Source: Lachnospiraceae bacterium NC2004 (lineage in GTDB: Bacteria > Bacillota > Clostridia > Lachnospirales > Lachnospiraceae). Taken from it: a DNA stretch of 64,000 bases. Positions 1 through 64,000 of this stretch are shown here, piece after piece. Made by a program: the position numbers and the translations under genes. Where the stretch lies: positions 496,001 to 560,000 of the forward strand of contig JHXB01000001.1 in NCBI GenBank assembly GCA_000621905.1, read 5' to 3'. Each line of letters starts with the position of its first letter. Positions within the stretch are counted from its first letter, which is position 1. Below the pieces are notes generated by a model, which worked only from the letters and a program-made list of their open reading frames with translations, was not told the DNA's origin and did no database searches.

Positions 1-483
1 GACAGATGGGTTGAACTTTTCGGCAATATATCTCCGACATTTGCATTGATGATTTCAATGATATTCAGGTTTATCAACAGGTTCATTGTTATATATAAAG
101 AGCTAAAGCTTGTCCACAAGAACAAGAGTCCGTTCTTTTATTTCTCTATGTTAGTTACATATGCTCTTGAAAGCTCAATAGACACTGCGGATTCAATGGC
201 TGCAAGAGGATATAAAACCTCTAAAAGAACTCATTACAAAAGGCAGAAGATTAAGTCAGCAGATATAGCTATTATTATTGCAAGCATTTTATTTCTTGCT
301 TTTTCAATCTATATGAATAAAACTTATAAATTTACTTTTTATTATTATCCAAACACCGGATTATATACAGACAGATTAAGCTTTATCGCTGTTATACTAT
401 CATATATTATTTATTCTATTATTCCATTAATTATTGAGATTACGGAGGATATAAAGTGGAGATTATTGACATCAAAAATATAA
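1..483 (+). CDS. ecfT: ECF transporter transmembrane protein EcfT (5' partial)
   Basis: The reading frame is open from base 1, so the N-terminal part lies outside the window; 160 codons are visible. EcfT is the membrane scaffold that couples ATPase movement to the substrate-binding S component in energy-coupling-factor vitamin or metal uptake. The visible part has hydrophobic spans and the cytoplasmic coupling-helix motif AARGY (about base 206), the conserved Ala-Arg-Gly signature by which EcfT contacts the ATPases. Its 3' end overlaps the following ATPase gene by 28 bases and an S component follows, so the three are translationally coupled. The family call is firm; the substrate cannot be read from this part. 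Confidence 0.85.
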   Translation, partial: DRWVELFGNISPTFALMISMIFRFINRFIVIYKELKLVHKNKSPFFYFSMLVTYALESSIDTADSMAARGYKTSKRTHYKRQKIKSADIAIIIASILFLAFSIYMNKTYKFTFYYYPNTGLYTDRLSFIAVILSYIIYSIIPLIIEITEDIKWRLLTSKI

Positions 484-2003
484 CATTTTCATATCCAAAT
501 CAAAAAGAGCCTGCTGTAATAGACGCTTCTTTTACTGCAAATGAAGGAGAGTTTGTTATATTAAGCGGATATTCAGGGTCCGGTAAGACAACCCTTTTAA
601 AATGCTTGAAACCTGAAATTACACCAAACGGTAAGGTTGAGGGTGAGATTGTATATGACGGACAGAATATTGCTGCTTATACACCTAAAGATATCGCATC
701 TAATGTCGGCTATCTCTTTCAGAATCCTTATACTCAAGTGGTGACTGACAGGGTTATGTCAGAGCTTGCATTTTCAATGGAGAGCCTTTCATATAAACAG
801 GAGCTGATGAACAGAAGAATCGCTGAAATCGTTGCTATTATGGGCCTTGAAGGATTAATCGATAAATCATGTGATGAGCTTTCAGGTGGAGAACTGCAGC
901 TTATCAATCTTGCCTCGATTCTTGTTACTGAACCTAAGATACTACTCCTTGATGAGCCGACTGCAATGCTTGACCCTATAGCAGAAGAGAAGTTTAACAG
1001 TACAATTAAGATGATCAATAAAGAACTTAATATTACGGTTATCTATTCTACGCATAATTACAATAACTTGCTTGATATCTCCGACAGGCTTATTGTCCTT
1101 GATTCAGGCCATATTATTGCAAATGATACTCCTAAAGGTGCTTTGATAAGCCTTTTAGATAATGGACATAAAGATCTTTTAAATATTTATTTAAGAGCAT
1201 GGAATCACTACGGAAAAGACAACACCTTTCCGCTTAATATGTCAGATTTAAAAGAACTTATTAGGTCTAACTATAAAAAACAGGATATTAAAATCGATGA
1301 TTCAAACGATAACACTGAGACTGTAATAGAACTAAAAAGTATATATTACAGATATAACAGGAATTCTAAAGATGTTATAAAGTCCTTGAATCTAAAGGTT
1401 AATAAAGGAAATGTAATAAGCATCCTTGGAGGAAACGGCTCCGGTAAATCAACGCTTCTTTCCATAATTAATTCATCGAGAAGACCGTATAAAGGCAAGG
1501 TTAAGGTTAGTGAAATAACTTCTTTAATGCCACAGTTAACCGAGCTTATATTTACCAAAGATAAAGTAGGTTTGATGTTAAGCGACGACGCTAAGAATCT
1601 TGCACCTGACTTTTATGACAGATATAAAGACGCGCATCCATATGATTTAAGTGGTGGAGAGAAGGGGTTACTTGGATTTTTAACTGCAATTTCAAGCCCT
1701 TATGACATACTTCTTCTCGATGAGCCGACCAAGGGTATGGATAACAAGCAAAAGAATATACTTAAGGACTACATCCTAAAGGTTAAGGAACAAGAAAAGA
1801 CCGTTATAATCGTCACACACGACATAGAATTTGCATCATATGTATCAGATAAGATAGGCATGATGTTTGACGGCAGTATTGTAGGAGAAGCATCACCTTT
1901 AGACTTCTTTAAGGACAACATATACTACAAGCCTTTTATATCAAGAGTTATGAAGAACATTGACGATTCTTTATATTTAGAGGAACAACTTTATGAACTA
2001 TGA
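456..2003 (+). CDS. ECF transporter ATPase, fused tandem EcfA1-EcfA2
   Basis: A 515-residue protein with two complete ABC ATPase domains in one chain, where many Firmicutes have separate ecfA1 and ecfA2 genes. Domain 1 (about residues 1-225) has Walker A GYSGSGKTT, signature LSGGE and Walker B ILLLDEP. Domain 2 (about 285-500) has Walker A GGNGSGKST, signature LSGGE and Walker B ILLLDEP. It hydrolyses ATP on the inner face of the membrane to drive the EcfT/S module. The start is GTG at 456 with GGAGG at 444-448, inside the end of ecfT. The next gene overlaps by 11 bases. Fused double ATPases of this type are known in clostridial ECF cassettes. Confidence 0.93.
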   Translation: MEIIDIKNITFSYPNQKEPAVIDASFTANEGEFVILSGYSGSGKTTLLKCLKPEITPNGKVEGEIVYDGQNIAAYTPKDIASNVGYLFQNPYTQVVTDRVMSELAFSMESLSYKQELMNRRIAEIVAIMGLEGLIDKSCDELSGGELQLINLASILVTEPKILLLDEPTAMLDPIAEEKFNSTIKMINKELNITVIYSTHNYNNLLDISDRLIVLDSGHIIANDTPKGALISLLDNGHKDLLNIYLRAWNHYGKDNTFPLNMSDLKELIRSNYKKQDIKIDDSNDNTETVIELKSIYYRYNRNSKDVIKSLNLKVNKGNVISILGGNGSGKSTLLSIINSSRRPYKGKVKVSEITSLMPQLTELIFTKDKVGLMLSDDAKNLAPDFYDRYKDAHPYDLSGGEKGLLGFLTAISSPYDILLLDEPTKGMDNKQKNILKDYILKVKEQEKTVIIVTHDIEFASYVSDKIGMMFDGSIVGEASPLDFFKDNIYYKPFISRVMKNIDDSLYLEEQLYEL

Positions 2004-2571
2004 GCAAAGCCTTTATAAATTCAGACAATCGCATATCAGAAACAGGGAAATGACAACGATTGCTGTACTTACCGCTCTGGCTTTTATCTCAAGAATATGC
2101 TTTTATATGCTTCCTGAAGTTAAGCCGATGGCTGCGATAGTTATTATAACTGCCATATGTTACGGTAAATTTCCTGCGTTTTTAGTTGGAGCACTGACAA
2201 TGTTAACTTCTAATTTTGCCTATGGTCAGGGACCTTGGACTGTTTATCAAATGCTTGGAATGGGTATGGTAGGCGTATTTGCAGGACTTTTTCTAAAGAA
2301 CCAGGACCTTGAGAGCAAAAAGAGCGTAATCATAACCGCTCTCGTTGGTGGACTGATAACATTTGCAATATATGGGTTCATTGTGGATACCGGCACCATT
2401 TTCTTCTTTCAAAATGGCATAACTATAGCCAATGCAATAGCTATTTATACGGCAGGAGCTTTTTTTAATATGATTCATGCGGTGGGAACTGTTGCATTTA
2501 TATTGCTGATAGGCAAGCCAATATTTAAGAAACTTAAAAGAATAAAGGTTAAATACGGAATTTTTTATTGA
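1993..2571 (+). CDS. ECF transporter S component (substrate-binding membrane protein)
   Basis: A 192-residue integral membrane protein with about five to six hydrophobic segments after a short basic N-terminus. It overlaps the fused ATPase gene by 11 bases, which fits the substrate-specific S subunit of the same ECF transporter. The central GQGPWTVYQM segment resembles a group of S components often found beside cobalamin-related genes (CblT-like), but I cannot assign a substrate; that link is inference only. Length is normal for an S component. It is the last gene of the cassette: a separate promoter sits across its stop codon. Confidence 0.8.
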   Translation: MNYEQSLYKFRQSHIRNREMTTIAVLTALAFISRICFYMLPEVKPMAAIVIITAICYGKFPAFLVGALTMLTSNFAYGQGPWTVYQMLGMGMVGVFAGLFLKNQDLESKKSVIITALVGGLITFAIYGFIVDTGTIFFFQNGITIANAIAIYTAGAFFNMIHAVGTVAFILLIGKPIFKKLKRIKVKYGIFY

Positions 2572-2596
2572 CAATAAGGTCTAAAAAGAATAATAT
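2568..2596 (+). promoter_or_regulatory. Sigma-A promoter for the P-loop kinase gene
   Basis: TTGACA at 2568-2573 and TAATAT at 2591-2596 with a 17-base spacer, overlapping the stop codon of the S-component gene. A start site near 2603 would leave a leader of about 34 bases before the kinase gene at 2637, so that gene need not be read with the ECF cassette. Confidence 0.7.
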
Positions 2597-2636
2597 AGAT
2601 TAAGTACAATTAACGAACAGTGAGGTTTGATATATT

Positions 2637-3218
2637 ATGAAGAAGCTTATATTAGTTGTTTCACCACCTGCGTGTGGCAAGACTTTTATTTCTAAGAAGA
2701 TTGCTGAGACTGCAGATCACATGGTTTATCTTGACAAGGATACTCTTATTCCTCTTTCTAAGATAATCTTTGAGGTTGGTAAGCAGGAGTACAACAGAAG
2801 TTCAGATTTCTTTGAGGAATACATCAGAAACCCTGAATATGATGTTATCTTGGATTTAGCGTATGATGCATTGAGATATGAGGATTATGTACTCGTTAAT
2901 GCACCATTTACAAGAGAGATTCACAGCGAAGACTATCTTAAAGGTATGAAGAAGAAGCTTCATGACAAATATAATGCAGAGCTTGTTATCGTTTGGGTTA
3001 AGACATCTCCTGAGACTTGTCATCAGCGTATGATTGACAGAAATTCAGACAGAGATACCTGGAAGCTCGAGCATTGGGACGAATATATTGCAGGTATCGA
3101 TTTTACAATTCCGGATCCTTTGTACAACAAGGATTGTGTTGATGAGCTCTTTATATTCAACAACTCATCAGAGAATGAATACAAGGAATCAATGCAGGAT
3201 TTCATGAAAGAATTATAA
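2637..3218 (+). CDS. AAA/zeta-toxin-like P-loop kinase, unknown substrate
   Basis: A 193-residue cytosolic P-loop protein. Walker A is SPPACGKTF (about residues 9-17), at the end of a first beta strand, as in small-molecule kinases. A D-K-D segment follows near residue 33, where zeta-toxin and gluconate-kinase-like proteins bind substrate. A late Q-R-M-I-D-R-N-S-D-R segment near 125-135 is an arginine-rich lid as in nucleoside and shikimate kinases. There is no antitoxin-like partner. It has its own promoter and is followed by a hairpin, so it looks monocistronic. The substrate could be a sugar, nucleoside or cofactor; I do not recognise the exact family. Confidence 0.6.
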   Translation: MKKLILVVSPPACGKTFISKKIAETADHMVYLDKDTLIPLSKIIFEVGKQEYNRSSDFFEEYIRNPEYDVILDLAYDALRYEDYVLVNAPFTREIHSEDYLKGMKKKLHDKYNAELVIVWVKTSPETCHQRMIDRNSDRDTWKLEHWDEYIAGIDFTIPDPLYNKDCVDELFIFNNSSENEYKESMQDFMKEL

Positions 3219-3223
3219 TATGG

Positions 3224-3248
3224 CCGCGGCTAATCGCCGCGGTTATTT
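3224..3248 (+). terminator. GC-rich hairpin, probable terminator of the kinase gene
   Basis: A perfect 7-bp stem CCGCGGC/GCCGCGG (3224-3230 with 3236-3242), loop TAATC, followed by TTATTT. The T tail is short, so termination may be partial and some transcription may run into mutL. Confidence 0.6.
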
Positions 3249-3273
3249 AAGTTTAAGCATTTGGAGACTTATT

Positions 3274-5367
3274 ATGGGCAATATCAATATATTAGATGAT
3301 TTCACGATAGATAAGATTGCAGCGGGAGAGGTTATTGAAAGGCCTGCTTCCGTTATTAAGGAATTGGTTGAGAATTCAATAGATTCTAAGGCTTCTGCCA
3401 TAACTGTTGAGATTAAGGACGGAGGTATATCCTTCTTAAGAGTTACCGATAACGGCTGTGGTATTGAGCCAGATGATGTTCCTGTGGCATTTATGAGACA
3501 TGCTACAAGCAAGATTAAGGATTCGGCTGATCTATTAAGGCTTAGCTCGCTTGGATTTAGAGGAGAGGCTTTAAGTTCGATCGCTGCCGTGTCACAAGTG
3601 GAACTCATCACCAAGACCGCTACTAACATGACCGGTGTAAGATATATGATTGCAGGCGGCAAGGAGCAGTCTATTGAGCATATCGGATGTCCTGAAGGTA
3701 CAACCTTCATAATGAGGAACCTTTTTTACAATACTCCGGCGAGACAGAAGTTTCTAAAGACGCCTCAGACCGAGGGTTCACATATTCATGAGCTTATTAT
3801 GCAGCTTGCTCTGTCACATCCTGAGATATCATTTCAGTATATTGCCAACAATAAGAAGGTTTTCCATACATCAGGTAACAATAACCTAAAAGACATTATA
3901 TACTCTGTGTTTGGCAAGGATGTCGCTAAGAGTGTGCTTCCTATTGAGTTCTCTAATGGAGACCTAAAACTTACCGCTAAAGGATTTATAGGTAAGCCTA
4001 TAGTCAGTCGTGGCAATCGATCATACGAGAACTATTATATCAACCAGAGATATGTTAAGAGCCCTGTTATATATAAGGCTGTGGAGGATGCGTATAAGAC
4101 GTTTACAATGATTCATCGCTTCCCATTCATTTGCATAGCGTTTGATATTGCGCCGGAGGCTATAGATGTCAATGTTCATCCTAACAAGATGGAGCTTAAG
4201 TTTGACAATGACAGACTTATGTATGATGTCATCAAGTCTGAGATTAGAAGCGTGCTTTTAAAACAGGATCTTATACCTGAGGTTGCCGTTGACAAGAGCA
4301 GGAAACCTGCTTACGAAAGCAACAAGAAGGGGCCACAACCGTTTGAGATTAAGAGGCGTGTTATGGAGGAGAAGGCGGAATATAATCCTGTTGAGCCTAA
4401 GTCAACAATATCTAAGCCTAGTGAATCTAGACCAACAGAACTTAAGACTTCTGAGCTTAAACCGCTGCCGTTTGTCAATAAGACTATTGAAGATACACCT
4501 GAGGTTAAGCAGGAAAATGCAAGCTCACCGGTTAAGGTTGTTGAGCCTAAGGCAGAAATAAAACCTATACCTGTTAAGAATGAAGATACTAAGTTTGAAA
4601 GTAAGCCTATTCCGATTAAGAATGAAGAACCTAAAGTTGATGCCAAGCCTGTACTTGTTGAGGTTGAAGACGCTAAGCCTGACGTTAATGTCGATTCTGA
4701 ACCTGTAACCAAGAATGTTCAGCAGACATTTTATGAGACACCGCTTCTAAAAGAGGAGGCTAAGCCTTATCACAAGGTTATCGGCCAGCTCTTTAGGACA
4801 TACTGGCTCATTGAATATGACAACAAGCTTTTTATTATGGATCAGCACGCTGCTCACGAGAAAGTCAACTATGAGCGCTTTATGAAGAGATACAAGGCGC
4901 ACGAGGGCAGATACACTCAGGTTGTCAATCCTCCTATTATCGTGAGTCTCACTCCAAAAGAGATTGACGGATATGAACGTTTTAAGGATTATTTTTATGA
5001 TATGGGATTTGATATCGAGCATTTCGGTGGAGATGAGTATTCTATACATGGTGTTCCTACGGATATGTTTGGAATTGCTGACAAAGAGGCATTTATAACA
5101 CTTATCGATGAAGTATGCGAGGATATCAAGGATCACGATTCAGATACCATTATCATCAATATTGCTACCAAAGCTTGTAAAGCTTCAATAAAGGGTGGGC
5201 AAAAGATAAGTTATGAAGAGGTTGACAGCCTTATCAATCAGCTCATGGAGTGTGATTCGCCTTTTACCTGTCCGCATGGCAGACCGACACTTATATCAAT
5301 GACCCAAAATGAAATCGAGAAGAAGTTTAAGCGTATTCAAGACAAGGAAGAGGGTAGATTATTTTGA
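3274..5367 (+). CDS. mutL: DNA mismatch repair protein MutL
   Basis: A 697-residue MutL: GHKL ATPase that links mismatch recognition by MutS to strand removal. The N-terminal domain has the ENSID box (33-37), DNGCGI (59-64) and GFRGEAL (94-100). The C-terminal domain has the DQHAxxExxxxE nicking-endonuclease motif near residue 523 and CPHGRP near 666, so this is the endonuclease-type MutL of bacteria lacking MutH. Between them, residues about 345-485 form a low-complexity linker of Lys-Pro-Glu-rich repeats. I chose ATG 3274 (GGAG at 3263) over an upstream in-frame ATG at 3220, which falls in the preceding hairpin. No mutS is seen in the window. It overlaps miaA by 4 bases. Confidence 0.97.
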   Translation: MGNINILDDFTIDKIAAGEVIERPASVIKELVENSIDSKASAITVEIKDGGISFLRVTDNGCGIEPDDVPVAFMRHATSKIKDSADLLRLSSLGFRGEALSSIAAVSQVELITKTATNMTGVRYMIAGGKEQSIEHIGCPEGTTFIMRNLFYNTPARQKFLKTPQTEGSHIHELIMQLALSHPEISFQYIANNKKVFHTSGNNNLKDIIYSVFGKDVAKSVLPIEFSNGDLKLTAKGFIGKPIVSRGNRSYENYYINQRYVKSPVIYKAVEDAYKTFTMIHRFPFICIAFDIAPEAIDVNVHPNKMELKFDNDRLMYDVIKSEIRSVLLKQDLIPEVAVDKSRKPAYESNKKGPQPFEIKRRVMEEKAEYNPVEPKSTISKPSESRPTELKTSELKPLPFVNKTIEDTPEVKQENASSPVKVVEPKAEIKPIPVKNEDTKFESKPIPIKNEEPKVDAKPVLVEVEDAKPDVNVDSEPVTKNVQQTFYETPLLKEEAKPYHKVIGQLFRTYWLIEYDNKLFIMDQHAAHEKVNYERFMKRYKAHEGRYTQVVNPPIIVSLTPKEIDGYERFKDYFYDMGFDIEHFGGDEYSIHGVPTDMFGIADKEAFITLIDEVCEDIKDHDSDTIIINIATKACKASIKGGQKISYEEVDSLINQLMECDSPFTCPHGRPTLISMTQNEIEKKFKRIQDKEEGRLF

Positions 5368-6293
5368 ACAATTTAATAGTTCTTACAGGCCCTACCGGTG
5401 TCGGAAAGACAGCTTTGTCAATCAGGCTTGCCAAGGAGCTTAACGGAGCGATTATAAGCGCTGATTCCATGCAGGTTTATAAGCATATGGATATCGGAAC
5501 GGCTAAGATTATGCCTGATGAGATGGATGGAATAGAGCATTACCTTGTCGATTGCTTAGAGGTTGACGATGATTTTAATGTCGCAAGATTTAAGAATATG
5601 GCAAAGGATGCTGTTGATGACATATATTCCAAAGGGAAGTTGCCTATTGTTGTCGGCGGAACCGGGTTTTATATTCAGGCACTCTTAAAAGACGTCAATT
5701 TCGATGAAGCTAAAGGTGAAAGTGAACTAAGGCAGGAACTTTTAGCATTTGCAAATGAAAACGGTGAGATAGCATTACACAACCGATTAAGAGAGATTGA
5801 CCCTGAGGCTGCAGATAAGATTCATCCCAATAATGTTAAGAGAGTTATAAGAGCGATTGAATTCTTTATGGAGAGCGGAGAGAAGATTTCTAATCATAAC
5901 GAGAAGGAGTCTCTTAAGGAGTCGATTTACAATTACAGATATTTTGTGTTAACCAATGACCGCGATATACTTTACAAGAATATTGAGCTAAGAATTGACA
6001 AGATGCTTGATGCAGGGCTGGTAGATGAGGTCAAGAAGATTAAGGACTTGGGCTACAGTAGAGATTTGGTCAGTCAACAAGGACTTGGTTACAAGGAGAT
6101 ATGGGCATATCTTGAGGGTGAGATGAGTTTAGACGAGGCAGTAGAGATTCTTAAGCGCGATACTAGGCATTTTGCTAAAAGGCAGCTTACTTGGTTTAAG
6201 AGAGAGAAGGATGTAATCTGGCTCGACAAGCAGGTTTATAAAGATGACGATCAGCTTATGGCTGCAATTAGAGAGAATATAAAAGATTTTTGA
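5364..6293 (+). CDS. miaA: tRNA dimethylallyltransferase MiaA
   Basis: A 309-residue enzyme that transfers a dimethylallyl group to A37 of tRNAs reading codons starting with U. P-loop GPTGVGKT at 9-16, then DSMQVYKHMDIGTAK, the HYLVD segment and GGTGFYIQAL, all hallmark MiaA motifs. It starts at TTG 5364, which shares bases with the mutL stop (TTGA), with an AGAGGGT ribosome site just upstream. The mutL-miaA coupling is a common Firmicute arrangement. Length is normal. Confidence 0.97.
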   Translation: MNNLIVLTGPTGVGKTALSIRLAKELNGAIISADSMQVYKHMDIGTAKIMPDEMDGIEHYLVDCLEVDDDFNVARFKNMAKDAVDDIYSKGKLPIVVGGTGFYIQALLKDVNFDEAKGESELRQELLAFANENGEIALHNRLREIDPEAADKIHPNNVKRVIRAIEFFMESGEKISNHNEKESLKESIYNYRYFVLTNDRDILYKNIELRIDKMLDAGLVDEVKKIKDLGYSRDLVSQQGLGYKEIWAYLEGEMSLDEAVEILKRDTRHFAKRQLTWFKREKDVIWLDKQVYKDDDQLMAAIRENIKDF

Positions 6294-6309
6294 TACTAAA
6301 GGAGATATT

Positions 6310-7575
6310 ATGGCTTTAATAGACTTAAAGACTATGGGTATAAGTGACAAGCTTATTGATCTTTCAGAGAAGGTTGAGGATAGCTTAGCTTTGAGATTTA
6401 AGGAGATAGATAAGAAGGAAGAGGTTAATCAGCTTAAGGTTTTAAAGGCGATGCAGGATAACAGGCTTTCTGAAGGTCATTTTGCTCATACAACAGGTTA
6501 TGGATATAATGACATCGGAAGAGAGTGCTTAGAGGATATCTATAAGAGCCTCTTTAATACAGAGGCTGCTCTTGTAAGACCTCAGATAACTTGTGGTACT
6601 CATGCGTTAAATGTTGCCTTAGCTGCCAATTTAAGACCGGGTGATGAGCTTTTGTCACCTGTAGGCAAGCCTTATGACACAATGGATGAGATTATTGGAA
6701 TAAGAGAGTCAAGAGGCTCGTTAAAAGAATACGGTGTAAGTTACAGACAGGTTGATCTTCTTCCTGATGGTTCTATAGACTACGACGGAGTAAAGGAAGC
6801 AATCAACGAGAAGACTAAAGTTGTCACTATTCAGCGTTCTAGGGGATATTCTAAGAGACCTACTTTAAGTGTTGAAGAGATTGGCAAGCTTATATCATTT
6901 GTCAAAGAGATAAAGCCTGATGCGATATGTATGGTTGACAACTGCTATGGGGAGTTGGTTGACGATTACGAGCCTTCTGATGTAGGAGCCGATATGACTG
7001 TTGGTTCTCTTATCAAGAACCTTGGTGGAGGGTTAGCACCAATCGGAGGATACATTGTTGGAACTAATGAGTGTATTGAGCAATGCGCGTACAGGCTTAC
7101 TTCTCCGGGACTTGGAAAGGAAGTCGGTGCAACCTTAGGTGTTACACATACGTTATTTCAGGGGCTTTTCAATGCACCAAGCGTTGTTTCATCTGCTTTA
7201 AAAGGCGCGATATTTGCCGCAGGGCTGTATCAGGAGCTTGGATATGAAGTTTTTCCTAGAGTTGATGAGGTTAGACATGATATTATTCAGGCAGTTGATA
7301 TGAAGACTCCTGAAGGTTTATGTGCTTTTTGTAAAGGAATTCAGGCTGCCGCTCCTGTCGATTCATATGTCGTTCCAGAGCCTTGGGCAATGCCGGGATA
7401 CGACAGTGATGTAATTATGGCGGCAGGAACATTTATATCGGGAGCGTCAATCGAACTTTCGGCAGACGGCCCTTTAAAAGAGCCGTACACCGTGTTTTTC
7501 CAGGGCGGTCTTAACTATGGTCATGCTAAATATGGTATTTTAAAGTCTGCACAGTTTGTTCTTGACAGTATTTAA
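6310..7575 (+). CDS. PLP-dependent enzyme of the aluminium-resistance / methionine gamma-lyase-like family
   Basis: A 421-residue fold-type I PLP enzyme of the YnbB family, annotated either as aluminium resistance protein or methionine gamma-lyase family protein. The SLIKNLGGGLAP segment carries the likely Schiff-base lysine at residue 236. TTGYGYNDIGR near 55 and RPQITCGTHA near 94 are typical of the family. A good AAAGGAGAT site lies 5 bases before the ATG. It follows miaA by 16 bases, the usual Clostridia order. The true reaction is unsettled for this family; C-S or C-N lyase chemistry on an amino acid is likely. Confidence 0.88.
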   Translation: MALIDLKTMGISDKLIDLSEKVEDSLALRFKEIDKKEEVNQLKVLKAMQDNRLSEGHFAHTTGYGYNDIGRECLEDIYKSLFNTEAALVRPQITCGTHALNVALAANLRPGDELLSPVGKPYDTMDEIIGIRESRGSLKEYGVSYRQVDLLPDGSIDYDGVKEAINEKTKVVTIQRSRGYSKRPTLSVEEIGKLISFVKEIKPDAICMVDNCYGELVDDYEPSDVGADMTVGSLIKNLGGGLAPIGGYIVGTNECIEQCAYRLTSPGLGKEVGATLGVTHTLFQGLFNAPSVVSSALKGAIFAAGLYQELGYEVFPRVDEVRHDIIQAVDMKTPEGLCAFCKGIQAAAPVDSYVVPEPWAMPGYDSDVIMAAGTFISGASIELSADGPLKEPYTVFFQGGLNYGHAKYGILKSAQFVLDSI

Positions 7576-7586
7576 TCAGTTGAGTG

Positions 7587-7615
7587 TTGTCATTTGCCTT
7601 AAATTATGATAATAT
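7587..7615 (+). promoter_or_regulatory. Candidate sigma-A promoter ahead of the DUF4321-radC-mre block
   Basis: TTGTCA at 7587-7592 and TAATAT at 7610-7615, 17-base spacer, in the 84-base gap after the PLP enzyme gene. It would drive the DUF4321 gene, radC and mreB onward. Confidence 0.55.
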
Positions 7616-7659
7616 AATGGTTTGGTGGGTTTATAATATTCACACTGGAGGATATATAT

Positions 7660-7920
7660 ATGGCGAGTACGGGTACTAAATCTAAATGGACATTATTGCT
7701 GTTATTGCTTGCAGGAGTTGTTCTTGGAAGCTTTATCGGTATTTTATGCGAGAAGGTTTCATTTTTATCATGGTTATCATACGGACAGAGTTTTGGCTTA
7801 TCTAAGCCTTTTGTCCTTGATCTTGGTATTATGTGCCTGACATTTGGTCTGACTATTCAGATCAATCTTGCGAGCATTCTTGGTATTTTAATCGCTATTT
7901 TAATATATAGACTCATATAA
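7660..7920 (+). CDS. Small membrane protein, DUF4321-like
   Basis: An 86-residue protein with two clear hydrophobic segments (about 11-31 and 57-83), a basic N-terminus (KSKW) and Gly-rich helix GVVLGSFIGIL. GGAGG lies about 9 bases upstream of ATG 7660. It resembles the DUF4321 small membrane proteins that Clostridia often carry beside radC and mreB. The function is unknown; its place suggests an envelope or division link, by context only. Confidence 0.65.
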   Translation: MASTGTKSKWTLLLLLLAGVVLGSFIGILCEKVSFLSWLSYGQSFGLSKPFVLDLGIMCLTFGLTIQINLASILGILIAILIYRLI

Positions 7921-7959
7921 TACCTTTCATTTGCGCCTGGAGAGCGAAATGGAGGATAT

Positions 7960-8664
7960 ATGAATTACAACAAAATAACTATGAAGAACCTTCCTGAATC
8001 CGTGAGACCTTACGAGAGGCTTATGAAGTATGGGGCTTCTTCGCTTAGTGATGCTGAGCTTATTGCTATTTTATTAAAGTCGGGCACTAAAGATGAGAAT
8101 GTGATTGATGTTGCCAAGAGAGTGTTATTAAGCTCTGTCGGTAATTACAGCGGGTTAGGTAATCTTATGTATATGGATTATCCAGATTTCATCAAAATTA
8201 ATGGTATCGGTAAAGTTAAGGCTATTACACTCTTAGCCTCAGTTGAGCTTGGACGAAGGATTGCACTTGATAAGAAAGAGTCGTCGGTTAATTTCTATGA
8301 GCCTTCAACAGTCGCCGATTACTTTATGGATGAGATGGCTCCTTATGAGGTTGAATACTTTTATATGCTTCTTTTGGATGTATCTAATAAGCTGATTGCC
8401 AAGATTAACATATCTAAGGGTACTGTTAGCGAGACTGTTGCTTCCCCGAGGGAATGTATGAAGGAAGCTCTGCGATACGGAGCTGTCAACATTATTCTGA
8501 TGCACAATCATCCTTCCGGTAATCCGACACCGAGTGCTGCTGACATTTTAATGACGGAGAAGATGAAGAGGGCCAGTGAATTGCTTGATATTAATCTTTT
8601 GGATCACATTATTATCGGCAGTAAGTGCTATGTAAGCATGAAACAGGAGGGATTAATTGATTAG
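7960..8664 (+). CDS. radC: RadC family JAB/MPN metalloprotein
   Basis: A 234-residue RadC-like (UPF0758) protein. The N-terminal helix-hairpin-helix part (about 1-90, with INGIGKVKA) precedes a JAMM metal site HNHPSGNPTPSAAD near residues 182-195, so the zinc ligands are intact. The historical link to DNA repair is doubtful; the family is best described as a predicted metallo-isopeptidase or nuclease-associated protein. GGAGG precedes ATG 7960. It sits just before mreB, a conserved Firmicute neighbourhood. It ends 18 bases before the mreB start. Confidence 0.93.
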   Translation: MNYNKITMKNLPESVRPYERLMKYGASSLSDAELIAILLKSGTKDENVIDVAKRVLLSSVGNYSGLGNLMYMDYPDFIKINGIGKVKAITLLASVELGRRIALDKKESSVNFYEPSTVADYFMDEMAPYEVEYFYMLLLDVSNKLIAKINISKGTVSETVASPRECMKEALRYGAVNIILMHNHPSGNPTPSAADILMTEKMKRASELLDINLLDHIIIGSKCYVSMKQEGLID

Positions 8665-8682
8665 GATTGAGAGGAGAACAAG

Positions 8683-9699
8683 GTGAGTCATAAAGATTTC
8701 GGTATAGACCTTGGAACTAAACATATAAAGATATCAAGATCACACGAAGGGATTTTGTACGATGCTAACAATGTTATTGCCGTCAATGAATTTGGCAATG
8801 TTATAGCGTACGGTGAGGAAGCGTACGACATGTATGAGAAGACACCTGAGTCAATAGTGATATCATTTCCTATATCTAAGGGAGTTATAGCCAATGTTAC
8901 CGATATGACAAGGTACCTTCAGTGGATATTTGAAAATGTTTTTTCTCCTAAGATTGGTAAGAAGAACTTTTATATCGCGGTACCTACCAATATCACAGAT
9001 GTAGAAAAGAGAGCATTTATAAGTCTTTTAGATGATGCTCCTATTAAAACCAAGAATATAAGTATAGTTGAGAAACCTATGGCGGATGCTTGTGGATTGG
9101 GTATTGACGCTCTTAACGATAAGGGTAACCTCATTGTTGATATCGGAGCTGCCACTACCGAGATTACTATCATTTCCATGGGCGGAATCGTATATAGCAG
9201 ACTTTTAAAAGTCGGCGGAGATAATTATGATATCAATATTGCTGCAATGGTTAAGAACAGACTTAATACAATAATAGGTCTAAAGACTGCTTCAAGCATT
9301 AAGTACAGCATTTGCGATCTGACCAATGAGTGCAGAGATAGTGTTAATATCATGGGGCGTAACATAGTAAGCGGTTTACCTTCTGAAGTTACACTTCCTG
9401 CTGAATATGTATATGATTCTGTCAAAGATTTAGCAGACGAGATTGTTACGGCTATTAAGAATACCATTGAGAGAACACCGCCTGAGATATTTAAGGATAT
9501 TTCGGAGAGAGGTATATTCTTAACCGGTGGTTCAAGCCGCTTAAAGGGGATAGACAGATTGGTTGCCGATTCTACCGGTATGAAGGTCAACCTAAATCCT
9601 AAACCTGAGGATACGGTTATCAAAGGTTTGGAGAGAATTATGGAGGATTCTAAGCTCAAACGACTTGCGTTCTCCAACATCAAATCAGAATATGAGTAG
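8683..9699 (+). CDS. mreB: Rod shape-determining protein MreB
   Basis: A 338-residue bacterial actin homologue that forms membrane filaments directing lateral wall synthesis. Motifs: phosphate 1 FGIDLGT (residues 5-11), phosphate 2 VDIGAATTEI (about 148-157), the GGDNYD connection and the adenosine motif LTGGSSRLKG (about 284-293). The start is GTG 8683, with GAGGAG a few bases upstream. The phosphate 1 loop reads DLGTKHIKI rather than the common DLGTANTLI, so it is a somewhat divergent MreB. mreC and mreD follow directly. Confidence 0.95.
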   Translation: MSHKDFGIDLGTKHIKISRSHEGILYDANNVIAVNEFGNVIAYGEEAYDMYEKTPESIVISFPISKGVIANVTDMTRYLQWIFENVFSPKIGKKNFYIAVPTNITDVEKRAFISLLDDAPIKTKNISIVEKPMADACGLGIDALNDKGNLIVDIGAATTEITIISMGGIVYSRLLKVGGDNYDINIAAMVKNRLNTIIGLKTASSIKYSICDLTNECRDSVNIMGRNIVSGLPSEVTLPAEYVYDSVKDLADEIVTAIKNTIERTPPEIFKDISERGIFLTGGSSRLKGIDRLVADSTGMKVNLNPKPEDTVIKGLERIMEDSKLKRLAFSNIKSEYE

Positions 9700-9720
9700 A
9701 ATGAATAGGATGTGAAATAT

Positions 9721-10575
9721 ATGAACAACAGACCCGGCTTTGATATACAGCCAAAGATTGTGTTGTTGATTCTTAGCACTTTATGTATAGCGTTTATAGT
9801 TGTATCTAGCGTGTTCTCTTCATCGGTAACAGTTTTTAACGCAGTGTTTTCAACTGTTGTGGTACCTATGGAGGAGGGCGTCAACTCTATCGGTCGATTT
9901 GTTTCTAAGCGTATTAAGAGTTTAGAGGACGCGAGTGATTTAAGAGAAGAGAACGATAAGCTTAAAGCGAGAGTTGATGATTTAGAGAGAGAGCTTGCTT
10001 CTTTAGAGTCTGATCAACAAGAGCTTAAGAATCTTAGAGAATTATATAAACTTAACAAGGCGTATGAGTCATACGATATGGTCGGCGCTAGAATAATAGC
10101 TACAGATTCAAGTAACTGGTACAACAGTTTTACAATCAACAAGGGTGCTAAAGACGGCATAAAGGTTGATATGAATGTTATTGCGGGTAACGGACTTGTA
10201 GGAATAGTTAGCAATGTAGGTAAGAATTATTCCAAAGTCAGAGCCATTATAGATGATACATCATCTGTAAGTGCAATGTTTGACACGACCGCGGATAACT
10301 GTATTGTCAGCGGAAGCCTTAAGTCAATCAAAGACGGATATATTACCGTTGACCACATAACCAAGGGCGCTAAGATTAATGAAGGCGATATGTTGGTTAC
10401 TAGTAATGTAAGTTCTAAGTATCTGCCCGGAATCACTATAGGTTATGTCAGTGATATAACACAGGACGAGAACGGACTTACCAAGTCCGGCAAGGTGGCA
10501 CCTGTCGTTGATTTCAAGCATTTGCAGGAAGTACTTATTATTACAACTATGAAGGATACCGAAGACGAAGAATAG
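9721..10575 (+). CDS. mreC: Rod shape-determining protein MreC
   Basis: A 284-residue membrane-anchored elongasome scaffold linking MreB to PBP2. It has a single N-terminal transmembrane helix (about residues 10-33), a periplasm-side coiled coil rich in Leu/Glu/Lys (about 55-105) and a beta-rich MreC core. I chose ATG 9721, with AGGA at 9707-9710, over the in-frame GTG at 9712, which is too close to the ribosome site. It lies 21 bases after mreB. Confidence 0.93.
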   Translation: MNNRPGFDIQPKIVLLILSTLCIAFIVVSSVFSSSVTVFNAVFSTVVVPMEEGVNSIGRFVSKRIKSLEDASDLREENDKLKARVDDLERELASLESDQQELKNLRELYKLNKAYESYDMVGARIIATDSSNWYNSFTINKGAKDGIKVDMNVIAGNGLVGIVSNVGKNYSKVRAIIDDTSSVSAMFDTTADNCIVSGSLKSIKDGYITVDHITKGAKINEGDMLVTSNVSSKYLPGITIGYVSDITQDENGLTKSGKVAPVVDFKHLQEVLIITTMKDTEDEE

Positions 10576-10595
10576 ATTTTAGGAAGGCACATACC

Positions 10596-11117
10596 ATGAA
10601 ACTGATCATGAAACGTATTATTATAGTTACAATTTTAATACTGTTTAGCTACTTACTTCAGGTAGGTGTCTTTAGTTTTTTTAAGATGGCGGGGATTATT
10701 CCTAACATCATGCTCATATTAGTTGTTACATTTGCCGTAATGCGTGGCCGAATGGAAGGAATGCTGGTTGGCTTTTTTACCGGGCTTTTGCTTGACGGCT
10801 TCAGTGGCGAGATGATTGGTTATTATGCCCTTATATTTCTTGTTATGGGTTATCTTAACGGGTTCTTTCAACCTCTTATCTATTCCAATAACATGATGCT
10901 TCCGCTTATGATGATACTTCTTAACAGTGTTATTTACGGTTTTGTAGTATATGTATTTAGTTTTCTTCTTAGAAACAGACTTGATTTTAAGTTTTATGCC
11001 ATGCATGTTATGATTCCGGAGACGGTATATACATTCTTTGTGGCGATATTTTTGTACAACATTTTTTATTATATTAATTTTAAGCTTGAAGGCGTTGAGA
11101 AAAGGAGCGGTATTTAA
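10596..11117 (+). CDS. mreD: Rod shape-determining protein MreD
   Basis: A 173-residue integral membrane protein with about five hydrophobic helices and the MreD-type segment MRGRMEGMLVGFFTGLLLDG. It helps assemble the MreB/MreC/PBP2 elongation complex. AGGAAGG lies before ATG 10596. Its stop codon directly abuts the TTG start of the PBP2 gene, implying translational coupling. Confidence 0.92.
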   Translation: MKLIMKRIIIVTILILFSYLLQVGVFSFFKMAGIIPNIMLILVVTFAVMRGRMEGMLVGFFTGLLLDGFSGEMIGYYALIFLVMGYLNGFFQPLIYSNNMMLPLMMILLNSVIYGFVVYVFSFLLRNRLDFKFYAMHVMIPETVYTFFVAIFLYNIFYYINFKLEGVEKRSGI

Positions 11118-14024
11118 TTGCTTGAAGATATTAAAAATGCAATACTCAATTTCATAAAGCATAGATTGTTTGCTCTTAGTCTTGTCTTCATTTTCCTGAT
11201 GCTGATACTTGTTTACAGACTTTTTGACTTACAGATTATCAATGGTCAGGATTATCAGGACAACTTTACCATTACAAGTAAGAAGACTATTACAACCAAC
11301 GGTCAGCGCGGCAATATATATGATGCCAACGGTAACTTATTAGCATACAACCGCCTTACATACTCTTTGACATTTTCAAATGATGACTCGATAGGAGAGA
11401 TGGCGGCGAAAGTTGGCGTTAACGAGAGTGCAGTCAAGAATGAGATTATTAATCAAATGATAGAGATTCTCGAGAAAAATGGCGACTCGATTGTTAATAA
11501 TTTCGAGATTAAGCGTAATAAGAAGGGTGAGTTGGACTTTAGAAGCTCCAACGAGACAACGATTCTTAACTTCAAGAAGGAAGTATATAAGACTACGATC
11601 GATAAGCTTACCCCGTTGCAGAAGATAGCATCCGCGTCTGAAGTCTATGATTATCTTAGATCAGAGGATTTCTTTAATGTTTCGGATGTTTATGACGAAG
11701 AGAGAGCATATAAGATTGTTGCAATCAGATTTCTTCTCTATATGAACAGATATAATCAGTATACACCGGTTACTGTTGCCATGGATATCTCTGAAGATAG
11801 TGTTGCTGCTATCAAAGAGGCTGCAGGCAATCTTCCGGGTGCCAATATCGAGACCGATTCGATGAGAAAGTATCGATACAGTCCTTATTTTTCATCAATT
11901 ATCGGATATACAGGTATCATTTCCGAGGAGGAGAAGGAGCAGCTTAATCAGGACCTTGACAGCGAAGACAAGTATTACGGTAATGAGATTATTGGTAAGA
12001 CCGGGCTTGAGCAGAGATATGAAGACATCTTAAGAGGGAAGAGCGGAAGCAAGACTATTTATGTTGATAACATGGGTAGGATTCTTCAAGAGGATGACAA
12101 AGATGTCAAAACCTCTAAGGCAGGTAATGATATCTACCTTACAATAGATGCCGAGCTTCAAAAGACCTGCTACGAGACTTTAGAGAAGCATCTTGCAGGT
12201 ATCATTTTAAAGTATTTTCAGAATACCAATGTCAAAACAAAGACTAAGCCTATTAATATTACCACAACAGAAGTGTACTTTGCTTTATTTAATAATAATC
12301 TTCTTGATATCAATCATTTGAATTCCAAGAAGGCAAGTAATACCGAAAAGAAGATATATAATTCAATCAAATCATACAAAAAGAAGAAGCTTTCAACTAT
12401 TAGAAATGAGCTCTTAAGCAAGAGAACCAAAGAGTCTTCTTTATCTGATGAATACCAGAATTATATGCTTTATATATACAGATATTTATGTGACAACAAT
12501 GTTATTAAGGCCTCAGACGTAGACAGTAACGATACAACGTATCAGCAATGGAAGAATGATGAGATAGCTTTGGGTGATTTTATTGAATATGCCATTCATA
12601 TGTCATGGATTGATAACTCTGAATTCAAGCTTTCGACCGATTATTACGATACTGATGAGATGATGCAGGCTTTAGTAGATTATATTATTTCTGAGTTAGA
12701 GAATAATGACGAATTCTCTAAGATGATTCTTGAATACCTTATTGATGACGGTAAGGTAAGTGGTAAGGAGTGTTGTTTAGTACTCTTTGATCAGGGTGTT
12801 TTAAGTAAGGACAAGGATCCTGATTACGTGAATCTTAAAGAAGGTATGATATCTGCTTACGACTTCATGTACAAGAAGATTAAGAATCTTGAGATTACAC
12901 CTGCTGACCTTGCACTTGACCCTTGTTCGGGTTCAGTTGTGATAACTGATGTTAACACCGGTAAGGTTAAAGCGTTGGTATCTTATCCAAGCTACAACAA
13001 TAACAAGCTTGCTAACGGCCTTGATGAAGAATATTATGCTTCGTTAATAGCAGATAAGACATCTCCATTCCTTAATAGGGCTACTCAGTCAAGTCTTGCG
13101 CCGGGTTCTACCTACAAAATGATTACTGCATCTGCAGGATTAACTGAGGGTGTTATAAATCCGGGAGAGAAGATTAACTGTAAAGGTATATATGATGTAA
13201 TCAGCCCACCACCTAAGTGTTCCATTTATCCTGGAAGACACGGCAAACTGGATGTTCGCGGTGGTATCGAGAATTCTTGTAACGTATATTTCTTCGAGGT
13301 TGGACATAGGCTTTCATTAGATGAAGACGGTACAATTGATAATGATAAGGGACTTAAAGTTCTTTCTAAGTATGCCGCTATGTATGGACTTGATTCGACA
13401 TCCGGTATAGAGCTTGACGAGATAAGTCCTCATATGTCTGACCAGGATGCCATTCGTTCTGCTATCGGTCAGGGTAGCAATTCATTTGCACCTGTACAGA
13501 TTTCAAGATATGTATCTACCGTGGCTAACGGCGGAACCTGTTATGATCTCTCAATACTTGATAAACAGACCAACAACGAGGGCGAGACTGTTAAGAAATA
13601 TAAGTCTAAAGTTTATAATGAGGTCAAGCTTTCAAACACCGTATGGGATGAGATTCATAAGGGTATGTATATGGTTGTTAACGGCAAAGCGCACGGTGAT
13701 GATTTCAAAGAATTGTACACAAAAATTGCAGGTAAGACCGGTACAGCGGAAGAGGATTCCACAAGGTCTGCTCACGCACTCTTTGTTTCATATGCACCAT
13801 ATCAGAAGCCTGAGATTTCCGTTACTGTTGTTATACCTAATGGTTACGCATCATCTAACTCTATGCTTGTAGCTCGTGAGATATATAAATACTACTTCCA
13901 TGATGAGGAAGCTAAAGCTAAAAAGCGTGCCGAGAAGGAAGATAGCACCAAGAATACGACCGAAGAGGATGATGACAACGACGAAGCGGTTATCCCGACC
14001 GGAAATCATATCGGTGATCAGTAG
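11118..14024 (+). CDS. Penicillin-binding protein 2 (class B transpeptidase) with a large insertion
   Basis: A 968-residue elongation-type class B PBP, much longer than the usual 600-700. It has an N-terminal signal-anchor helix (about 15-36), then the dimerisation domain up to TIDAELQ (about 342). The transpeptidase follows with STYK (Ser664), SCN (Ser720) and KTGT (Lys873), so all catalytic motifs are present. Between TIDAELQ and VVITDVNTG (about 606), where normally some 25-30 residues occur, there are roughly 230 extra, Lys/Asp/Tyr-rich and predicted helical. The C-terminal 45 residues are acidic. TTG 11118 follows AAAGGAGCGG and abuts mreD. It should cross-link lateral-wall peptidoglycan with RodA (16055). 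Confidence 0.93.
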   Translation: MLEDIKNAILNFIKHRLFALSLVFIFLMLILVYRLFDLQIINGQDYQDNFTITSKKTITTNGQRGNIYDANGNLLAYNRLTYSLTFSNDDSIGEMAAKVGVNESAVKNEIINQMIEILEKNGDSIVNNFEIKRNKKGELDFRSSNETTILNFKKEVYKTTIDKLTPLQKIASASEVYDYLRSEDFFNVSDVYDEERAYKIVAIRFLLYMNRYNQYTPVTVAMDISEDSVAAIKEAAGNLPGANIETDSMRKYRYSPYFSSIIGYTGIISEEEKEQLNQDLDSEDKYYGNEIIGKTGLEQRYEDILRGKSGSKTIYVDNMGRILQEDDKDVKTSKAGNDIYLTIDAELQKTCYETLEKHLAGIILKYFQNTNVKTKTKPINITTTEVYFALFNNNLLDINHLNSKKASNTEKKIYNSIKSYKKKKLSTIRNELLSKRTKESSLSDEYQNYMLYIYRYLCDNNVIKASDVDSNDTTYQQWKNDEIALGDFIEYAIHMSWIDNSEFKLSTDYYDTDEMMQALVDYIISELENNDEFSKMILEYLIDDGKVSGKECCLVLFDQGVLSKDKDPDYVNLKEGMISAYDFMYKKIKNLEITPADLALDPCSGSVVITDVNTGKVKALVSYPSYNNNKLANGLDEEYYASLIADKTSPFLNRATQSSLAPGSTYKMITASAGLTEGVINPGEKINCKGIYDVISPPPKCSIYPGRHGKLDVRGGIENSCNVYFFEVGHRLSLDEDGTIDNDKGLKVLSKYAAMYGLDSTSGIELDEISPHMSDQDAIRSAIGQGSNSFAPVQISRYVSTVANGGTCYDLSILDKQTNNEGETVKKYKSKVYNEVKLSNTVWDEIHKGMYMVVNGKAHGDDFKELYTKIAGKTGTAEEDSTRSAHALFVSYAPYQKPEISVTVVIPNGYASSNSMLVAREIYKYYFHDEEAKAKKRAEKEDSTKNTTEEDDDNDEAVIPTGNHIGDQ

Positions 14025-14041
14025 TTTTAAGGAGATTTTCT

Positions 14042-14860
14042 ATGAATCAACCAGTTATTATAAAGGGCAATAAATACGGAATAACGCTTGTTTTGGATAA
14101 TGAGCTTGCATTTCCTAAATTGTGTGATAAAATCAGAATGAAGTTCAAGGAGAGCGCTAAATTCTTTAACACTGATGATGAACTCGCCATCTGTTTTGAG
14201 GGCAGGAAGCTCGAGACAGAAGAGATGGATAAGATTCTTGAGATTATTAACGGTGAGGTGACTTCTCATTTCGGTGTTATTATCGAGATGGATGAAGTTC
14301 TTGAATCTCTCTTTAAATCTAAGATTGACGGTGAGGATAAAGAAGATAAGATCAAGGTAGCTTTACCTGACAAAGAAGATGAGATTCAAGACAACGAGGA
14401 TGTCAGTGTTATTCCTAAACACGCACCTAAGGGAACTACAGGTTCAATTGACAATGTTTCATCCAATGTCAGTGAAGCGATATCTAATGATGATTTAGGA
14501 CATTTTTATAGAGGAACTTTAAGGTCCGGTCAATCGATAGAATTTGCATCAAGCATAGTGGTAATCGGTGATGTCAATCCGGGTGCCAAGGTTGTTGCCA
14601 AGGGTAACATTATAGTTATAGGAAGCTTAAAAGGAGCTGCATATGCCGGAGTTAACGGCAATGCGAACTCATTTATAATCGCTCTTGATATGGACCCTAT
14701 GCAGCTTAGAATCGGCAATCTATATGCGAGAAGCCCGGATTCTAAAGGCTTTTTAAAGCGTAGAAAGCAGACCATTCAGCAAATGCAGATTGCATATGTC
14801 GAGAACGAAAACATTTACATAGAACCTATCAACAGACAGGTGCTCAACAATATCATTTAA
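14042..14860 (+). CDS. minC: Septum site-determining protein MinC
   Basis: A 272-residue FtsZ polymerisation inhibitor. The C-terminal beta-helix domain (about 160-245) shows the MinC pattern RGTLRSGQ, VVIGDVNPGAKV, GNIIVIGSLKGAAYAG. The N-terminal FtsZ-inhibiting domain (1-100) is joined by an acidic linker (about 95-135). TAAGGAG precedes ATG 14042. minD and minE follow, so the whole Min system is encoded here between PBP2 and rodA. Confidence 0.95.
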   Translation: MNQPVIIKGNKYGITLVLDNELAFPKLCDKIRMKFKESAKFFNTDDELAICFEGRKLETEEMDKILEIINGEVTSHFGVIIEMDEVLESLFKSKIDGEDKEDKIKVALPDKEDEIQDNEDVSVIPKHAPKGTTGSIDNVSSNVSEAISNDDLGHFYRGTLRSGQSIEFASSIVVIGDVNPGAKVVAKGNIIVIGSLKGAAYAGVNGNANSFIIALDMDPMQLRIGNLYARSPDSKGFLKRRKQTIQQMQIAYVENENIYIEPINRQVLNNII

Positions 14861-14935
14861 TGTTATTTTAGCTGTATATAGCAGTTATTATATATTTTAA
14901 TCCGCAATTATAGCGGGAATTGGAGGTTAAATTAT

Positions 14936-15727
14936 ATGTCATCAGAAGTTATAGTTATCACGTCCGGTAAGGGCGGAGTTGGTAAGACAACTACCACAGC
15001 CAATGTTGGTACCGGACTTGCTAAGCTTAACAAGAAAGTAGTATTGATCGATACAGATATCGGACTTAGGAATCTTGATGTCGTTATGGGATTAGAGAAT
15101 AGAATTGTTTATAATCTCGTTGATGTTATCGAGGGTAACTGCCGCATTAAGCAGGCGCTTATCAAAGACAAGAGAGTTCCTAATCTTTATCTTCTTCCTT
15201 CAGCTCAGACAAGAGATAAGACTTCGGTTACTCCTGAGCAGATGAAGAAGCTTGTTGCTGACTTAAAGAGCGAGAACTTCGATTACATTTTATTAGATTG
15301 TCCTGCAGGTATTGAGCAGGGATTCAAGAACGCTATTGCTGGTGCTGACAGAGCTTTAGTTGTTACTAATCCTGAAGTATCTGCAATCAGGGACGCAGAT
15401 AGGATTATCGGCCTTTTAGAGGCTAATGAGATGAAGAAGACTGAGCTTATCGTCAACAACATCCGTATGGATATGGTTAAGAAGGGCGATATGATGTCTA
15501 TGGACGACGTTGTTGAGATTCTTGCTATCTCAATCATTGGTTGTGTTCCATTTGATGAGAATATCGTTGTATCTACTAACAACGGTGAGCCTTGTGTTGG
15601 TGATTCTTCACTTGCAGGTCAGGCTTATATGAATATCTGTAAACGTATTACCGGCGAAGAGATTCCTTTCCTTGATTTAGACAAGAAGGGCATCTTTAAG
15701 AAGATCGGCAAGATATTCAAGAAGTAA
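14936..15727 (+). CDS. minD: Septum site-determining ATPase MinD
   Basis: A 263-residue deviant-Walker ATPase: KGGVGKTTTTANVG at about 10-23, IDTDIGLRNLDVVMG at 40-54 and DCPAGIEQGF near 121. The C-terminus GIFKKIGKIFKK is the amphipathic membrane-targeting helix. It recruits MinC to the membrane and is cycled off by MinE. GGAGG lies 9 bases before ATG 14936. The 75-base gap after minC has a small CCGC/GCGG hairpin but no convincing promoter. Confidence 0.97.
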   Translation: MSSEVIVITSGKGGVGKTTTTANVGTGLAKLNKKVVLIDTDIGLRNLDVVMGLENRIVYNLVDVIEGNCRIKQALIKDKRVPNLYLLPSAQTRDKTSVTPEQMKKLVADLKSENFDYILLDCPAGIEQGFKNAIAGADRALVVTNPEVSAIRDADRIIGLLEANEMKKTELIVNNIRMDMVKKGDMMSMDDVVEILAISIIGCVPFDENIVVSTNNGEPCVGDSSLAGQAYMNICKRITGEEIPFLDLDKKGIFKKIGKIFKK

Positions 15728-15740
15728 GGAGGGGTTAACT

Positions 15741-16019
15741 ATGACTATTTTAGATAAGTTTTTTAAGAAACAGACCCCTGCCAGCAATGCTAAGGGTCGT
15801 TTACAAATGATGCTTGTAACCGACAGAGCTAACTGTTCGCCTGAGATTATGGAATCTATCAAGCGTGACATTATGGAAGTTTTGTCTAAGTACGTAGAGA
15901 TTGATCAGGAGAAGCTTGATATTCAGCTTAATCAGCAAGGAGAGGGTACAGAGAATGGTTCTGTTCCTGTATTACTTGCTAACATTCCTATCAAGAGCAT
16001 GAAGAATCGCAATAAGTAA
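15741..16019 (+). CDS. minE: Cell division topological specificity factor MinE
   Basis: A 92-residue MinE. The N-terminal amphipathic stretch ILDKFFKKQ binds membrane, and the following segment KGRLQMMLVTDR stimulates MinD ATPase. The C-terminal part, ending NIPIKSMKNR, matches the topological-specificity domain. AGGAGGGG precedes the ATG, 13 bases after minD. MinE occurs here although the same window also encodes DivIVA (21578). Confidence 0.95.
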   Translation: MTILDKFFKKQTPASNAKGRLQMMLVTDRANCSPEIMESIKRDIMEVLSKYVEIDQEKLDIQLNQQGEGTENGSVPVLLANIPIKSMKNRNK

Positions 16020-16054
16020 TACCAATTCCGGTAATACCAAGGAGTTTTAATTAT

Positions 16055-17167
16055 ATGTTAAAAACTTACCAGTTAAGAAATTACAATTTCACATTGCTTG
16101 TTTTGGTATTATTGCTCACATCTATGGGTGTTGTGTTTATTAACCTCGCTGATTCTTCATTTACCACTAAACAGATACTCGGACTTGTACTTGGTCTTGG
16201 TGCTGTTGTATTTATGTCTTTGGTTGATTACAATACGCTTTGTAAGTATTGGTGGGTATTATATATAGTTAACTGTATTGTCCTGCTGATGGTTAAACTT
16301 GTGGGATATGAAGTTAACGGTGCACGAAGATGGTTTAAGATACCTAAGTTTGGTACCTTGCAGCCGTCGGAGTTTGGCAAGATTATTATGATTATCTGTG
16401 TTGCCATATTCTTAGAGAAGCATAAAGATGATCTTAACAGGTTTAAGACACTTGCTAAACTCGCTGTTCTTTGTGCGGTACCGATACTTTTAATTGCGAT
16501 AGAGACAGACCTTTCAACAAGTCTTGATCTCACTATCATTCTCACTATGATGATATTTGTTGGCGGGCTTAGTTACAAGATTATCGTAACTGTCTTAGCT
16601 GTTATGGTTCCATCGATTTACGGACTGTTATATTATGTTGATCACGCCAAGAATATAATCCTTTTAAAGGAGTATCAGGTCAGTCGTATCAAGACTTTCC
16701 TTCATCCTTCAGATGACTTGTCACAGGATGATGTATTACAGCAGAAGAACTCTGTTATGGCGATTGGATCCGGTATGCTGCAAGGTAAACAATGGAGTGA
16801 AGGCGGAATTACCGTTAGTGACGCGAATCTTGTATCAGAGCAGCAGACTGATTTCATTTTCTCAATCGTTGGAGAGAGATTTGGTTTTATAGGTTGCATT
16901 ATTGTTATTGCATTTTTGCTGTTAATAATGTTACAATGTATAGGGATTGCTCGTAAGGCAAGAAATGTTTCCGGAATGCTTATAGCTACCGGACTTGCTT
17001 CAATGATATGTTTTCAGTCGTTTATCAATATAGGCGTTGCAACCCAGCTGCTTCCTAACACAGGATTACCTTTACCATTTGTCAGTTATGGACTGAGTTC
17101 CTTGCTCAGCCTTATGATAGGTGTTGGGATAGTATTAAATGTTGGTCTTCAGAGACGCAAATACTAA
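16055..17167 (+). CDS. rodA: FtsW/RodA/SpoVE family glycosyltransferase, RodA type
   Basis: A 370-residue polytopic SEDS protein, about ten transmembrane helices, that polymerises lipid II into glycan strands. Visible motifs: GARRWFKIP, LQPSEFGKI, the DLSTSLDL segment, and the C-terminal NTGLPLPFVSYGLSSLLS signature. Placement after PBP2 and the Min genes points to RodA rather than FtsW. AAGGAG precedes ATG 16055. The partner transpeptidase should be the large PBP2 at 11118. Confidence 0.93.
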   Translation: MLKTYQLRNYNFTLLVLVLLLTSMGVVFINLADSSFTTKQILGLVLGLGAVVFMSLVDYNTLCKYWWVLYIVNCIVLLMVKLVGYEVNGARRWFKIPKFGTLQPSEFGKIIMIICVAIFLEKHKDDLNRFKTLAKLAVLCAVPILLIAIETDLSTSLDLTIILTMMIFVGGLSYKIIVTVLAVMVPSIYGLLYYVDHAKNIILLKEYQVSRIKTFLHPSDDLSQDDVLQQKNSVMAIGSGMLQGKQWSEGGITVSDANLVSEQQTDFIFSIVGERFGFIGCIIVIAFLLLIMLQCIGIARKARNVSGMLIATGLASMICFQSFINIGVATQLLPNTGLPLPFVSYGLSSLLSLMIGVGIVLNVGLQRRKY

Positions 17168-17187
17168 TATGATTGGGGGACTTTTAT

Positions 17188-17583
17188 ATGAATATTGGAC
17201 TTATCGCTCATGACGCCAAAAAGAAGCTTATGCAGAATTTTTGCATTGCATATAGAGGTATCCTATGTCATCATGATCTTTATGCCACAGGAACTACCGG
17301 TAGACTTATAGAGGAGGTTACCAACCTCACCATTCATAAGTATCATGCCGGACATTTAGGTGGAGAGAAACAGATTGGTTCACAGATAGCACAGAATCAG
17401 ATAGATATGATTATATTCCTTAGAGATCCTGATTCACCTAATACGCATGAGATTGATGTCAATAACGTGCTTCATTTGTGCGATATACATAACATTCCGG
17501 TTGCCACTAACCTTGCTACGGCAGAGATGCTTGTCAAAGGACTTGAGAATGGTGACCTTGAATGGAGAGAACTTTATAAATAA
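17188..17583 (+). CDS. mgsA: Methylglyoxal synthase
   Basis: A 131-residue protein converting dihydroxyacetone phosphate to methylglyoxal, a bypass that relieves sugar-phosphate stress. Family motifs: IAHDAKK (6-12), ATGTTG (33-38), FLRDPDSP (75-82), IPVATNLATAE. At the position of the E. coli catalytic Asp71 (GGDQQVG) this protein has Glu60 (GGEKQIG), a conservative change at the active site. The start is ATG 17188 with GGGGGAC upstream; an in-frame TTG at 17173 would lie upstream of that site. It follows rodA by 20 bases and ends at a strong terminator, so it closes the mre-min transcript. Confidence 0.9.
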   Translation: MNIGLIAHDAKKKLMQNFCIAYRGILCHHDLYATGTTGRLIEEVTNLTIHKYHAGHLGGEKQIGSQIAQNQIDMIIFLRDPDSPNTHEIDVNNVLHLCDIHNIPVATNLATAEMLVKGLENGDLEWRELYK

Positions 17584-17588
17584 TAATT

Positions 17589-17613
17589 TGGGACGATTAT
17601 CGTCCCATTTTTT
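17589..17613 (+). terminator. Intrinsic terminator after mgsA
   Basis: Stem TGGGACGA/TCGTCCCA with loop TTA, followed by six T (17608-17613). It ends the radC-mre-min-rodA-mgsA run, 5 bases after the mgsA stop. Confidence 0.88.
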
Positions 17614-17624
17614 AGGGAGTTATT

Positions 17625-18644
17625 ATGTTTAAGAAACTCAATGTTAAAGCGACTTTGTTATCATTTGTCATAATGGGTGTATTGATTTTAAATGGATGCG
17701 CTAAGAAGTCGCTTACCAACGAATATACCAATTATCATCAGACCGGCAACTCTTTATCCGCCGGAGCTGTTATAAGCGAAGACTCGGTTAAGCAGGTAGA
17801 AGCTTTTTCCAATGATTTGGCCGTTTTGCCGGAATCATTTAAAAACGCTTTTGATATGACGGATACTAAGAATGTCGGAGAGCTTCTTTTGGTTAATGAT
17901 GATACCAATGAGATTATTTATTCAATGAATTCGATGAAGGAGAGGGCTCCGGCATCTACTACCAAGCTTTTAACCGCATATATCACGCTAATGCATTGTG
18001 ATATGAATGATATGGTTACCGTTAAACATAATATTACACTCGAGAGTGGAGCTGTGGCTCTTTATCTCATGGAGGGTGACCAGATAAGCGTTAAGAACCT
18101 TCTTTATGCGCTTCTTTTGGAATCAGCCAACGATTGTGCTGTTGTTTTGGCAGAACACATCAGTGGAAGTGTTGATGAGTTTGCTAAGCTTATGAATAAG
18201 ACGGCCAACCAATTAGGAGCTACACATTCACATTTCAAGAATCCACATGGACTTGATGCTAAAGGACATTATTCATGTGCTTATGACCTTTATCTGTTCT
18301 TGAAGAATGATCTTGAGATAGAAGAGTTCAGAGAGATTGTTGCTACAAGTGAATACACTGTATCATATCTTAGAAACGGCGAGACCATCAATACTGATGT
18401 CAAGACCACCAACCATTATCTGACTAACGAAGTTGAGACACCAACTGATTTTACCATAATCGGTGGTAAGACAGGTACAACCACCAATGCTGGGCATTGT
18501 CTTACTTTATCTGCTTACAATGATAAGGATCAACAGATTATAGGTATCGTTCTTAATTCTACAGATGTCAATTCATTATATACAACGATGTCTGAACTGA
18601 TTACAGAGAATTACGCATATACACATGATGCAAAAATTGAATAA
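17625..18644 (+). CDS. D-alanyl-D-alanine carboxypeptidase lipoprotein (PBP5/DacF-like)
   Basis: A 339-residue S11 family enzyme that trims the terminal D-Ala from peptidoglycan stems. The lipobox ILNGC (Cys25) predicts a lipid-anchored enzyme rather than the usual C-terminal amphipathic helix, and no such helix is seen. The catalytic set is complete: STTK (Ser111, Lys114), SAN (167-169) and KTGT (282-285). It lacks the C-terminal PBP5_C domain, so it is shorter than PBP5. It starts right after the mgsA terminator (GGGAG before ATG 17625) and ends at another strong terminator. Confidence 0.93.
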   Translation: MFKKLNVKATLLSFVIMGVLILNGCAKKSLTNEYTNYHQTGNSLSAGAVISEDSVKQVEAFSNDLAVLPESFKNAFDMTDTKNVGELLLVNDDTNEIIYSMNSMKERAPASTTKLLTAYITLMHCDMNDMVTVKHNITLESGAVALYLMEGDQISVKNLLYALLLESANDCAVVLAEHISGSVDEFAKLMNKTANQLGATHSHFKNPHGLDAKGHYSCAYDLYLFLKNDLEIEEFREIVATSEYTVSYLRNGETINTDVKTTNHYLTNEVETPTDFTIIGGKTGTTTNAGHCLTLSAYNDKDQQIIGIVLNSTDVNSLYTTMSELITENYAYTHDAKIE

Positions 18645-18654
18645 GAGTTTGGGT

Positions 18655-18695
18655 GAATGGTTTACATAATTTCGTTATGTAAACCATTCTTATTT
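18655..18695 (+). terminator. Strong hairpin terminator after the DD-carboxypeptidase
   Basis: A perfect 15-bp stem (18655-18669 with 18675-18689), loop TTTCG, followed by TTATTTT. The core TTTACATAA/TTATGTAAA also appears in inverted repeats at 25564 and 25636. Confidence 0.88.
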
Positions 18696-18717
18696 TGTAC
18701 TTTTTTTATAAAATATG

Positions 18718-18746
18718 TTGTGTTTCTTGTTATTAAGTGATACAAT
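18718..18746 (+). promoter_or_regulatory. Candidate promoter for the HlyD-like gene and division genes
   Basis: TTGTGT at 18718-18723 and TACAAT at 18741-18746 with a 17-base spacer, between the terminator and the gene at 18799. It would drive the HlyD-like gene, yggS, sepF and divIVA. Confidence 0.5.
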
Positions 18747-18798
18747 ATATTGTGATATTTTGTGTAGAATTGTCATAAGTGTAAATAGGGAGCTTTTT

Positions 18799-20232
18799 AT
18801 GGCTGGAAACAGGAATTATAAACGCAGGAGGAAGCCGGCTGGTAAGCACTATAGGATTAATTTAGCTACAATCATAGCAATGGTTATATTTGTTTATTTT
18901 ATAGCAAGATTTGCAATGACCATCACTAAGCCTAAGATTTCCACCTATGAGGTTACAGCCCAGAAGATATATGACACTATTACTACCAAGGCATTGGCAA
19001 TCAGGGATGAACATGTCGTTTCAACTGATCAGGCGGGGTACATAATTTATTATGTTGCTGATGGAGAGAGAGTAGGTGTCAATTCCGGTGTGTATGCTGT
19101 AGATCTTTCAGGTAGTGTTTATTCGCAGGTGTCCGGTAAAGACAACGATATATCTATCTCTGATGATGATTATATCAATATCAAGAATGTCATCAAGGAC
19201 TACAAGAACTCATATAAAGACAGTGCCTACGGTTCTGTATATGATTTTAAGTATTCGCTTGACAATAACATCATGGAGATAGTCAATGACTCTGTTATCA
19301 AAAAGATTAACAACCTTTCGTCTGATGATTCATTTACTAACAGTCTTAATAAGGTTGTTGCCAATGATACAGGGGTTATATCATATTGCTATGATGGAAT
19401 GGAAGGTCTTAATATAGACAGTATTACTTCCGATTCCTTCAAACACATGGATACCGCTATGAAGCAGATTAGAAGTACTGATCAGTATAAAGCAGGTTCG
19501 CCTGTCTATAGGATTATTAATTCTGAGAATTGGCAGCTTGTATTGGAGCTTAGCAAGGATCAGTATGAACGCATTAAGAATGAAAAGTTCTTGACTGTCA
19601 ATTTCCTTAAGGATGGCTTAACTGCTGAGCGTGCTGCTTCATTTTTCGAGAAGAACGGAAGTTACTTTGTCTCTTTGGACTTCAATAAGTACATGGAGAG
19701 ATATATGGATGACAGATATTTAGATGTTGAGGTTGTCATCAATTCCGTAAGCGGGCTTAAGGTGCCTAATTCAAGTATTGTTGAAGAGGAACTATATGCC
19801 ATTCCTATGGAATACAGTACTATGGCGGATGAAGCGATATCCGGTGTCACTTTTAGTAAGATTACAACAGATGATAAGGGTAAGGAGACTACAACAGTTA
19901 TTGCTCCTAACATTTGTTATGTTGATGAGAAGAATAAGCTTTATTATGTGAGCAAGGTTGATTTATCTGCAGGAGATCAGTTGGTACTTGCTCCTCCGGA
20001 AGATAAAGAAGAGACTGCTATTTCCGGTGAGATTTATACAATCTCCAAGAAGGATAAGTTTAAAGGCGTTTACCTGATTAACAGAGGGTTTACGCAGTTT
20101 ATAGTTATTAACTCATTATATGAGACTGATGATTTCTGTATTGCTGAGGATAAGACGTTATACGGCATTTCAGAATATGATCATATAGTTCTTAACCATA
20201 ATTCGATCGGTGAAGGACAGAGTATTTATTAA
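18799..20232 (+). CDS. HlyD-like membrane-fusion / envelope protein
   Basis: A 477-residue protein with a very basic N-terminus (NYKRRRKPAGK), one transmembrane helix (about 22-42) and a large outside domain with a split lipoyl-like part around residues 65-100. This matches HlyD-family adaptor proteins that Lachnospiraceae carry just upstream of yggS-sepF. There is no cognate exporter nearby, so it may serve in division or envelope assembly; that is inference. ATG 18799 (TAGGGAG upstream) is preferred to an in-frame ATG at 18715, which lies in the promoter. It ends 17 bases before yggS. Confidence 0.65.
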   Translation: MAGNRNYKRRRKPAGKHYRINLATIIAMVIFVYFIARFAMTITKPKISTYEVTAQKIYDTITTKALAIRDEHVVSTDQAGYIIYYVADGERVGVNSGVYAVDLSGSVYSQVSGKDNDISISDDDYINIKNVIKDYKNSYKDSAYGSVYDFKYSLDNNIMEIVNDSVIKKINNLSSDDSFTNSLNKVVANDTGVISYCYDGMEGLNIDSITSDSFKHMDTAMKQIRSTDQYKAGSPVYRIINSENWQLVLELSKDQYERIKNEKFLTVNFLKDGLTAERAASFFEKNGSYFVSLDFNKYMERYMDDRYLDVEVVINSVSGLKVPNSSIVEEELYAIPMEYSTMADEAISGVTFSKITTDDKGKETTTVIAPNICYVDEKNKLYYVSKVDLSAGDQLVLAPPEDKEETAISGEIYTISKKDKFKGVYLINRGFTQFIVINSLYETDDFCIAEDKTLYGISEYDHIVLNHNSIGEGQSIY

Positions 20233-20249
20233 GATTGGAAGTGATTGGG

Positions 20250-20942
20250 TTGCTTAAAGAGCAGCTTGAAGATGTTAAAAAGCGCATTGCAGAAGCGTGC
20301 GAGAGGTCTGGTAGGAGCATTGATGATGTTACTTTGATTGCTGTCAGCAAGACCAAACCGCTTAGCGATGTTGAGGAAGTTCTTGATCTGGGCACCAAAG
20401 AATTTGGCGAAAACAAGGTTCAGGAGCTTGTTGATAAATATGAACACATCAAGGAGCCTGTTAATTGGCATATGATTGGTCATTTGCAGACCAATAAAGT
20501 CAAGTATATAGTTGATAAGGTTAAGCTTATTCATTCCGTTGATTCACTTAAACTTGCCGAGACTATTTCTAAAGAGGCTGTCAAGAGAGATGTAAGTGTT
20601 GATGTATTGATTGAAGTTAATGTTGCCGAGGAAGAAAGCAAGTTTGGAATTAAGCTTGATGAAGTTGTAAGTCTGGTTAAGAGTGTTTCGGCACTTCCTA
20701 ACATTTGCATTAAGGGACTAATGACTATCGCACCTTTCGTTGATGATCCTGAGGACAATCGAGAGGTATTTCGTTCACTTCATGATATGGCTTCAGAGAT
20801 TGAGGCCTTGAATATACCTAATGTTTCCATGAAAGAATTATCCATGGGAATGACCAATGACTTTGAGGTAGCAATCGAAGAGGGCGCTACCTATGTAAGA
20901 GTTGGTACTGCGATTTTTGGAACTCGTAATTACAACATATAA
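20250..20942 (+). CDS. YggS family PLP homeostasis protein
   Basis: A 230-residue single-domain PLP-binding protein of the YggS/PROSC family, which buffers pyridoxal phosphate and has no known catalysis. The PLP lysine is Lys34 in AVSKTKP. The family pattern FGENKVQEL, WHMIGHLQTNK and the C-terminal LSMGMTNDFEVAI are present. I prefer TTG 20250 (protein start MLKEQL, as in homologues; GGAAGTG upstream) to TTG 20235. The yggS-sepF-divIVA order is standard in Firmicutes and reflects the division cluster. Confidence 0.93.
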   Translation: MLKEQLEDVKKRIAEACERSGRSIDDVTLIAVSKTKPLSDVEEVLDLGTKEFGENKVQELVDKYEHIKEPVNWHMIGHLQTNKVKYIVDKVKLIHSVDSLKLAETISKEAVKRDVSVDVLIEVNVAEEESKFGIKLDEVVSLVKSVSALPNICIKGLMTIAPFVDDPEDNREVFRSLHDMASEIEALNIPNVSMKELSMGMTNDFEVAIEEGATYVRVGTAIFGTRNYNI

Positions 20943-20954
20943 AGGAGAAGTATT

Positions 20955-21563
20955 ATGGGATTTTTAAACAACTTACTTGATTCAATGGGATTAAGAGATG
21001 AGGATTTCGATGACGATTACGATCTTGAAGAAGAAGAGTATGAAGAGGCTCCTCGTTCCGGTAGCGGACTTTTTGGCCGCAAGAAGAGAGAAGAGGATGA
21101 CTATGAGGAAGAGTCATTTAGTAAGACTTACTCTACCAAGCCGACACCTCAGCCTCAGCAGACAGTAGCACCTACCAAGACTACTGCATTTAAGCCTAGG
21201 TCTACTTCTTCGTCAACATATCAGAATGTACCTAGAAGTAACACCAAGCTTGTGCCTATCAGCAATAGCGGTACTAATGACATTTTCATTATTAAGCCGG
21301 TTGATGATACAGAGTGCTGGACTGTTATAGATTATCTTAAGGAAGGCAAGTCAGTCATTCTTAACCTTGATGGTATGGATATTACTAAGGCACAGCATAT
21401 TATCGATATTATCGTTGGAAGTTGCTATACACTTGAGGGTTCAATCAAGCAGATTTCTGCATGTGTATTTGTTGCCGGACCAAGCAGCGTAGATATCAGT
21501 GGTGATTTCTATCAGCAGGTTGTTTCAGGCGGCGGTTCGTTCATTGATTTGGCTAAGAGATAA
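20955..21563 (+). CDS. sepF: Cell division protein SepF
   Basis: A 202-residue FtsZ-bundling membrane anchor. The N-terminal MGFLNNLLDSMGL helix targets the membrane. An acidic then Pro/Gln/Thr/Ser-rich linker (about 15-105) follows, and the C-terminal SepF domain (about 110-202) carries IKPVDDTECWTVIDYL and the GxSF tail. AAAGGAG precedes ATG 20955. It sits between yggS and divIVA. Confidence 0.94.
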   Translation: MGFLNNLLDSMGLRDEDFDDDYDLEEEEYEEAPRSGSGLFGRKKREEDDYEEESFSKTYSTKPTPQPQQTVAPTKTTAFKPRSTSSSTYQNVPRSNTKLVPISNSGTNDIFIIKPVDDTECWTVIDYLKEGKSVILNLDGMDITKAQHIIDIIVGSCYTLEGSIKQISACVFVAGPSSVDISGDFYQQVVSGGGSFIDLAKR

Positions 21564-21577
21564 TTTAGGAGGTTATT

Positions 21578-22357
21578 ATGCTATCAGCAGACGATATTCT
21601 TGATAAGAGATTTGAGAAGGGCAGAGGTTATGACAAGAAGGAAGTTGACGACTTTATGCAGAGCGTCTATGATTCATACCTTGAACTTCAGAAGAGAAAT
21701 GTTGAATCTGAGGACAAAATCAGAAGTTTAAGTAGTGTTATTGAACATTACAAGGCTATTGAAGATTCGCTTCAGAAGGCTTTAATATTGGCCGAGAAGA
21801 CTGCGGATGAGACTATACAGACTGCACGTCTTAAGGCAGAGAGTATTATAAGAGAAGCCAACAACAAAGCCGACGGCATTATACGTGAGGCTGAGATTAA
21901 AGCGGAATCATTTGCACAGGATTCACATTCAGAGCTTGAGGCCGTTCACAGTAAGACTATCGGTCTTATGCAGGAATATGTACGATATAAATCTCAGTTT
22001 AACAAGCTTATTCAGGATCAGATTGAGCTTCTTAACGGTTCAAGATTTGATATTCAGAACAATGATCTTTTAGCTTTCAAGAAGATGAGCGAGACCATCG
22101 CTGATGAAGAATATGCTGATACGATTCCTCTTCCTGATGTTACTGCTGAAGAGGCTAAGTCTACATTTTCAAGCGTTAACTTTGGAGATATAGAAGAGAC
22201 TGATACCAATTATGAATCTGCAATTCCTGAGAAGCCTGATAGCGTTGAAGTGTTTAGAGGTATTAAGGCTGATGATGAGATCAACAAGCTTGATTATCTC
22301 AATGCAGCTGAGCGCCTTAACGAAGAGGCTTTTAAGAAGAGTGATGATGATAAATGA
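21578..22357 (+). CDS. divIVA: DivIVA domain cell division / polarity protein
   Basis: A 259-residue protein with the N-terminal DivIVA membrane-binding region (FEKGRGYDKKEVDDFMQSV, about residues 12-30) followed by a long coiled coil with Ala/Glu heptads (about 35-165) and an acidic C-terminal tail. It marks negatively curved membrane at septa and poles. TAGGAGG precedes ATG 21578, 15 bases after sepF. The tail after residue about 175 is variable and presumably a partner-binding part. Confidence 0.92.
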   Translation: MLSADDILDKRFEKGRGYDKKEVDDFMQSVYDSYLELQKRNVESEDKIRSLSSVIEHYKAIEDSLQKALILAEKTADETIQTARLKAESIIREANNKADGIIREAEIKAESFAQDSHSELEAVHSKTIGLMQEYVRYKSQFNKLIQDQIELLNGSRFDIQNNDLLAFKKMSETIADEEYADTIPLPDVTAEEAKSTFSSVNFGDIEETDTNYESAIPEKPDSVEVFRGIKADDEINKLDYLNAAERLNEEAFKKSDDDK

Positions 22358-22450
22358 ACTGTAGATGACATTCTTAATAACTATGTTAAATTACTCGATG
22401 ATGATTTATAAACTATTATCTTCGGGTAATTTATTTTTGGAGGACATAAT

Positions 22451-23572
22451 ATGAATAGCGAGATACTGATTAATGCAGACAGATTACCGGTTAGATATAA
22501 TGATAAACCATGTTATGATATCGTATTTAGAGATAGTTTTGATGACCTTGTGTCCGAGATAGATTCTGTTGTTAATCTTGAAGGAAGAAAGGTTTGTATT
22601 GTTACCGAGACGACTGTTTCACAGCATTATCTTGATGAGGTTAAAGGACATCTTAATGGTTCATCCTGTGATTTTGTGGGCGATTTTACATTTGCCGCAG
22701 GAGAAGCATCTAAAAATCTTGATGTTGTAAGGGATTTGTATGAGTATTTAATCCTTAATAGATTCGAGAGACGAGACATTCTTGTTGCTTTAGGTGGTGG
22801 CGTTGTCGGTGATTTAACCGGATATGCTGCAGCGACGTATCTTAGAGGCGTTGATTTTATTCAGGTTCCTACAAGTCTGCTTTCACAGGTAGACAGTTCG
22901 ATCGGCGGCAAAACCGGTGTTGACTTTGACTCATACAAAAACATGGTTGGCGCGTTTCATATGCCAAAGCTTGTTTATATTAATATTGCTACACTTAAGA
23001 CGTTGAGCAGGAGAGAGTATCTCTCAGGTATGGGTGAAGTTGTTAAGTATGGTATTATCAGAGACAAAGTGTTCTTTGATTGGATTATGGAGCATGCCGA
23101 TGAGATTAAGGCATTAGATACCGAGATTGTTAAGGCTATGGTTTACAGAAGCTGCGACAACAAACGAGAAGTGGTAGAAGAGGATCCTAAGGAACAGGGT
23201 GTTAGGGCTTTACTTAATTTTGGTCATACTTTAGGTCATGCTATTGAGAAGTTGACTAATTTTAAGTTCCTTCACGGAGAATGCGTAGGAGTTGGAAGTA
23301 TATTAGCCGCTGAGATTTCTAAAGATCTTGGTGATATCGATAACGATACAGTTAATGCTATAAAGGATTCATTTTCTACTTTTGAATTTCCTGATATTAT
23401 TGAATATGATGTTGATGAGGTTGTTAAGACGACCAAATCTGACAAGAAAATGTCAAAGGGACAGATTAAATTTGTTTTGATTAAGTCTATCGGTGATGCT
23501 TACTTAAGCCTTGATGTTACCGATGACAATATGAGCAAAGTATTAAAGGAGTACAAAGATGCTAGAGGATAA
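22451..23572 (+). CDS. aroB: 3-dehydroquinate synthase AroB
   Basis: A 373-residue NAD- and metal-dependent enzyme of the shikimate pathway that cyclises DAHP to dehydroquinate. Motifs: GGGVVGDLTGYAAATYLRG (about 116-134), the QVPTSLLSQVDSSIGGKTG segment, and metal-binding NFGHTLGHAIE. TTGGAGG precedes ATG 22451. Its 3' end overlaps lspA by 14 bases. The 93-base gap after divIVA contains an imperfect inverted repeat ending TTATTTTT (about 22384-22437) that may act as a weak terminator. Confidence 0.97.
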   Translation: MNSEILINADRLPVRYNDKPCYDIVFRDSFDDLVSEIDSVVNLEGRKVCIVTETTVSQHYLDEVKGHLNGSSCDFVGDFTFAAGEASKNLDVVRDLYEYLILNRFERRDILVALGGGVVGDLTGYAAATYLRGVDFIQVPTSLLSQVDSSIGGKTGVDFDSYKNMVGAFHMPKLVYINIATLKTLSRREYLSGMGEVVKYGIIRDKVFFDWIMEHADEIKALDTEIVKAMVYRSCDNKREVVEEDPKEQGVRALLNFGHTLGHAIEKLTNFKFLHGECVGVGSILAAEISKDLGDIDNDTVNAIKDSFSTFEFPDIIEYDVDEVVKTTKSDKKMSKGQIKFVLIKSIGDAYLSLDVTDDNMSKVLKEYKDARG

Positions 23573-24086
23573 TAAGTCTAAGGCTAAAGTGTTTATACTT
23601 AGTGCTTTAACATTTGCCATATTATACGCATTGGACAGATTAAGTAAATACATGGCTGTAGTTAAGCTAAAAGACAATGAACCTGTCAAGTTTTTTGGCG
23701 ATAGTTTTGAACTGTTTTATCTTGAAAATCAGGGTGCAGCGTGGGGGATACTTTCAGGAAAGATATGGCTGCTCATAATATTTACGGCGATAGTCTTATG
23801 TCTGCTTTTGTTTTTCTATTACAGAATCCCTAACGACAAGCATTTTCTTATGCTTAGAATCGCGTTGCTTCTTATTATTTCAGGGGCACTTGGCAACATT
23901 ATTGACAGAATCAGATTTAAATATGTTATTGATTTCTTGTATGCCAAGTTTATTGATTTTCCTGTTTTTAATGTGGCTGATTGCTATGTGACAGTCGGTA
24001 CATTTATGCTTATTATCGGATTATTGTTTGTGTATAAGGATTCTGAACTTGGATTCTGGTTTCTTGACAGCAAATCGGAGGAATGA
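23559..24086 (+). CDS. lspA: Lipoprotein signal peptidase LspA
   Basis: A 175-residue four-helix membrane aspartyl protease that removes signal peptides from lipoproteins. The catalytic aspartates lie in GNIIDR (near 110) and FNVADCYV (near 137). NQGAAWGIL is the conserved outer loop. AAGGAG precedes ATG 23559, inside the end of aroB. Its stop overlaps the next start (ATGA). It should process the lipoproteins at 17625 and 52824. Confidence 0.96.
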   Translation: MLEDNKSKAKVFILSALTFAILYALDRLSKYMAVVKLKDNEPVKFFGDSFELFYLENQGAAWGILSGKIWLLIIFTAIVLCLLLFFYYRIPNDKHFLMLRIALLLIISGALGNIIDRIRFKYVIDFLYAKFIDFPVFNVADCYVTVGTFMLIIGLLFVYKDSELGFWFLDSKSEE

Positions 24087-25006
24087 TTGTGGAAGGCAGA
24101 GAATTTACATTTACTGTTGATACTCCCGGAGTTAGGATTGATGCATTTCTAAGCAATGAGATTGCTGATTTATCGCGTTCATTTATCCAGAAGTTAATAG
24201 AAGATGAGTCCATCCTGGTAAATGATAAAGCGACCAAGAGCAACTATAAGATTAGATTGAATGACAAGATATATGTGTGTATTCCGGAACCTAAAGAGGT
24301 TGAGATTGTACCAGAGAATATTCCTTTAGACATTGTATATGAGGATGATGATATTATAATCATTAATAAACCTAAGGGGATGGTAGTTCATCCGGCTGCT
24401 GGCCATTTATCGGGCACATTAGTCAATGCTTTGATGTATCACTGTAAGGATAATCTTAGTGGTATCAACGGGGAGTTGCGTCCGGGAATTGTTCATAGGA
24501 TTGACAGAGATACTACAGGGCTTATTGTTGCCTGTAAAAATGATATAGCTCATAAGTTTATCGCTGAACAATTAGCTGTTCATTCTATTACAAGAAAATA
24601 TCAAGCAATTGTGTATGGCAATATCAAGGAGGATACAGGTACTATAGATGCGCCTATTTACAGACATCCTCAGGATAGAAAACGCATGGCTGTTGTTAAA
24701 AATGGTAAAGAAGCTGTAACTCATTATAAAGTTATTGAGCGGTTCGGAGATTATACTCATATTGAATGTCAATTAGAAACCGGTAGAACTCATCAGATTC
24801 GTGTACATATGTCATATATCAAGCATCCTTTACTTGGTGATGAGGTATATGGCAATCCTAACAAGAAGTTTAAACTGGAAGGTCAATGCTTACACGCTAA
24901 GACTTTAGGATTTATACACCCAAATACTAAGGAATATATTGAGTTTGATTCCGAGCTTCCGGAGTATTTTAATAAGCTTATATTAAGGCTTAGAAATGGT
25001 AATTAA
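24083..25006 (+). CDS. rluD: RluA/RluD family 23S rRNA pseudouridine synthase
   Basis: A 307-residue protein with an N-terminal S4 RNA-binding domain (about 13-75) and an RluA-type catalytic domain. The catalytic Asp is in HRIDRDTTG (near 137). NKPKGMVVHPAAGH and GRTHQIRVH are family motifs. The start ATG 24083 overlaps the lspA stop, with GGAGG just upstream. The lspA-rluD pair is the usual Firmicute order (RluD or YlyB type). The exact target uridines cannot be read from sequence. Confidence 0.92.
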   Translation: MIVEGREFTFTVDTPGVRIDAFLSNEIADLSRSFIQKLIEDESILVNDKATKSNYKIRLNDKIYVCIPEPKEVEIVPENIPLDIVYEDDDIIIINKPKGMVVHPAAGHLSGTLVNALMYHCKDNLSGINGELRPGIVHRIDRDTTGLIVACKNDIAHKFIAEQLAVHSITRKYQAIVYGNIKEDTGTIDAPIYRHPQDRKRMAVVKNGKEAVTHYKVIERFGDYTHIECQLETGRTHQIRVHMSYIKHPLLGDEVYGNPNKKFKLEGQCLHAKTLGFIHPNTKEYIEFDSELPEYFNKLILRLRNGN

Positions 25007-25086
25007 AGGCTTTTTAATTTTATTGTAATAATTACCATATAACAATCATTTTATATAATTTTTTTATCAAAAATACCAAAAATCAG

Positions 25087-25115
25087 TTGAAGACTAGATA
25101 AATAAATAGTATAAT
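25087..25115 (+). promoter_or_regulatory. Sigma-A promoter for the acidic small protein
   Basis: TTGAAG at 25087-25092 and TATAAT at 25110-25115, spacer 17, about 58 bases before the gene at 25174. A small ACAGGA/TCCTGT hairpin lies near the start of the leader. Confidence 0.72.
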
Positions 25116-25173
25116 GTATTTGTGACAGGAATCATTTCTCCTGTTATACTTTCTATCTAAGGAGGCATGTGGT

Positions 25174-25515
25174 ATGATTTTTTCTGAATCAGATGACGGC
25201 GTTATCGATTTGAACGAGATCGAAGACGACGATGATGGAGTTCTTGATTTGAACGCTTTAGACGATGATGATTCTAAAGATACCAAGAAGAAATCCAAGA
25301 AATCTAAGAAGAGCGAGGAGGACACTAGCAAGATGACTAAAGAACAGAAGGCTGCATATAAGAAAAGAGAAGCTAAGATTTTAGAGGCAGAGCTTGATTT
25401 TACCAAATCAATAATTGATGATGATGATTTTGATGACATCTATAAGGACAATATTAAGTTCTTGCTTGAGATTGCTGAGAAGTATAAAAAGACTTTAGTA
25501 AAAGACGAAGATTAA
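25174..25515 (+). CDS. Acidic/basic low-complexity small protein, unknown
   Basis: A 113-residue protein that I do not recognise. It has an Asp/Glu-rich first third with two near-repeats (GVIDLNEIEDDD and GVLDLNALDDDD), a lysine block (KKKSKKSKKSEE, about 39-50), then a helical Lys/Glu-rich end. There is no signal peptide or membrane segment. AAGGAGG lies 9 bases before ATG 25174, and it has its own promoter and terminator, so it is a well-expressed single-gene unit. It could be a nucleic-acid or ribosome-associated protein; that is a guess. Confidence 0.65.
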   Translation: MIFSESDDGVIDLNEIEDDDDGVLDLNALDDDDSKDTKKKSKKSKKSEEDTSKMTKEQKAAYKKREAKILEAELDFTKSIIDDDDFDDIYKDNIKFLLEIAEKYKKTLVKDED

Positions 25516-25523
25516 TTACTATG

Positions 25524-25555
25524 ATAAGCAGGGATATTTTCCCTGCTTATTTTTC
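25524..25555 (+). terminator. Intrinsic terminator after the acidic protein gene
   Basis: Perfect 10-bp stem ATAAGCAGGG/CCCTGCTTAT (25524-25533 with 25541-25550), loop ATATTTT, then TTTTC. Confidence 0.87.
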
Positions 25556-25563
25556 TTATTATT

Positions 25564-25610
25564 TATTTATAATAGTTAACATAATGAATTTATGTTAACT
25601 ATTATAAATA
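25564..25610. repeat. Perfect 21-bp inverted repeat
   Basis: Arms 25564-25584 and 25590-25610 are exact reverse complements around TGAAT. It is AT-rich and has no T run after it, so it is not a classical terminator, and it lies directly after one. It shares the core ACATAA/TTATGT with the repeats at 25636 and 18655. It may be a protein-binding site or a small palindromic element. Confidence 0.8.
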
Positions 25611-25635
25611 GAACTAGATTGTACCATGTGTTTAG

Positions 25636-25658
25636 TTTACATAAATAATTTATGTAAA
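25636..25658. promoter_or_regulatory. 10-bp inverted repeat just upstream of the cytidylate-kinase-like gene (operator candidate)
   Basis: TTTACATAAA (25636-25645) and TTTATGTAAA (25649-25658) flank TAA. It ends two bases before the AGGAGG site of the gene at 25673 and overlaps a possible -10 (TAAATA, 25642-25647) paired with TTGTAC at 25619. Position suggests a repressor site or a hairpin controlling translation. Confidence 0.5.
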
Positions 25659-25672
25659 TAGGAGGTGTTTTT

Positions 25673-26296
25673 ATGAGTAAATCAATTATAACCATAGGAA
25701 GACAATTTGGTAGCGGAGGTCACGAGATTGCTGAGAAATTAGCTTCCAAACTTGATGTACCTTTTTATGATAAGGAGCTTTTGAAGCGTGCCGCTAAAGA
25801 AAGTGGATTATGTGAAGAGATTTTCGAGAACTTCGATGAGAAGCCTAGTTCCAGCTTTCTTTACTCATTAGTAATGGATCCTTATTCTTTCGGATATCCG
25901 GGCAACGGATATGAGATGCCGCTTAATCATAAAGTATTCCTTGCTGCATTTGACACAATTAAGAAGATTGCAGAAGAGGGGCCGAGCGTTATTGTTGGTA
26001 GATGTGCGGATTATGCATTACAGGATTTTGATAATGTTATCTCTATATTTATCAAAGCGCCTATTGATGACAGGATTAAGCGTATTTCCGACAAATACGA
26101 GCTTACTGAGCTTAAGGCTAAAGATATGATTTACAAGAAGGATAAGCAACGCGCAGGTTATTATAATTATTATTCTACCAAGAAATGGGCTGATATTAAG
26201 AGTTATGATCTTATTATTGACAGTAAGGTTCTTGGGATTGATGGAACTGTGGATTTGTTGGCGGATTATGTTAAGCGTGTTGATGAAGCGGATTAG
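25673..26296 (+). CDS. Cytidylate kinase-like family protein
   Basis: A 207-residue P-loop protein of the cytidylate kinase-like (AAA_26) family. The N-terminal loop GRQFGSGGHEIA has the family's GSGG in place of the Gly-Lys-Ser/Thr of true CMP kinase, so the lysine normally binding phosphate is absent, as is typical for this group. VIVGRCADYAL and the DDRIKRI lid follow. The substrate is unknown; a nucleotide or phosphorylated metabolite is likely. AGGAGG precedes ATG 25673. The gene stands alone between inverted repeats and a terminator. Confidence 0.85.
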   Translation: MSKSIITIGRQFGSGGHEIAEKLASKLDVPFYDKELLKRAAKESGLCEEIFENFDEKPSSSFLYSLVMDPYSFGYPGNGYEMPLNHKVFLAAFDTIKKIAEEGPSVIVGRCADYALQDFDNVISIFIKAPIDDRIKRISDKYELTELKAKDMIYKKDKQRAGYYNYYSTKKWADIKSYDLIIDSKVLGIDGTVDLLADYVKRVDEAD

Positions 26297-26318
26297 TTAT
26301 ATAGTTATATTGTAATAA

Positions 26319-26352
26319 AACCGGCATTCTATGTTTAGAGTGTCGGCTTTTT
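26319..26352 (+). terminator. Terminator after the cytidylate-kinase-like gene
   Basis: Stem AACCGGCATTCT with AGAGTGTCGGCTT (two G-U type pairs) around ATGTTT, followed by TTTTT. It lies about 25 bases after the stop codon. Confidence 0.78.
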
Positions 26353-26367
26353 ATGATTAAGGCACTC

Positions 26368-26496
26368 ACATGGATGCGTTACATAAACAGGCACGCTTGC
26401 GCTATGAACCTCGACGTAGCGGTACTAAACTCGTGCAAAGCACTCGTTAAGTGCCGACGTCTCAGACATGCCTGTTTATGTTTGACGCATTCATGT
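26368..26496. repeat. 129-base nested inverted-repeat element
   Basis: Outer arms at 26368-26393 and 26469-26496 pair over about 25 bases with one substitution and a 2-base bulge. Shared core: ACATAAACAGGCA. An inner arm pair GACGT.GGTACT (from 26413) with AGTGCC.ACGTC (to 26461), and a GTGC-AAA-GCAC hairpin, are nested inside. No open frame is found. It is more GC-rich than its surroundings. It may be a MITE-like or REP-like unit or the fold of a non-coding RNA. Together with the following entries it fills the 686-base gene-free gap 26297-26982. Confidence 0.75.
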
Positions 26497-26541
26497 TCGG
26501 GTAGGTATAAATTTAGATATTATAAAATATAATGATTTATG

Positions 26542-26569
26542 TGTCATCTTAAGCGTAGCGAAGAATCTT
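26542..26569 (+). repeat. Short dispersed repeat, copy 1 (TGTCAT...GAATCTT type)
   Basis: Contains TGTCATCTTAAGCG and TAGCGAAGAATCTT. The same unit occurs at 26645 and, inverted, at 28055. Motifs of the form TCATTCTGAGCGAAGCGAAGA are widespread unexplained intergenic repeats in many bacteria. Confidence 0.7.
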
Positions 26570-26640
26570 GATATGTAATTATTTATGAATATTAATGATA
26601 TTCTATGTAAATGTATAAGTTATATAAGATTATATACTTT

Positions 26641-26686
26641 AAATTGTTATTCTGAGCGTAGCGAAGAATCTTATATATAACAATTT
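26641..26686 (+). repeat. Short dispersed repeat, copy 2, framed by a 10-bp inverted repeat
   Basis: The unit TTCTGAGCGTAGCGAAGAAT lies between AAATTGTTAT (26641-26650) and its exact complement ATAACAATTT (26677-26686). The inverted frame suggests the unit inserted or folds as one block. Confidence 0.72.
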
Positions 26687-26700
26687 ATGAATACTATAAC

Positions 26701-26763
26701 ATAATCCTCAGGGTGGCGTGGCCACCGAAGTATGGTTTGGGGAATGAGTGAACCATGGATTAT
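26701..26763 (+). ncRNA. Candidate structured RNA or repeat: 63-base three-way junction
   Basis: Closing stem ATAATCC (26701-26707) with GGATTAT (26757-26763), perfect. Inside it are hairpin GGTGGC-GTG-GCCACC (26712-26726) and hairpin ATGGTT...AACCAT (26732-26737 with 26751-26756). All three stems are perfect and non-overlapping, which is unlikely by chance in AT-rich spacer. An intrinsic terminator follows 35 bases later, with no gene between, so this may be the body of a small RNA. No good promoter is seen upstream, and the reverse strand begins TGTCATTC like the nearby repeats, so a repeat family is an alternative. Confidence 0.45.
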
Positions 26764-26797
26764 TTGGAATGACAATTAATATAATATGAATAACTAT

Positions 26798-26828
26798 AAG
26801 CTGCCTGTTATATATTGGCAGCTTTTTT
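26798..26828 (+). terminator. Orphan intrinsic terminator
   Basis: Perfect 8-bp stem AAGCTGCC/GGCAGCTT (26798-26805 with 26817-26824) followed by a T run. The nearest upstream gene already has its own terminator at 26319, so the transcript ended here is non-coding or read-through. Confidence 0.82.
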
Positions 26829-26839
26829 GTAAGTATTTA

Positions 26840-26868
26840 TTGACTTTTAGCGTATTATGATATATTCT
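26840..26868 (+). promoter_or_regulatory. Promoter of the tyrosine recombinase gene
   Basis: TTGACT at 26840-26845 and TATTCT at 26863-26868 with a 17-base spacer, directly after the orphan terminator. A start site near 26875 places the 16-bp inverted repeat at the very start of the leader. Confidence 0.6.
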
Positions 26869-26881
26869 ATATATATGGGTG

Positions 26882-26917
26882 CAATTATTCGTTAAACTCG
26901 CGTTTAACGAATAATTG
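26882..26917. promoter_or_regulatory. Perfect 16-bp inverted repeat in the recombinase leader
   Basis: CAATTATTCGTTAAAC (26882-26897) and its exact complement (26902-26917) around TCGC. It lies between the promoter and the AAGGAGG site of the recombinase gene. It may be an operator, a recombinase-binding (core-type) site, or an RNA hairpin at the 5' end of the message. Confidence 0.65.
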
Positions 26918-26982
26918 GGATGAAGTTATTATACTCTCATAGCACAGATTCAGCAATATTTATCTAGTATAAGGAGGCAATC

Positions 26983-28047
26983 ATGCCAACAGATAATGAT
27001 TACTTTGATCAAAAGAATATCGAATACGAAAAAAAGATAAAAGAACTTTTAAAGGAACTTCCTAAGTTCTGTAATTCATTCTTTATTGCCATGGAGCCTA
27101 ATAAGCTTGCAAGGACCCGTATGGCGTATGCATATGACCTTGTGACTTATTTTATGTATCTTAAAGGCAATATATCCACATTTAAAGATACACCTATGCA
27201 TGATTTACCTTTAAGTCTTATCGAATCACAGACGGCTGATGATATCAGAGAATATATCAGCTGGCTTAGATTATATGATAATGGTGATAAGGAAATCACT
27301 AACTCGGAATGCGGTATGAAGAGAAAACTGTCTACTCTTCGTTCGTTCTACAAGTATATGTATCATAGTGAGAAAATCAAAAGTGATCCTGCATCCTTGG
27401 TTGATACACCTAAGATTCATGAAAAAGCTATTATCAGACTTGATATTGACGAGATTGCCAAGCTCCTTGATGAGGTTGAATCAGGTGATAATCTTACTAA
27501 GAATCAACAGAAATACCACAACAAGAACAAAGAACGAGATCTCGCTATTATGACTCTTCTACTTGGTACAGGTATGCGTGTATCTGAACTTGTTGGTATA
27601 GATATCAGTGATTTAGATTTTGATAACAATTGTGTTAAAATCAGACGAAAAGGTGGCAATGAAGCTATTATATACTTTAGTGACGAAGTTAAAGTAGCCC
27701 TGGAAGACTATCTTGATATCAGAGAGAATATGAATCCTCTTCCGGGTCATGAAGATGCACTCTTCCTCTCCCTTCAGAATAAGCGTATGGGAGTTCGCTC
27801 AATTGAGCTATTGGTAAAGAAATACTCTAAGTTAGTTACTACCCTTAAAAAGATCACTCCACACAAGCTTAGAAGTACATATGGCACTGCTCTTTATCAG
27901 GAAACAGGCGATATATATCTTGTAGCCGATGTACTTGGTCACAAGGATGTCAATACTACCAGAAGACACTACGCTGCTATTGAAGAAAACAGACGACGAA
28001 GCGCTGCTGATAAGGTTACACTTCGCGAGAAACGTAGCGATGATTAA
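26983..28047 (+). CDS. Tyrosine recombinase, XerC/XerD-like, intact
   Basis: A 354-residue site-specific recombinase. An N-terminal SAM-like core-binding domain (about 20-140) precedes the catalytic domain. All active-site residues are present: Arg199 (GTGMR), Lys223 (RRKGG), His294 and Arg297 (PHKLR), His320 (LGH) and the nucleophile Tyr330 (RRHY). It is longer than XerC/D by about 50 residues, with a charged N-terminal tail. AAGGAGG precedes ATG 26983. It may act as a chromosomal XerC-like protein or as a domesticated integrase; a broken relative lies 1.5 kb downstream, and structured repeats flank it. Confidence 0.92.
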   Translation: MPTDNDYFDQKNIEYEKKIKELLKELPKFCNSFFIAMEPNKLARTRMAYAYDLVTYFMYLKGNISTFKDTPMHDLPLSLIESQTADDIREYISWLRLYDNGDKEITNSECGMKRKLSTLRSFYKYMYHSEKIKSDPASLVDTPKIHEKAIIRLDIDEIAKLLDEVESGDNLTKNQQKYHNKNKERDLAIMTLLLGTGMRVSELVGIDISDLDFDNNCVKIRRKGGNEAIIYFSDEVKVALEDYLDIRENMNPLPGHEDALFLSLQNKRMGVRSIELLVKKYSKLVTTLKKITPHKLRSTYGTALYQETGDIYLVADVLGHKDVNTTRRHYAAIEENRRRSAADKVTLREKRSDD

Positions 28048-28054
28048 TCATAAT

Positions 28055-28133
28055 AAGATTCTCCGCTTCGCTCAGAATGACAGGATGACTGTAGAATTAT
28101 GTCATCCTGAGGAGCTTTGTGACGAAGGATCTT
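28055..28133. repeat. Inverted pair of dispersed repeats after the recombinase gene
   Basis: Copy 3 (28055-28082, reverse orientation: AAGATTCT.CGCTTCGCTCAGAATGACA) faces a diverged copy 4 (28100-28133: GTCATCCTGAG...GAAGGATCTT). They form imperfect arms of about 33 bases around GTAGAATTAT. Lying between convergent genes, the pair could also serve as a two-way terminator. Confidence 0.72.
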
Positions 28134-28137
28134 AACT

Positions 28138-29286
28138 CTAATACTCATCCAGGAAATGATGACGAACCATATTCTTCTTATAGGCAATCACTGTGTCTAA
28201 ATTAACATTCTCTACACTTCTGAAAATGTTAGATTCTACAAATGGATTCTCTTTCTTAAGCGCTGCAATCAATTTCTTGGTCTCTAAGCGCTTAGATGAT
28301 GTAGTTCCATCCTCATGGCAAGTCGAACAAGTCTCTGTAAAATGACATGCACATTGAAGAAAATGCAAATCGTTATAATCACGCCAAGCACATATATCAT
28401 GCTCTCTGACAAGATATAGAGGTCTGATTAACTCCATGCCTTCAAAGTTAGTACTGTGTAATTTAGGCATCATAGTCTGAATCTGAGCTCCATATAACAT
28501 TCCCATAAGTATAGTCTCAATTACATCATCATAGTGATGTCCCAATGCAATCTTGTTGCATCCTAACTCCTTAGCCTTACTGTAAAGATATCCTCTACGC
28601 ATTCTTGCACATATATAACAAGGGCTTTTGTCTATGGTATCAACTGCATTAAATATATCACTTTCAAATATTGTAATTGGAATTCCAAGAGCTTTAGCAT
28701 TACTCTCAATAAGTGCTCTGTTATCTTCATTGTATCCGGGATCCATTACAAGAAATGTAAGTTCAAAGTTACACTTTCTGTGCTTCTTTATCTCCTGGAA
28801 GAGCTTCGCCATAAGCATAGAATCCTTACCGCCTGATATACAAACAGCAATATGATCTCCTTCTTCAATAAGCTTATATGTCTTACACGCCTTGGCAAAT
28901 GGAGTAAACAGTCTCTTATGATAAGTCTTCCTTATGCTCTCTTCTACCTTATGTTGCTTCTCTACAATGTCTTCTTCACTGGAAATCTTAGACCTTACAT
29001 ACCCAATATAGCCTCCGTTAAGACTATAGCATTCATATTCTTTTAAAAATGGAAATTCATCATCAAGGTCTAGAGTTCTGCGACCTATATCGCAGTAAAA
29101 GACAAGACTTTTGCCTGACGATATGCGCTTTATCTCATCTTCTGCATTATTGCTATCACTGTCAAAATCAATAGCGATTGCCCCCGGAATCATACCGTAT
29201 GATCTAAGGCCTTCATCTCTGACATCTATCGCCACAATAGATTCTGTACCTAATCTGCTAAACTCTTCACATGTAATCTCATTCAT
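28138..29286 (-). CDS. Rhodanese-TtcA fusion: tRNA 2-thiocytidine synthase-like ATP pyrophosphatase
   Basis: A 382-residue two-domain protein. Residues 1-110 are rhodanese-like with Cys65 in the active loop YCDIGRRT, which would carry a persulfide. Residues about 115-345 are a TtcA-type PP-loop enzyme: SGGKDS (151-156), PCYIC (Cys223, Cys226) and a Cys cluster CAC...C..C (312, 314, 320, 323) able to hold an Fe-S cluster. The likely job is ATP-activated sulfur transfer to tRNA, with sulfur delivered in cis by the rhodanese domain. The GHHYDD segment matches TtcA. It lies alone on the minus strand between the intact and the broken recombinase. The substrate is inferred from the family. Confidence 0.85.
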   Translation of the reverse strand: MNEITCEEFSRLGTESIVAIDVRDEGLRSYGMIPGAIAIDFDSDSNNAEDEIKRISSGKSLVFYCDIGRRTLDLDDEFPFLKEYECYSLNGGYIGYVRSKISSEEDIVEKQHKVEESIRKTYHKRLFTPFAKACKTYKLIEEGDHIAVCISGGKDSMLMAKLFQEIKKHRKCNFELTFLVMDPGYNEDNRALIESNAKALGIPITIFESDIFNAVDTIDKSPCYICARMRRGYLYSKAKELGCNKIALGHHYDDVIETILMGMLYGAQIQTMMPKLHSTNFEGMELIRPLYLVREHDICAWRDYNDLHFLQCACHFTETCSTCHEDGTTSSKRLETKKLIAALKKENPFVESNIFRSVENVNLDTVIAYKKNMVRHHFLDEY

Positions 29287-29369
29287 TATCTTAATCTCAA
29301 CATTCCTATAAATAGTATTCGATTCAAATGTATAATTATATAATCCTGTATCATTTAAAACCGAATATA

Positions 29370-29398
29370 ATAGTACTATATAATCATTGTCATTTCAA
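29370..29398 (-). promoter_or_regulatory. Promoter for the rhodanese-TtcA gene
   Basis: On the minus strand TTGAAA (29393-29398) and TACTAT (29370-29375) with a 17-base spacer. The leader to ATG 29286 would be about 75 bases; the ribosome site there is weak. Confidence 0.5.
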
Positions 29399-29489
29399 TA
29401 AGATTATCATCTTTAATAATAGGGAAATACTGAAAAGATTGCGATGAAGTGTGTACAGTCTTAGAGCATATCTTGGTATAAGGAGAGAA

Positions 29490-29670
29490 ATGAAACTAGT
29501 CTCCGGGACATGAAGATAAGTACACCCTCTCCTATCACAATAAACGGATGGGGGTACGTTCTATTGAATATTGAGAAGTATTCTAAGACTGTAACAACAC
29601 ATAGGAATCCATCGCACAAGATGAGAGGCACTATAAGTGCGACTCTATATCAAGAAACCGGTAAGCCCGG
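29490..29670 (+). pseudogene. Decayed tyrosine recombinase fragment
   Basis: Two frames in succession match the C-terminal part of the intact recombinase at 26983. From 29503, PGHEDKYTL...NKRMGVRSIEY matches its residues 254-275, then a stop. After a frameshift, EKYSKTVTTHRN, SHKMRG and ATLYQETG match residues 279-308, keeping the catalytic His and Arg but losing the Tyr region. Upstream, TTGGTATAAGGAG (about 29474) resembles the leader CTAGTATAAGGAG of the intact gene, so the copy seems to keep its ribosome site but to have lost most of the coding region by deletion. Confidence 0.85.
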
Positions 29671-29704
29671 CATTCTTGCAATAAATGAAAGGTGTCCCTA
29701 AACA

Positions 29705-29748
29705 CACTTCCCAACCAAGCCTTATATGTGGCTTTAAATCGGGAAGTG
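29705..29748. other. Nested hairpin after the recombinase remnant
   Basis: CACTTCCC (29705-29712) pairs with GGGAAGTG (29741-29748), and AAGCC/GGCTT (29717-29721 with 29730-29734) pairs inside. There is no T run on either strand. A second small hairpin AAACATG/CATGTTT at 29770-29792 overlaps the end of the yneA-like gene. Role unknown; the remaining spacer 29287-29489 shows only the promoter above. Confidence 0.55.
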
Positions 29749-29790
29749 AGTATAAGGGAAAATGATGTGAAACATGGCGGTAATTCATGT

Positions 29791-30087
29791 TTATTCTTTA
29801 GTATATCTTGGAATAACCAAGTGTCTACCCGCGGTAATGTCTGTGGTTGTCAGCGAATTGATTGATCTGACCTCTTTAATATATTCCTTGATGTTCTTAT
29901 ATTCATTGGAAACATTCTCTTCAGCGATAGACCATAATGTATCACCGGGCTCAATAGTAATGCTGACATAATACTTCTGTCCTACAGGCTTAGATGCGTT
30001 AGCACCTGTAACACCCCAAACAGTAAATGCAATAACTATTACAATTAAAAATGTTAAAAGGTACTTGATATTAGTTCTGTTAATCAT
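29791..30087 (-). CDS. yneA: YneA-like SOS cell-division inhibitor (LysM membrane protein)
   Basis: A 98-residue protein with one N-terminal transmembrane helix (about 9-27) and a C-terminal LysM domain (about 43-95: IEPGDTLWSIA...AGRHLVIP). It is divergent from lexA, as in Bacillus, where YneA delays septation during the SOS response. Its promoter is covered by LexA boxes. I chose ATG 30087 (GCGGGGA upstream); the longer frame upstream to 30177 would run through the promoter. Identity rests on domain layout plus context, since YneA sequences diverge fast. Confidence 0.82.
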   Translation of the reverse strand: MINRTNIKYLLTFLIVIVIAFTVWGVTGANASKPVGQKYYVSITIEPGDTLWSIAEENVSNEYKNIKEYIKEVRSINSLTTTDITAGRHLVIPRYTKE

Positions 30088-30128
30088 GGCATATCCCCGC
30101 TTTCTTAATAAAACCATACAGTAGTTCG

Positions 30129-30235
30129 GAACTCTTGTTCTATATCGCATTATACAGAACAGCCGTTTTATTGTCAAGTACTTTTTCGTAATTTTGTTCG
30201 GAAAAATTGTTCGAGAAATTTCGGAACATTTGTTT
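30129..30235. promoter_or_regulatory. Cluster of LexA (SOS) boxes between yneA and lexA
   Basis: One perfect Gram-positive box, GAAC-TCTT-GTTC at 30129-30140, and three with one mismatch: GAACAGCCGTTT (30157-30168), GAAAAATTGTTC (30201-30212) and GAACATTTGTTT (30224-30235). Box 2 lies between the -35 and -10 of yneA, box 1 just past its -10, and box 4 overlaps the -35 of lexA. The consensus GAACN4GTTC is established for Bacillus LexA. Confidence 0.85.
30149..30177 (-). promoter_or_regulatory. SOS-controlled promoter of yneA
   Basis: On the minus strand TTGACA (30172-30177) and TATAAT (30149-30154) with a 17-base spacer: a perfect consensus promoter that would be very active when LexA is cleaved. 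Confidence 0.85.
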
Positions 30236-30261
30236 ACAAATGAAATAAGATGTGATATAAT
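30233..30261 (+). promoter_or_regulatory. Autoregulated promoter of lexA
   Basis: TTTACA (30233-30238), 17-base spacer, TATAAT (30256-30261). The -35 shares bases with the LexA box at 30224-30235. Confidence 0.8.
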
Positions 30262-30303
30262 TACATCATGTTATTTATGTAATATACGAAAGGAGTTATT
30301 TGT

Positions 30304-30951
30304 ATGAAAGGTAATATAACAGCTAAACAACAAGAGATTTTAGATTGTATCAAGAACGCTATATTAGCCAAGGGTTATCCACCTTCTGTAAGAGAGATAT
30401 GTACTGTAGTTAATCTTAAGTCTACATCTTCAGTACACGCTCATCTTGAGACTTTAGAGAAGAACGGATATATCAAGCGTGATCCGACCAAGTCAAGAAC
30501 CATCGAGATTCTTGATGACAGCTTCAACCTTGCAAGACGCGAGATTGTCAATATACCTATAGTTGGCAATGTTGCTGCAGGTCAGCCATTACTCGCAGAA
30601 CAGAATATTGAAGACTACTTCCCTCTTCTGCCTACATTTATTAAGAAGAATGACACATTCATGCTTAAGGTTAGAGGCGACAGTATGATTAACTGTGGCA
30701 TCTTTGACGGTGATTTACTTATGGTTGAGAAGACTTCTGAAGCCAGAGACGGCGAGATTGTTGTCGCAATCATAGATAGTGGCGCGACAGTCAAGAGATT
30801 TTACAGAGAGTCAGGTCATATCAGATTACAGCCTGAGAACGACTCTATGGATCCTATTATCGTCGAGAATTGCGAGATTTGCGGTAGAGTTCTTGGTTTA
30901 TTCAGAACAGGCATCGAGTATGATGTTAAGCGTCTCTCAGAATTTGAATAA
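30304..30951 (+). CDS. lexA: SOS repressor LexA
   Basis: A 215-residue repressor/autoprotease. An N-terminal winged helix-turn-helix (about 1-65) is followed by the S24 protease domain. The self-cleavage site is Ala92-Gly93 in GNVAAGQP; the catalytic dyad is Ser127 (VRGDSM) and Lys164 (ATVKRF). On RecA-ssDNA activation it cleaves itself and frees the boxes upstream. AAAGGAG precedes ATG 30304. It is followed by an intrinsic terminator. Confidence 0.97.
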   Translation: MKGNITAKQQEILDCIKNAILAKGYPPSVREICTVVNLKSTSSVHAHLETLEKNGYIKRDPTKSRTIEILDDSFNLARREIVNIPIVGNVAAGQPLLAEQNIEDYFPLLPTFIKKNDTFMLKVRGDSMINCGIFDGDLLMVEKTSEARDGEIVVAIIDSGATVKRFYRESGHIRLQPENDSMDPIIVENCEICGRVLGLFRTGIEYDVKRLSEFE

Positions 30952-30978
30952 TTCTTCATCAATTACATACCAATACTT

Positions 30979-31006
30979 AAAGCCGGAGAATCAATCTCCG
31001 GCTTTT
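30979..31006 (+). terminator. Terminator after lexA
   Basis: Perfect 11-bp stem AAAGCCGGAGA/TCTCCGGCTTT (30979-30989 with 30995-31005), loop ATCAA, ending in T4. Confidence 0.88.
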
Positions 31007-31029
31007 ATAGAATGATAAAGAGAAGTTAT

Positions 31030-31057
31030 ATGGGATAAAATCAGCATTTTATCCCAT
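31030..31057 (-). terminator. Hairpin after the heptad-repeat gene
   Basis: Perfect 12-bp stem ATGGGATAAAAT/ATTTTATCCCAT around CAGC, 13 bases beyond the stop of the minus-strand gene. The following tract on that strand is not a clean T run, so it may instead stabilise the 3' end. Confidence 0.55.
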
Positions 31058-31070
31058 GAGTAAAGCTTAA

Positions 31071-33386
31071 TTACTTCTTGACTGCTTCAGTCTCAATTAT
31101 GAATTTAACTTCACCTTTAGCTTTATCACTTAATTTAGTAAATGTCTGATACTCCTCTCCTGCTTTCTTAACTGCCTCGACTCTGTCAAGAAGCTCCTTG
31201 AGGTCCTTATCAACAGTATCATAAAGTACTTTGATACCCTGCTTGTCGAACTCAATCATGCCGTCGTTAAGCTTATTAGAACCATCGTCCAAGTCTCCGA
31301 TACCATCTGATAAGAGGTCGGTAGCATTTGACAAAGTCTTACCACCTTTAACAAGCTTAGTTGCTCCGGTTTTAAGTGCCAATATACCGTTCTTAAGCTG
31401 GTTAGAACCGGTTGAAAGCTTAGAAGTACCTGCCTTAAGCTTATCAGCTCCGTCATATATGCTGTTGGCGCCTTCATTTAACTTGCCGACACCTTCTCTA
31501 AATGAATCCGCTCCGCTTGAAAGCTTATCAGAGCCTTTAGCTAAAGCATCTGCGCCATCTTTTAATGTTGAAGCATCTCCACCCTCATTTTTATAAGAAT
31601 CGCTGTAAGACAGGGCTTTGTCTACATCCTTCTGAGAATCGTCTAACTGCTTGTTAAGATATACACCGAGATCTCCTAAAGCACCCTTTACGCCATTAGC
31701 TGCGCTATCGCCTAATGCAGCCTGTACATTAGCTCCAATTGTTTCTGTAAGCTTCTTAGACTGTGCACTTGAAGGGTCGGCAGCAGCTGCTTTGATATTC
31801 TTAGAAACACCGTCTGCAATCTGGTTTCCGAGCATATCGGTAAATGTTGTATTGCTAAGGAGCTTGCTCAATGTAGGAATCTCCTCCTCAGTAATAACGC
31901 CTGCTTTTACTAGTTGTTTGGCAAATGCAGTCGCCTTGGCAGAATCTGAAACATTTGCCCTGATTGACGAACCGATTGTCTTGCCACTCTCTCCTACGCT
32001 GTCTGCAATAGAAGTGACGATTGAAGATGATGCAGTCTTAGCTGCTGTTGAAGCAGCTGTATTAACTGCGTCAGTCACGGTCTTTGAAAGAGAAGGAGCA
32101 GTCTTGGTTGCGATATATTCCTCTGTGTCTTTCTTACTTGTTGCAACTCCATCGTCAAATGTCTTCTTAAATGTATCAATGCCCTCACTTAAACCATCGG
32201 CACCACTCTTAAGTGAATTGGCACCTTTCTTGATAGAATCTGCACCATCATCTAACTGGTTGGTACCATCCTTGAATGACTTAGCACCTTTCTTTAACTC
32301 AGCAACACCCTTATCAAGATTCTTAGCACCACTTGAAAGGCTTGTCGCACCGTCATAAAGCTTGTCTGCTCCGTCACCTGCGCTGTTAAGTCCCTTAACG
32401 AGTGTCTTAACACCGTCTGAATACTCAGAGAACTTGTCATTAAGCTTGTCTGCGCCCTTCTTTAACTCACCGGTACCGTCAACCAACTGATTAGAAGCAT
32501 CATTAAGTTCTTCCAAATCATCCTTAATATCATCAATCGAATTAACATTGGTAATATCGACAGTATCTAAAAGATTAGTAGAAATAACAGTCATTGTAAT
32601 ATCAAGCTTGAATTTATCAGCTTTAGCCTTAACAGTCACAGACTCAGGAATATCAACATCCTTGGTAGAATCAAAATCCTCTAATTTCAAGCTGTCTGAA
32701 AGCCCAGGCATCGCGTATCCGACAATTATGCTCTTATCGCCATCAGATATAACCTTACCGTTATCAACAGAAACATTTGAAAAATTCTTACCCTTAAGAA
32801 TCATACCACTCATTACGGTAAACGGAATATTAACAGTGTATTCCTTGTTGTCAACCTTAACCTTCTTGGTCTCTTTGTTCTTATAGTCAAATGTTATCTC
32901 AACGTCACCACTCTGGCCCGCAATCTCCTCTGCACTAACCTTTTTACCATTTAATTTATAAGAAATATTAACATCAACAGGAAGCTCTTTATCTGTCGTT
33001 CCCTGATAGTAAATGTCATTGCCTTTAGCCTGCCATTTCATGGTATCAGCGGAACCCTCGTACTCTTCCTTACCCTTAACATTTTTAATGTCATTAAGAT
33101 CGGAAGCGTCCTCTAAAACATCAGCGCCATTAGGGTTCTTAAGCCAATCAGAAACAGTAATCTCTGTCACACCACCATTGGCATCCGCCTTAACATAAAC
33201 AGTCTCTGATTTATCAACATCGTCACCGCTCTTAGTTGAATCAACTACATCTATAAGCTGACTTTTATCTTCTTTGGTAGCGTTAGCGATAACATTTGAA
33301 CTAGTTATACTAGATACGTTACAGAATGAAAATGCTACCGCAATCGCCATAACTATTGCCAAAACTCTCTTATAAACTGTCTTCAT
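31071..33386 (-). CDS. Secreted protein with LxxG heptad repeats
   Basis: A 771-residue exported protein: signal peptide (about 1-36), a beta-rich N-terminal part, then two long blocks of X-X-X-Leu-X-X-Gly heptads (about residues 300-410 and 615-720; for example LYDGATS, LSSGAKN, LDKGVAE). Such repeats are known from YhgE/Pip-type and MMPL-linked proteins. No C-terminal transmembrane helix or sortase motif is visible, so it is probably released or held by its partner. It lies 28 bases after the MMPL exporter gene and shares its operator-controlled promoter, so it is likely an external component or cargo of that exporter. Confidence 0.8.
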   Translation of the reverse strand: MKTVYKRVLAIVMAIAVAFSFCNVSSITSSNVIANATKEDKSQLIDVVDSTKSGDDVDKSETVYVKADANGGVTEITVSDWLKNPNGADVLEDASDLNDIKNVKGKEEYEGSADTMKWQAKGNDIYYQGTTDKELPVDVNISYKLNGKKVSAEEIAGQSGDVEITFDYKNKETKKVKVDNKEYTVNIPFTVMSGMILKGKNFSNVSVDNGKVISDGDKSIIVGYAMPGLSDSLKLEDFDSTKDVDIPESVTVKAKADKFKLDITMTVISTNLLDTVDITNVNSIDDIKDDLEELNDASNQLVDGTGELKKGADKLNDKFSEYSDGVKTLVKGLNSAGDGADKLYDGATSLSSGAKNLDKGVAELKKGAKSFKDGTNQLDDGADSIKKGANSLKSGADGLSEGIDTFKKTFDDGVATSKKDTEEYIATKTAPSLSKTVTDAVNTAASTAAKTASSSIVTSIADSVGESGKTIGSSIRANVSDSAKATAFAKQLVKAGVITEEEIPTLSKLLSNTTFTDMLGNQIADGVSKNIKAAAADPSSAQSKKLTETIGANVQAALGDSAANGVKGALGDLGVYLNKQLDDSQKDVDKALSYSDSYKNEGGDASTLKDGADALAKGSDKLSSGADSFREGVGKLNEGANSIYDGADKLKAGTSKLSTGSNQLKNGILALKTGATKLVKGGKTLSNATDLLSDGIGDLDDGSNKLNDGMIEFDKQGIKVLYDTVDKDLKELLDRVEAVKKAGEEYQTFTKLSDKAKGEVKFIIETEAVKK

Positions 33387-33413
33387 AAGTAAGACTCCTT
33401 TCTATCATTCATA

Positions 33414-35522
33414 TTATGCTTCTATAGAAGTGTTCTTAGGATTAATATTGTTGTCCTTAGAAATAAATCCAACACTGGTCACACATATAACCTTGTCAAA
33501 TATCATAAACATCGAAGGAAGGATAAGAAGCACAACAAACATACTTACAATCGCACCTCTTGACATCAGTATACATAATGAACTGATCATATCTATCTTC
33601 GAATAGAAACCTACACCGAATGTAGCCGAGAAAAATGACAGCGCACTTACAATAATTGAATCAATAGATGCGCCATGAGCAATCAAAACAGCTTCCTTCT
33701 TGCTCTTACCAAGTCCTCTCTCCTTCTTATAACGGGTAGTCATCAATATAGCATAATCCACTGTCGAACCAAGCTGGATAGTTCCTATAACAATCGAAGC
33801 AACGAACGGAAGCTTCGTACCAGTAAGATAAGGAATACCCATATTAATAAATATAGCAAACTCAATAGTTGCAACAAGAATAATCGGAAGTGATATTGAT
33901 TTGAAAATGAATAATATCAATATAAAGATAACTCCGATTGAAACAATGCTAACCGTCTTAAAATCTTTATCTGTAATATCAATAAGATCTTTGGTACAAG
34001 GTGCCTCGCCGACCAACATACCGTTCTTGTCGTAAGACTTGATAATATCTGAAAGAACTGAGCACTGCTTATTAACTTCATCCGATGCAACCTTGTATTC
34101 AGTTCCTGCAAGAATCATCTTGTAATCTTCACTCTCAAATATCTCTTTGATTCTGTCAGGAAGCATGTCCTTAGGAATTGTAGGCCCTACAATGCTGTCT
34201 AAGCCGATAACAAATGACATTCCGTCAACATCCTCAATCTTATCGCACATTTCTCTGACTTCTTTATCATCAATTGATGAATCGATAAGTATCATATCAA
34301 CAGCGTTCATGTTAAACTGTTCGGAAAGTTTTTCATTTGCCTGAATACACTCTAATTCCTTAGGAAGTGTCGAGTCAAGATTGTAATAAACTCCTGTGCT
34401 TTTGTAACAATATATTGCAGGAACGATAAGTACAATCAGAAGAACCGCAAATATAACATAATGCTTAGTTACAAATCTTGATGCAAATTCAAAACTTGGA
34501 AGCAAGGTCTTATGAGATGTCTTCTCAATCGCCTTGTCAAATATCATAATCATTGAAGGAAGCACGGTAACGCAAGCAACAACACCGATTAATACACCCT
34601 TAGCCATGACTATTCCAAGATCAAGCCCCAACGTAAAGCTCATAAAACATAGGGAAATGAAACCTGCAATCGTAGTAAATGAACTACCGAACACCGATGT
34701 AAATGTATTAGATATCGCATGTCCCATTGCTCTATCTTTCTCACCCGGATATCTCTCCTGATATTCCTTGTAGCTGTGCCACAAGAAGATTGAATAATCC
34801 ATTGTAACTCCGAGCTGCAACACCGCGGTAAGAGCCTTGGTGATATATGAAATCTGTCCCATAAAAAGATTGGTACCAAGATTATATACTATAGCCATTC
34901 CTATACTTAACAAGAACAACAACGGGATAATAAATGAATCCATTGTAAGCGATAATACAAGAAATGATAAAGCAACCGCTATAGCAACATATATCGGTGT
35001 CTCCTTATCGCAAAGATCCTTAGTATCGGTAACCACTGCTGACATACCGCTTACGTAAACCTGAGTCTTAGTAAGCTTTCTGATATCCTTAATAGCTTGC
35101 ATTGTCTCAGAATCAGAAGTTCCGGTGTCATAAGTAATCATCATCATCGTTGAATCACCGTTATTGAACTTGTTATAAAGCTCATCGGGAATCATACTCA
35201 TTGGCATCGATAAATCTGCAAATGAGTCATACCACACAACCTTATTGACGTGGTCAACATCCTCAATCTTCTTCTTAAGTTTCGAAACATCCTGAAGCTC
35301 CATCCCGTCAACCATAACCATTGAAAAAGCTCCGGTTCCAAACTCATCAAGCATGATGTCCTGTCCAACCATAGTCTCTATATCCTTAGGAAGATATGAT
35401 AAGATATCATAATTAACCTTAGTCTTAAGATAACCGATTGCAGCAGGAATAAGTAATATAAGCGAGATAATGAATATTGGAACTCTGAACTTCACAATAC
35501 CCTTTCCTATCTTAACGCCCAT
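33414..35522 (-). CDS. MMPL/RND family exporter
   Basis: A 702-residue membrane protein with the RND layout repeated twice: one helix, an extracellular loop of about 150 residues, then five to six helices. Segments LGVTMDYSIFLWH and LGSTVDYAILMTT carry the paired Asp residues of the proton relay in transmembrane helices 4 and 10. Such MMPL proteins export lipids, peptides or drugs. I chose ATG 35522 with AAGGAGG nine bases upstream, rather than an upstream start at 35570 inside the operator. It is divergent from a TetR regulator and cotranscribed with the heptad-repeat protein. The substrate is unknown. Confidence 0.9.
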   Translation of the reverse strand: MGVKIGKGIVKFRVPIFIISLILLIPAAIGYLKTKVNYDILSYLPKDIETMVGQDIMLDEFGTGAFSMVMVDGMELQDVSKLKKKIEDVDHVNKVVWYDSFADLSMPMSMIPDELYNKFNNGDSTMMMITYDTGTSDSETMQAIKDIRKLTKTQVYVSGMSAVVTDTKDLCDKETPIYVAIAVALSFLVLSLTMDSFIIPLLFLLSIGMAIVYNLGTNLFMGQISYITKALTAVLQLGVTMDYSIFLWHSYKEYQERYPGEKDRAMGHAISNTFTSVFGSSFTTIAGFISLCFMSFTLGLDLGIVMAKGVLIGVVACVTVLPSMIMIFDKAIEKTSHKTLLPSFEFASRFVTKHYVIFAVLLIVLIVPAIYCYKSTGVYYNLDSTLPKELECIQANEKLSEQFNMNAVDMILIDSSIDDKEVREMCDKIEDVDGMSFVIGLDSIVGPTIPKDMLPDRIKEIFESEDYKMILAGTEYKVASDEVNKQCSVLSDIIKSYDKNGMLVGEAPCTKDLIDITDKDFKTVSIVSIGVIFILILFIFKSISLPIILVATIEFAIFINMGIPYLTGTKLPFVASIVIGTIQLGSTVDYAILMTTRYKKERGLGKSKKEAVLIAHGASIDSIIVSALSFFSATFGVGFYSKIDMISSLCILMSRGAIVSMFVVLLILPSMFMIFDKVICVTSVGFISKDNNINPKNTSIEA

Positions 35523-35561
35523 AAAATACGCCTCCTTAAATAAATTCTCTTTATCAGCATA

Positions 35562-35578
35562 AATGACCAACGGTCATT
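35562..35578. promoter_or_regulatory. TetR-type operator 1
   Basis: Palindrome AATGACCAACGGTCATT, half-sites TGACC and GGTCA three bases apart, about 40 bases upstream of the MMPL start and just past its start site. The same site recurs at 35605, centre spacing 43 bp (about four DNA turns). Confidence 0.8.
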
Positions 35579-35591
35579 TCTTGTTACCGGT

Positions 35592-35620
35592 ATACTAACA
35601 CAAAAATGACCATCGGTCAA
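35592..35620 (-). promoter_or_regulatory. Promoter of the MMPL-heptad operon, overlapping operator 2
   Basis: On the minus strand TTGACC (35615-35620) and TAGTAT (35592-35597), spacer 17. Operator 2, AATGACCATCGGTCAAT at 35605-35621, covers the -35 box, so a bound repressor would block RNA polymerase. Confidence 0.78.
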
Positions 35621-35628
35621 TATTTATT

Positions 35629-35656
35629 TTGACATTTTACAAAAAAAATGTATAAT
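35629..35656 (+). promoter_or_regulatory. Promoter of the TetR gene
   Basis: TTGACA (35629-35634) and TATAAT (35651-35656), spacer 16. Operator 2 ends 8 bases upstream, so the regulator probably also controls itself. Confidence 0.78.
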
Positions 35657-35689
35657 GAGATAATAAAGCAAATGAAAAGGATTGATTTT

Positions 35690-36313
35690 ATGGCAGGTAT
35701 AACCAAATCTAAGATAGAGGTTAAGAAGCAACATAAGCTTGAAACACTCTACAACAAAGCATTTGAATTATTTACAACCAAGGGGTTTTCTAAGACCTCA
35801 ATCTCAGATATCGTGTCAAATGCAGGAGTTGCCAAAGGCACATTCTATCTTTACTTTAAAGATAAATACGATATCAGAAATAAATTAATTGCCAAAAAGG
35901 GGCAAGAGATCTGTAACAAGGCATATGAAGTTGTCAATAACAGTGAGAATGCAGATAAATTGGAAGACAGGGTTATAATATTTACTGACAGCGTAATCAA
36001 CCAGTTCGTTGAAGACACTTTGATGCTTAGATTTATCGCCAAGAATCTTAATTACGGCGTGATTCATCAGGCCTTGGCAGATGAGACGGTCACTGAAGCA
36101 GGCGGATTTAATATTGCCAAGCTCTATCAGCATGTTCAAGAGACGACAGATGTAAGATTCAAGTCACCTGAGATTGCAATATATATGATTGTAGAGTTGG
36201 TGAGCGGTACATGTTATACTTCTATATTAGAAGAAAAGCCCGTCCCAATCGACGAGCTTAAACCACACTTATTTGAAGCGATAAGAGCCATAATGGCTTC
36301 ACAGATAATATAA
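35690..36313 (+). CDS. TetR/AcrR family transcriptional regulator
   Basis: A 207-residue regulator with an N-terminal TetR helix-turn-helix: FTTKGFSKTSISDIVSNAGV, then AKGTFYLYFKDK (about residues 27-58), and an all-helical ligand-binding domain. It likely represses the divergent MMPL exporter operon through the two TGACCnnnGGTCA sites. ATG 35690 with AAAAGGA upstream is chosen; an ATG at 35648 would overlap the -10 box. The inducer is unknown. Confidence 0.92.
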   Translation: MAGITKSKIEVKKQHKLETLYNKAFELFTTKGFSKTSISDIVSNAGVAKGTFYLYFKDKYDIRNKLIAKKGQEICNKAYEVVNNSENADKLEDRVIIFTDSVINQFVEDTLMLRFIAKNLNYGVIHQALADETVTEAGGFNIAKLYQHVQETTDVRFKSPEIAIYMIVELVSGTCYTSILEEKPVPIDELKPHLFEAIRAIMASQII

Positions 36314-36314
36314 T

Positions 36315-36346
36315 AAAGACCTGTGGGCACATTCCCACAGGCCTTT
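36315..36346 (+). terminator. Terminator after the TetR gene
   Basis: Stem AAAGACCTGTGGG with CCCACAGGCCTTT (one mismatch) around CACATT. It lies between convergent genes and may serve both strands. Confidence 0.75.
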
Positions 36347-36374
36347 ATATATCCTTCGCTTAACCTAAGAATCT

Positions 36375-36923
36375 TTATTCTTCAACATCATCAGACTCTT
36401 CTTCAGTATCTTCTCCGGCCAAAACCTTATCAAGCTCGACATCCTGAGAATTGTTAACATTGGCCTTGGCTAATGCCAATGTCTTCTCATCAGTATAATT
36501 ACCCCAGAATACAATAAAAAGTAATCCGAGCACCAACGCAATCGCACCGTATATAAAAGGAATTGAAAATGTCCTGTCGTACTTAACAGTAGCTTTTAAA
36601 TCCTCGTTACTGGTAAAAGCATTATGCTTGATAGTTACAGTTTCAGGTACTTTAGACTCATCACTATAAAATGTATTATTCATAAAATGCCAGGTCTTAC
36701 CATTATATACAAATGTATAAACACCGTAATACAGTGTGTTCTTGCCGTCTTCCTGCTTAACACAGCTTCCTAAAGATGCTGTTGCTGTAAGTTTACAATC
36801 TTCATAACCCTTGTTACTCTTAACGCTAATAACTATACTTCCTACCGTACAAACTACTGCAACAATTGCAAAAAACAAGATAACAAGCGAAAACTTATGA
36901 TAAAAACCTATTCTTGACTTCAT
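36375..36923 (-). CDS. Two-helix membrane protein, DUF3592-like
   Basis: A 182-residue protein with transmembrane helices near 12-33 and 122-141, an extracellular beta-rich domain between them (with YGVYTFVYNGKTWHF), and an acidic cytosolic tail (about 160-182). The layout matches DUF3592-type proteins, whose function is unknown. A GGAGGGG site precedes the ATG. It follows rsfS by 18 bases and so may be the last gene of the rplU-obg-nadD operon, although it is not a usual member. Confidence 0.6.
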   Translation of the reverse strand: MKSRIGFYHKFSLVILFFAIVAVVCTVGSIVISVKSNKGYEDCKLTATASLGSCVKQEDGKNTLYYGVYTFVYNGKTWHFMNNTFYSDESKVPETVTIKHNAFTSNEDLKATVKYDRTFSIPFIYGAIALVLGLLFIVFWGNYTDEKTLALAKANVNNSQDVELDKVLAGEDTEEESDDVEE

Positions 36924-36941
36924 AATGCCCCTCCAATAATA

Positions 36942-37295
36942 TTATAAGCTATCTACAGATACTTCTATTCCGTCTTTCCAGATTCTTTCAAGATCATAAA
37001 AGCCTCTGTCTTCAGCATTAAATACATGAACAATAATATCACCATAATCAAGAAGAATCCATGTAGTAGACTGTCTTCCCTCAATTGACTTAGGAATGAA
37101 ACCTGCTCTTCCAAGCATCTCTTCTACATTGTCTGTAATAGCCTGAAGCTGGTTCTTATTGCTTCCATCGGCAATAAGAAAATAATCAGCTATTATGGAA
37201 ATATTAGAAATATCGATTATCTTAATATTCTTGGCAAGCTTGTCATCCATAGCCTTATATGCAAGCTTAGCCATCTCTTTGGAATTATTATGCAT
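36942..37295 (-). CDS. rsfS: Ribosomal silencing factor RsfS
   Basis: A 117-residue RsfS/Iojap protein that binds L14 and keeps ribosomal subunits apart during starvation. Motifs: DISNISIIADYFLIADGSNKNQL region, GRQSTTWILLDYGDIIVHVF (about 72-91). ATG 37295 (CAGGAGAG upstream) is used; a longer frame would read far into yqeK. It overlaps the end of yqeK by 8 bases. Confidence 0.95.
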   Translation of the reverse strand: MHNNSKEMAKLAYKAMDDKLAKNIKIIDISNISIIADYFLIADGSNKNQLQAITDNVEEMLGRAGFIPKSIEGRQSTTWILLDYGDIIVHVFNAEDRGFYDLERIWKDGIEVSVDSL

Positions 37296-37869
37296 TGTTA
37301 CTCTCCTGTTTCTTAATATAATATTCGTAAGTCTCTCTAGAGGCATCGTCAATAAGACTCTTCTTGCCCTCTAGGTACTTAAGCGTATTCTCAATAATCT
37401 TAACAATACAACTTGTTCTGTCATGAAATGCAAGGTGTCTCACTTCATCCATCCCCGGCAGTTCTTTTCTATTAGGTTCTATATAATCAGCAATAAATAA
37501 AATCTCTTCTAAAGGCGACATGTCAGCCTTACCTGTCGTATGGCATCTTATAGCAGAAAGAATCTCTTCATCATCAATCTCGTAATAATCAGCAGCAAAC
37601 TCTGCTCCCAACTTAGCGTGAAGCAACTCCAGATTCTCCCTCTCGGCATCGGTAATCTCAACCTTATATTTCTTAGCCGCTTTAAGCTTCTCCTTGTCAG
37701 ACAAACACTTAGCACTATCATGCAACAGTCCTGCAATAAGCGCTTTATTGACATCCTCGCCATAACACATAGCCATTGAAGCTGCAGTATATGCAACACC
37801 TAAGGTGTGCTCATATCTCTTCTTGCTAAGGTCGTCTTTAAGCCTCTTCTTCATATCATTAATATTCAC
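37288..37869 (-). CDS. yqeK: HD-domain hydrolase YqeK
   Basis: A protein of about 193 residues with the metal-binding HD signature in AGLLHDSAKCL (about residue 48) and downstream CHTTG and FIADYIEPNR. YqeK proteins hydrolyse diadenosine tetraphosphate (Ap4A) symmetrically. A GTG at 37869 fits the GAGGTG site; GTG 37878 is three codons upstream but lies over that site. Its place between nadD and rsfS is the standard Firmicute arrangement. Confidence 0.93.
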   Translation of the reverse strand: MNINDMKKRLKDDLSKKRYEHTLGVAYTAASMAMCYGEDVNKALIAGLLHDSAKCLSDKEKLKAAKKYKVEITDAERENLELLHAKLGAEFAADYYEIDDEEILSAIRCHTTGKADMSPLEEILFIADYIEPNRKELPGMDEVRHLAFHDRTSCIVKIIENTLKYLEGKKSLIDDASRETYEYYIKKQESNNA

Positions 37870-37914
37870 TTTAGTCACCTCAACAATAAATTATCGCACA
37901 TATTACAACAGAAA

Positions 37915-38508
37915 TCAAATGTATAAGCTATGTGCAACAATATATTCGCTAACACTCTCGGGAACCAGTTCACTAATATCCAAGTTATTACGTACTCTGT
38001 CTCTTATATCACTTGAAGATATAATGGTATTCGGGCTTTTAAGCATAGTAATGCGATCATCGTACCCAAGCTCATCAATCTTCTTATTACATTTTAAAAT
38101 GTCGTCATCCCCTCTCACAGCAACTAATATGTTAGCTAACTTAATAATCTCATCGGGATAACGCCATTTGTCAAAGTACATCAAAGAATCTGCACCCATT
38201 ATAAAGTAGAATTCGTCTTTAGGAGATGCGCTCTTTAACTCTCTTAAAGTATCAACCGTATAAGTGGCACCTTCTCTTAGAATCTCAACATCAGAGTAAA
38301 TGAAACCATCCTCGTATTTAATTGCAAGCTTAATCATATTAATCCTGTCTTCATCAGTTACTCCTTCAATACTTCTGTACTGCGGATGATGATTAGGCAT
38401 AATTAGCACATGATCAAGCTGCTGCTCGATCAGAGCATGCTTGGCAATAGTTAAATGCCCGTTATGTATAGGATTAAATGTTCCACCCAATATACCAATC
38501 TTACTCAT
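37915..38508 (-). CDS. nadD: Nicotinate-nucleotide adenylyltransferase NadD
   Basis: A 197-residue enzyme that joins nicotinate mononucleotide and ATP in NAD synthesis. Nucleotidyltransferase motifs: GGTFNPIHNGHL (8-19) and the C-terminal ISSSDIRDR (near 168). Normal length. It lies in the obgE-yhbY-nadD-yqeK-rsfS run, 8 bases after yhbY. Confidence 0.97.
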   Translation of the reverse strand: MSKIGILGGTFNPIHNGHLTIAKHALIEQQLDHVLIMPNHHPQYRSIEGVTDEDRINMIKLAIKYEDGFIYSDVEILREGATYTVDTLRELKSASPKDEFYFIMGADSLMYFDKWRYPDEIIKLANILVAVRGDDDILKCNKKIDELGYDDRITMLKSPNTIISSSDIRDRVRNNLDISELVPESVSEYIVAHSLYI

Positions 38509-38516
38509 ATAATTCC

Positions 38517-38816
38517 TTACTTTTTGGGAAACTCTATCTTAGGATCTTTGTTATTGCGCTTATAAAGAATAATCTTCTTACCGATTACCTTAACAACCGT
38601 AGAATGTGTACGCTCTGAAATGACCTCAGCTATATCCCTAGGATCATTGGCACAATTCTTTAAAACACCAATCTTGATAAGCTCTCGCTTCTCTAAAGCG
38701 GCAGCGATCCCTTCAATCATCTCAGGTGTCACACTGCCCTTACCCACATTAAATATAGGATCAAGAGAATGAGCTAAGCTCATAAGATGCGCTCTTTCTT
38801 TACTATTTAAAGACAT
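38517..38816 (-). CDS. yhbY: YhbY family RNA-binding (CRM domain) protein
   Basis: A 99-residue CRM-domain protein associated with pre-50S ribosomes. Family pattern: LNSKERAHLMSLAH, PIFNVGKG (about 17-24), LIKIGVLKN and a basic tail. GAGGAAT precedes the ATG. It lies 12 bases after obgE, fitting a ribosome-assembly operon. Confidence 0.93.
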   Translation of the reverse strand: MSLNSKERAHLMSLAHSLDPIFNVGKGSVTPEMIEGIAAALEKRELIKIGVLKNCANDPRDIAEVISERTHSTVVKVIGKKIILYKRNNKDPKIEFPKK

Positions 38817-38828
38817 ATATATTCCTCA

Positions 38829-40106
38829 CTAATCATAATATTCAAACTCAAGATCTGAAACCTTTACGGTGTCGCCTTCCTCTAAACCAAGTTCTTTTAA
38901 CTCGTTAATAACGTTATTGTCTCTCATAAACTTCTGGAAGAACTCAAAACCTCTCTCATCCTCAAGATTAGTATATCCAAGCATCCTCTCAACTTTCTCG
39001 CCTGTTACACTAAATACATGAGGTTCAACCATTTCGCAAATGATAGAATCACCGCTGTGATCATTTCTCGTAATCTCAAATTCCTGCTCAAATATAAGAG
39101 TCTCTTTAGGGCACTCCTTAAGAAGCTCTAAAATGTGAAACTTAAGCTCTTTGATACCCTGTCCGCTGACGCAGGAAATCGGATAAACCTTAATTCCTGT
39201 AGGCTCAAACTCTTCTTTAATCTTGGCAATTGCAGTATCTACATCATATAACGCGTCAATCTTGTTAGCTGCAATAACCTGCGGTCTCTTTAAAATCTCA
39301 GGGTTATAGGCCTCAATTTCCTTATTGATAGCCTTGATATCTGCAATAGGATCTCTTCCTTCAACACCTGCAGCATCAACCATATGAACGATAACTCTAC
39401 ATCTCTCAATATGTCTTAAGAACTCAAATCCAAGACCGATACCTTCAGATGCCCCCTCGATAATACCGGGAATATCTGCAATACAAAAGCTCTCTTCACC
39501 CATATCTACAATACCGAGATTAGGATTAAGAGTAGTAAAATGATAATTGGCAATCTTAGGTCTTGCATTGGTGGTCGAACTCAAAAATGTAGACTTACCT
39601 ACATTAGGGAAACCTACCAAACCAACATCAGCAATAACCTTAAGCTCTAAGGTAACAAAAAGCTCTGTAGCCTCCTGACCCGGCTGAGCATACTTAGGCG
39701 CCTGCATAACAGAGGTAACATAATGCATATTACCCTTGCCACCTCTTCCACCTTTAAGCAAATGCTGTGGCTCAGTCTTGTCTGCCATATCAAGAATAAC
39801 CTTACCGGTCTCAAAATCTTTGATAACAGTTCCAGGTGGCACCTTTAAGACAATATCGGCACCATTCTTACCATGACACCTTCTCTTGCCACCCTCTTGA
39901 CCATCTTCGGCTTTATATTTCTGTTTATGACGATAATCATTAAGAGTGTTCATACCCTGATCAACAACAAATATAACATCTCCACCGTTACCGCCGTCAC
40001 CACCGTCAGGACCGCCGTCAGGCACATAAAGCTCTCTTCTAAAGCTTACATGGCCATCTCCGCCCTTGCCGGAGCTTATAAATATCTTAGCTCTGTCTGC
40101 AAACAT
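38829..40106 (-). CDS. obgE: GTPase ObgE/CgtA
   Basis: A 425-residue ribosome-assembly and stress GTPase. The Gly-rich Obg domain (1-158) has GGDGGDGGNGG; the G domain has GFPNVGKST (G1), DIPGIIEGAS (G3) and NKID (G4); the C-terminal OCT domain (about 345-425) is present. It follows rpmA, with a hairpin terminator between them that may lower its expression relative to the ribosomal proteins. Confidence 0.97.
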   Translation of the reverse strand: MFADRAKIFISSGKGGDGHVSFRRELYVPDGGPDGGDGGNGGDVIFVVDQGMNTLNDYRHKQKYKAEDGQEGGKRRCHGKNGADIVLKVPPGTVIKDFETGKVILDMADKTEPQHLLKGGRGGKGNMHYVTSVMQAPKYAQPGQEATELFVTLELKVIADVGLVGFPNVGKSTFLSSTTNARPKIANYHFTTLNPNLGIVDMGEESFCIADIPGIIEGASEGIGLGFEFLRHIERCRVIVHMVDAAGVEGRDPIADIKAINKEIEAYNPEILKRPQVIAANKIDALYDVDTAIAKIKEEFEPTGIKVYPISCVSGQGIKELKFHILELLKECPKETLIFEQEFEITRNDHSGDSIICEMVEPHVFSVTGEKVERMLGYTNLEDERGFEFFQKFMRDNNVINELKELGLEEGDTVKVSDLEFEYYD

Positions 40107-40128
40107 AGTATTATCTCCATATCAATAA

Positions 40129-40159
40129 CAAAAGGCTGCCGAATAATATCCGACAGCCC
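40129..40159 (-). terminator. Hairpin between rpmA and obgE
   Basis: On the minus strand GGCTG-CGG...CG-CAGCC (one mismatch), loop around TATTATT, followed by TTTTG. Probably a partial terminator inside the rplU-obgE operon. Confidence 0.65.
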
Positions 40160-40171
40160 ACAAATAATCAA

Positions 40172-40459
40172 TTACTTGCTCTCAGCAGGATAGATAGAAA
40201 CCTGTTTCTTGTCTCTACCCTTTCTCTCGAAGCGAACGATACCGTCTGTTAAAGCGAACAATGTATCATCACCACCGATACCTACATTAACACCAGGATG
40301 AATCTTAGTACCACGCTGTCTGTATAAAATGTTACCAGCCTTAACAAACTGTCCGTCTGCTCTCTTGGCACCTAATCTCTTAGACTCTGAATCTCTACCG
40401 TTCTTAGTAGAACCCATTCCTTTCTTATGTGCGAATAACTGAAGGTTTAACTTAATCAT
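40172..40459 (-). CDS. rpmA: 50S ribosomal protein L27 with cleavable N-terminus
   Basis: A 95-residue bL27. It begins [14 protein letters not shown]: the Firmicute-type extension ending in QLF, removed by the protease Prp so that the new N-terminus AHKKG reaches the peptidyl-transferase centre. The gene for Prp is directly upstream. The core GSTKNGRDS and [12 protein letters not shown] is normal. Confidence 0.98.
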
Positions 40460-40461
40460 AT

Positions 40462-40791
40462 CTACACCTCCTTTAAGGTAATTAAAAGGTATTCTTTGCC
40501 GTATTCACTAACCACCGTATCTAAACCTAATTTAAGAGAATCAATCAAAATCTTAACATCGTCACCGTATTCATCAGAAAATGTTACCGTGTAACGATTA
40601 GACTTGCTATCCTCATCCATCTTGAACTTACAATCTGTAAATCTCTCGATGGAATTAACAGTATTGATAAATATCATCGATACCGCTGAACAAACTATGT
40701 CATGTCCATGATCAGCATATCCGGCATGCCCTTCAAACCTCATCTTCTTAACAAGGCCTTTAGGACTCTCGTAAAATGTAACTTTAATCAT
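40462..40791 (-). CDS. prp: Ribosomal-processing cysteine protease Prp
   Basis: A 109-residue protease that trims the L27 N-terminal extension. Catalytic His in FEGHAGYA (about 22) and Cys in VCSAVS (about 35) are present. It lies between rplU and rpmA, 2 bases before rpmA: the typical arrangement wherever L27 carries the extension. Confidence 0.96.
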
Positions 40792-40796
40792 AATTA

Positions 40797-41105
40797 TTAA
40801 GCGTTAATCTTGTCGATTGTAAGCTTAGTATAAGCCTGTCTATGGCCGTTCTTCTTGTGATAGCCGAGCTTTCTCTTGTACTTGTAAACGATGACTTTCT
40901 TGTCACGTCCCTCTTCTACAACAGAAGCCTCAACGCTAGCACCAGCCACTGTAGGGTTACCGATCTTAACGTCAGAATCGCTTACCATAAGCACCTGATC
41001 GAAGGTATACTTGTCACCCTCGCTAAGACCAAGCTTCTCAACCTTAATGGTATCACCCTCGGAAACCTTATACTGCTTTCCGCCTGTTGCTATAATCGCG
41101 TACAT
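40797..41105 (-). CDS. rplU: 50S ribosomal protein L21
   Basis: A 102-residue bL21 starting [14 protein letters not shown], with the KKNGHRQ and TKLTIDKI C-terminus. It is the first gene of the rplU-prp-rpmA-obgE operon. A GGAGG site precedes it, with a structured leader and a consensus promoter. Confidence 0.98.
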
Positions 41106-41178
41106 ATAGCACCTCCTAAATCAAATCTCGCCAGCTTACGGTGGCATAAAGCACTTAAACCTAACTGAGCGGCATACC
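41106..41178 (-). promoter_or_regulatory. Leader of the L21 operon (possible L21 leader motif)
   Basis: The roughly 70-base transcribed leader before rplU contains a GCCA...TGGC hairpin (41130-41145) and conserved-looking segments such as TATGCCG. An L21 leader RNA is a known Firmicute motif; I infer identity from place and size, not from a model match. Confidence 0.4.
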
Positions 41179-41183
41179 TTGAT

Positions 41184-41212
41184 ATATTATCATCAGATAT
41201 ATATATTGTCAA
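41184..41212 (-). promoter_or_regulatory. Promoter of the rplU-prp-rpmA-obgE operon
   Basis: On the minus strand TTGACA (41207-41212) and TAATAT (41184-41189), spacer 17. Confidence 0.8.
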
Positions 41213-41233
41213 GCATAATTTATAAAATAAGCA

Positions 41234-41277
41234 ATAAGACAGGATAAAAAGATTATTCCTCTCTTATCCTGTCTTAT
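41234..41277 (-). terminator. Terminator after the CotH-family gene
   Basis: 14-bp stem ATAAGACAGGATAA/TTATCCTGTCTTAT (41234-41247 with 41264-41277), 3 bases beyond the stop of the minus-strand gene. Confidence 0.75.
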
Positions 41278-41280
41278 AAA

Positions 41281-44200
41281 TTACATGCTCTTAACTGTCC
41301 AGTCGCTATATTGCTTACTCTTGCCATTATAGTTATATGCCCTCACCTTGACATATAGCTTCTTGCATTTCTTAAGCTTTTTGGATTTAAGTGTAAGGCC
41401 GGTCTTTTTGGTATACTTCTTAATAATCGCATTCTTATCAGCTTCGGCATTGGCTAAAGACTTATATACTGCAATCTGATAGCCTTTAGCACCTTTAGAC
41501 TTATTAAGAGATATCTTAAGCTTTGTCTTACCTTGTTTCTTTATTGATTTAACATTTACAGCATCAGGCAAAGCATCGCCTACAGTCACGTTGGTGGACC
41601 TGATAACTGTAGTATCGTCCTCCCTTGTAAGGATAGAGTATATGGTTGTTGTACCCTTCTTCTTACCCATGACTACACCCAAGCTGTTGACTTCGGCGAT
41701 CTCGGGGTCTTCTGATTTATATGTAATTAAGTTAAATCCTCTGTAATAAGGATGCATATTCTTGCTGTCAAGGGTTATACCGAGGTTTGACAGGCTGCCT
41801 TTAGCTATTTTGATATTCTTCCTTACTTTAAAATCATCAGGAAGACACATCTTGTCCTCACTCTCAACAATAACCGTGGTGCTGGTTTTGCAGTTATTAT
41901 ACTCTGCAACAACTATATATGTACCTTCCTTCTCAAATGAAAATGTATCCGTCTCCTTAATAGGTATAAGGTGATTAATATCGCTTCCGTATGACCACTT
42001 TATTTTGCTTGAGCTTATACCTTCAGGATACACCCCAAGATAAGACAGCATATCAAAATACTCGGTACTTACTTCACCATCAGCAGACACTACAGGTACA
42101 TAATACTTGTCAGAGTTAAATTTAATGACTGTATCGTTCTTATAATCCTTTTTGTTGATAAATTTAGCGTATATATCACGAGGCTTATATAATCCGGCAT
42201 TTATACGCATATAAACTGACGAAGTCGGGTCGTATTGAACCTCTCCGCCTTCTTCATCGATAAAATACCAGCCGTCAAAAACATATCCGTTCTTAACAGG
42301 ATCCTTTGGCATCTCGCTATCTAAGAATCTGAATTCTACAGGGTCAAAATGTACTTCAGCGACAAGCTTGTCATCAACATAAAACTTAGCAGGCTCAAAA
42401 ACAGGGTCAACGCCTAAATAATCAATATCCCTGTCAGTTATACTTAAACCGTCGCGAATATCATCCTTAAACCTTTGAACCTCGTTATAATAATTAAGAG
42501 TGTAAGGGTCACCGCTTGCATTTTGGTAGTACATTACGCCGTTGTCGTCACAGCCTTCCTTCATATCAGAACCCATAAGGTTAGAATATCTCACCTGATA
42601 ATTAGAAAGAGCATGGATATACATCTTTTTTGCGTATTGGTCGATTGTTCCGCCGTCCTTTATCGCATCAACCATCTCTTTTCTAAATACTTCCCATCTT
42701 TTTATCATATTATTCTTAAATTCTTTGTCATATTTAGAAAGAAACAACACCCACGGAGCTCTCTCTCCTATGTCAAATGCTGAATAATCAAGCTTAATCT
42801 TGCTGCTGCTCGTGCTGTCAGCACCCCAAGCAACATAGTCAAAGTCCCATATAGGTCCCCAATAAAGCTTGTCATTTCTGTCCTTATACATATATGTACT
42901 GCTTCCGGAATATGCGTCACCGTTCTTAGAGAATTCCTGAATCCAGTAATAATCAATAAGCGACTGCTCATCCATGTAGTCACGCCATGATTCCTTTGAA
43001 GCGTTATCGCTTGCATTCATGGAAGAATCTGCCGATGCGTCAGCCGATGTATCATTGACAAGCTTATCAATCTTATTTAAATAATCTTCTATATATTTGA
43101 CCTGTGCTTCCTTGGCTTTTTCAGGATATTCCTCGTCATACTCAGGCTTGTCTATCCTGAATGTATTGTTGTCAATATAAAATGTAGGTGATTCATCCAA
43201 AGATTCAGTAAGCCATGAAGCACCCATGGTTAATATGTATCCTCCTGTAATTCCAGGCTCCTCACTCTGATAATCTTCAGATAAATCAGCGATATTAACA
43301 TTGTTCTTGTCTATTCTTATCTGTTGACAAAGCTGGTAGCATCCGCAGTATTCACCTGATATTACAACATCAACAAAGACGCTCTTAACACTGTATTTAA
43401 GGCCTAGTCTGGCTGCAAGGTCATATGTAAACTTATTGCGAATCATGGTATAGTCATAATAGTTGGCGAGAAGCACCCAGTGCTTGCATTTGCCCATACC
43501 AAACATATCAACTGACTTGTCAAGCTTTACCTTATACGGCTTCTTGTCAGTCTGCCATGTAGAGTTACCGCGTCCTTTAAGGTAGTCAAGCTCATACGTC
43601 GCATCTTTAAAGGTATCATCACTGTATTCTGACTTATACCCGTCAGGCACCTGTACATTAAGATTGCCGTAGCCCGTCGTTGTATGAAGGGGAGAACCGT
43701 TGATTTGGTCGATTGTATTGACTTCCTTATCAAGATCGAAATCAAGTACAGGGTTAGATCCCTCAGTAAAGAACATACTCTCAAGATATAAGAAGCCCTT
43801 AACACCTGATTTATCAAGAATCTTACCTGTTGAATCTTTAGCACTGTCAGCCTCGAATCTTAAGTAAATGTGACCTTTGCCGGAAAGTGCAGCACCCCTA
43901 ACATCAATCGATAAACTCTTGGTAGCCTCCAATTCATTGTCACCTGTTCTCTTGATATCAAGTGCGGCAAATGGTGTAGATGAGCTTCCAAAATAAAGAT
44001 ACCCCTTACCCTTAAGGTTCTTCTTGGCAAGCATATTATATACTACTCTTCCGACTTTATAATTGCCGAAATCATACTCTCCAAGGTCAATCTTGGTATT
44101 AGCTAAAACACCTGTATCTACGCTGTTGGTCTCTAAGCCTTCAACATCATCAAGAGTCTTAGATACCTTGTAGGTAATCTGATTTGGAGCACTGATACCC

Positions 44201-44484
44201 TTAGCATTAAACTCTTCTGCAAAATTATGTCTATAAAAAGCGTTAGGAACACCTAGTGCCTTAGCCTCATCAACAACATACTTTAAAGCCTCCGGAGAGT
44301 ATTTAGGATTCTCTACAGTTTCTTCATCAGGATAACCCAGCTCAGCTGCGTTGTCACATTGATTCCAGGCATCTGCTTCCTCACCTTCCGCCCTAACATT
44401 AACTCTACTTGCAGGAGCAATTAAAGCAAATGTAAGCAGACACGCCATAAACAGCGCCACATATCTCTTATAACCGGTAACCAT
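41281..44484 (-). CDS. Secreted CotH-family protein kinase-like protein with Ig-like and repeat domains
   Basis: A 1067-residue exported protein. After a signal peptide (about 1-30) and a beta-rich region, the CotH kinase domain spans about 270-600, with LKGRGNSTW, GCYQLCQQIRI and the GPIWDFDY metal-binding motif. An InlB-type repeat follows (about 700-770, with GYVFDGWYF), then a Big_2/Ig-like domain (IAEVNSLGVVMGKKKGTT) and a C-terminal fibronectin-like, Lys-rich domain. CotH proteins phosphorylate secreted or spore-coat proteins. ATG 44484 is chosen because the AGGAGG site is too near an upstream GTG. It lies 45 bases after rsmF. Its own target is unknown. Confidence 0.87.
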   Translation of the reverse strand: MVTGYKRYVALFMACLLTFALIAPASRVNVRAEGEEADAWNQCDNAAELGYPDEETVENPKYSPEALKYVVDEAKALGVPNAFYRHNFAEEFNAKGISAPNQITYKVSKTLDDVEGLETNSVDTGVLANTKIDLGEYDFGNYKVGRVVYNMLAKKNLKGKGYLYFGSSSTPFAALDIKRTGDNELEATKSLSIDVRGAALSGKGHIYLRFEADSAKDSTGKILDKSGVKGFLYLESMFFTEGSNPVLDFDLDKEVNTIDQINGSPLHTTTGYGNLNVQVPDGYKSEYSDDTFKDATYELDYLKGRGNSTWQTDKKPYKVKLDKSVDMFGMGKCKHWVLLANYYDYTMIRNKFTYDLAARLGLKYSVKSVFVDVVISGEYCGCYQLCQQIRIDKNNVNIADLSEDYQSEEPGITGGYILTMGASWLTESLDESPTFYIDNNTFRIDKPEYDEEYPEKAKEAQVKYIEDYLNKIDKLVNDTSADASADSSMNASDNASKESWRDYMDEQSLIDYYWIQEFSKNGDAYSGSSTYMYKDRNDKLYWGPIWDFDYVAWGADSTSSSKIKLDYSAFDIGERAPWVLFLSKYDKEFKNNMIKRWEVFRKEMVDAIKDGGTIDQYAKKMYIHALSNYQVRYSNLMGSDMKEGCDDNGVMYYQNASGDPYTLNYYNEVQRFKDDIRDGLSITDRDIDYLGVDPVFEPAKFYVDDKLVAEVHFDPVEFRFLDSEMPKDPVKNGYVFDGWYFIDEEGGEVQYDPTSSVYMRINAGLYKPRDIYAKFINKKDYKNDTVIKFNSDKYYVPVVSADGEVSTEYFDMLSYLGVYPEGISSSKIKWSYGSDINHLIPIKETDTFSFEKEGTYIVVAEYNNCKTSTTVIVESEDKMCLPDDFKVRKNIKIAKGSLSNLGITLDSKNMHPYYRGFNLITYKSEDPEIAEVNSLGVVMGKKKGTTTIYSILTREDDTTVIRSTNVTVGDALPDAVNVKSIKKQGKTKLKISLNKSKGAKGYQIAVYKSLANAEADKNAIIKKYTKKTGLTLKSKKLKKCKKLYVKVRAYNYNGKSKQYSDWTVKSM

Positions 44485-44529
44485 TATAAACAACACCTCC
44501 TAATTATTAGTTTAATTACCGAAACAAAC

Positions 44530-45954
44530 CTACCTCCATCCGGCAGGAATTTTGTTCTTAATATTGCCGTTCAATGCTTTACCCCATCCGATAGGATAAT
44601 TACTTACTGTAACAAGCACATATCCTTTCTTATCAGGCTCGTCTATCTGTATAGTCTCACCCTTTAAGAACTTATCAACTCTTATATCATCAGGTTCTAA
44701 TACAATTACTCTATCACCATCAACCCTTCCCATAGCCATCGAAAGCGGCTGACTAGGCTCAAACCTGTTCTTCTTCTCATCACCCAAATACACACCAGAT
44801 CTAAGAATCCTTAATCCTCTAACATCAGCCATATCCTTAGGTGAGAGATAAACTCTTTTGTCATGTATCTCAACCCTCTTGTTGTCAACTTCAAACGGAT
44901 AATCCTTAAAGAAAGTCTCACAATCCTCGCTTATCTTGCCACCCTTATAAGGATAAGAACCGTATGACTCTTCATAATCCTCGTGATTGTAGTCAATTCC
45001 TAACTCATCAAGTTCAGCTCTCGTCCTCTTTCTAAGCAGCGCAAGGTAATGCCCCTCTCCTTTGATTCTGTGAGGCCATAACCTTCTGGTCTTCTTTAAA
45101 TCCTCTAAAACATCACCCATGTCTTTATATTGCTCATCAACCCACTCCAGATGGCCGACATCAAACCCTTCATACATAGGCAGTTCAACAATCTCCATAT
45201 AAGGACAACATTTAAGCAAATGAAGAATACTCTCCTCGTCTTCTAAAGGCGAAAATGTACAAGTGGAATAAAGCATCATACCGCCTTCTTTAAGAAGCTT
45301 GGCTCCGGTAACGATGATATCCTTCTGAATATCTGAATAATACTCGCATCCGGTCTGCTCCCAATTCCTAATAATGGAATTCTCTTTACGAAACATGCCT
45401 TCTCCGGAACATGGGGCATCGATTAATATCTTATCAAAGTAACATTTGAGTTTCTTTAAAATCTTAGCGGGTTCTTCAGAAATTACTACAGAATTCTTAA
45501 TTCCAAAAAGCTCAATATTCTTAAGTAAAGCTCTAGCCCTGCTCTGAGAGACATCATTAGAATACAAAACGCCCGTACCATTAAGCTTAGCGCCTAATTC
45601 AGTAGACTTACCGCCCGGTGCCGCACACATATCAAGTACCTTGTCGCCCTCTTCAATAGGAAGCATAGCTGCAGGCGACATTGCAGAAGGCTCCTGTAAG
45701 TAGTAAAGCCCTGCTGAATAATACGGATGCTTAGACGGAGTGTATTTATCTGCGTCAAAATAGAATCCGTTGTCTGTCCACGGAACTTTGGTAAGCTCAA
45801 AAGGCGAAATCTTAAGAAAATCTTCTACCGAAATCTTTAATGTATTGACCCTTAAAGCCTGATACCTCTCTTCATCAAAACAGGCGAAGTAGCGGTAAGC
45901 TTCCTCGCCAAGTTGATCTTTTATTCTGTTAACATATGTCTCAGGTAATTTCAT
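44530..45954 (-). CDS. RsmF/RsmB-NOP family rRNA cytosine-C5 methyltransferase
   Basis: A 474-residue SAM-dependent methyltransferase. The catalytic region has CAAPGGKSTEL (SAM loop, about 111), DAPCSGEGMF (motif IV Cys) and YSTCTFSPLEDEE (motif VI Cys nucleophile). The C-terminal part (about 320-474) is the RsmF-type extension with a PUA-like fold (YPIGWGKALNG). The likely product is m5C in 16S rRNA. It lies 33 bases after relQ. Confidence 0.92.
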   Translation of the reverse strand: MKLPETYVNRIKDQLGEEAYRYFACFDEERYQALRVNTLKISVEDFLKISPFELTKVPWTDNGFYFDADKYTPSKHPYYSAGLYYLQEPSAMSPAAMLPIEEGDKVLDMCAAPGGKSTELGAKLNGTGVLYSNDVSQSRARALLKNIELFGIKNSVVISEEPAKILKKLKCYFDKILIDAPCSGEGMFRKENSIIRNWEQTGCEYYSDIQKDIIVTGAKLLKEGGMMLYSTCTFSPLEDEESILHLLKCCPYMEIVELPMYEGFDVGHLEWVDEQYKDMGDVLEDLKKTRRLWPHRIKGEGHYLALLRKRTRAELDELGIDYNHEDYEESYGSYPYKGGKISEDCETFFKDYPFEVDNKRVEIHDKRVYLSPKDMADVRGLRILRSGVYLGDEKKNRFEPSQPLSMAMGRVDGDRVIVLEPDDIRVDKFLKGETIQIDEPDKKGYVLVTVSNYPIGWGKALNGNIKNKIPAGWR

Positions 45955-45987
45955 AATGTATATCCTTGTTAATCAATGAGTAATCTG

Positions 45988-46800
45988 TTAATTCCCCTCT
46001 AACATGCTCTGTGCTTTATAGCTCTGAGCTATCATATCAAGCTGCTTACTGTAATGTTTAAGCTCATCTAAGTCTGATTCAGTATAAATCCTATAAAACT
46101 CTTCCTGAATCTTCATGACCTCACGCTTGTTGGCAACTTTATAGAGATTCTGAATATTGTTGAGAATCTCAGACACAAGCTCGTCTTTCATATGGAACGA
46201 ATTCTGCGCATCCATAATCTCGTCACGAACGTAATTCATCTCCTCGTCAAGAACAATAATAGCCTCAGAAGCATTGGAAAGCTTCTTCTTAAGGTGTTCT
46301 GGGATATTGCCTTTGTACTTGTATTGAAGTGAATGCTCAATAGTAGCCCAGAAATTCATGGCAAGCGTTCTAATCTGAAGCTCAGCCTTAATCTCTTTAG
46401 GACCCTGATTGGTATTAACCGTATAATAGACAATGATATGATAACTTCTGTATCCGCTCTCTTTCATGTGGCTGATATAGTCTTTCTCGCTCTTGATACG
46501 CATATCCTGTCTGTTTCTAATAATCTCAACCACTTTATCAATATCTTCTACGAATTGACAAATGATACGAATACCGGCAATGTCATCAATCTTGTCTTCG
46601 ATTTCATTTAGCGAAATACCCTTCTTCTGTACCTTATCAAGAATACTCGAAATGCTTTTAACACGGCCAATAACAGTGTCTATAGGAGAATACTGATTGT
46701 AGTTTCTATGCTCTCTTATGATATGATTGAACTTAACCAATAGCTCATCAACAGCCAGATAATATGGATCTAATATCTCACGCCATAACTTAATGTCCAT
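45988..46800 (-). CDS. Small alarmone synthetase (RelQ/RelP-type GTP pyrophosphokinase)
   Basis: A 270-residue single-domain (p)ppGpp synthetase without hydrolase, TGS or ACT domains. Motifs: DIAGIRIICQF (near 80), GYRSYHIIV (near 118) and ELQIRTLAMNFWATIEH (near 141), the catalytic core. The flanking C-terminal helices support oligomerisation. ATG 46800 fits the AGAGGTG site; an upstream GTG at 46809 lies over that site. It should raise alarmone levels under stress independently of amino-acid starvation sensing. Confidence 0.94.
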   Translation of the reverse strand: MDIKLWREILDPYYLAVDELLVKFNHIIREHRNYNQYSPIDTVIGRVKSISSILDKVQKKGISLNEIEDKIDDIAGIRIICQFVEDIDKVVEIIRNRQDMRIKSEKDYISHMKESGYRSYHIIVYYTVNTNQGPKEIKAELQIRTLAMNFWATIEHSLQYKYKGNIPEHLKKKLSNASEAIIVLDEEMNYVRDEIMDAQNSFHMKDELVSEILNNIQNLYKVANKREVMKIQEEFYRIYTESDLDELKHYSKQLDMIAQSYKAQSMLEGN

Positions 46801-46813
46801 AGAATTCACCTCT

Positions 46814-46846
46814 AAAAAAAGCGCTTCATGTTAAACATAAAGCGCC
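46814..46846 (-). terminator. Terminator after the DHH gene
   Basis: On the minus strand GCGCTTTATGTT...AACATGAAGCGC followed by seven T. It separates the DHH gene from relQ. Confidence 0.85.
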
Positions 46847-46862
46847 CAATGTATTCCTTATC

Positions 46863-47792
46863 TTAACATCCTGCATTAATCTCTTCGATAATCTTAGGAA
46901 GAAGCTCATCTACCTTATCGTTGTCAATCTGGCAGGTACCGGCATTCTTGTGTCCGCCACCGCCATACTTAAGGCATAACTCACCGATATCAAACTTAGA
47001 AGCCTTGTTAACGATAGACTTACCAATCATAACAGCGGTGTTCTGCTTCTTGAATCCCCATGATACATGGATAGAAACCTGTGTCTCAGGGTACATAGCA
47101 TATACCAAGAAACGATTACCTGTGTAGATAACCTCTTCGTCTCTTAACGGAAGAACGATAACCTTGTCGTGAATCTCAGCAATACGCTCGATCTGAGCCT
47201 TGAAAAGTTCCTGCTGTTCAAAATAAAGATCTACTCTCTCTTTAACATCAGGAAGCTTAAGTATATCCTGAATTGGATGCTCTACACAGTAATCAATCAA
47301 ATTCATCATCAACTCGTAGTTAGAAACTCTAAAGTTACGGAAACGTCCAAGTCCTGTACGTGCATCCATAAGGAAGCTTAACAATACCCAATCCTGAGGA
47401 TTAAGAATATCTTCCATAGTGAACTGAGCTGAATCAGCCTTGTCAACAGCAGCCATAATCTCGTCAGTGATTCTTGGAAGATTAGCAGCTCCACCGTAGT
47501 AGTTGTAAACAACTCTTGCAGCTGAAGGTGCGTCAGGCTCAATATAGTAATTGTCCTTAGGACCTCCAACACGAGTAATCTCACTCTCATGATGATCAAA
47601 TGCAAGTCCAACACCAGGAACATATGGCAAGTTGGTTGTGATGTCATTCTCAGTTACTTCAATCTTACCATCCTGCATATCTTTAGGATGAACGAACTTA
47701 ATATCATCAATAATATCAAGTTCTTTTAAAATCATAGCACATACAAGTCCGTCAAAATCGCTTCGTGTAATCAATCGTTTCTTGTCACCCAT
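46863..47792 (-). CDS. DHH family phosphoesterase
   Basis: A 309-residue metal-dependent phosphoesterase. Metal-site motifs: RSDFDGLVCA (8-17), the DHHESE box (about 66-71) and the C-terminal DHHA1 signature GGGGHKNAGTCQ (about 288). Relatives include exopolyphosphatases and nanoRNases; the substrate here is not certain. A GGAGG site and its own promoter precede it, and a terminator follows, so it is monocistronic. Confidence 0.88.
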   Translation of the reverse strand: MGDKKRLITRSDFDGLVCAMILKELDIIDDIKFVHPKDMQDGKIEVTENDITTNLPYVPGVGLAFDHHESEITRVGGPKDNYYIEPDAPSAARVVYNYYGGAANLPRITDEIMAAVDKADSAQFTMEDILNPQDWVLLSFLMDARTGLGRFRNFRVSNYELMMNLIDYCVEHPIQDILKLPDVKERVDLYFEQQELFKAQIERIAEIHDKVIVLPLRDEEVIYTGNRFLVYAMYPETQVSIHVSWGFKKQNTAVMIGKSIVNKASKFDIGELCLKYGGGGHKNAGTCQIDNDKVDELLPKIIEEINAGC

Positions 47793-47861
47793 CTAATATT
47801 ACCTCCACAATCTAATGTATTAGATATTAAAATTGCATAAAAATGCATCTCAATTACAACT

Positions 47862-47890
47862 ATTTTACAACATAATGTAAGATTTTGCAA
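47862..47890 (-). promoter_or_regulatory. Promoter of the DHH phosphoesterase gene
   Basis: On the minus strand TTGCAA (47885-47890) and TAAAAT (47862-47867), spacer 17, giving a leader of about 65 bases that holds the small hairpin CTAAT/ATTAG. Confidence 0.6.
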
Positions 47891-47916
47891 CGAAAAACAC
47901 TAAATATAGGTTAAAT

Positions 47917-49104
47917 TTATTTAAAAATCTCATATAAAGGCTTTTTAACCTTCTTTCTCGTTATCTCAACCAGCCCTAAAGCCGTAATATCAACAACATT
48001 GGCGTGAATCGGATCGCTTTTAAGTTGGTTTTTAAGCTCGCTCATCAGCTTATCGTTGTAATCCTTACCGTTCATATCAATAAAATCAACAACAATAATA
48101 CCTGACATATTCCTAAGTCTTAGTTGTCTTGCTACTTCCTTAGCCGCAAGCATATTAGTCTCAAATACATGCTTTTCTTTAGCCTTTTTGCCCTCGATAC
48201 TCTTGCCTGTATTGACATCGATAACATTTAGTGCCTCAGTGTGCTCAATTACTAAATATCCGCCATTTTTAAGCCATACATTCTTAGATAAAGCAAGTCC
48301 AAGATACTTCTTAAGATCATAAAGTGCAGAAAGCCTTATATTCTCGTCATCATGAAACCTGATGTCAGCATCGCTTACTCTTACCTCGCAAAGCGCATTA
48401 AGTTCGTCATAAACCTCTTTATCATCGGTAATTACATAAGAACCTTCATCTGCTCCAACCTTGCCAAGAATAGAGTTATATTCATTCTTAGGGTCATACA
48501 GCATTTTATTAGATGGTGCAAATATTGCCGCCTCCATAATAGAATTAAGCTTAGACTTTAGAACCCTAGCTTCTTTAAGCAAATCTTCCTTATCAACATC
48601 AACTGCAGATGTCCTGATAACAATACCAAAAGACATGCCGTTATCAAGAGTTGTGTCAAAACTGCTAAAATAAGCCTTAAGTCTATCCTTATCATCCTTA
48701 GTAAGCTTTTTAGAAGCTCCGACTCCAGGAACATTAAGAGTAAGCACAAGGTTCTCTCCGAATATATTAAGCTTCGAGGTCGCTGACGCATTCTTTTGCT
48801 TGATTGCTTCTCTACTCACCTGAACAAGCATCAGATCTCCCTGATGTGGAACATTATCATTCTTGTTGTTTAAGAATACAGGGTTCTTCTCACCTAAATC
48901 ATAATAAAGCGTCTCGTCATTTACCGAAAGAAAAGCCGCATTGATGTTTTTGACAATGTTGCTTACCCTCGCCGTATAAATACCGTCAAGTTTAACCTTG
49001 TTGTCATCCGCGATAACATCAATCTCAGCTATTTCTTTATTTTCAAATATAAAGACGAGCTTTCTATCTTCAATTGTCGTTATAACTGCGTGTTTCTTTA
49101 CCAT
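47917..49104 (-). CDS. rng: Rne/Rng family ribonuclease, short form
   Basis: A 395-residue RNase G/E-type endonuclease. An N-terminal S1 domain (about 38-125) precedes the catalytic region with the metal Asp residues in NVIDVNTGK (about 285) and VVDFIDM (about 330). It stops soon after the DNase I-like part, with PLYEIFK. It lacks the zinc-link CPxCxG motif and small domain that bring RNase G to about 480 residues. It is thus a truncated but family-typical clostridial form. It overlaps the upstream beta-helix gene by 7 bases. Confidence 0.88.
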   Translation of the reverse strand: MVKKHAVITTIEDRKLVFIFENKEIAEIDVIADDNKVKLDGIYTARVSNIVKNINAAFLSVNDETLYYDLGEKNPVFLNNKNDNVPHQGDLMLVQVSREAIKQKNASATSKLNIFGENLVLTLNVPGVGASKKLTKDDKDRLKAYFSSFDTTLDNGMSFGIVIRTSAVDVDKEDLLKEARVLKSKLNSIMEAAIFAPSNKMLYDPKNEYNSILGKVGADEGSYVITDDKEVYDELNALCEVRVSDADIRFHDDENIRLSALYDLKKYLGLALSKNVWLKNGGYLVIEHTEALNVIDVNTGKSIEGKKAKEKHVFETNMLAAKEVARQLRLRNMSGIIVVDFIDMNGKDYNDKLMSELKNQLKSDPIHANVVDITALGLVEITRKKVKKPLYEIFK

Positions 49105-50186
49105 TTGTTCTTCTTGATGGTAAGCTTATTCTTCTTACCAAGCTTAAATACTCTTCTGCTGCCGCACTTAGTGGCAGAGTTACCTGTAATCTTTCCCTGA
49201 TAGTTATAGGTACATACACAGTACTTCTTGATGTTCTTAAAGGTGTTATTCCTTATCACCATACTTTTATAGACATCCTTCTTGCATCCATGGTTAGTAC
49301 CCATTGCATACTCGAAATTATCAAATGTACATCCCGAGATAGTTACATTCTTAGTCTTAGTGCCATCTTCCTTACCCATAAGGTCTGAATGTGCAACATT
49401 CTTGACAGCCGACTCAATCTGCAAAGCCTCGCACACCTTGTGATTACCGATAAACTTGCAGTCCTTGATAACAACATTTTTAGCTGCGCCAAACTCAATC
49501 GGATGAGCGTCATCCTTCTTGGTAGGCTTGAATGTAAATGTAACTCCGTCAAATGTTATATTCTGAACATGTGAAAATGTTACCAAAGAGGACACAATAC
49601 CTGCCTTAGTTCCACCGTCTAAAGTACCATTTATAACCTTGATGTTCTTACCGCGCTTATATCCGCCTTTTTTGTAACCTTTAGCACTCTTAGAAAGCTC
49701 GACACTTCCGTCCTTACCGCCCTCTCTTCTTGGGTATCCAACCTGGATGATAGCCCCCGATCTCTTACAAGGGTTATGAATAGTGACACCGGTAAGATCA
49801 AGTGTTGTGTTGCTGTATATGTGAAGACCGTAAACCATGTTCATATATCCTGCAGGAGCCTTTACATAATATGGGTTATCAGCTGTTGCCTTATTCTTGG
49901 CTTCATTAAGACAATCCTGTATAGCACCCTCAGAACATGAATAAGCGGTAACATATACAACTTCACCCGGCTTAAGAGGCTCTGTGGTTGCAGGCGCCTC
50001 GGTAGTGTTCCAGTTATTGTTGTCGGTCCACTCAGTATTATTCCAATTGTTATTATTGTTATTGTTCCAATCATAATTAGTCCAATCATAATTGTTCCAG
50101 TCCTCGCCCTCTGCAACAACAGGCTGACTAGGGACAAACGACAAAACAACCGCAAACGCCAGTAAAAACGCAATTAATCTCCTCAT
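49098..50186 (-). CDS. Secreted parallel beta-helix protein with a Trp/Asn-rich N-terminal tract
   Basis: A 362-residue exported protein: signal peptide (1-25, cleavage near VVAEG), a low-complexity Trp-Asn-Asp-Tyr tract (about 26-62, repeated NNYDW and NNNW), a Thr-Pro hinge, then a right-handed parallel beta-helix (about 95-355; pectate-lyase/polygalacturonase-like, with NTTLDLTG, NITFDGVTF, NVVIKDCKF and NVTISGCTF coils). No catalytic set of a known polysaccharide lyase is identified. AGGAGGAG precedes the ATG. Coupling to RNase G (7-base overlap) is unexpected. Likely a cell-surface glycan-binding or -cleaving protein. Confidence 0.8.
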   Translation of the reverse strand: MRRLIAFLLAFAVVLSFVPSQPVVAEGEDWNNYDWTNYDWNNNNNNNWNNTEWTDNNNWNTTEAPATTEPLKPGEVVYVTAYSCSEGAIQDCLNEAKNKATADNPYYVKAPAGYMNMVYGLHIYSNTTLDLTGVTIHNPCKRSGAIIQVGYPRREGGKDGSVELSKSAKGYKKGGYKRGKNIKVINGTLDGGTKAGIVSSLVTFSHVQNITFDGVTFTFKPTKKDDAHPIEFGAAKNVVIKDCKFIGNHKVCEALQIESAVKNVAHSDLMGKEDGTKTKNVTISGCTFDNFEYAMGTNHGCKKDVYKSMVIRNNTFKNIKKYCVCTYNYQGKITGNSATKCGSRRVFKLGKKNKLTIKKNKW

Positions 50187-50199
50187 AAACTACTCCTCC

Positions 50200-50958
50200 T
50201 TATAAGCTAATCAACTCATCGTTGTCATTTCTCTTAAACATATCAATTCTATGAATCGCTATATCTACAGGCTCAAGTGAGACATTAGCATACTTAGCAA
50301 GCTCATCAAGTACAAGATCCGGCTTGATATTGGTCTCGCTTCCGGATGCAAGTAACATAGAAAATGTAGGCGTATCATAAGTATCAGGAAGTGAGACACC
50401 ATAAAGCACATTATCAGCTATCTCATCCGCCTCATTGTGGAATGGAATTACACCAAACTCCAACTTATAGATATAAGGCCTGATATCCATTTCTTTAACA
50501 CTCTTCTTAGTCTTTTTAAGAACCCTTATCTCGTCCTGATTAAGAAAACTCTCCAAAGCATCTCCCATAGCGGTGAACTTAGCGCTATCAACTTCATCCC
50601 TTAGTGTTACCTTATAGCTACACGCAGCAACCAAAGACATCGCCTTCTTCTCATCATCCGGAAGCACTCTAAAATCAACGATTCTTAGAAACCTTGATCC
50701 CATCGAAGCATTTAATCTGTCAATCATAATCCTCTCATCATCAATGGTATTAAAATCAGCATCCAGATACTCTCCTTCAGATGTTACACCGATTCCTAAA
50801 GGTGATGCAAATGAAGTCAGCTGATGAGGATTAAAACCTTGAGAGTAACCTATATCAACCTCAGCCCTCTTAAATATCTTCTGAAAAGACCTTAACATAT
50901 CAAGGTGTCCGACATATTGAAGAGGCCCGGTCTTTGCAAATTTAATTCTTACTTTCAA
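50200..50958 (-). CDS. TIGR03936/DUF2344 radical SAM-associated protein
   Basis: A 252-residue protein of the DUF2344 family, recognised by RIKFAKTGPLQYVGHLDML, IGYSQGFNPHQ and FASPLGIGVTSEGE. It always accompanies, or is fused to, the TIGR03960 radical SAM protein encoded just upstream; the genes overlap by 17 bases. TTG 50958 follows an AGGAGG site. Biochemical role unknown; an RNA-modification or cofactor role is often guessed. Confidence 0.92.
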   Translation of the reverse strand: MKVRIKFAKTGPLQYVGHLDMLRSFQKIFKRAEVDIGYSQGFNPHQLTSFASPLGIGVTSEGEYLDADFNTIDDERIMIDRLNASMGSRFLRIVDFRVLPDDEKKAMSLVAACSYKVTLRDEVDSAKFTAMGDALESFLNQDEIRVLKKTKKSVKEMDIRPYIYKLEFGVIPFHNEADEIADNVLYGVSLPDTYDTPTFSMLLASGSETNIKPDLVLDELAKYANVSLEPVDIAIHRIDMFKRNDNDELISL

Positions 50959-52810
50959 TGCAAATGCCTCCTCTCCACAGTTTTAAGCAACCGCAGGCGT
51001 TACATCTGCTTCTGCAATTAGGAGTGACAACTCCCTCTTTGGCATTAATGTACTCCCTCTTAAGAAATTCCTTATCAACACCGCAGTCAATAACATCCCA
51101 AGGAAAGACCTCGTTAAGATCCCTCTCCCTTGTTGTATAAAACTCAATATCTATATTGTGCTTTTCAAATGCATCAATCCACTTGTCATAGTGGAAGAAC
51201 TCCGTCCACGCATCAAAGAACGCGCCACTCTCATAAAGAGTTACTAAAGCAGGAGCAAGCCTTCTGTCCCCCCTTGCAAGAACTCCCTCAATAATGGTAG
51301 TAGCCTCGTCATGATACTGAAATGACATACTTCTGTGATTAAGCATCTTAGCCATGGTATCATTGACCAGATACGCCTTTCTTCTAAATTCCTCCTTGGT
51401 ATCCATAGGAGCCCATTGAAACGGAGTAAAAGGCTTCGGCACAAAGAAAGATGCCGATGCATTGATATTAACGCGGCCGTTCCTCTCACTCTTTGGAATC
51501 TCATAGTAAGCTTCTGCTATAAGCTCTGAGAGTTCAGGAATTCCTACAACATCATCATCAGTTTCAAAAGGCTGACCAAGCATAAAGTAAAGTTTAACCT
51601 TGTTCCAGCCACCTTTAAAAGCATCAGACGCGCCGTTTATGATATCGTCAACCGTAAGACCTTTATTGATTGTATCTCTCATTTTCTGAGTTCCGGCTTC
51701 CGGTGCAAATGTCAGCGAACTCTTTCTGATATCCTGAACCTTGCTCATAACATCAAGAGCGAAAGCATCGATTCTAAGCGAAGGAAGAGATATATTGATA
51801 TGTCTCTCATCACAATATTCAATCAAAAAGTCAACAAGCTCAGGCAACTTAGAATAATCAGATGAGGAAAGCGAACTAAGTGTAATCTCCTCATGTCCTG
51901 TATTCTTAAGCATTCTGATAGCGTAATCTTTAAGCCACTCCAAAGAACGCTCTCTGTTAGGACGATATATCATTCCCGCCTGACAAAACCTGCATCCTCT
52001 AATACAGCCTCTTTGAATCTCTAATGTAACCCTGTCGTTAACCGGTCTCATAAAAGGAACCAAAGGCGCTTCAGGATAATATGTATTGTCAAGATCCTCA
52101 ACAATAGTCTTCTTAACTCGCTTAGGAACATCAGGATAAAGCGGGTCTATACTTTTAACCGTACCATCATCATTGTAAGTTACATCATAAAGCGAAGGCA
52201 CATATATGCCGTCAATATGAGAAACCTCTCTTAAAAACTCTTCTCTGGTTCTACCCTCAGCCTTAAACTGCTTATATATAGGCAGTAAAATGTCATAAGA
52301 CACCTCTCCTTCACCAATATAAACAAGATCAAAGAAATCAGCCACTGGCTCTACATTATATGTACAAGGGCCACCACTCATGACAATAGGATCATCCTCG
52401 GTTCTGTCCTTAGCATAAAACGGAATACCTGAAAGATCTAATATCTGTAAAATGTTGGTGTAGCACATCTCATACTGAAGTGTCATTCCCAAGAAATCAT
52501 AATCTTTAACAGGAGACTGAGTCTCAAGTGAAAACAAAGGAATATTCTTCTCCTTCATAATCTTATGAAGATCAGGCCAAGGTGAATACACTCTCTCACA
52601 GTATGTATCTTCTCTTTGATTAAACATATCATAGAGAATAGCTATACCAAGATGACTCATCCCGACTTCATAGACATCAGGAAAACACATACATATCCTT
52701 ATGTCCACATCGTCAGGGTTCTTTACTACCATATTAACTTCGTTACCGATATATCTTGCAGGCTTTTCAACCTGCATAAGAATATCATGACTTAGCGCGA
52801 GTTTATACAT
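50942..52810 (-). CDS. TIGR03960 family B12-binding-domain radical SAM protein
   Basis: A 622-residue enzyme with an N-terminal cobalamin-binding-like region (about 30-190), then a radical SAM core with the 4Fe-4S motif CIRGCRFC (about 271-278). The C-terminus has a second Cys cluster, CRSRCNACGC. Seen with DUF2344 across Firmicutes and Thermotogae. AGAGGT precedes ATG 52810. The substrate is not known. Confidence 0.93.
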   Translation of the reverse strand: MYKLALSHDILMQVEKPARYIGNEVNMVVKNPDDVDIRICMCFPDVYEVGMSHLGIAILYDMFNQREDTYCERVYSPWPDLHKIMKEKNIPLFSLETQSPVKDYDFLGMTLQYEMCYTNILQILDLSGIPFYAKDRTEDDPIVMSGGPCTYNVEPVADFFDLVYIGEGEVSYDILLPIYKQFKAEGRTREEFLREVSHIDGIYVPSLYDVTYNDDGTVKSIDPLYPDVPKRVKKTIVEDLDNTYYPEAPLVPFMRPVNDRVTLEIQRGCIRGCRFCQAGMIYRPNRERSLEWLKDYAIRMLKNTGHEEITLSSLSSSDYSKLPELVDFLIEYCDERHINISLPSLRIDAFALDVMSKVQDIRKSSLTFAPEAGTQKMRDTINKGLTVDDIINGASDAFKGGWNKVKLYFMLGQPFETDDDVVGIPELSELIAEAYYEIPKSERNGRVNINASASFFVPKPFTPFQWAPMDTKEEFRRKAYLVNDTMAKMLNHRSMSFQYHDEATTIIEGVLARGDRRLAPALVTLYESGAFFDAWTEFFHYDKWIDAFEKHNIDIEFYTTRERDLNEVFPWDVIDCGVDKEFLKREYINAKEGVVTPNCRSRCNACGCLKLWRGGICIESKN

Positions 52811-52823
52811 TGTTACCTCTTAA

Positions 52824-54224
52824 TCAACCTACGTCAAATAATACGTTGTCTTTTTCTGTTGTTTTCTTGTCTTTAGAAGAACTATTGGCTTTACCTTTGT
52901 CAGGCTCCTCTACCTCAATTTCTAAATCCTCATCGGAGTCGTCATCCTCAGATTCATCAATCTGCTCTTCTTTTAAAACTTCATCTTTATCTTCTGCTTC
53001 TATCTCAGCTTCCTCTTTCTCAGCCTCTTTAACAGCTTCTTTGGCAGCATTATCGTCATTATCATCCTGCTCTTCTCCGTCATTTGAAACCTCTTTGGCA
53101 TCTTCGTCATCATCATCAGCCTCATCCTCGTAAAGATCAGGATTCAGCTTCATATACTCTTCTTCGCTGATATCTTTCTTGTTAGCGTTATTAAAGAGGA
53201 ACTCAGTAACATTTTCATAGGTTGCATCGTAAAAAATCTGATCCTCACCGTAATCAGCAACCAATTCGTCAACCGAATCATACTCGTAGTCTTTAGCCAT
53301 GTCTTCCTTGTACTTCTTAAGTGCCGACTTGGTATAGAAAAGTGACTCGGTCTCGGCGATAGCGTAGATTATAAGTCTAGTCTCAACCTCTTCATCTATA
53401 GCCTCTTCAAATTCACCATCATCATAAAACTCAGCGATAAGCTCATCTGCAGTCATTCCAAACATCTCAGCCTGGTACTCTGCATCATCACGCATAGCCT
53501 TCTCGCAAGCTTCTTTAAGTTCTTTAGGCTTATCTTTTTTGAATTCTGAATTGTCCTGAACATCATAAACAAGCTGATCATGCACGTTGGTATCGTACTC
53601 TTCGCTCTTGGAATCGATAAGATCCTTCTTAATGCCTTCTCTGTACTCTGCAACATTCTGATAATCAGTGTTCTCTTTTACAAACTTATCGTTAAGAACA
53701 GGCAACTTCTCTGTCTGAAGCTTATTGACAGTGATTGTAAATATACCAAGCTCACCGGCATGCGTCTCACTCAAATCCTCAGGAATCTCGGTATTAACTG
53801 TGAAGATATCGCCAGGCTTTCTTCCAAGCATAGCTTCCTCAATCTCCTCGTTAAACTCACCGTTACCGAGCTGAATCTCATAATCCTGATATGCACAGTC
53901 CTCAACAGCCTTACCCTTAACAGTTGTAGAGTAATCAAAATCTATATAATCTCCTTCTTTGGCGCCTCTGTCTGTGATATCATTGTACTCAGCGTAGTCA
54001 TTAAGCGAAGACTCAACCTCTTCATCAACCTCTTTGTCAGTAACCTCAACCTTGACATTATACGCGTCCAATCCTTTATATTCACCAAGAGTCACATAGT
54101 CAAGCGCCTTAAATCCAAGACCGCTCTTATTGGTATAATCGCCTTGAGTCTTCTTACCTCCGCATCCGGTAAAAAGTCCGGCAACCATCGTCATTGTAAG
54201 CAAAACACCTAAATACTTCTTCAT
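52824..54224 (-). CDS. Trigger-factor-like FKBP peptidyl-prolyl isomerase lipoprotein with acidic tail
   Basis: A 466-residue exported protein. The lipobox GLFTGC (Cys near 21) makes it a lipoprotein. An FKBP-type domain (about 85-180, with GDYIDFDYSTTVKG and MLGRKPGDIF) and a trigger-factor-like C-terminal helical domain (about 185-360) follow. The last 105 residues are strongly acidic (long Asp/Glu runs) and then Lys/Ser-rich. Likely an extracytoplasmic folding catalyst. ATG 54224 with AAAAGGAG upstream is used instead of a longer frame to 54284. It follows a small membrane protein gene. Confidence 0.85.
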   Translation of the reverse strand: MKKYLGVLLTMTMVAGLFTGCGGKKTQGDYTNKSGLGFKALDYVTLGEYKGLDAYNVKVEVTDKEVDEEVESSLNDYAEYNDITDRGAKEGDYIDFDYSTTVKGKAVEDCAYQDYEIQLGNGEFNEEIEEAMLGRKPGDIFTVNTEIPEDLSETHAGELGIFTITVNKLQTEKLPVLNDKFVKENTDYQNVAEYREGIKKDLIDSKSEEYDTNVHDQLVYDVQDNSEFKKDKPKELKEACEKAMRDDAEYQAEMFGMTADELIAEFYDDGEFEEAIDEEVETRLIIYAIAETESLFYTKSALKKYKEDMAKDYEYDSVDELVADYGEDQIFYDATYENVTEFLFNNANKKDISEEEYMKLNPDLYEDEADDDDEDAKEVSNDGEEQDDNDDNAAKEAVKEAEKEEAEIEAEDKDEVLKEEQIDESEDDDSDEDLEIEVEEPDKGKANSSSKDKKTTEKDNVLFDVG

Positions 54225-54237
54225 AGTAATCTCCTTT

Positions 54238-54468
54238 TTATTTATTCTTAAAAATCGGAACGAAAGCCAGTGCCAGTAAGGCAAATGTTACCGCCACCTC
54301 AACAATATTCATCCGTCCGATAAGAAATAACACCGAAACTACCAGTATAACCAGTAGATATAGCCCGACAACCATCATAAAAAACTGTTTGGGAGACTTA
54401 CCCTTAAGCCTCTTAACTATACGGTTATCGGAATGATTGTTAATATATTCCTCTAATCTCTTAAACAT
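54238..54468 (-). CDS. Small two-helix membrane protein, unknown
   Basis: A 76-residue protein: a charged N-terminal helix (about 1-28), then two adjacent transmembrane helices (about 30-50 and 54-72). I do not recognise a family. A GTG at 54477 directly after the recG stop is possible, but ATG 54468 fits the TAGGTG site better. It sits between recG and the PPIase lipoprotein on the same strand. Confidence 0.6.
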   Translation of the reverse strand: MFKRLEEYINNHSDNRIVKRLKGKSPKQFFMMVVGLYLLVILVVSVLFLIGRMNIVEVAVTFALLALAFVPIFKNK

Positions 54469-54477
54469 ATCAAACAC

Positions 54478-56502
54478 CTATATCGCAAGTTCAATATCCT
54501 TAGGAATATCAAGCTCTTTATATTTAGACAAATCAACGCCTTCAGCAATCATATCCTTAAGCTTCTTGTCTGCCAAAGACAAAAGCTTGCCATCCTGATA
54601 GATATCACCGACCTTAAAATTCATGATCCCACTCTGCCTTATTCCAAAGAAATCCCCCGGACCTCTAAGCTCAAGATCCTTCTTGGCAATGTAGAAACCG
54701 TCGTTAGAATCGGCAAGAACATTAAGTCTCTCCTTAATATGCTCGTCTTCCTTGCCATACATAAATACAGCATAAGATTGCGAATCACCTCTACCGACAC
54801 GCCCTCTAAGCTGATGAAGCTGAGCAAGTCCAAACCTTTCAGCATTCTCAATCATAATAAATGTTGCGTTAGGAACGTCGATTCCAACCTCAACAACAGT
54901 CGTAGAAACCAGTATATCCACTTCTCCTTTGGCAAATGAAGACAGGACGCTATTCTTGTCCTCTTCCTTCATCTTACCATGCAGATAGGCAATATTAGCA
55001 TTAGGAATCTCATCCTTAAGTGTCTCAGAATAGCTTATAACATCCTCCGCGTCGCTGTTGTCGCTCTCACATACCATCGGGCATATAACATAACACTGAT
55101 GTCCCTTATTAATCTCGTCATGCATGAACTTATAGCTTGCTTTTCTGTAGCCAACACCCACGACACAATTCTTGATAGGCAGACGGTTAGCAGGCTTCTC
55201 GTCCATAACGGATATATCCATATCTCCAAACAGCATCATAGCAAGAGTTCTAGGAATAGGAGTTGCGCTCATTATAAGTACATGAGGCGAATTGCCTTTG
55301 TTGATAAAGCGTTCCCTCTGCTTAACTCCAAACCTGTGCTGCTCATCCGTAACAACGAGCGCAAGATTGTTGTACTTAACACTCTCCTGAATAAGAGCAT
55401 GTGTACCGATAATAAGATCGGTATCGTGTGTAGCAATAGAATTAAGAACTTCCTTCCTCTCAGCGCCTTTAACAGAGCCGGTAAGCAAGGATACATTAAT
55501 CCCATAAGGCTTTAGTATATCTTTAAGCTTCTTATAATGCTGTCTTGCAAGCACCTCGGTAGGCGCCATCATAGCCCCCTGATAACCGCTTAGTATAACA
55601 GTTAACAAAGCTAGTAACGCAACCACAGTCTTACCGGAACCAACATCTCCCTGAACAAGCCTGTTCATGGTATATTTGCCCGTAATATCACTTAAGATAT
55701 CTTCATAAGTCTCTTTTTGAGCCCTGGTTAAATCATACGGTAAATTAGTGATGAATTTATGAACACGAGCATCTTCTTTTATATTAAAATTGTTAGGAGT
55801 CTTAAGATTGGACTCTTTCAAACGATTAAGAGACATTAAAAACTTGAAAAACTCATGAAATACTATCCTGTTCCTTGCAAGAATAAGTGTATCTAAGCTA
55901 CCAGGAAAATGCATATTAATATACGCATCAGAAAGACGCATCATATCATTACTCTTTAAAAAGTCATCATCCAAATACTCTTTCTTGGCCTTAAAATAGC
56001 CCTCTAACTGCTTTATTGACTTAACAACAAGATTATTGCTTAATCCTTCAGTAAGCGGATATACAGGCTGAAAGCTGCCCTTAAGGCTCTCATATTCCTC
56101 TAATGTATAATACTTAGGATGATTAATAGTAAGCTTAGTGCCTCTCTTAGTCACTTCTCCTACGATTACATATTGCTGGTTGATATTGAAAACATTTGCC
56201 AAAAAGGGCATATTAAACCAGCATATCTCGTTGATGGTCCCCTCGCTGTCAACCATATCTATAAGGCACAGCTTAAGCCTTCTTGCAGGTCTTACAACCA
56301 TCCTTGAATGCACCTTAACGCTTACAGCACATCTCTCTCCCAACTTCATCTTAGAAAATGTAGTCGGCTCAAGAAAACTCTCATAAGTCCTTGGATAATA
56401 GTCACCAAGATCCTTTATATTATTAACATTACATTTTAAAAAGAGGGCCTTGCTCTTAGCACCAACCCCCTTTAGAATGTCAACACTATCGTAGTCGTTC
56501 AT
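54478..56502 (-). CDS. recG: ATP-dependent DNA helicase RecG
   Basis: A 674-residue branch-migration helicase that remodels stalled forks and Holliday junctions. The N-terminal wedge/OB domain (about 50-150) precedes the helicase core: Walker A GDVGSGKT, DEQHRFGVKQRER (motif II), SATPIPRT (motif III), and the C-terminal QLRGRVGRG and LRGPGDFFG. Normal length. It follows fakA by 11 bases. Confidence 0.97.
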   Translation of the reverse strand: MNDYDSVDILKGVGAKSKALFLKCNVNNIKDLGDYYPRTYESFLEPTTFSKMKLGERCAVSVKVHSRMVVRPARRLKLCLIDMVDSEGTINEICWFNMPFLANVFNINQQYVIVGEVTKRGTKLTINHPKYYTLEEYESLKGSFQPVYPLTEGLSNNLVVKSIKQLEGYFKAKKEYLDDDFLKSNDMMRLSDAYINMHFPGSLDTLILARNRIVFHEFFKFLMSLNRLKESNLKTPNNFNIKEDARVHKFITNLPYDLTRAQKETYEDILSDITGKYTMNRLVQGDVGSGKTVVALLALLTVILSGYQGAMMAPTEVLARQHYKKLKDILKPYGINVSLLTGSVKGAERKEVLNSIATHDTDLIIGTHALIQESVKYNNLALVVTDEQHRFGVKQRERFINKGNSPHVLIMSATPIPRTLAMMLFGDMDISVMDEKPANRLPIKNCVVGVGYRKASYKFMHDEINKGHQCYVICPMVCESDNSDAEDVISYSETLKDEIPNANIAYLHGKMKEEDKNSVLSSFAKGEVDILVSTTVVEVGIDVPNATFIMIENAERFGLAQLHQLRGRVGRGDSQSYAVFMYGKEDEHIKERLNVLADSNDGFYIAKKDLELRGPGDFFGIRQSGIMNFKVGDIYQDGKLLSLADKKLKDMIAEGVDLSKYKELDIPKDIELAI

Positions 56503-56513
56503 ATATAATCCTT

Positions 56514-58289
56514 CTATTCAACAGACAATATATAATAATAAACCGGCTGACCACCGTCATTCATCTCTACATCGCAATCAGGATAAGCTTCATCAAGCTT
56601 AGAAAGAAGTGACTTAGCATCCTTGTCAGAGACATCCTGACCTTTATATACGCTGATAAGTTCAGTATCCTCATCAACCATCTCTTTAATTAAATTAAGA
56701 GTTGTCTCCTCGATATCACTGCCGACAGTCTTGATTCCACCGTCATCCATACCCATGATATCCTCTTTATGAACCTCAATACCATTAATCTTGGTATCTC
56801 TGACAGCATAGGTAACCTGACCTGTCTTGACATTCTCGATGATACCCTTGAATGTCTCCTCGTTCTCAAAAACATCACCTTCAGGATTGAAGCAAATGAT
56901 AGCTGAAACACCCTGTGGAACTGTAGTTGTAGGAATAATAACGATATTCTTGTCCTCGGTTAAATCTCTCGCCTGATTAGCAGCCATAATAATATTCTTG
57001 TTATTAGGGAAAATGAAGATATTATCGGCATTAACATGAGCAATTGCACTAAGCATATCCTCGGTTGAAGGATTCATGGTCTGTCCGCCTTCAACGAGAT
57101 AATCAACGCCCAAGCCCTTAAATATCTCATTCATGCCGCGACCGATAGAAACTGCAATAATTCCCATATTCTTTCTAGGTTCATCGCTAAGATCCTTAAT
57201 TGCAGCAAATTCAGCCTTGGCTTTGGCCTCATCATGAGCCTTAGCCTCAGCAAGCGCCTCAGGAGTAACATCCATATCAAGGTTAAGGCTGTCCTTAATA
57301 GAAGCAGCATGCTCCTTAGCCTCCTGGTGCTCCTCACGCATGTTGTCTATCTTCATATTGGTCAACTGACCATACTCTATAGCCTTCTCAAATGCCTGAC
57401 CCGGATGATCGGTATGAACATGAACCTTGATATAGTCGTCATCATAGACAAATACCAAAGAATCACCAAGACCAAGTAAAAACTCCTTAAGAGAATCTCT
57501 GTCGGAATCCTTAATCTCATTGTCAAGCATAATAATAAACTCGGTACAGTAAGTAAACTTGATATCAGCGTCATAAGCCGAACCACGTCCCTTAGAAGGA
57601 CCGTTACCACTCATAACACCGGCACCGCGCTGCTTCTTAACGCCATCGCCAGTGTTAAGGAGAGCAATCTCTTTGCCCTGAAGCTTGTATAAACCGCCGT
57701 AAAGCACAGTGATAAGACCCATTCCACCTGAATCTACAACTCCTGCTTCTTTCAAAATAGGGAGCTGATTAGGTGTGTTGTCAAGAGCCTTCTGTCCTGC
57801 CTCAACAACCTTGACGATAAACGCCTCTATATCCTTCTCGGAATCAACTATTCTGTTGGCCTCGTCTGCAATAGCCTTGGCAACCGTAAGAATCGTACCC
57901 TCTTTAGGCTTCATAACAGCCTTAAACGCAGATTCTACAGCGGAAGAAAATGCTTTGGTGATGATTGCGGTATCAATCTCGTCGTAATCCTGAAAGCATT
58001 TGGTAAGACCTCTTAAAATCTGGGATAAGATGACACCCGAGTTACCTCTTGCACCCTTAAGTGATCCTGATGAAATTGCCTTACAAAGCATCTTCATATC
58101 GAAGTTATCAGGAAGTGCCTCAACCTCTGATACAGCTGAGAGAATGGTAAGTGTCATGTTAGAACCGGTATCTCCATCAGGAACCGGGAATACATTTAAT
58201 TCATTAATATAATCTTTCTTAGAGTTCAAGTTAGCCGCGCCAGCTAAAAACATATCTCTAAAGCTCTTAGCGTCAAATGTAGTAGCCAA
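56514..58289 (-). CDS. fakA: Fatty acid kinase subunit FakA / DAK2 domain protein (YloV)
   Basis: A 591-residue protein with an N-terminal DAK2 kinase domain (about 1-210, NVFPVPDGDTGSNMTLT and GARGNSGVILSQ), a central part and a C-terminal DegV-like domain (about 380-591). FakA phosphorylates FakB-bound fatty acids for membrane lipid synthesis; no fakB is in this window. TTG 58289 with GGAGG nine bases upstream is the only plausible start. It follows the Asp23-family gene, as in other Firmicutes. Confidence 0.93.
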   Translation of the reverse strand: MATTFDAKSFRDMFLAGAANLNSKKDYINELNVFPVPDGDTGSNMTLTILSAVSEVEALPDNFDMKMLCKAISSGSLKGARGNSGVILSQILRGLTKCFQDYDEIDTAIITKAFSSAVESAFKAVMKPKEGTILTVAKAIADEANRIVDSEKDIEAFIVKVVEAGQKALDNTPNQLPILKEAGVVDSGGMGLITVLYGGLYKLQGKEIALLNTGDGVKKQRGAGVMSGNGPSKGRGSAYDADIKFTYCTEFIIMLDNEIKDSDRDSLKEFLLGLGDSLVFVYDDDYIKVHVHTDHPGQAFEKAIEYGQLTNMKIDNMREEHQEAKEHAASIKDSLNLDMDVTPEALAEAKAHDEAKAKAEFAAIKDLSDEPRKNMGIIAVSIGRGMNEIFKGLGVDYLVEGGQTMNPSTEDMLSAIAHVNADNIFIFPNNKNIIMAANQARDLTEDKNIVIIPTTTVPQGVSAIICFNPEGDVFENEETFKGIIENVKTGQVTYAVRDTKINGIEVHKEDIMGMDDGGIKTVGSDIEETTLNLIKEMVDEDTELISVYKGQDVSDKDAKSLLSKLDEAYPDCDVEMNDGGQPVYYYILSVE

Positions 58290-58313
58290 AATAGTAAACC
58301 TCCATTAATCTAA

Positions 58314-58673
58314 TCAATCAATTACACGAACATTATCAACACATACAACTATCTTGTTAACCTTAATTCCAAGGTTATGCTCAATATTGTATGTAACGGC
58401 ATTGATAAGATTCTCTGTAACCGTTGTTATATTAACCCCATAGGCGACAATAATATGCATCTCGATGTAGAGCATATCATCCTTCATAACTACTCTAACG
58501 CCCTTATTGGCGCTCTCCCTCTTGAGAAGGTATACAATTCCGTCTGTGACGTTCATAATCGCCATACCCACAATACCAAAACAATCAAGCGCTGCCATAC
58601 CTGCATGTTCAGCGATAACCTCCTGCTCGATTGTGATATTGCCTAATTCGTTCTCTATAACCTTTTTAGACAT
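58314..58673 (-). CDS. Asp23/Gls24 family envelope stress protein
   Basis: A 119-residue Asp23-domain protein starting MSKKVIENELGNITIEQEVI. The family forms membrane-proximal scaffolds linked to the cell envelope and lipid metabolism, and it usually precedes fakA/DAK2, as here. ATG 58673 has GGAGGA seven bases upstream; an ATG two codons earlier is too close. A possible -10 (TATAAT on the minus strand, 58730-58735) lies upstream, with a weak -35. Confidence 0.92.
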   Translation of the reverse strand: MSKKVIENELGNITIEQEVIAEHAGMAALDCFGIVGMAIMNVTDGIVYLLKRESANKGVRVVMKDDMLYIEMHIIVAYGVNITTVTENLINAVTYNIEHNLGIKVNKIVVCVDNVRVID

Positions 58674-58788
58674 AGTCATTCCTCCATAAAAAGCCAAAAA
58701 TATAAATAGATAAGACTTTATTTATCCTAATTATACATAATATTTAAAGAAAATGAAACAGATAAATTAAATTTATTGAAAATTTTAC

Positions 58789-58817
58789 TTGCACTAACGA
58801 CTACAATCTGTTAGAAT
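58789..58817 (+). promoter_or_regulatory. Promoter of rpmB
   Basis: TTGCAC (58789-58794) and TAGAAT (58812-58817), spacer 17, about 55 bases before the gene. Confidence 0.7.
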
Positions 58818-58842
58818 GTGTAATGTTGTAGGTCTAAAAAGG

Positions 58843-58865
58843 CTTAAATCCGAGGTTTAAGGAGG
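58843..58865 (+). promoter_or_regulatory. Hairpin overlapping the rpmB ribosome site
   Basis: CTTAAA (58843-58848) and TTTAAG (58856-58861) pair around TCCGAGG, and the 3' arm shares its last bases with AAGGAGG (58859-58865). The TCC in the loop could also pair with GGA. Possible translational control of L28. Confidence 0.35.
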
Positions 58866-58874
58866 TGCAAGTTC

Positions 58875-59060
58875 ATGGCAAAGTGTGCAGTATGTGGTAA
58901 AGGTGCTCATTTCGGACAGAAGGTGAGCCATTCACACCGCAGATCAAATAAAATGTGGAAATCTAATATCAAGAGCGTTCGTGTCGCTACTGAAGGCGGC
59001 AGCAAGAAGATGTACGTATGTACTAAGTGCTTGCGTTCTGGTGCAGTTGAGCGTGCATAA
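58875..59060 (+). CDS. rpmB: 50S ribosomal protein L28 (zinc-binding form)
   Basis: A 61-residue bL28: MAKCAVCGKG at the N-terminus and the HRRSNKMW core. It has two Cys pairs (CAVC near 4-7 and CTKC near 53-56), so it is the C+ zinc-ribbon paralogue. It stands alone with its own promoter and terminator. Confidence 0.97.
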   Translation: MAKCAVCGKGAHFGQKVSHSHRRSNKMWKSNIKSVRVATEGGSKKMYVCTKCLRSGAVERA

Positions 59061-59078
59061 TTAGATTATTGATTAACT

Positions 59079-59105
59079 CCGGTAGGTTTATCCTACCGGT
59101 TTTTT
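59079..59105 (+). terminator. Terminator after rpmB
   Basis: Perfect 8-bp GC-rich stem CCGGTAGG/CCTACCGG (59079-59086 with 59092-59099), loop TTTAT, six T. Confidence 0.92.
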
Positions 59106-59120
59106 CATTTTCACCAACAT

Positions 59121-59144
59121 AAAAAAGGCTGCTAAAAAGCAGCC
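59121..59144 (-). terminator. Terminator after ytfJ
   Basis: On the minus strand GGCTGCT/AGCAGCC around TTTT, followed by six T; convergent with the rpmB terminator. Confidence 0.9.
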
Positions 59145-59150
59145 CATTAA

Positions 59151-59561
59151 TTAATCTATATCCACATCTTCGTCTTCATCGGCAATCTCATCTGCTATCT
59201 CTTCGATAACCTCTGCGTCAGTCTTCTTGTTTTTGCCGAATCTGTCTAATATATCAGGAATCATATCCATAAGCTTAGTCAAAGTCTCCTGATTCTTAAC
59301 ATTTACAAGGCGTGTATGACCATTCTGAATCACCAGAATAGCGCTAGGTGTCATCTTACCACCCATACCACCGCCGGCTTTGTTCTTCTTGTCACCGTTC
59401 TCAGCATATGCACCTGCACCAACTCCGAAAGTAACATCAACAAGCGGAAGAAGTATGGTATCTCCAACCTTGGTAGGCTCTCCCACAACTGTCTTGGTTG
59501 AGAGAAATGTATCCATTCCGCTGAATAAAGTTCCCATAGTCTGATTAAAATCTGCTGCCAT
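59151..59561 (-). CDS. ytfJ: GerW/YtfJ family sporulation protein
   Basis: A 136-residue protein of the YtfJ/GerW family. Pattern: MGTLFSGMD, VGEPTKVGDTILLPLVDVTFG, then a Gly-rich stretch with GGGMGGKM, ending in a strongly acidic tail. In Bacillus it is a forespore protein needed for proper germination. It lies 25 bases after the DUF2953 gene, as ytfI-ytfJ in B. subtilis. Its presence hints at, but does not prove, sporulation. Confidence 0.92.
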   Translation of the reverse strand: MAADFNQTMGTLFSGMDTFLSTKTVVGEPTKVGDTILLPLVDVTFGVGAGAYAENGDKKNKAGGGMGGKMTPSAILVIQNGHTRLVNVKNQETLTKLMDMIPDILDRFGKNKKTDAEVIEEIADEIADEDEDVDID

Positions 59562-59586
59562 CTTAAACCTCCTCGTTTAAAAGGAC

Positions 59587-60750
59587 TTATCGTCCTAAAA
59601 TATGCTTAGTTCTCTTGATTGTTCGTATTGTATCAGGGCTAATAAGTATTCTTAAGGCACATCCGACAATATATATCAAATGAATCCTGCCCTTGATATG
59701 CACATCAGCCTCCATCACCTTGTCGTTAAAATCCGGAACAATCTCAAAATGTGGCGACAATACCGGATAAAATGCTGAAATAACAGCAAGAACCTCTCCT
59801 GTAGTGGCCGGATCGTCAAAACCGTAGTGTATATATCCCTTAACCTTATTAGGCAATATATGCTTAATTATCTTAAATGCCTGATTCTTTAAAAGGCTTA
59901 CAGTCTTCTTGGTAGCCTCAGCGTCCCATAATCTCTTAAAACGCTTGCCTTTCTTATATGCTTCATCACCTTTAGCTTTGATTTCTTTAATCTTGGCTAT
60001 AATTGAAGACACACTGTCTATTATATTGTGAATTAAAGCTGTTAAGCTGTCAATAGCATTTTGAACTTTTATTATACCTTTTTTAATGCCCTTAAAGAAG
60101 ATTGAAATACCTTTAAAGAAGGCACCTATCCTATCAAAAATACTATAATGCTCGTCTTCGTACTCTTCATCAGGCGATATTTCATCTTCATCGCTATCAA
60201 TCTCTTTATCAAGGAATTCTTCTACCTCATCAAGATGCTTTATATCAACCTTCTGCTCCTCATTAGGCTTAACATCTTCAGTATCTTCTAAAGGCATATC
60301 TCCCTTAGCAATATCATCTGACGATTCATATCCCTCTTCAATGTCATCTAAAGGTTCAAGATTCTCATCTTCTATCTTGGATGGATGATCATCAACAAGC
60401 TCGTAATCACTAGAATCAACCTCGTATTCAACATCATCCTCAGCATTATCAGCCTCTTCTTTATCATCTTTAGGTTTATCACTGTCTATTATACTAAAGA
60501 ACAAAACCTTAAGCTTATAGTGAAGCTTATTAACAATGCTGAATGTTAGAAAGAATCTTATAACAGGCCAAAAGTAAGTGACTTTCACTTCGATATCCAA
60601 ATCCTTACCTCCGCCATATACTATATCAGCCCTATATCTTATAGGCATGATAAGCACCAAAAGGATAATCAGTAATGCAAATGCAAGAATTGACAATACT
60701 ATAATCAATAGCCATTTAAGAATCGCAAGAAGTATCATCAAAATCGTCAA
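59587..60750 (-). CDS. DUF2953 (YtfI-like) membrane protein with acidic insert
   Basis: A 387-residue protein. An N-terminal hydrophobic region (about 5-32) anchors it. A long acidic low-complexity insert spans about 85-210, and the C-terminal DUF2953 domain contains GYIHYGFDDPATTGEVLA (about 300-317). It is paired with ytfJ, so a sporulation link is inferred. The start is TTG 60750 with GGGGGTGATC upstream. The acidic insert makes it longer than the 220-250 residues usual for the family. Confidence 0.82.
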   Translation of the reverse strand: MTILMILLAILKWLLIIVLSILAFALLIILLVLIMPIRYRADIVYGGGKDLDIEVKVTYFWPVIRFFLTFSIVNKLHYKLKVLFFSIIDSDKPKDDKEEADNAEDDVEYEVDSSDYELVDDHPSKIEDENLEPLDDIEEGYESSDDIAKGDMPLEDTEDVKPNEEQKVDIKHLDEVEEFLDKEIDSDEDEISPDEEYEDEHYSIFDRIGAFFKGISIFFKGIKKGIIKVQNAIDSLTALIHNIIDSVSSIIAKIKEIKAKGDEAYKKGKRFKRLWDAEATKKTVSLLKNQAFKIIKHILPNKVKGYIHYGFDDPATTGEVLAVISAFYPVLSPHFEIVPDFNDKVMEADVHIKGRIHLIYIVGCALRILISPDTIRTIKRTKHILGR

Positions 60751-60765
60751 GTGCTGATCACCCCC

Positions 60766-61083
60766 TTAATCTTTCATACCAAGAAACTTATTAAAATCAA
60801 CATCTCCAAGTTCCTTGATACAATCCTCTGTCATAAGCTTAATCAGTTCGTATGCATCATCTTTGTCTTTGGCAATGCCGTAAACGGTAAGGTCCTTATA
60901 AACCTCATAATAACGCTGAAAAAGCAAATTATAGTTATAGATATCAAACACATCTATTCCGTTGGTGGATTCAGTGATAATATAAACGCCAAGGCATGGA
61001 TTACCCGACTTAATCTTATCAATGACTTTATCCTGCTTTTTTAGCATTTGCTCACTAACATAGAGCTTAGAACTGATCTGCAT
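60766..61083 (-). CDS. Conserved-looking small cytosolic protein, unknown
   Basis: A 105-residue protein without signal or membrane segments; I do not recognise it. It is mixed alpha/beta with GNPCLGVYIITES and an acidic C-terminal helix. AGAGGGT precedes ATG 61083. It lies 11 bases after the 447-residue unknown gene and 15 before the DUF2953 gene, so it belongs to the pyk-distal operon. An overlapping frame on the opposite strand lacks a ribosome site. Confidence 0.65.
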   Translation of the reverse strand: MQISSKLYVSEQMLKKQDKVIDKIKSGNPCLGVYIITESTNGIDVFDIYNYNLLFQRYYEVYKDLTVYGIAKDKDDAYELIKLMTEDCIKELGDVDFNKFLGMKD

Positions 61084-61094
61084 AGATACCCTCT

Positions 61095-62438
61095 TTATTC
61101 TTCCATTATACTCTTTATAATATCAACAGAAGCGGCGAGTTCGCTTTCATCACTGCAATGAGTCAACGAGTACTTAACATACTCACTGACTTCATCCGGC
61201 GAGTTAAAGAATACAGGAAGATTACTAATAACCTGACTCATAACTGCACGATTGATAATCTTAGAGTGCGCCTTAAAGAAGTCGTCAAAACTCTTGATAA
61301 CTTCTGCTTTCTTGTTCTCTAAGTACTCTTTATCAAGAGCAACACTCTCATCTTCCTCGTCTAAGTTGATGAATATACTGCTCGAAACAAGCTTCATTGA
61401 GAGATTAAGAGACTTAAGACCTGCATTATCACCATGCTCTGAGAAAATGTCACTAAGCATACCCTCATAACCCATGAGCCTATCCATAACATCTTCCTGT
61501 CTTCCCTCTAACACCTCAAGATACTCAGTACATCTCTCCAAAACACCAGAAGCATCTTCTAAGAAATTGTCTCTAATCTCGTATAACATATTAAGCGCAT
61601 GCTTGGTAGATGCACTCTCGTCTGTAATATAAGGCTTTAACTCAGCCAAAACATAGGTATTGTTGACACACTCTTCCAAAATCATGAAAATGCCGACAGT
61701 ATTGCTTAACTTATCAGCCCACTCCGTCAACAAAGTATTGATGTCGTTATACTTATCCTCGTCAATATCAGTATAATCAACTGAATTAAGACCTTCCATG
61801 AACTCCTTGATACCCTTGATATGCTCTAACTCTTTGTAGTCGGTATCGATAGCCGCAGATGTAGTTATCATGTAGATAAAATCATCAAGCGCCTTCTTGT
61901 CAGAGTCCTTATAAATATCAATACTGTCATTTAAAATGTCATAGAATCTCTTCTTGGTCATCCTTAACGGAAGCTCGGAAACCACAGACTTAATCTTATC
62001 ATTGGTAATAACAGCATCTTCCTTGGCACCGAATATAAACTGATTAATCTTAGATTCAAAGAAACCTACATCCGGTAGCTCATAATCCTTAAACTTGTAT
62101 TCTATTCTGTTAAGAACATGCTCATGAACAGTCAATGCATCTGCATACATTGTAACGATATCCATGATATCAATAATGTCTCCACGAAGCTTCTTTAAGG
62201 CATCAATCTGCTCTTCACCCTCAAGAAACAAAGCGTCATTGTATCTGGTAACTAGCTCTCTTGCAAATTCATATCCACCCTCTTCGTTGAGCATCTCAAA
62301 TACAGTATAGTAAACCATACCGGACTGTATAGCAGCATAATTGTAGTATAAATTGGCAAAATTGGTTACATAATCGTCTAAATACTTATCGTATGACTTA
62401 GCTTTCTTAAGCTTATTTAACAGTTCTTTCTCATTCAT
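61095..62438 (-). CDS. Helical cytosolic protein, unknown
   Basis: A 447-residue acidic protein, almost wholly predicted alpha-helical, without signal peptide, membrane helices or catalytic motif that I can name. It starts MNEKELLNKLKKAKSYDKYL and is Tyr/Asp/Leu-rich throughout. It begins 2 bases after the pyk stop, so it is very probably cotranscribed with pyruvate kinase. Perhaps a scaffold or regulatory protein of this bacterial family; no function is claimed. Confidence 0.7.
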   Translation of the reverse strand: MNEKELLNKLKKAKSYDKYLDDYVTNFANLYYNYAAIQSGMVYYTVFEMLNEEGGYEFARELVTRYNDALFLEGEEQIDALKKLRGDIIDIMDIVTMYADALTVHEHVLNRIEYKFKDYELPDVGFFESKINQFIFGAKEDAVITNDKIKSVVSELPLRMTKKRFYDILNDSIDIYKDSDKKALDDFIYMITTSAAIDTDYKELEHIKGIKEFMEGLNSVDYTDIDEDKYNDINTLLTEWADKLSNTVGIFMILEECVNNTYVLAELKPYITDESASTKHALNMLYEIRDNFLEDASGVLERCTEYLEVLEGRQEDVMDRLMGYEGMLSDIFSEHGDNAGLKSLNLSMKLVSSSIFINLDEEDESVALDKEYLENKKAEVIKSFDDFFKAHSKIINRAVMSQVISNLPVFFNSPDEVSEYVKYSLTHCSDESELAASVDIIKSIMEE

Positions 62439-62440
62439 AA

Positions 62441-63856
62441 TTAAATAATAAACACTTTCATAATATTGGTGATTGAATACTTACCGTAGACACTTCCGGC
62501 AGTGATAACTACAACATCATCCTCCTCAACGAGTCTTGCATCCTTAACTGTATCAACGGCTACATTAAGTATCTCCTCAGAGTGTGACACATGAGGGGTC
62601 TTCATAGGGATAACTCCCCAATATATCTGCATTTTACGAAGAGTCGTATCAATCGGTGAAAGACCGATAATAGGGCATTCCGGATGGAACTTAGAAACCA
62701 CTCTCGCAGTCTGCCCTGACATACTTGAGCAGAGAATGTACTTAGCATTAACATTCATTGCAGTAGCAACCGATGAAAATGCAACCGCACTCGACACATC
62801 CTGTGTCTCTCTAAATCTACGCTTCTTCATATGGAAATCCTGATCGAGATGCGACTCTGTAGCAAGCGCAATCTCAGACATAGTCTGAACAGACTCAACA
62901 GGATACTTACCTACTGCAGTCTCACCGGACAACATGATCGCGTCGGTACCATCATAGATAGCATTGGCAACATCAGTAACCTCAGCTCTTGTAGGGCGAG
63001 GATTTCTAATCATGGAATCAAGCATCTGAGTAGCTGTAATTACAGGCTTATAAGCCTTGTTAGCCTTCTGAATAAGCTCTTTCTGAATGAAAGGAACCTC
63101 CTCGGCAGGAATCTCAACGCCCAAATCTCCTCTTGCAACCATAATTCCGTCTGCTACCTCTAAGATAGCGTCGATATTGTCAACGCCTTCCTGATTCTCG
63201 ATCTTAGCGATAACATCGATATTCTCAGCAACATTGTCCTTAAGAAGCTGCTTAATCTCTAGTACAGCCTCAGGTCCTCTTACAAATGAAGCCGCAATAA
63301 AGTCAATATTGTGCTTTAATCCGAAAATGATATCTTCTTTGTCCTTGTCAGTAATAAATGGAAGATTAACCTTGACATTAGGTACATTAACGCCCTTTCT
63401 ATCAGAAACTTCGCCACCTGCGATAACTTCACAGTCTATAGTAGACTCTGTCTTAGAAGTAACCTTAAGTTCAATCAAACCATCGTCGATAAGAATCCTT
63501 CTTCCGATTTCGACATCATTTGGCAAACCTTTATATGAAACAGGGATAACGCCCTCTCCACCTGTAATATCTTCTGTTGTAAGTCTGACAAGCTGTCCAT
63601 CATTTAAAGTAATCTTGCCACCCTCAAATACTCCACATCTTATCTCAGGTCCCTTAGTGTCAAGAAGTATTGCGATCGGTGTGTTAAGCTCCTTTCTAAC
63701 CTGCTTAACAAGATTAATCATATGCTCCTTGTCAGCGTAAGTACCGTGTGACATGTTAATTCTGGCAATATTCATGCCGTGTGTCACTAATTGCTTTAAA
63801 ACTTCTTTGTCCTCTGTATTAGGTCCTAAAGTACAGATAATCTTGGTCTTCTTCAT
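62441..63856 (-). CDS. pyk: Pyruvate kinase
   Basis: A 471-residue glycolytic enzyme making pyruvate and ATP from PEP. Motifs: KIICTLGPNTEDKEVL (N-terminal), RINMSHGT (K+ and substrate site), the IAKIENQEGVDNID signature with the catalytic Lys, and the MLSGETAVGKYPVE segment. It lacks the C-terminal PEP-utiliser domain found in many Bacillales enzymes (about 585 residues). AAGGAGG precedes ATG 63856. Confidence 0.97.
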   Translation of the reverse strand: MKKTKIICTLGPNTEDKEVLKQLVTHGMNIARINMSHGTYADKEHMINLVKQVRKELNTPIAILLDTKGPEIRCGVFEGGKITLNDGQLVRLTTEDITGGEGVIPVSYKGLPNDVEIGRRILIDDGLIELKVTSKTESTIDCEVIAGGEVSDRKGVNVPNVKVNLPFITDKDKEDIIFGLKHNIDFIAASFVRGPEAVLEIKQLLKDNVAENIDVIAKIENQEGVDNIDAILEVADGIMVARGDLGVEIPAEEVPFIQKELIQKANKAYKPVITATQMLDSMIRNPRPTRAEVTDVANAIYDGTDAIMLSGETAVGKYPVESVQTMSEIALATESHLDQDFHMKKRRFRETQDVSSAVAFSSVATAMNVNAKYILCSSMSGQTARVVSKFHPECPIIGLSPIDTTLRKMQIYWGVIPMKTPHVSHSEEILNVAVDTVKDARLVEEDDVVVITAGSVYGKYSITNIMKVFII

Positions 63857-63879
63857 CTATAAAATGCCTCCTTAAAGTA

Positions 63880-64000
63880 TCAATTAACATGCTGATGTGT
63901 AAACAAATGGTTCTGGCAATATTCGTAATTGCCCTTACATTTGGAACAAAATCTGAATTCCAATGTTGGGTCGCTCTCTTCTGTAGCGCCACAAACTGCG
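63880..64000 (-). CDS. C-terminal end of a zinc-finger-bearing protein (5' partial)
   Basis: The last 40 codons of a gene entering from beyond the window. The tail reads FRFCSKCKGNYEYCQNHLFTH, a Cys-x2-Cys...Cys-x2-His...His pattern able to bind zinc, and ends 24 bases before the pyk start. Too little is visible to name the protein; it could be a membrane or regulatory protein with a C-terminal zinc ribbon. Confidence 0.55.
   Translation of the reverse strand, partial: AVCGATEESDPTLEFRFCSKCKGNYEYCQNHLFTHQHVN

Follow-up and report, generated by a model that had tools for sequence, protein, structure and literature searches.

A three-stem palindromic element beside a candidate dif site in a Lachnospiraceae genome: probably a composite repeat rather than a dedicated small RNA

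Does a small RNA lie in the spacer that separates a cytidylate kinase-like gene from a tyrosine recombinase gene in Lachnospiraceae bacterium NC2004? The source genome (G000) is a draft of 3.37 Mb in 56 contigs, and the whole stretch of DNA analysed here, referred to as the window, comprises 64,000 nucleotides (C1:496001-560000). The spacer (26297-26982) is preceded by the kinase-like gene (Cytidylate_kin2; 25673..26296, + strand) and followed by a gene for an XerS-like tyrosine recombinase of 354 aa (26983..28047, + strand). A first-pass annotation had proposed that a three-way junction and an orphan terminator within 26701-26828 represent a short structured RNA, or alternatively a folded mobile repeat. 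The sister genome G003 was the nearest relative compared.

Fold computation placed the three-way junction at 26701..26763 (+ strand), a sequence of which 62 of the 63 bases are identical in G003. An outer stem 1 of 7 bp (26701-26707/26757-26763), stem 2 of 6 bp (26712-26717/26721-26726) and stem 3 of 6 bp (26732-26737/26751-26756) all display perfect pairing, and together they form both the minimum-energy and the centroid fold of the RNA (-20.3 kcal/mol). The three perfect and compatible stems that had been proposed were thus confirmed. The accompanying description of the fold as having almost no unpaired sequence was overstated; with 7+6+6 pairs, 25 of the 63 bases are unpaired. In terms of RNA folding energy, the 63 bases are only mildly unusual (z -1.70; 15 of 200 shuffles equally good), as are the element and terminator folded together (z -1.86; 12 of 200). 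The values were z -2.52 (1 of 200) for the reverse strand with flanks and z -2.68 (5 of 200) for the element folded as DNA. The geometry itself is rare. Of 14,210 63-mers taken from both strands at 9-nt steps, 2 folded into a three-way junction in which no stem was shorter than 6 bp, neither of them being the element, and the same three-stem geometry occurred once in 5,000 mononucleotide shuffles. As for the suggestion that the reverse strand resembles nearby repeats, TGTCATTC does occur at 26767-26774 on the - strand, but this 8-mer alone proves nothing, as its count in the window (6 matches against 2.93 expected) is reached in 7 of 100 shuffles.

We then considered signals for transcription. 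An intrinsic terminator, consisting of an 8-bp stem (26798-26805/26817-26824) and a T-run, is present at 26798..26828 (+ strand) with a fold z of -3.58. No ORF of 60 aa or more intervenes between the element and this site, which agrees with the first-pass description of a strong terminator with no gene in between. A simple terminator scan of the window does not list it, and the presumed cause is its 11-nt loop, as that scan accepts loops of 3-8 nt. The same scan lists the G003 counterpart. A first terminator-like site was found by the scan 3' of the kinase gene (26321..26346, + strand) and is absent from the list of the same scan in G003, where no terminator is seen directly 3' of the kinase gene, just the orphan one. 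A promoter had been named as the missing piece. In a scan with a sigma-70-type consensus, the spacer contains 6 matches against 4.8 in shuffles, and none is positioned for transcription of the RNA to begin 5' of 26701; on the + strand, the closest one (26677-26705) extends into stem 1. Ahead of the recombinase gene, TTGACT-17-TATTCT (26840..26868, + strand) resembles a promoter for this gene; it is a consensus match only, and G003 has one too. A search with Rfam 15 gave no match at gathering score in the 64 kb and four weak matches in the spacer, all far under gathering, ruling out a known RNA family. ORFs of at least 20 aa that overlap 26701-26828 encode 20-34 aa only; a codon test has no power on this segment because there are just two substitutions in 128 bp. 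Phage origin was also considered; the one short match (20% of the query), to an archaeal virus, was taken as chance. With no usable promoter match and no Rfam match at gathering score, the small-RNA proposal is unproven, and its folded-repeat alternative gained support in the case of stem 2.

This support came from a BLAST search of the element against its own genome, which returned one full match and 42 partial matches (E up to 10). Of the latter, the top 20 (E up to 0.02) all fell inside query bases 4-44 of 141. This region contains a short palindrome, CCTCAGGGTGGC-NNN-GCCACCG (26706..26727, + strand), designated repeat ii, which was recognized by BLAST, pattern search and copy alignment. 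The exact pattern is present 20 times in G000 and 18 times in G003 and is absent from G001, G002 and G004, and a reversed control pattern gave no matches. When copies were aligned in 39 rows, all six stem pairs were kept in 38 of them, with G-T counted as a pair. The rows are a biased sample, as the loci were fetched by similarity to the element; at least two represent one place entered twice, and two are the element and its G003 counterpart. Two-sided stem changes were found as GGTGGT/ACCACC in four rows and as GGTGAC/GTCACC in three rows from one tandem array. Judging from these alignments and counts, stem 2 is a member of a repeat family spread through G000 and G003. We also noted that locus L034 (G003:C1:141501-141628) contains three tandem repeat ii variants with the compensatory change GGTGAC/GTCACC at a spacing of ~42 bp.

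By eye, the outer arms AATCC...GGATT can pair in just a few other repeat ii copies. The extra hairpin between repeat ii and the closing arm (26731..26756, + strand) is found at full length in G000 and G003 only. Among 397 genomes of the family, in a search that scored at most two candidates per genome, these two alone gave a full-length match to 26726-26796, and 18 further genomes matched by pieces of 20-43 nt only. The complete three-stem form occurs once in each of G000 and G003, and is therefore not itself a repeat family. The element had no match anywhere in three other congeners, two of which are 84% and one 94% complete.

In the comparison with G003, 126 of the 128 bases in 26701-26828 were identical, as were 345 of the 361 in 26560-26920, without indels. 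Both substitutions in the 128 bases lie outside the stems, at 26739 (a possible terminal wobble pair) and 26816 (the terminator loop); stems 1 and 3 are without variation in G003, their sole homologue. At four-fold sites, 1,908 of 3,217 were identical (59%), a count in which ORFs were taken by length alone and at least one (25083-25439, - strand) is probably spurious. The 126/128 level was reached in 292 of 31,713 overlapping windows over 32 kb, and 26660-26875 was the sole spacer stretch among them, the others being wholly or partly coding. The high identity of 26660-26875, set against 59% at four-fold sites, could reflect constraint. The spacers 7576-7959 and 15728-16054 were dropped as non-coding yardsticks because they resemble small genes below the 100-aa cut. 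A control then drew on other repeat-bearing spacers. The core identities of four other orthologous repeat ii spacers were 98.1, 97.5, 98.8 and 92.2 or 95.4%; for the last (L044), two partners are possible and coverage of the core is incomplete. The core of the element scored 96.3% in the same control. Nine of the 15 alignments in this control missed the repeat core and were not counted, including L006/L031 and L050/L041. As four other repeat-bearing spacers score 92-99%, the 126/128 identity is not special; conservation seemed strong evidence for an RNA at first and was weakened by this control. The alignable repeat spacers of this genome pair are thus generally well conserved, whatever the cause.

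The spacer contains further repeats upstream of the element. The core of repeat iii (GTACTAAATTCGTGCT type; 26422..26437, + strand) lies inside a stretch, ~26361-26510, that is repeat-like by inspection. It is followed by a degenerate copy of repeat i (TTCTGAGCG-N-AGCGAAGAATC type; 26547..26567, + strand) and another repeat i copy (26650..26670, + strand). With the pattern GAGCG-N-AGCGAAGAATC and up to one mismatch, 176 copies of repeat i were found in G000, and the control had no matches. The longer pattern TTCTGAGCG-N-AGCGAAGAATC is present in 148 copies in G000, 160 in G003 and 83 in G080, a member of another genus of the same family; two genomes have 1 and 2 copies, and 392 of the 397 family genomes have none. 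The repeats are clustered. At 13 of 30 repeat ii places, a same-strand copy of repeat i follows at a distance of up to 120 nt, against a background of 12 in 1,449 same-locus stretches, and repeat iii precedes at up to 250 nt in 21 of the 30, a figure that stands without a computed background. The element, in G000 and G003 alike, has repeat i on its upstream side; the 120 nt downstream of it are free of repeat i, and the 250 nt upstream are free of repeat iii. The order in the spacer (iii, i, i, ii, with the ii match at 26709) thus departs from the common iii-ii-i grouping, as repeat i precedes repeat ii. Repeat iii is a long family with the core GTACTAAATTCGTGCT...CACTCATTAAGTAC, often located 5' of repeat ii in loci L009-L028 and L031-L049, and is present in many spacers of G000 and G003. 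Directly 3' of the recombinase gene, 28049-28137 harbours a repeat i copy and a related ATCCTGAG...GAAGGATC palindrome, so that the gene is bracketed by repeats. A role of repeat i as a polar signal of the chromosome arm was rejected, as the orientations left of the candidate dif site described below are too mixed (16 + and 8 - copies).

Concerning mobilisation, genes for RAYT-type Y1 transposases number four in G000 and three in G003, and none were found in G001, G002 and G004. Neither repeat i nor repeat ii lies closer than 1.5 kb to any of the four G000 genes, and their wider flanks (33 kb) include one repeat i copy. Only one of the seven Y1 genes, L179 (near the end of G003 contig C78), has a repeat i nearby, ~0.2 kb away on one side. 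Repeats and transposase genes co-occur within the genus. On the other hand, G080 (84% complete) has 83 repeat i copies and no REP-transposase hit, and G008, G019 and G030 have REP-transposase genes and no repeat i. A link between RAYT proteins and the repeats is therefore not established, and the occurrence of repeat i in G080 suggests horizontal spread. The patchiness of repeat i resembles that of mobile repeats.

The DNA beyond the terminator provided the stronger result, and in our view the part worth following. We found a candidate dif site of 11+6+11 structure, TATTCGTTAAA-CTCGCG-TTTAACGAATA (26886..26913, + strand), which is the core of a 16-bp inverted repeat (26882-26917). These 28 bp are non-coding and lie 57 bp past the terminator and 69 bp before the recombinase gene. 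The core is unchanged in G003, with differences in the bases immediately outside. The cumulative GC skew of the 581,799-bp contig peaks at window position 27732, 846 bp from the candidate site, and in 20-kb bins the skew is positive in all bins before 520001 and negative in all from 520001 on. Around 26-30 kb of the window, the skew is ~+0.2 on the left and ~-0.2 on the right. The window looks like it spans the replication terminus. In G003, where 40 of 46.5 kb were examined, the skew peak is at C21:4123 and the palindrome at C21:5342.

The site was then searched for in other genomes. With two mismatches allowed, the palindrome matched in 7 of 20 genomes and was unmatched in 13. It is found at one place in G000 and five other matching genomes and at two in G002, and with the exception of the second G002 copy, all are upstream of a recombinase gene on the same contig, at 3 kb or less. 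For a scan by weight matrix, 80 recombinase loci were collected on the basis of protein similarity; one of these is G003 once more, and another is probably G002. A site scoring above the best of 80 shuffled loci was present in 56 loci, in every case upstream of the recombinase gene by 3.4 kb or less; as the matrix had been built from 26 of the 56, the loci independent of it gave 30 of 54. No such site was found in the other 24. The candidate sites of related loci have two conserved arms round a variable 6-bp centre, and several Blautia loci have a site of variant arm sequence. Across the site, GC skew turned from positive to negative in 33 of 46 measurable loci, the reverse in none, and neither in 13. 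Among 13 measurable loci without a site, the same switch was seen in L137 (clear) and L164 (marginal), and L109 was marginally reversed. With regard to the recombinase, XerS was the best-scoring NCBIfam model at 201 bits, below its cut-off of 267, and relatives with solved structures include XerA, XerD and XerH. Taken at the sequence level, 26886-26913 is probably dif, the site of chromosome separation at the terminus. The criteria that we applied are those of Carnoy and Roten for dif (PMC2731167). A prediction of dif in 97 Firmicutes (PMC3025954) has supplementary tables that may include Lachnospiraceae. A literature search, outside of which most subscription papers fall, gave no paper with both XerS and Lachnospiraceae, and term searches in three dif/Xer papers gave no mention of Lachnospir- or Lachno-. 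On this basis, we make no claim that the candidate site is unpublished.

Returning to the element, we regard it as real sequence with, most likely, an ordinary repeat-derived fold. The 63 bases would represent, with a probability that we place at roughly 0.7, a composite palindromic repeat, possibly carried on a 3' read-through tail, rather than a dedicated small RNA. Direct observations are that stem 2 belongs to a repeat family and carries compensatory changes across its copies, that the repeats cluster and that the whole element is confined to two of the genomes searched. In the proposed route, the stem 2 hairpin and its flank AATCCTCAG... would be a copy of repeat ii, spread in G000 and the sister species. 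A second hairpin of ~26 bp, presumably an insertion between stem 2 and the closing arm GGATTAT, would have converted the simple hairpin to a three-way junction. Any transcript would most likely be a read-through 3' tail from the kinase gene that passes via the hairpins, and the terminator at 26798-26828 may end this read-through before the dif/recombinase module. The G003 scan, which shows the orphan terminator and none directly 3' of the kinase gene, fits a role as a read-through tail.

We weighed this reading against others. The probabilities that we give to these do not exclude the preferred reading, as two of the rivals could also hold for an element that arose from repeats. It is unlikely that the fold is a chance one round a single repeat hairpin, with stems 1 and 3 accidental in AT-rich sequence. 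This possibility overlaps with a composite repeat and differs by denying the three-stem form any meaning; the modest RNA z of -1.70, the independence of stem 2 as a repeat and the few other copies in which the outer arms can pair by eye are in its favour, but three stems of at least 6 bp in just 2 of 14,210 sampled windows and the DNA z of -2.68 speak against accident. Quite improbable, in our estimation, is a stand-alone small RNA composed of the junction as a 5' domain and the terminator and transcribed from a dedicated promoter inside the conserved block 26571-26700. The three other congeners have no match to the element, stem 2 belongs to a genomic repeat family, no promoter match is usably placed, no Rfam match reaches gathering score, and four other repeat-bearing spacers are equally conserved; these points outweigh the identity of 126/128 with both changes outside the stems, the strong terminator and the rare geometry.

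We also considered a transcription shield or accessory DNA of a dif/Xer terminus module, a reading that would be compatible with a repeat origin. In its favour, the element and terminator occupy the DNA from 185 to 58 bp on the left side of the candidate dif core, the high-identity block extends to dif, and the terminator stands between kinase transcription on one side and dif with the promoter-like site of the recombinase gene on the other. We find this very improbable, as the other three congeners have the palindrome without a match to the element, and repeat i barely clusters at the terminus (3 of 25 C1 copies within 10 kb of dif, against 0.9 expected). A broader proposal is that many Lachnospiraceae possess their own single-recombinase dif/Xer class, with an XerS-like enzyme and an 11+6+11 site upstream at the terminus, and that the element and terminator are a functional part of it here, as shield or conserved RNA; taken as a whole, it is highly doubtful. 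The composite repeat remains our preferred reading. As a caution, interspersed repeats can give rise to a tidy fold of several stems ahead of a terminator, and conservation in two related genomes is not proof of an RNA if other repeat spacers are equally conserved. The candidate dif/XerS-like pair makes chromosome dimer resolution in Lachnospiraceae testable, and a recognisable dif motif by an XerS-like gene would allow replication termini to be located in many genomes of the family.

Among known systems, REP/BIME repeats with RAYT transposases are characterized by a GTAG or CGTC end tag and a RAYT gene flanked by two inverted REPs (PMC2817692, PMC3733652). Repeats i and ii are likewise short palindromes that show compensatory stem changes, hybrid clusters and a patchy species distribution; repeat i exceeds 100 copies, and Y1 transposases are present in G000 and G003. 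They differ in that the copies here have no GTAG or CGTC end tag by inspection, none of the seven Y1 genes has repeats on both sides, and in G080 repeat i is not accompanied by any REP-transposase hit. As the end tag and flanked transposase are absent, we do not file the element as a strict REP; it would work like REP/BIME or BOX-type modular repeats. Among the matches listed in a literature search, no paper dealt with Lachnospiraceae REPs, judged by title, and searches by repeat i sequence strings gave only papers unrelated by title. In the pneumococcal BOX, an inner module can be added with the outer structure little disturbed (PMC3049150). The element is also a modular composite repeat of a Gram-positive bacterium with an inner module inside an outer fold; it differs in that the composite was found once per genome, and the likeness is one of architecture. 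The XerS/difSL single-recombinase module (PMC5357621, PMC2731167) comprises a recombinase of 356 aa and a difSL site with an 11-bp centre. The candidate site is 11+6+11, with a centre of 6 bp rather than the 11 bp given there, and the recombinase has an XerS-model score of 201, below the cut-off of 267. In common with the module so described, the recombinase is of similar length (354 against 356 aa), and the site adjoins the gene at a GC-skew peak and consists of inverted repeats round a variable centre.
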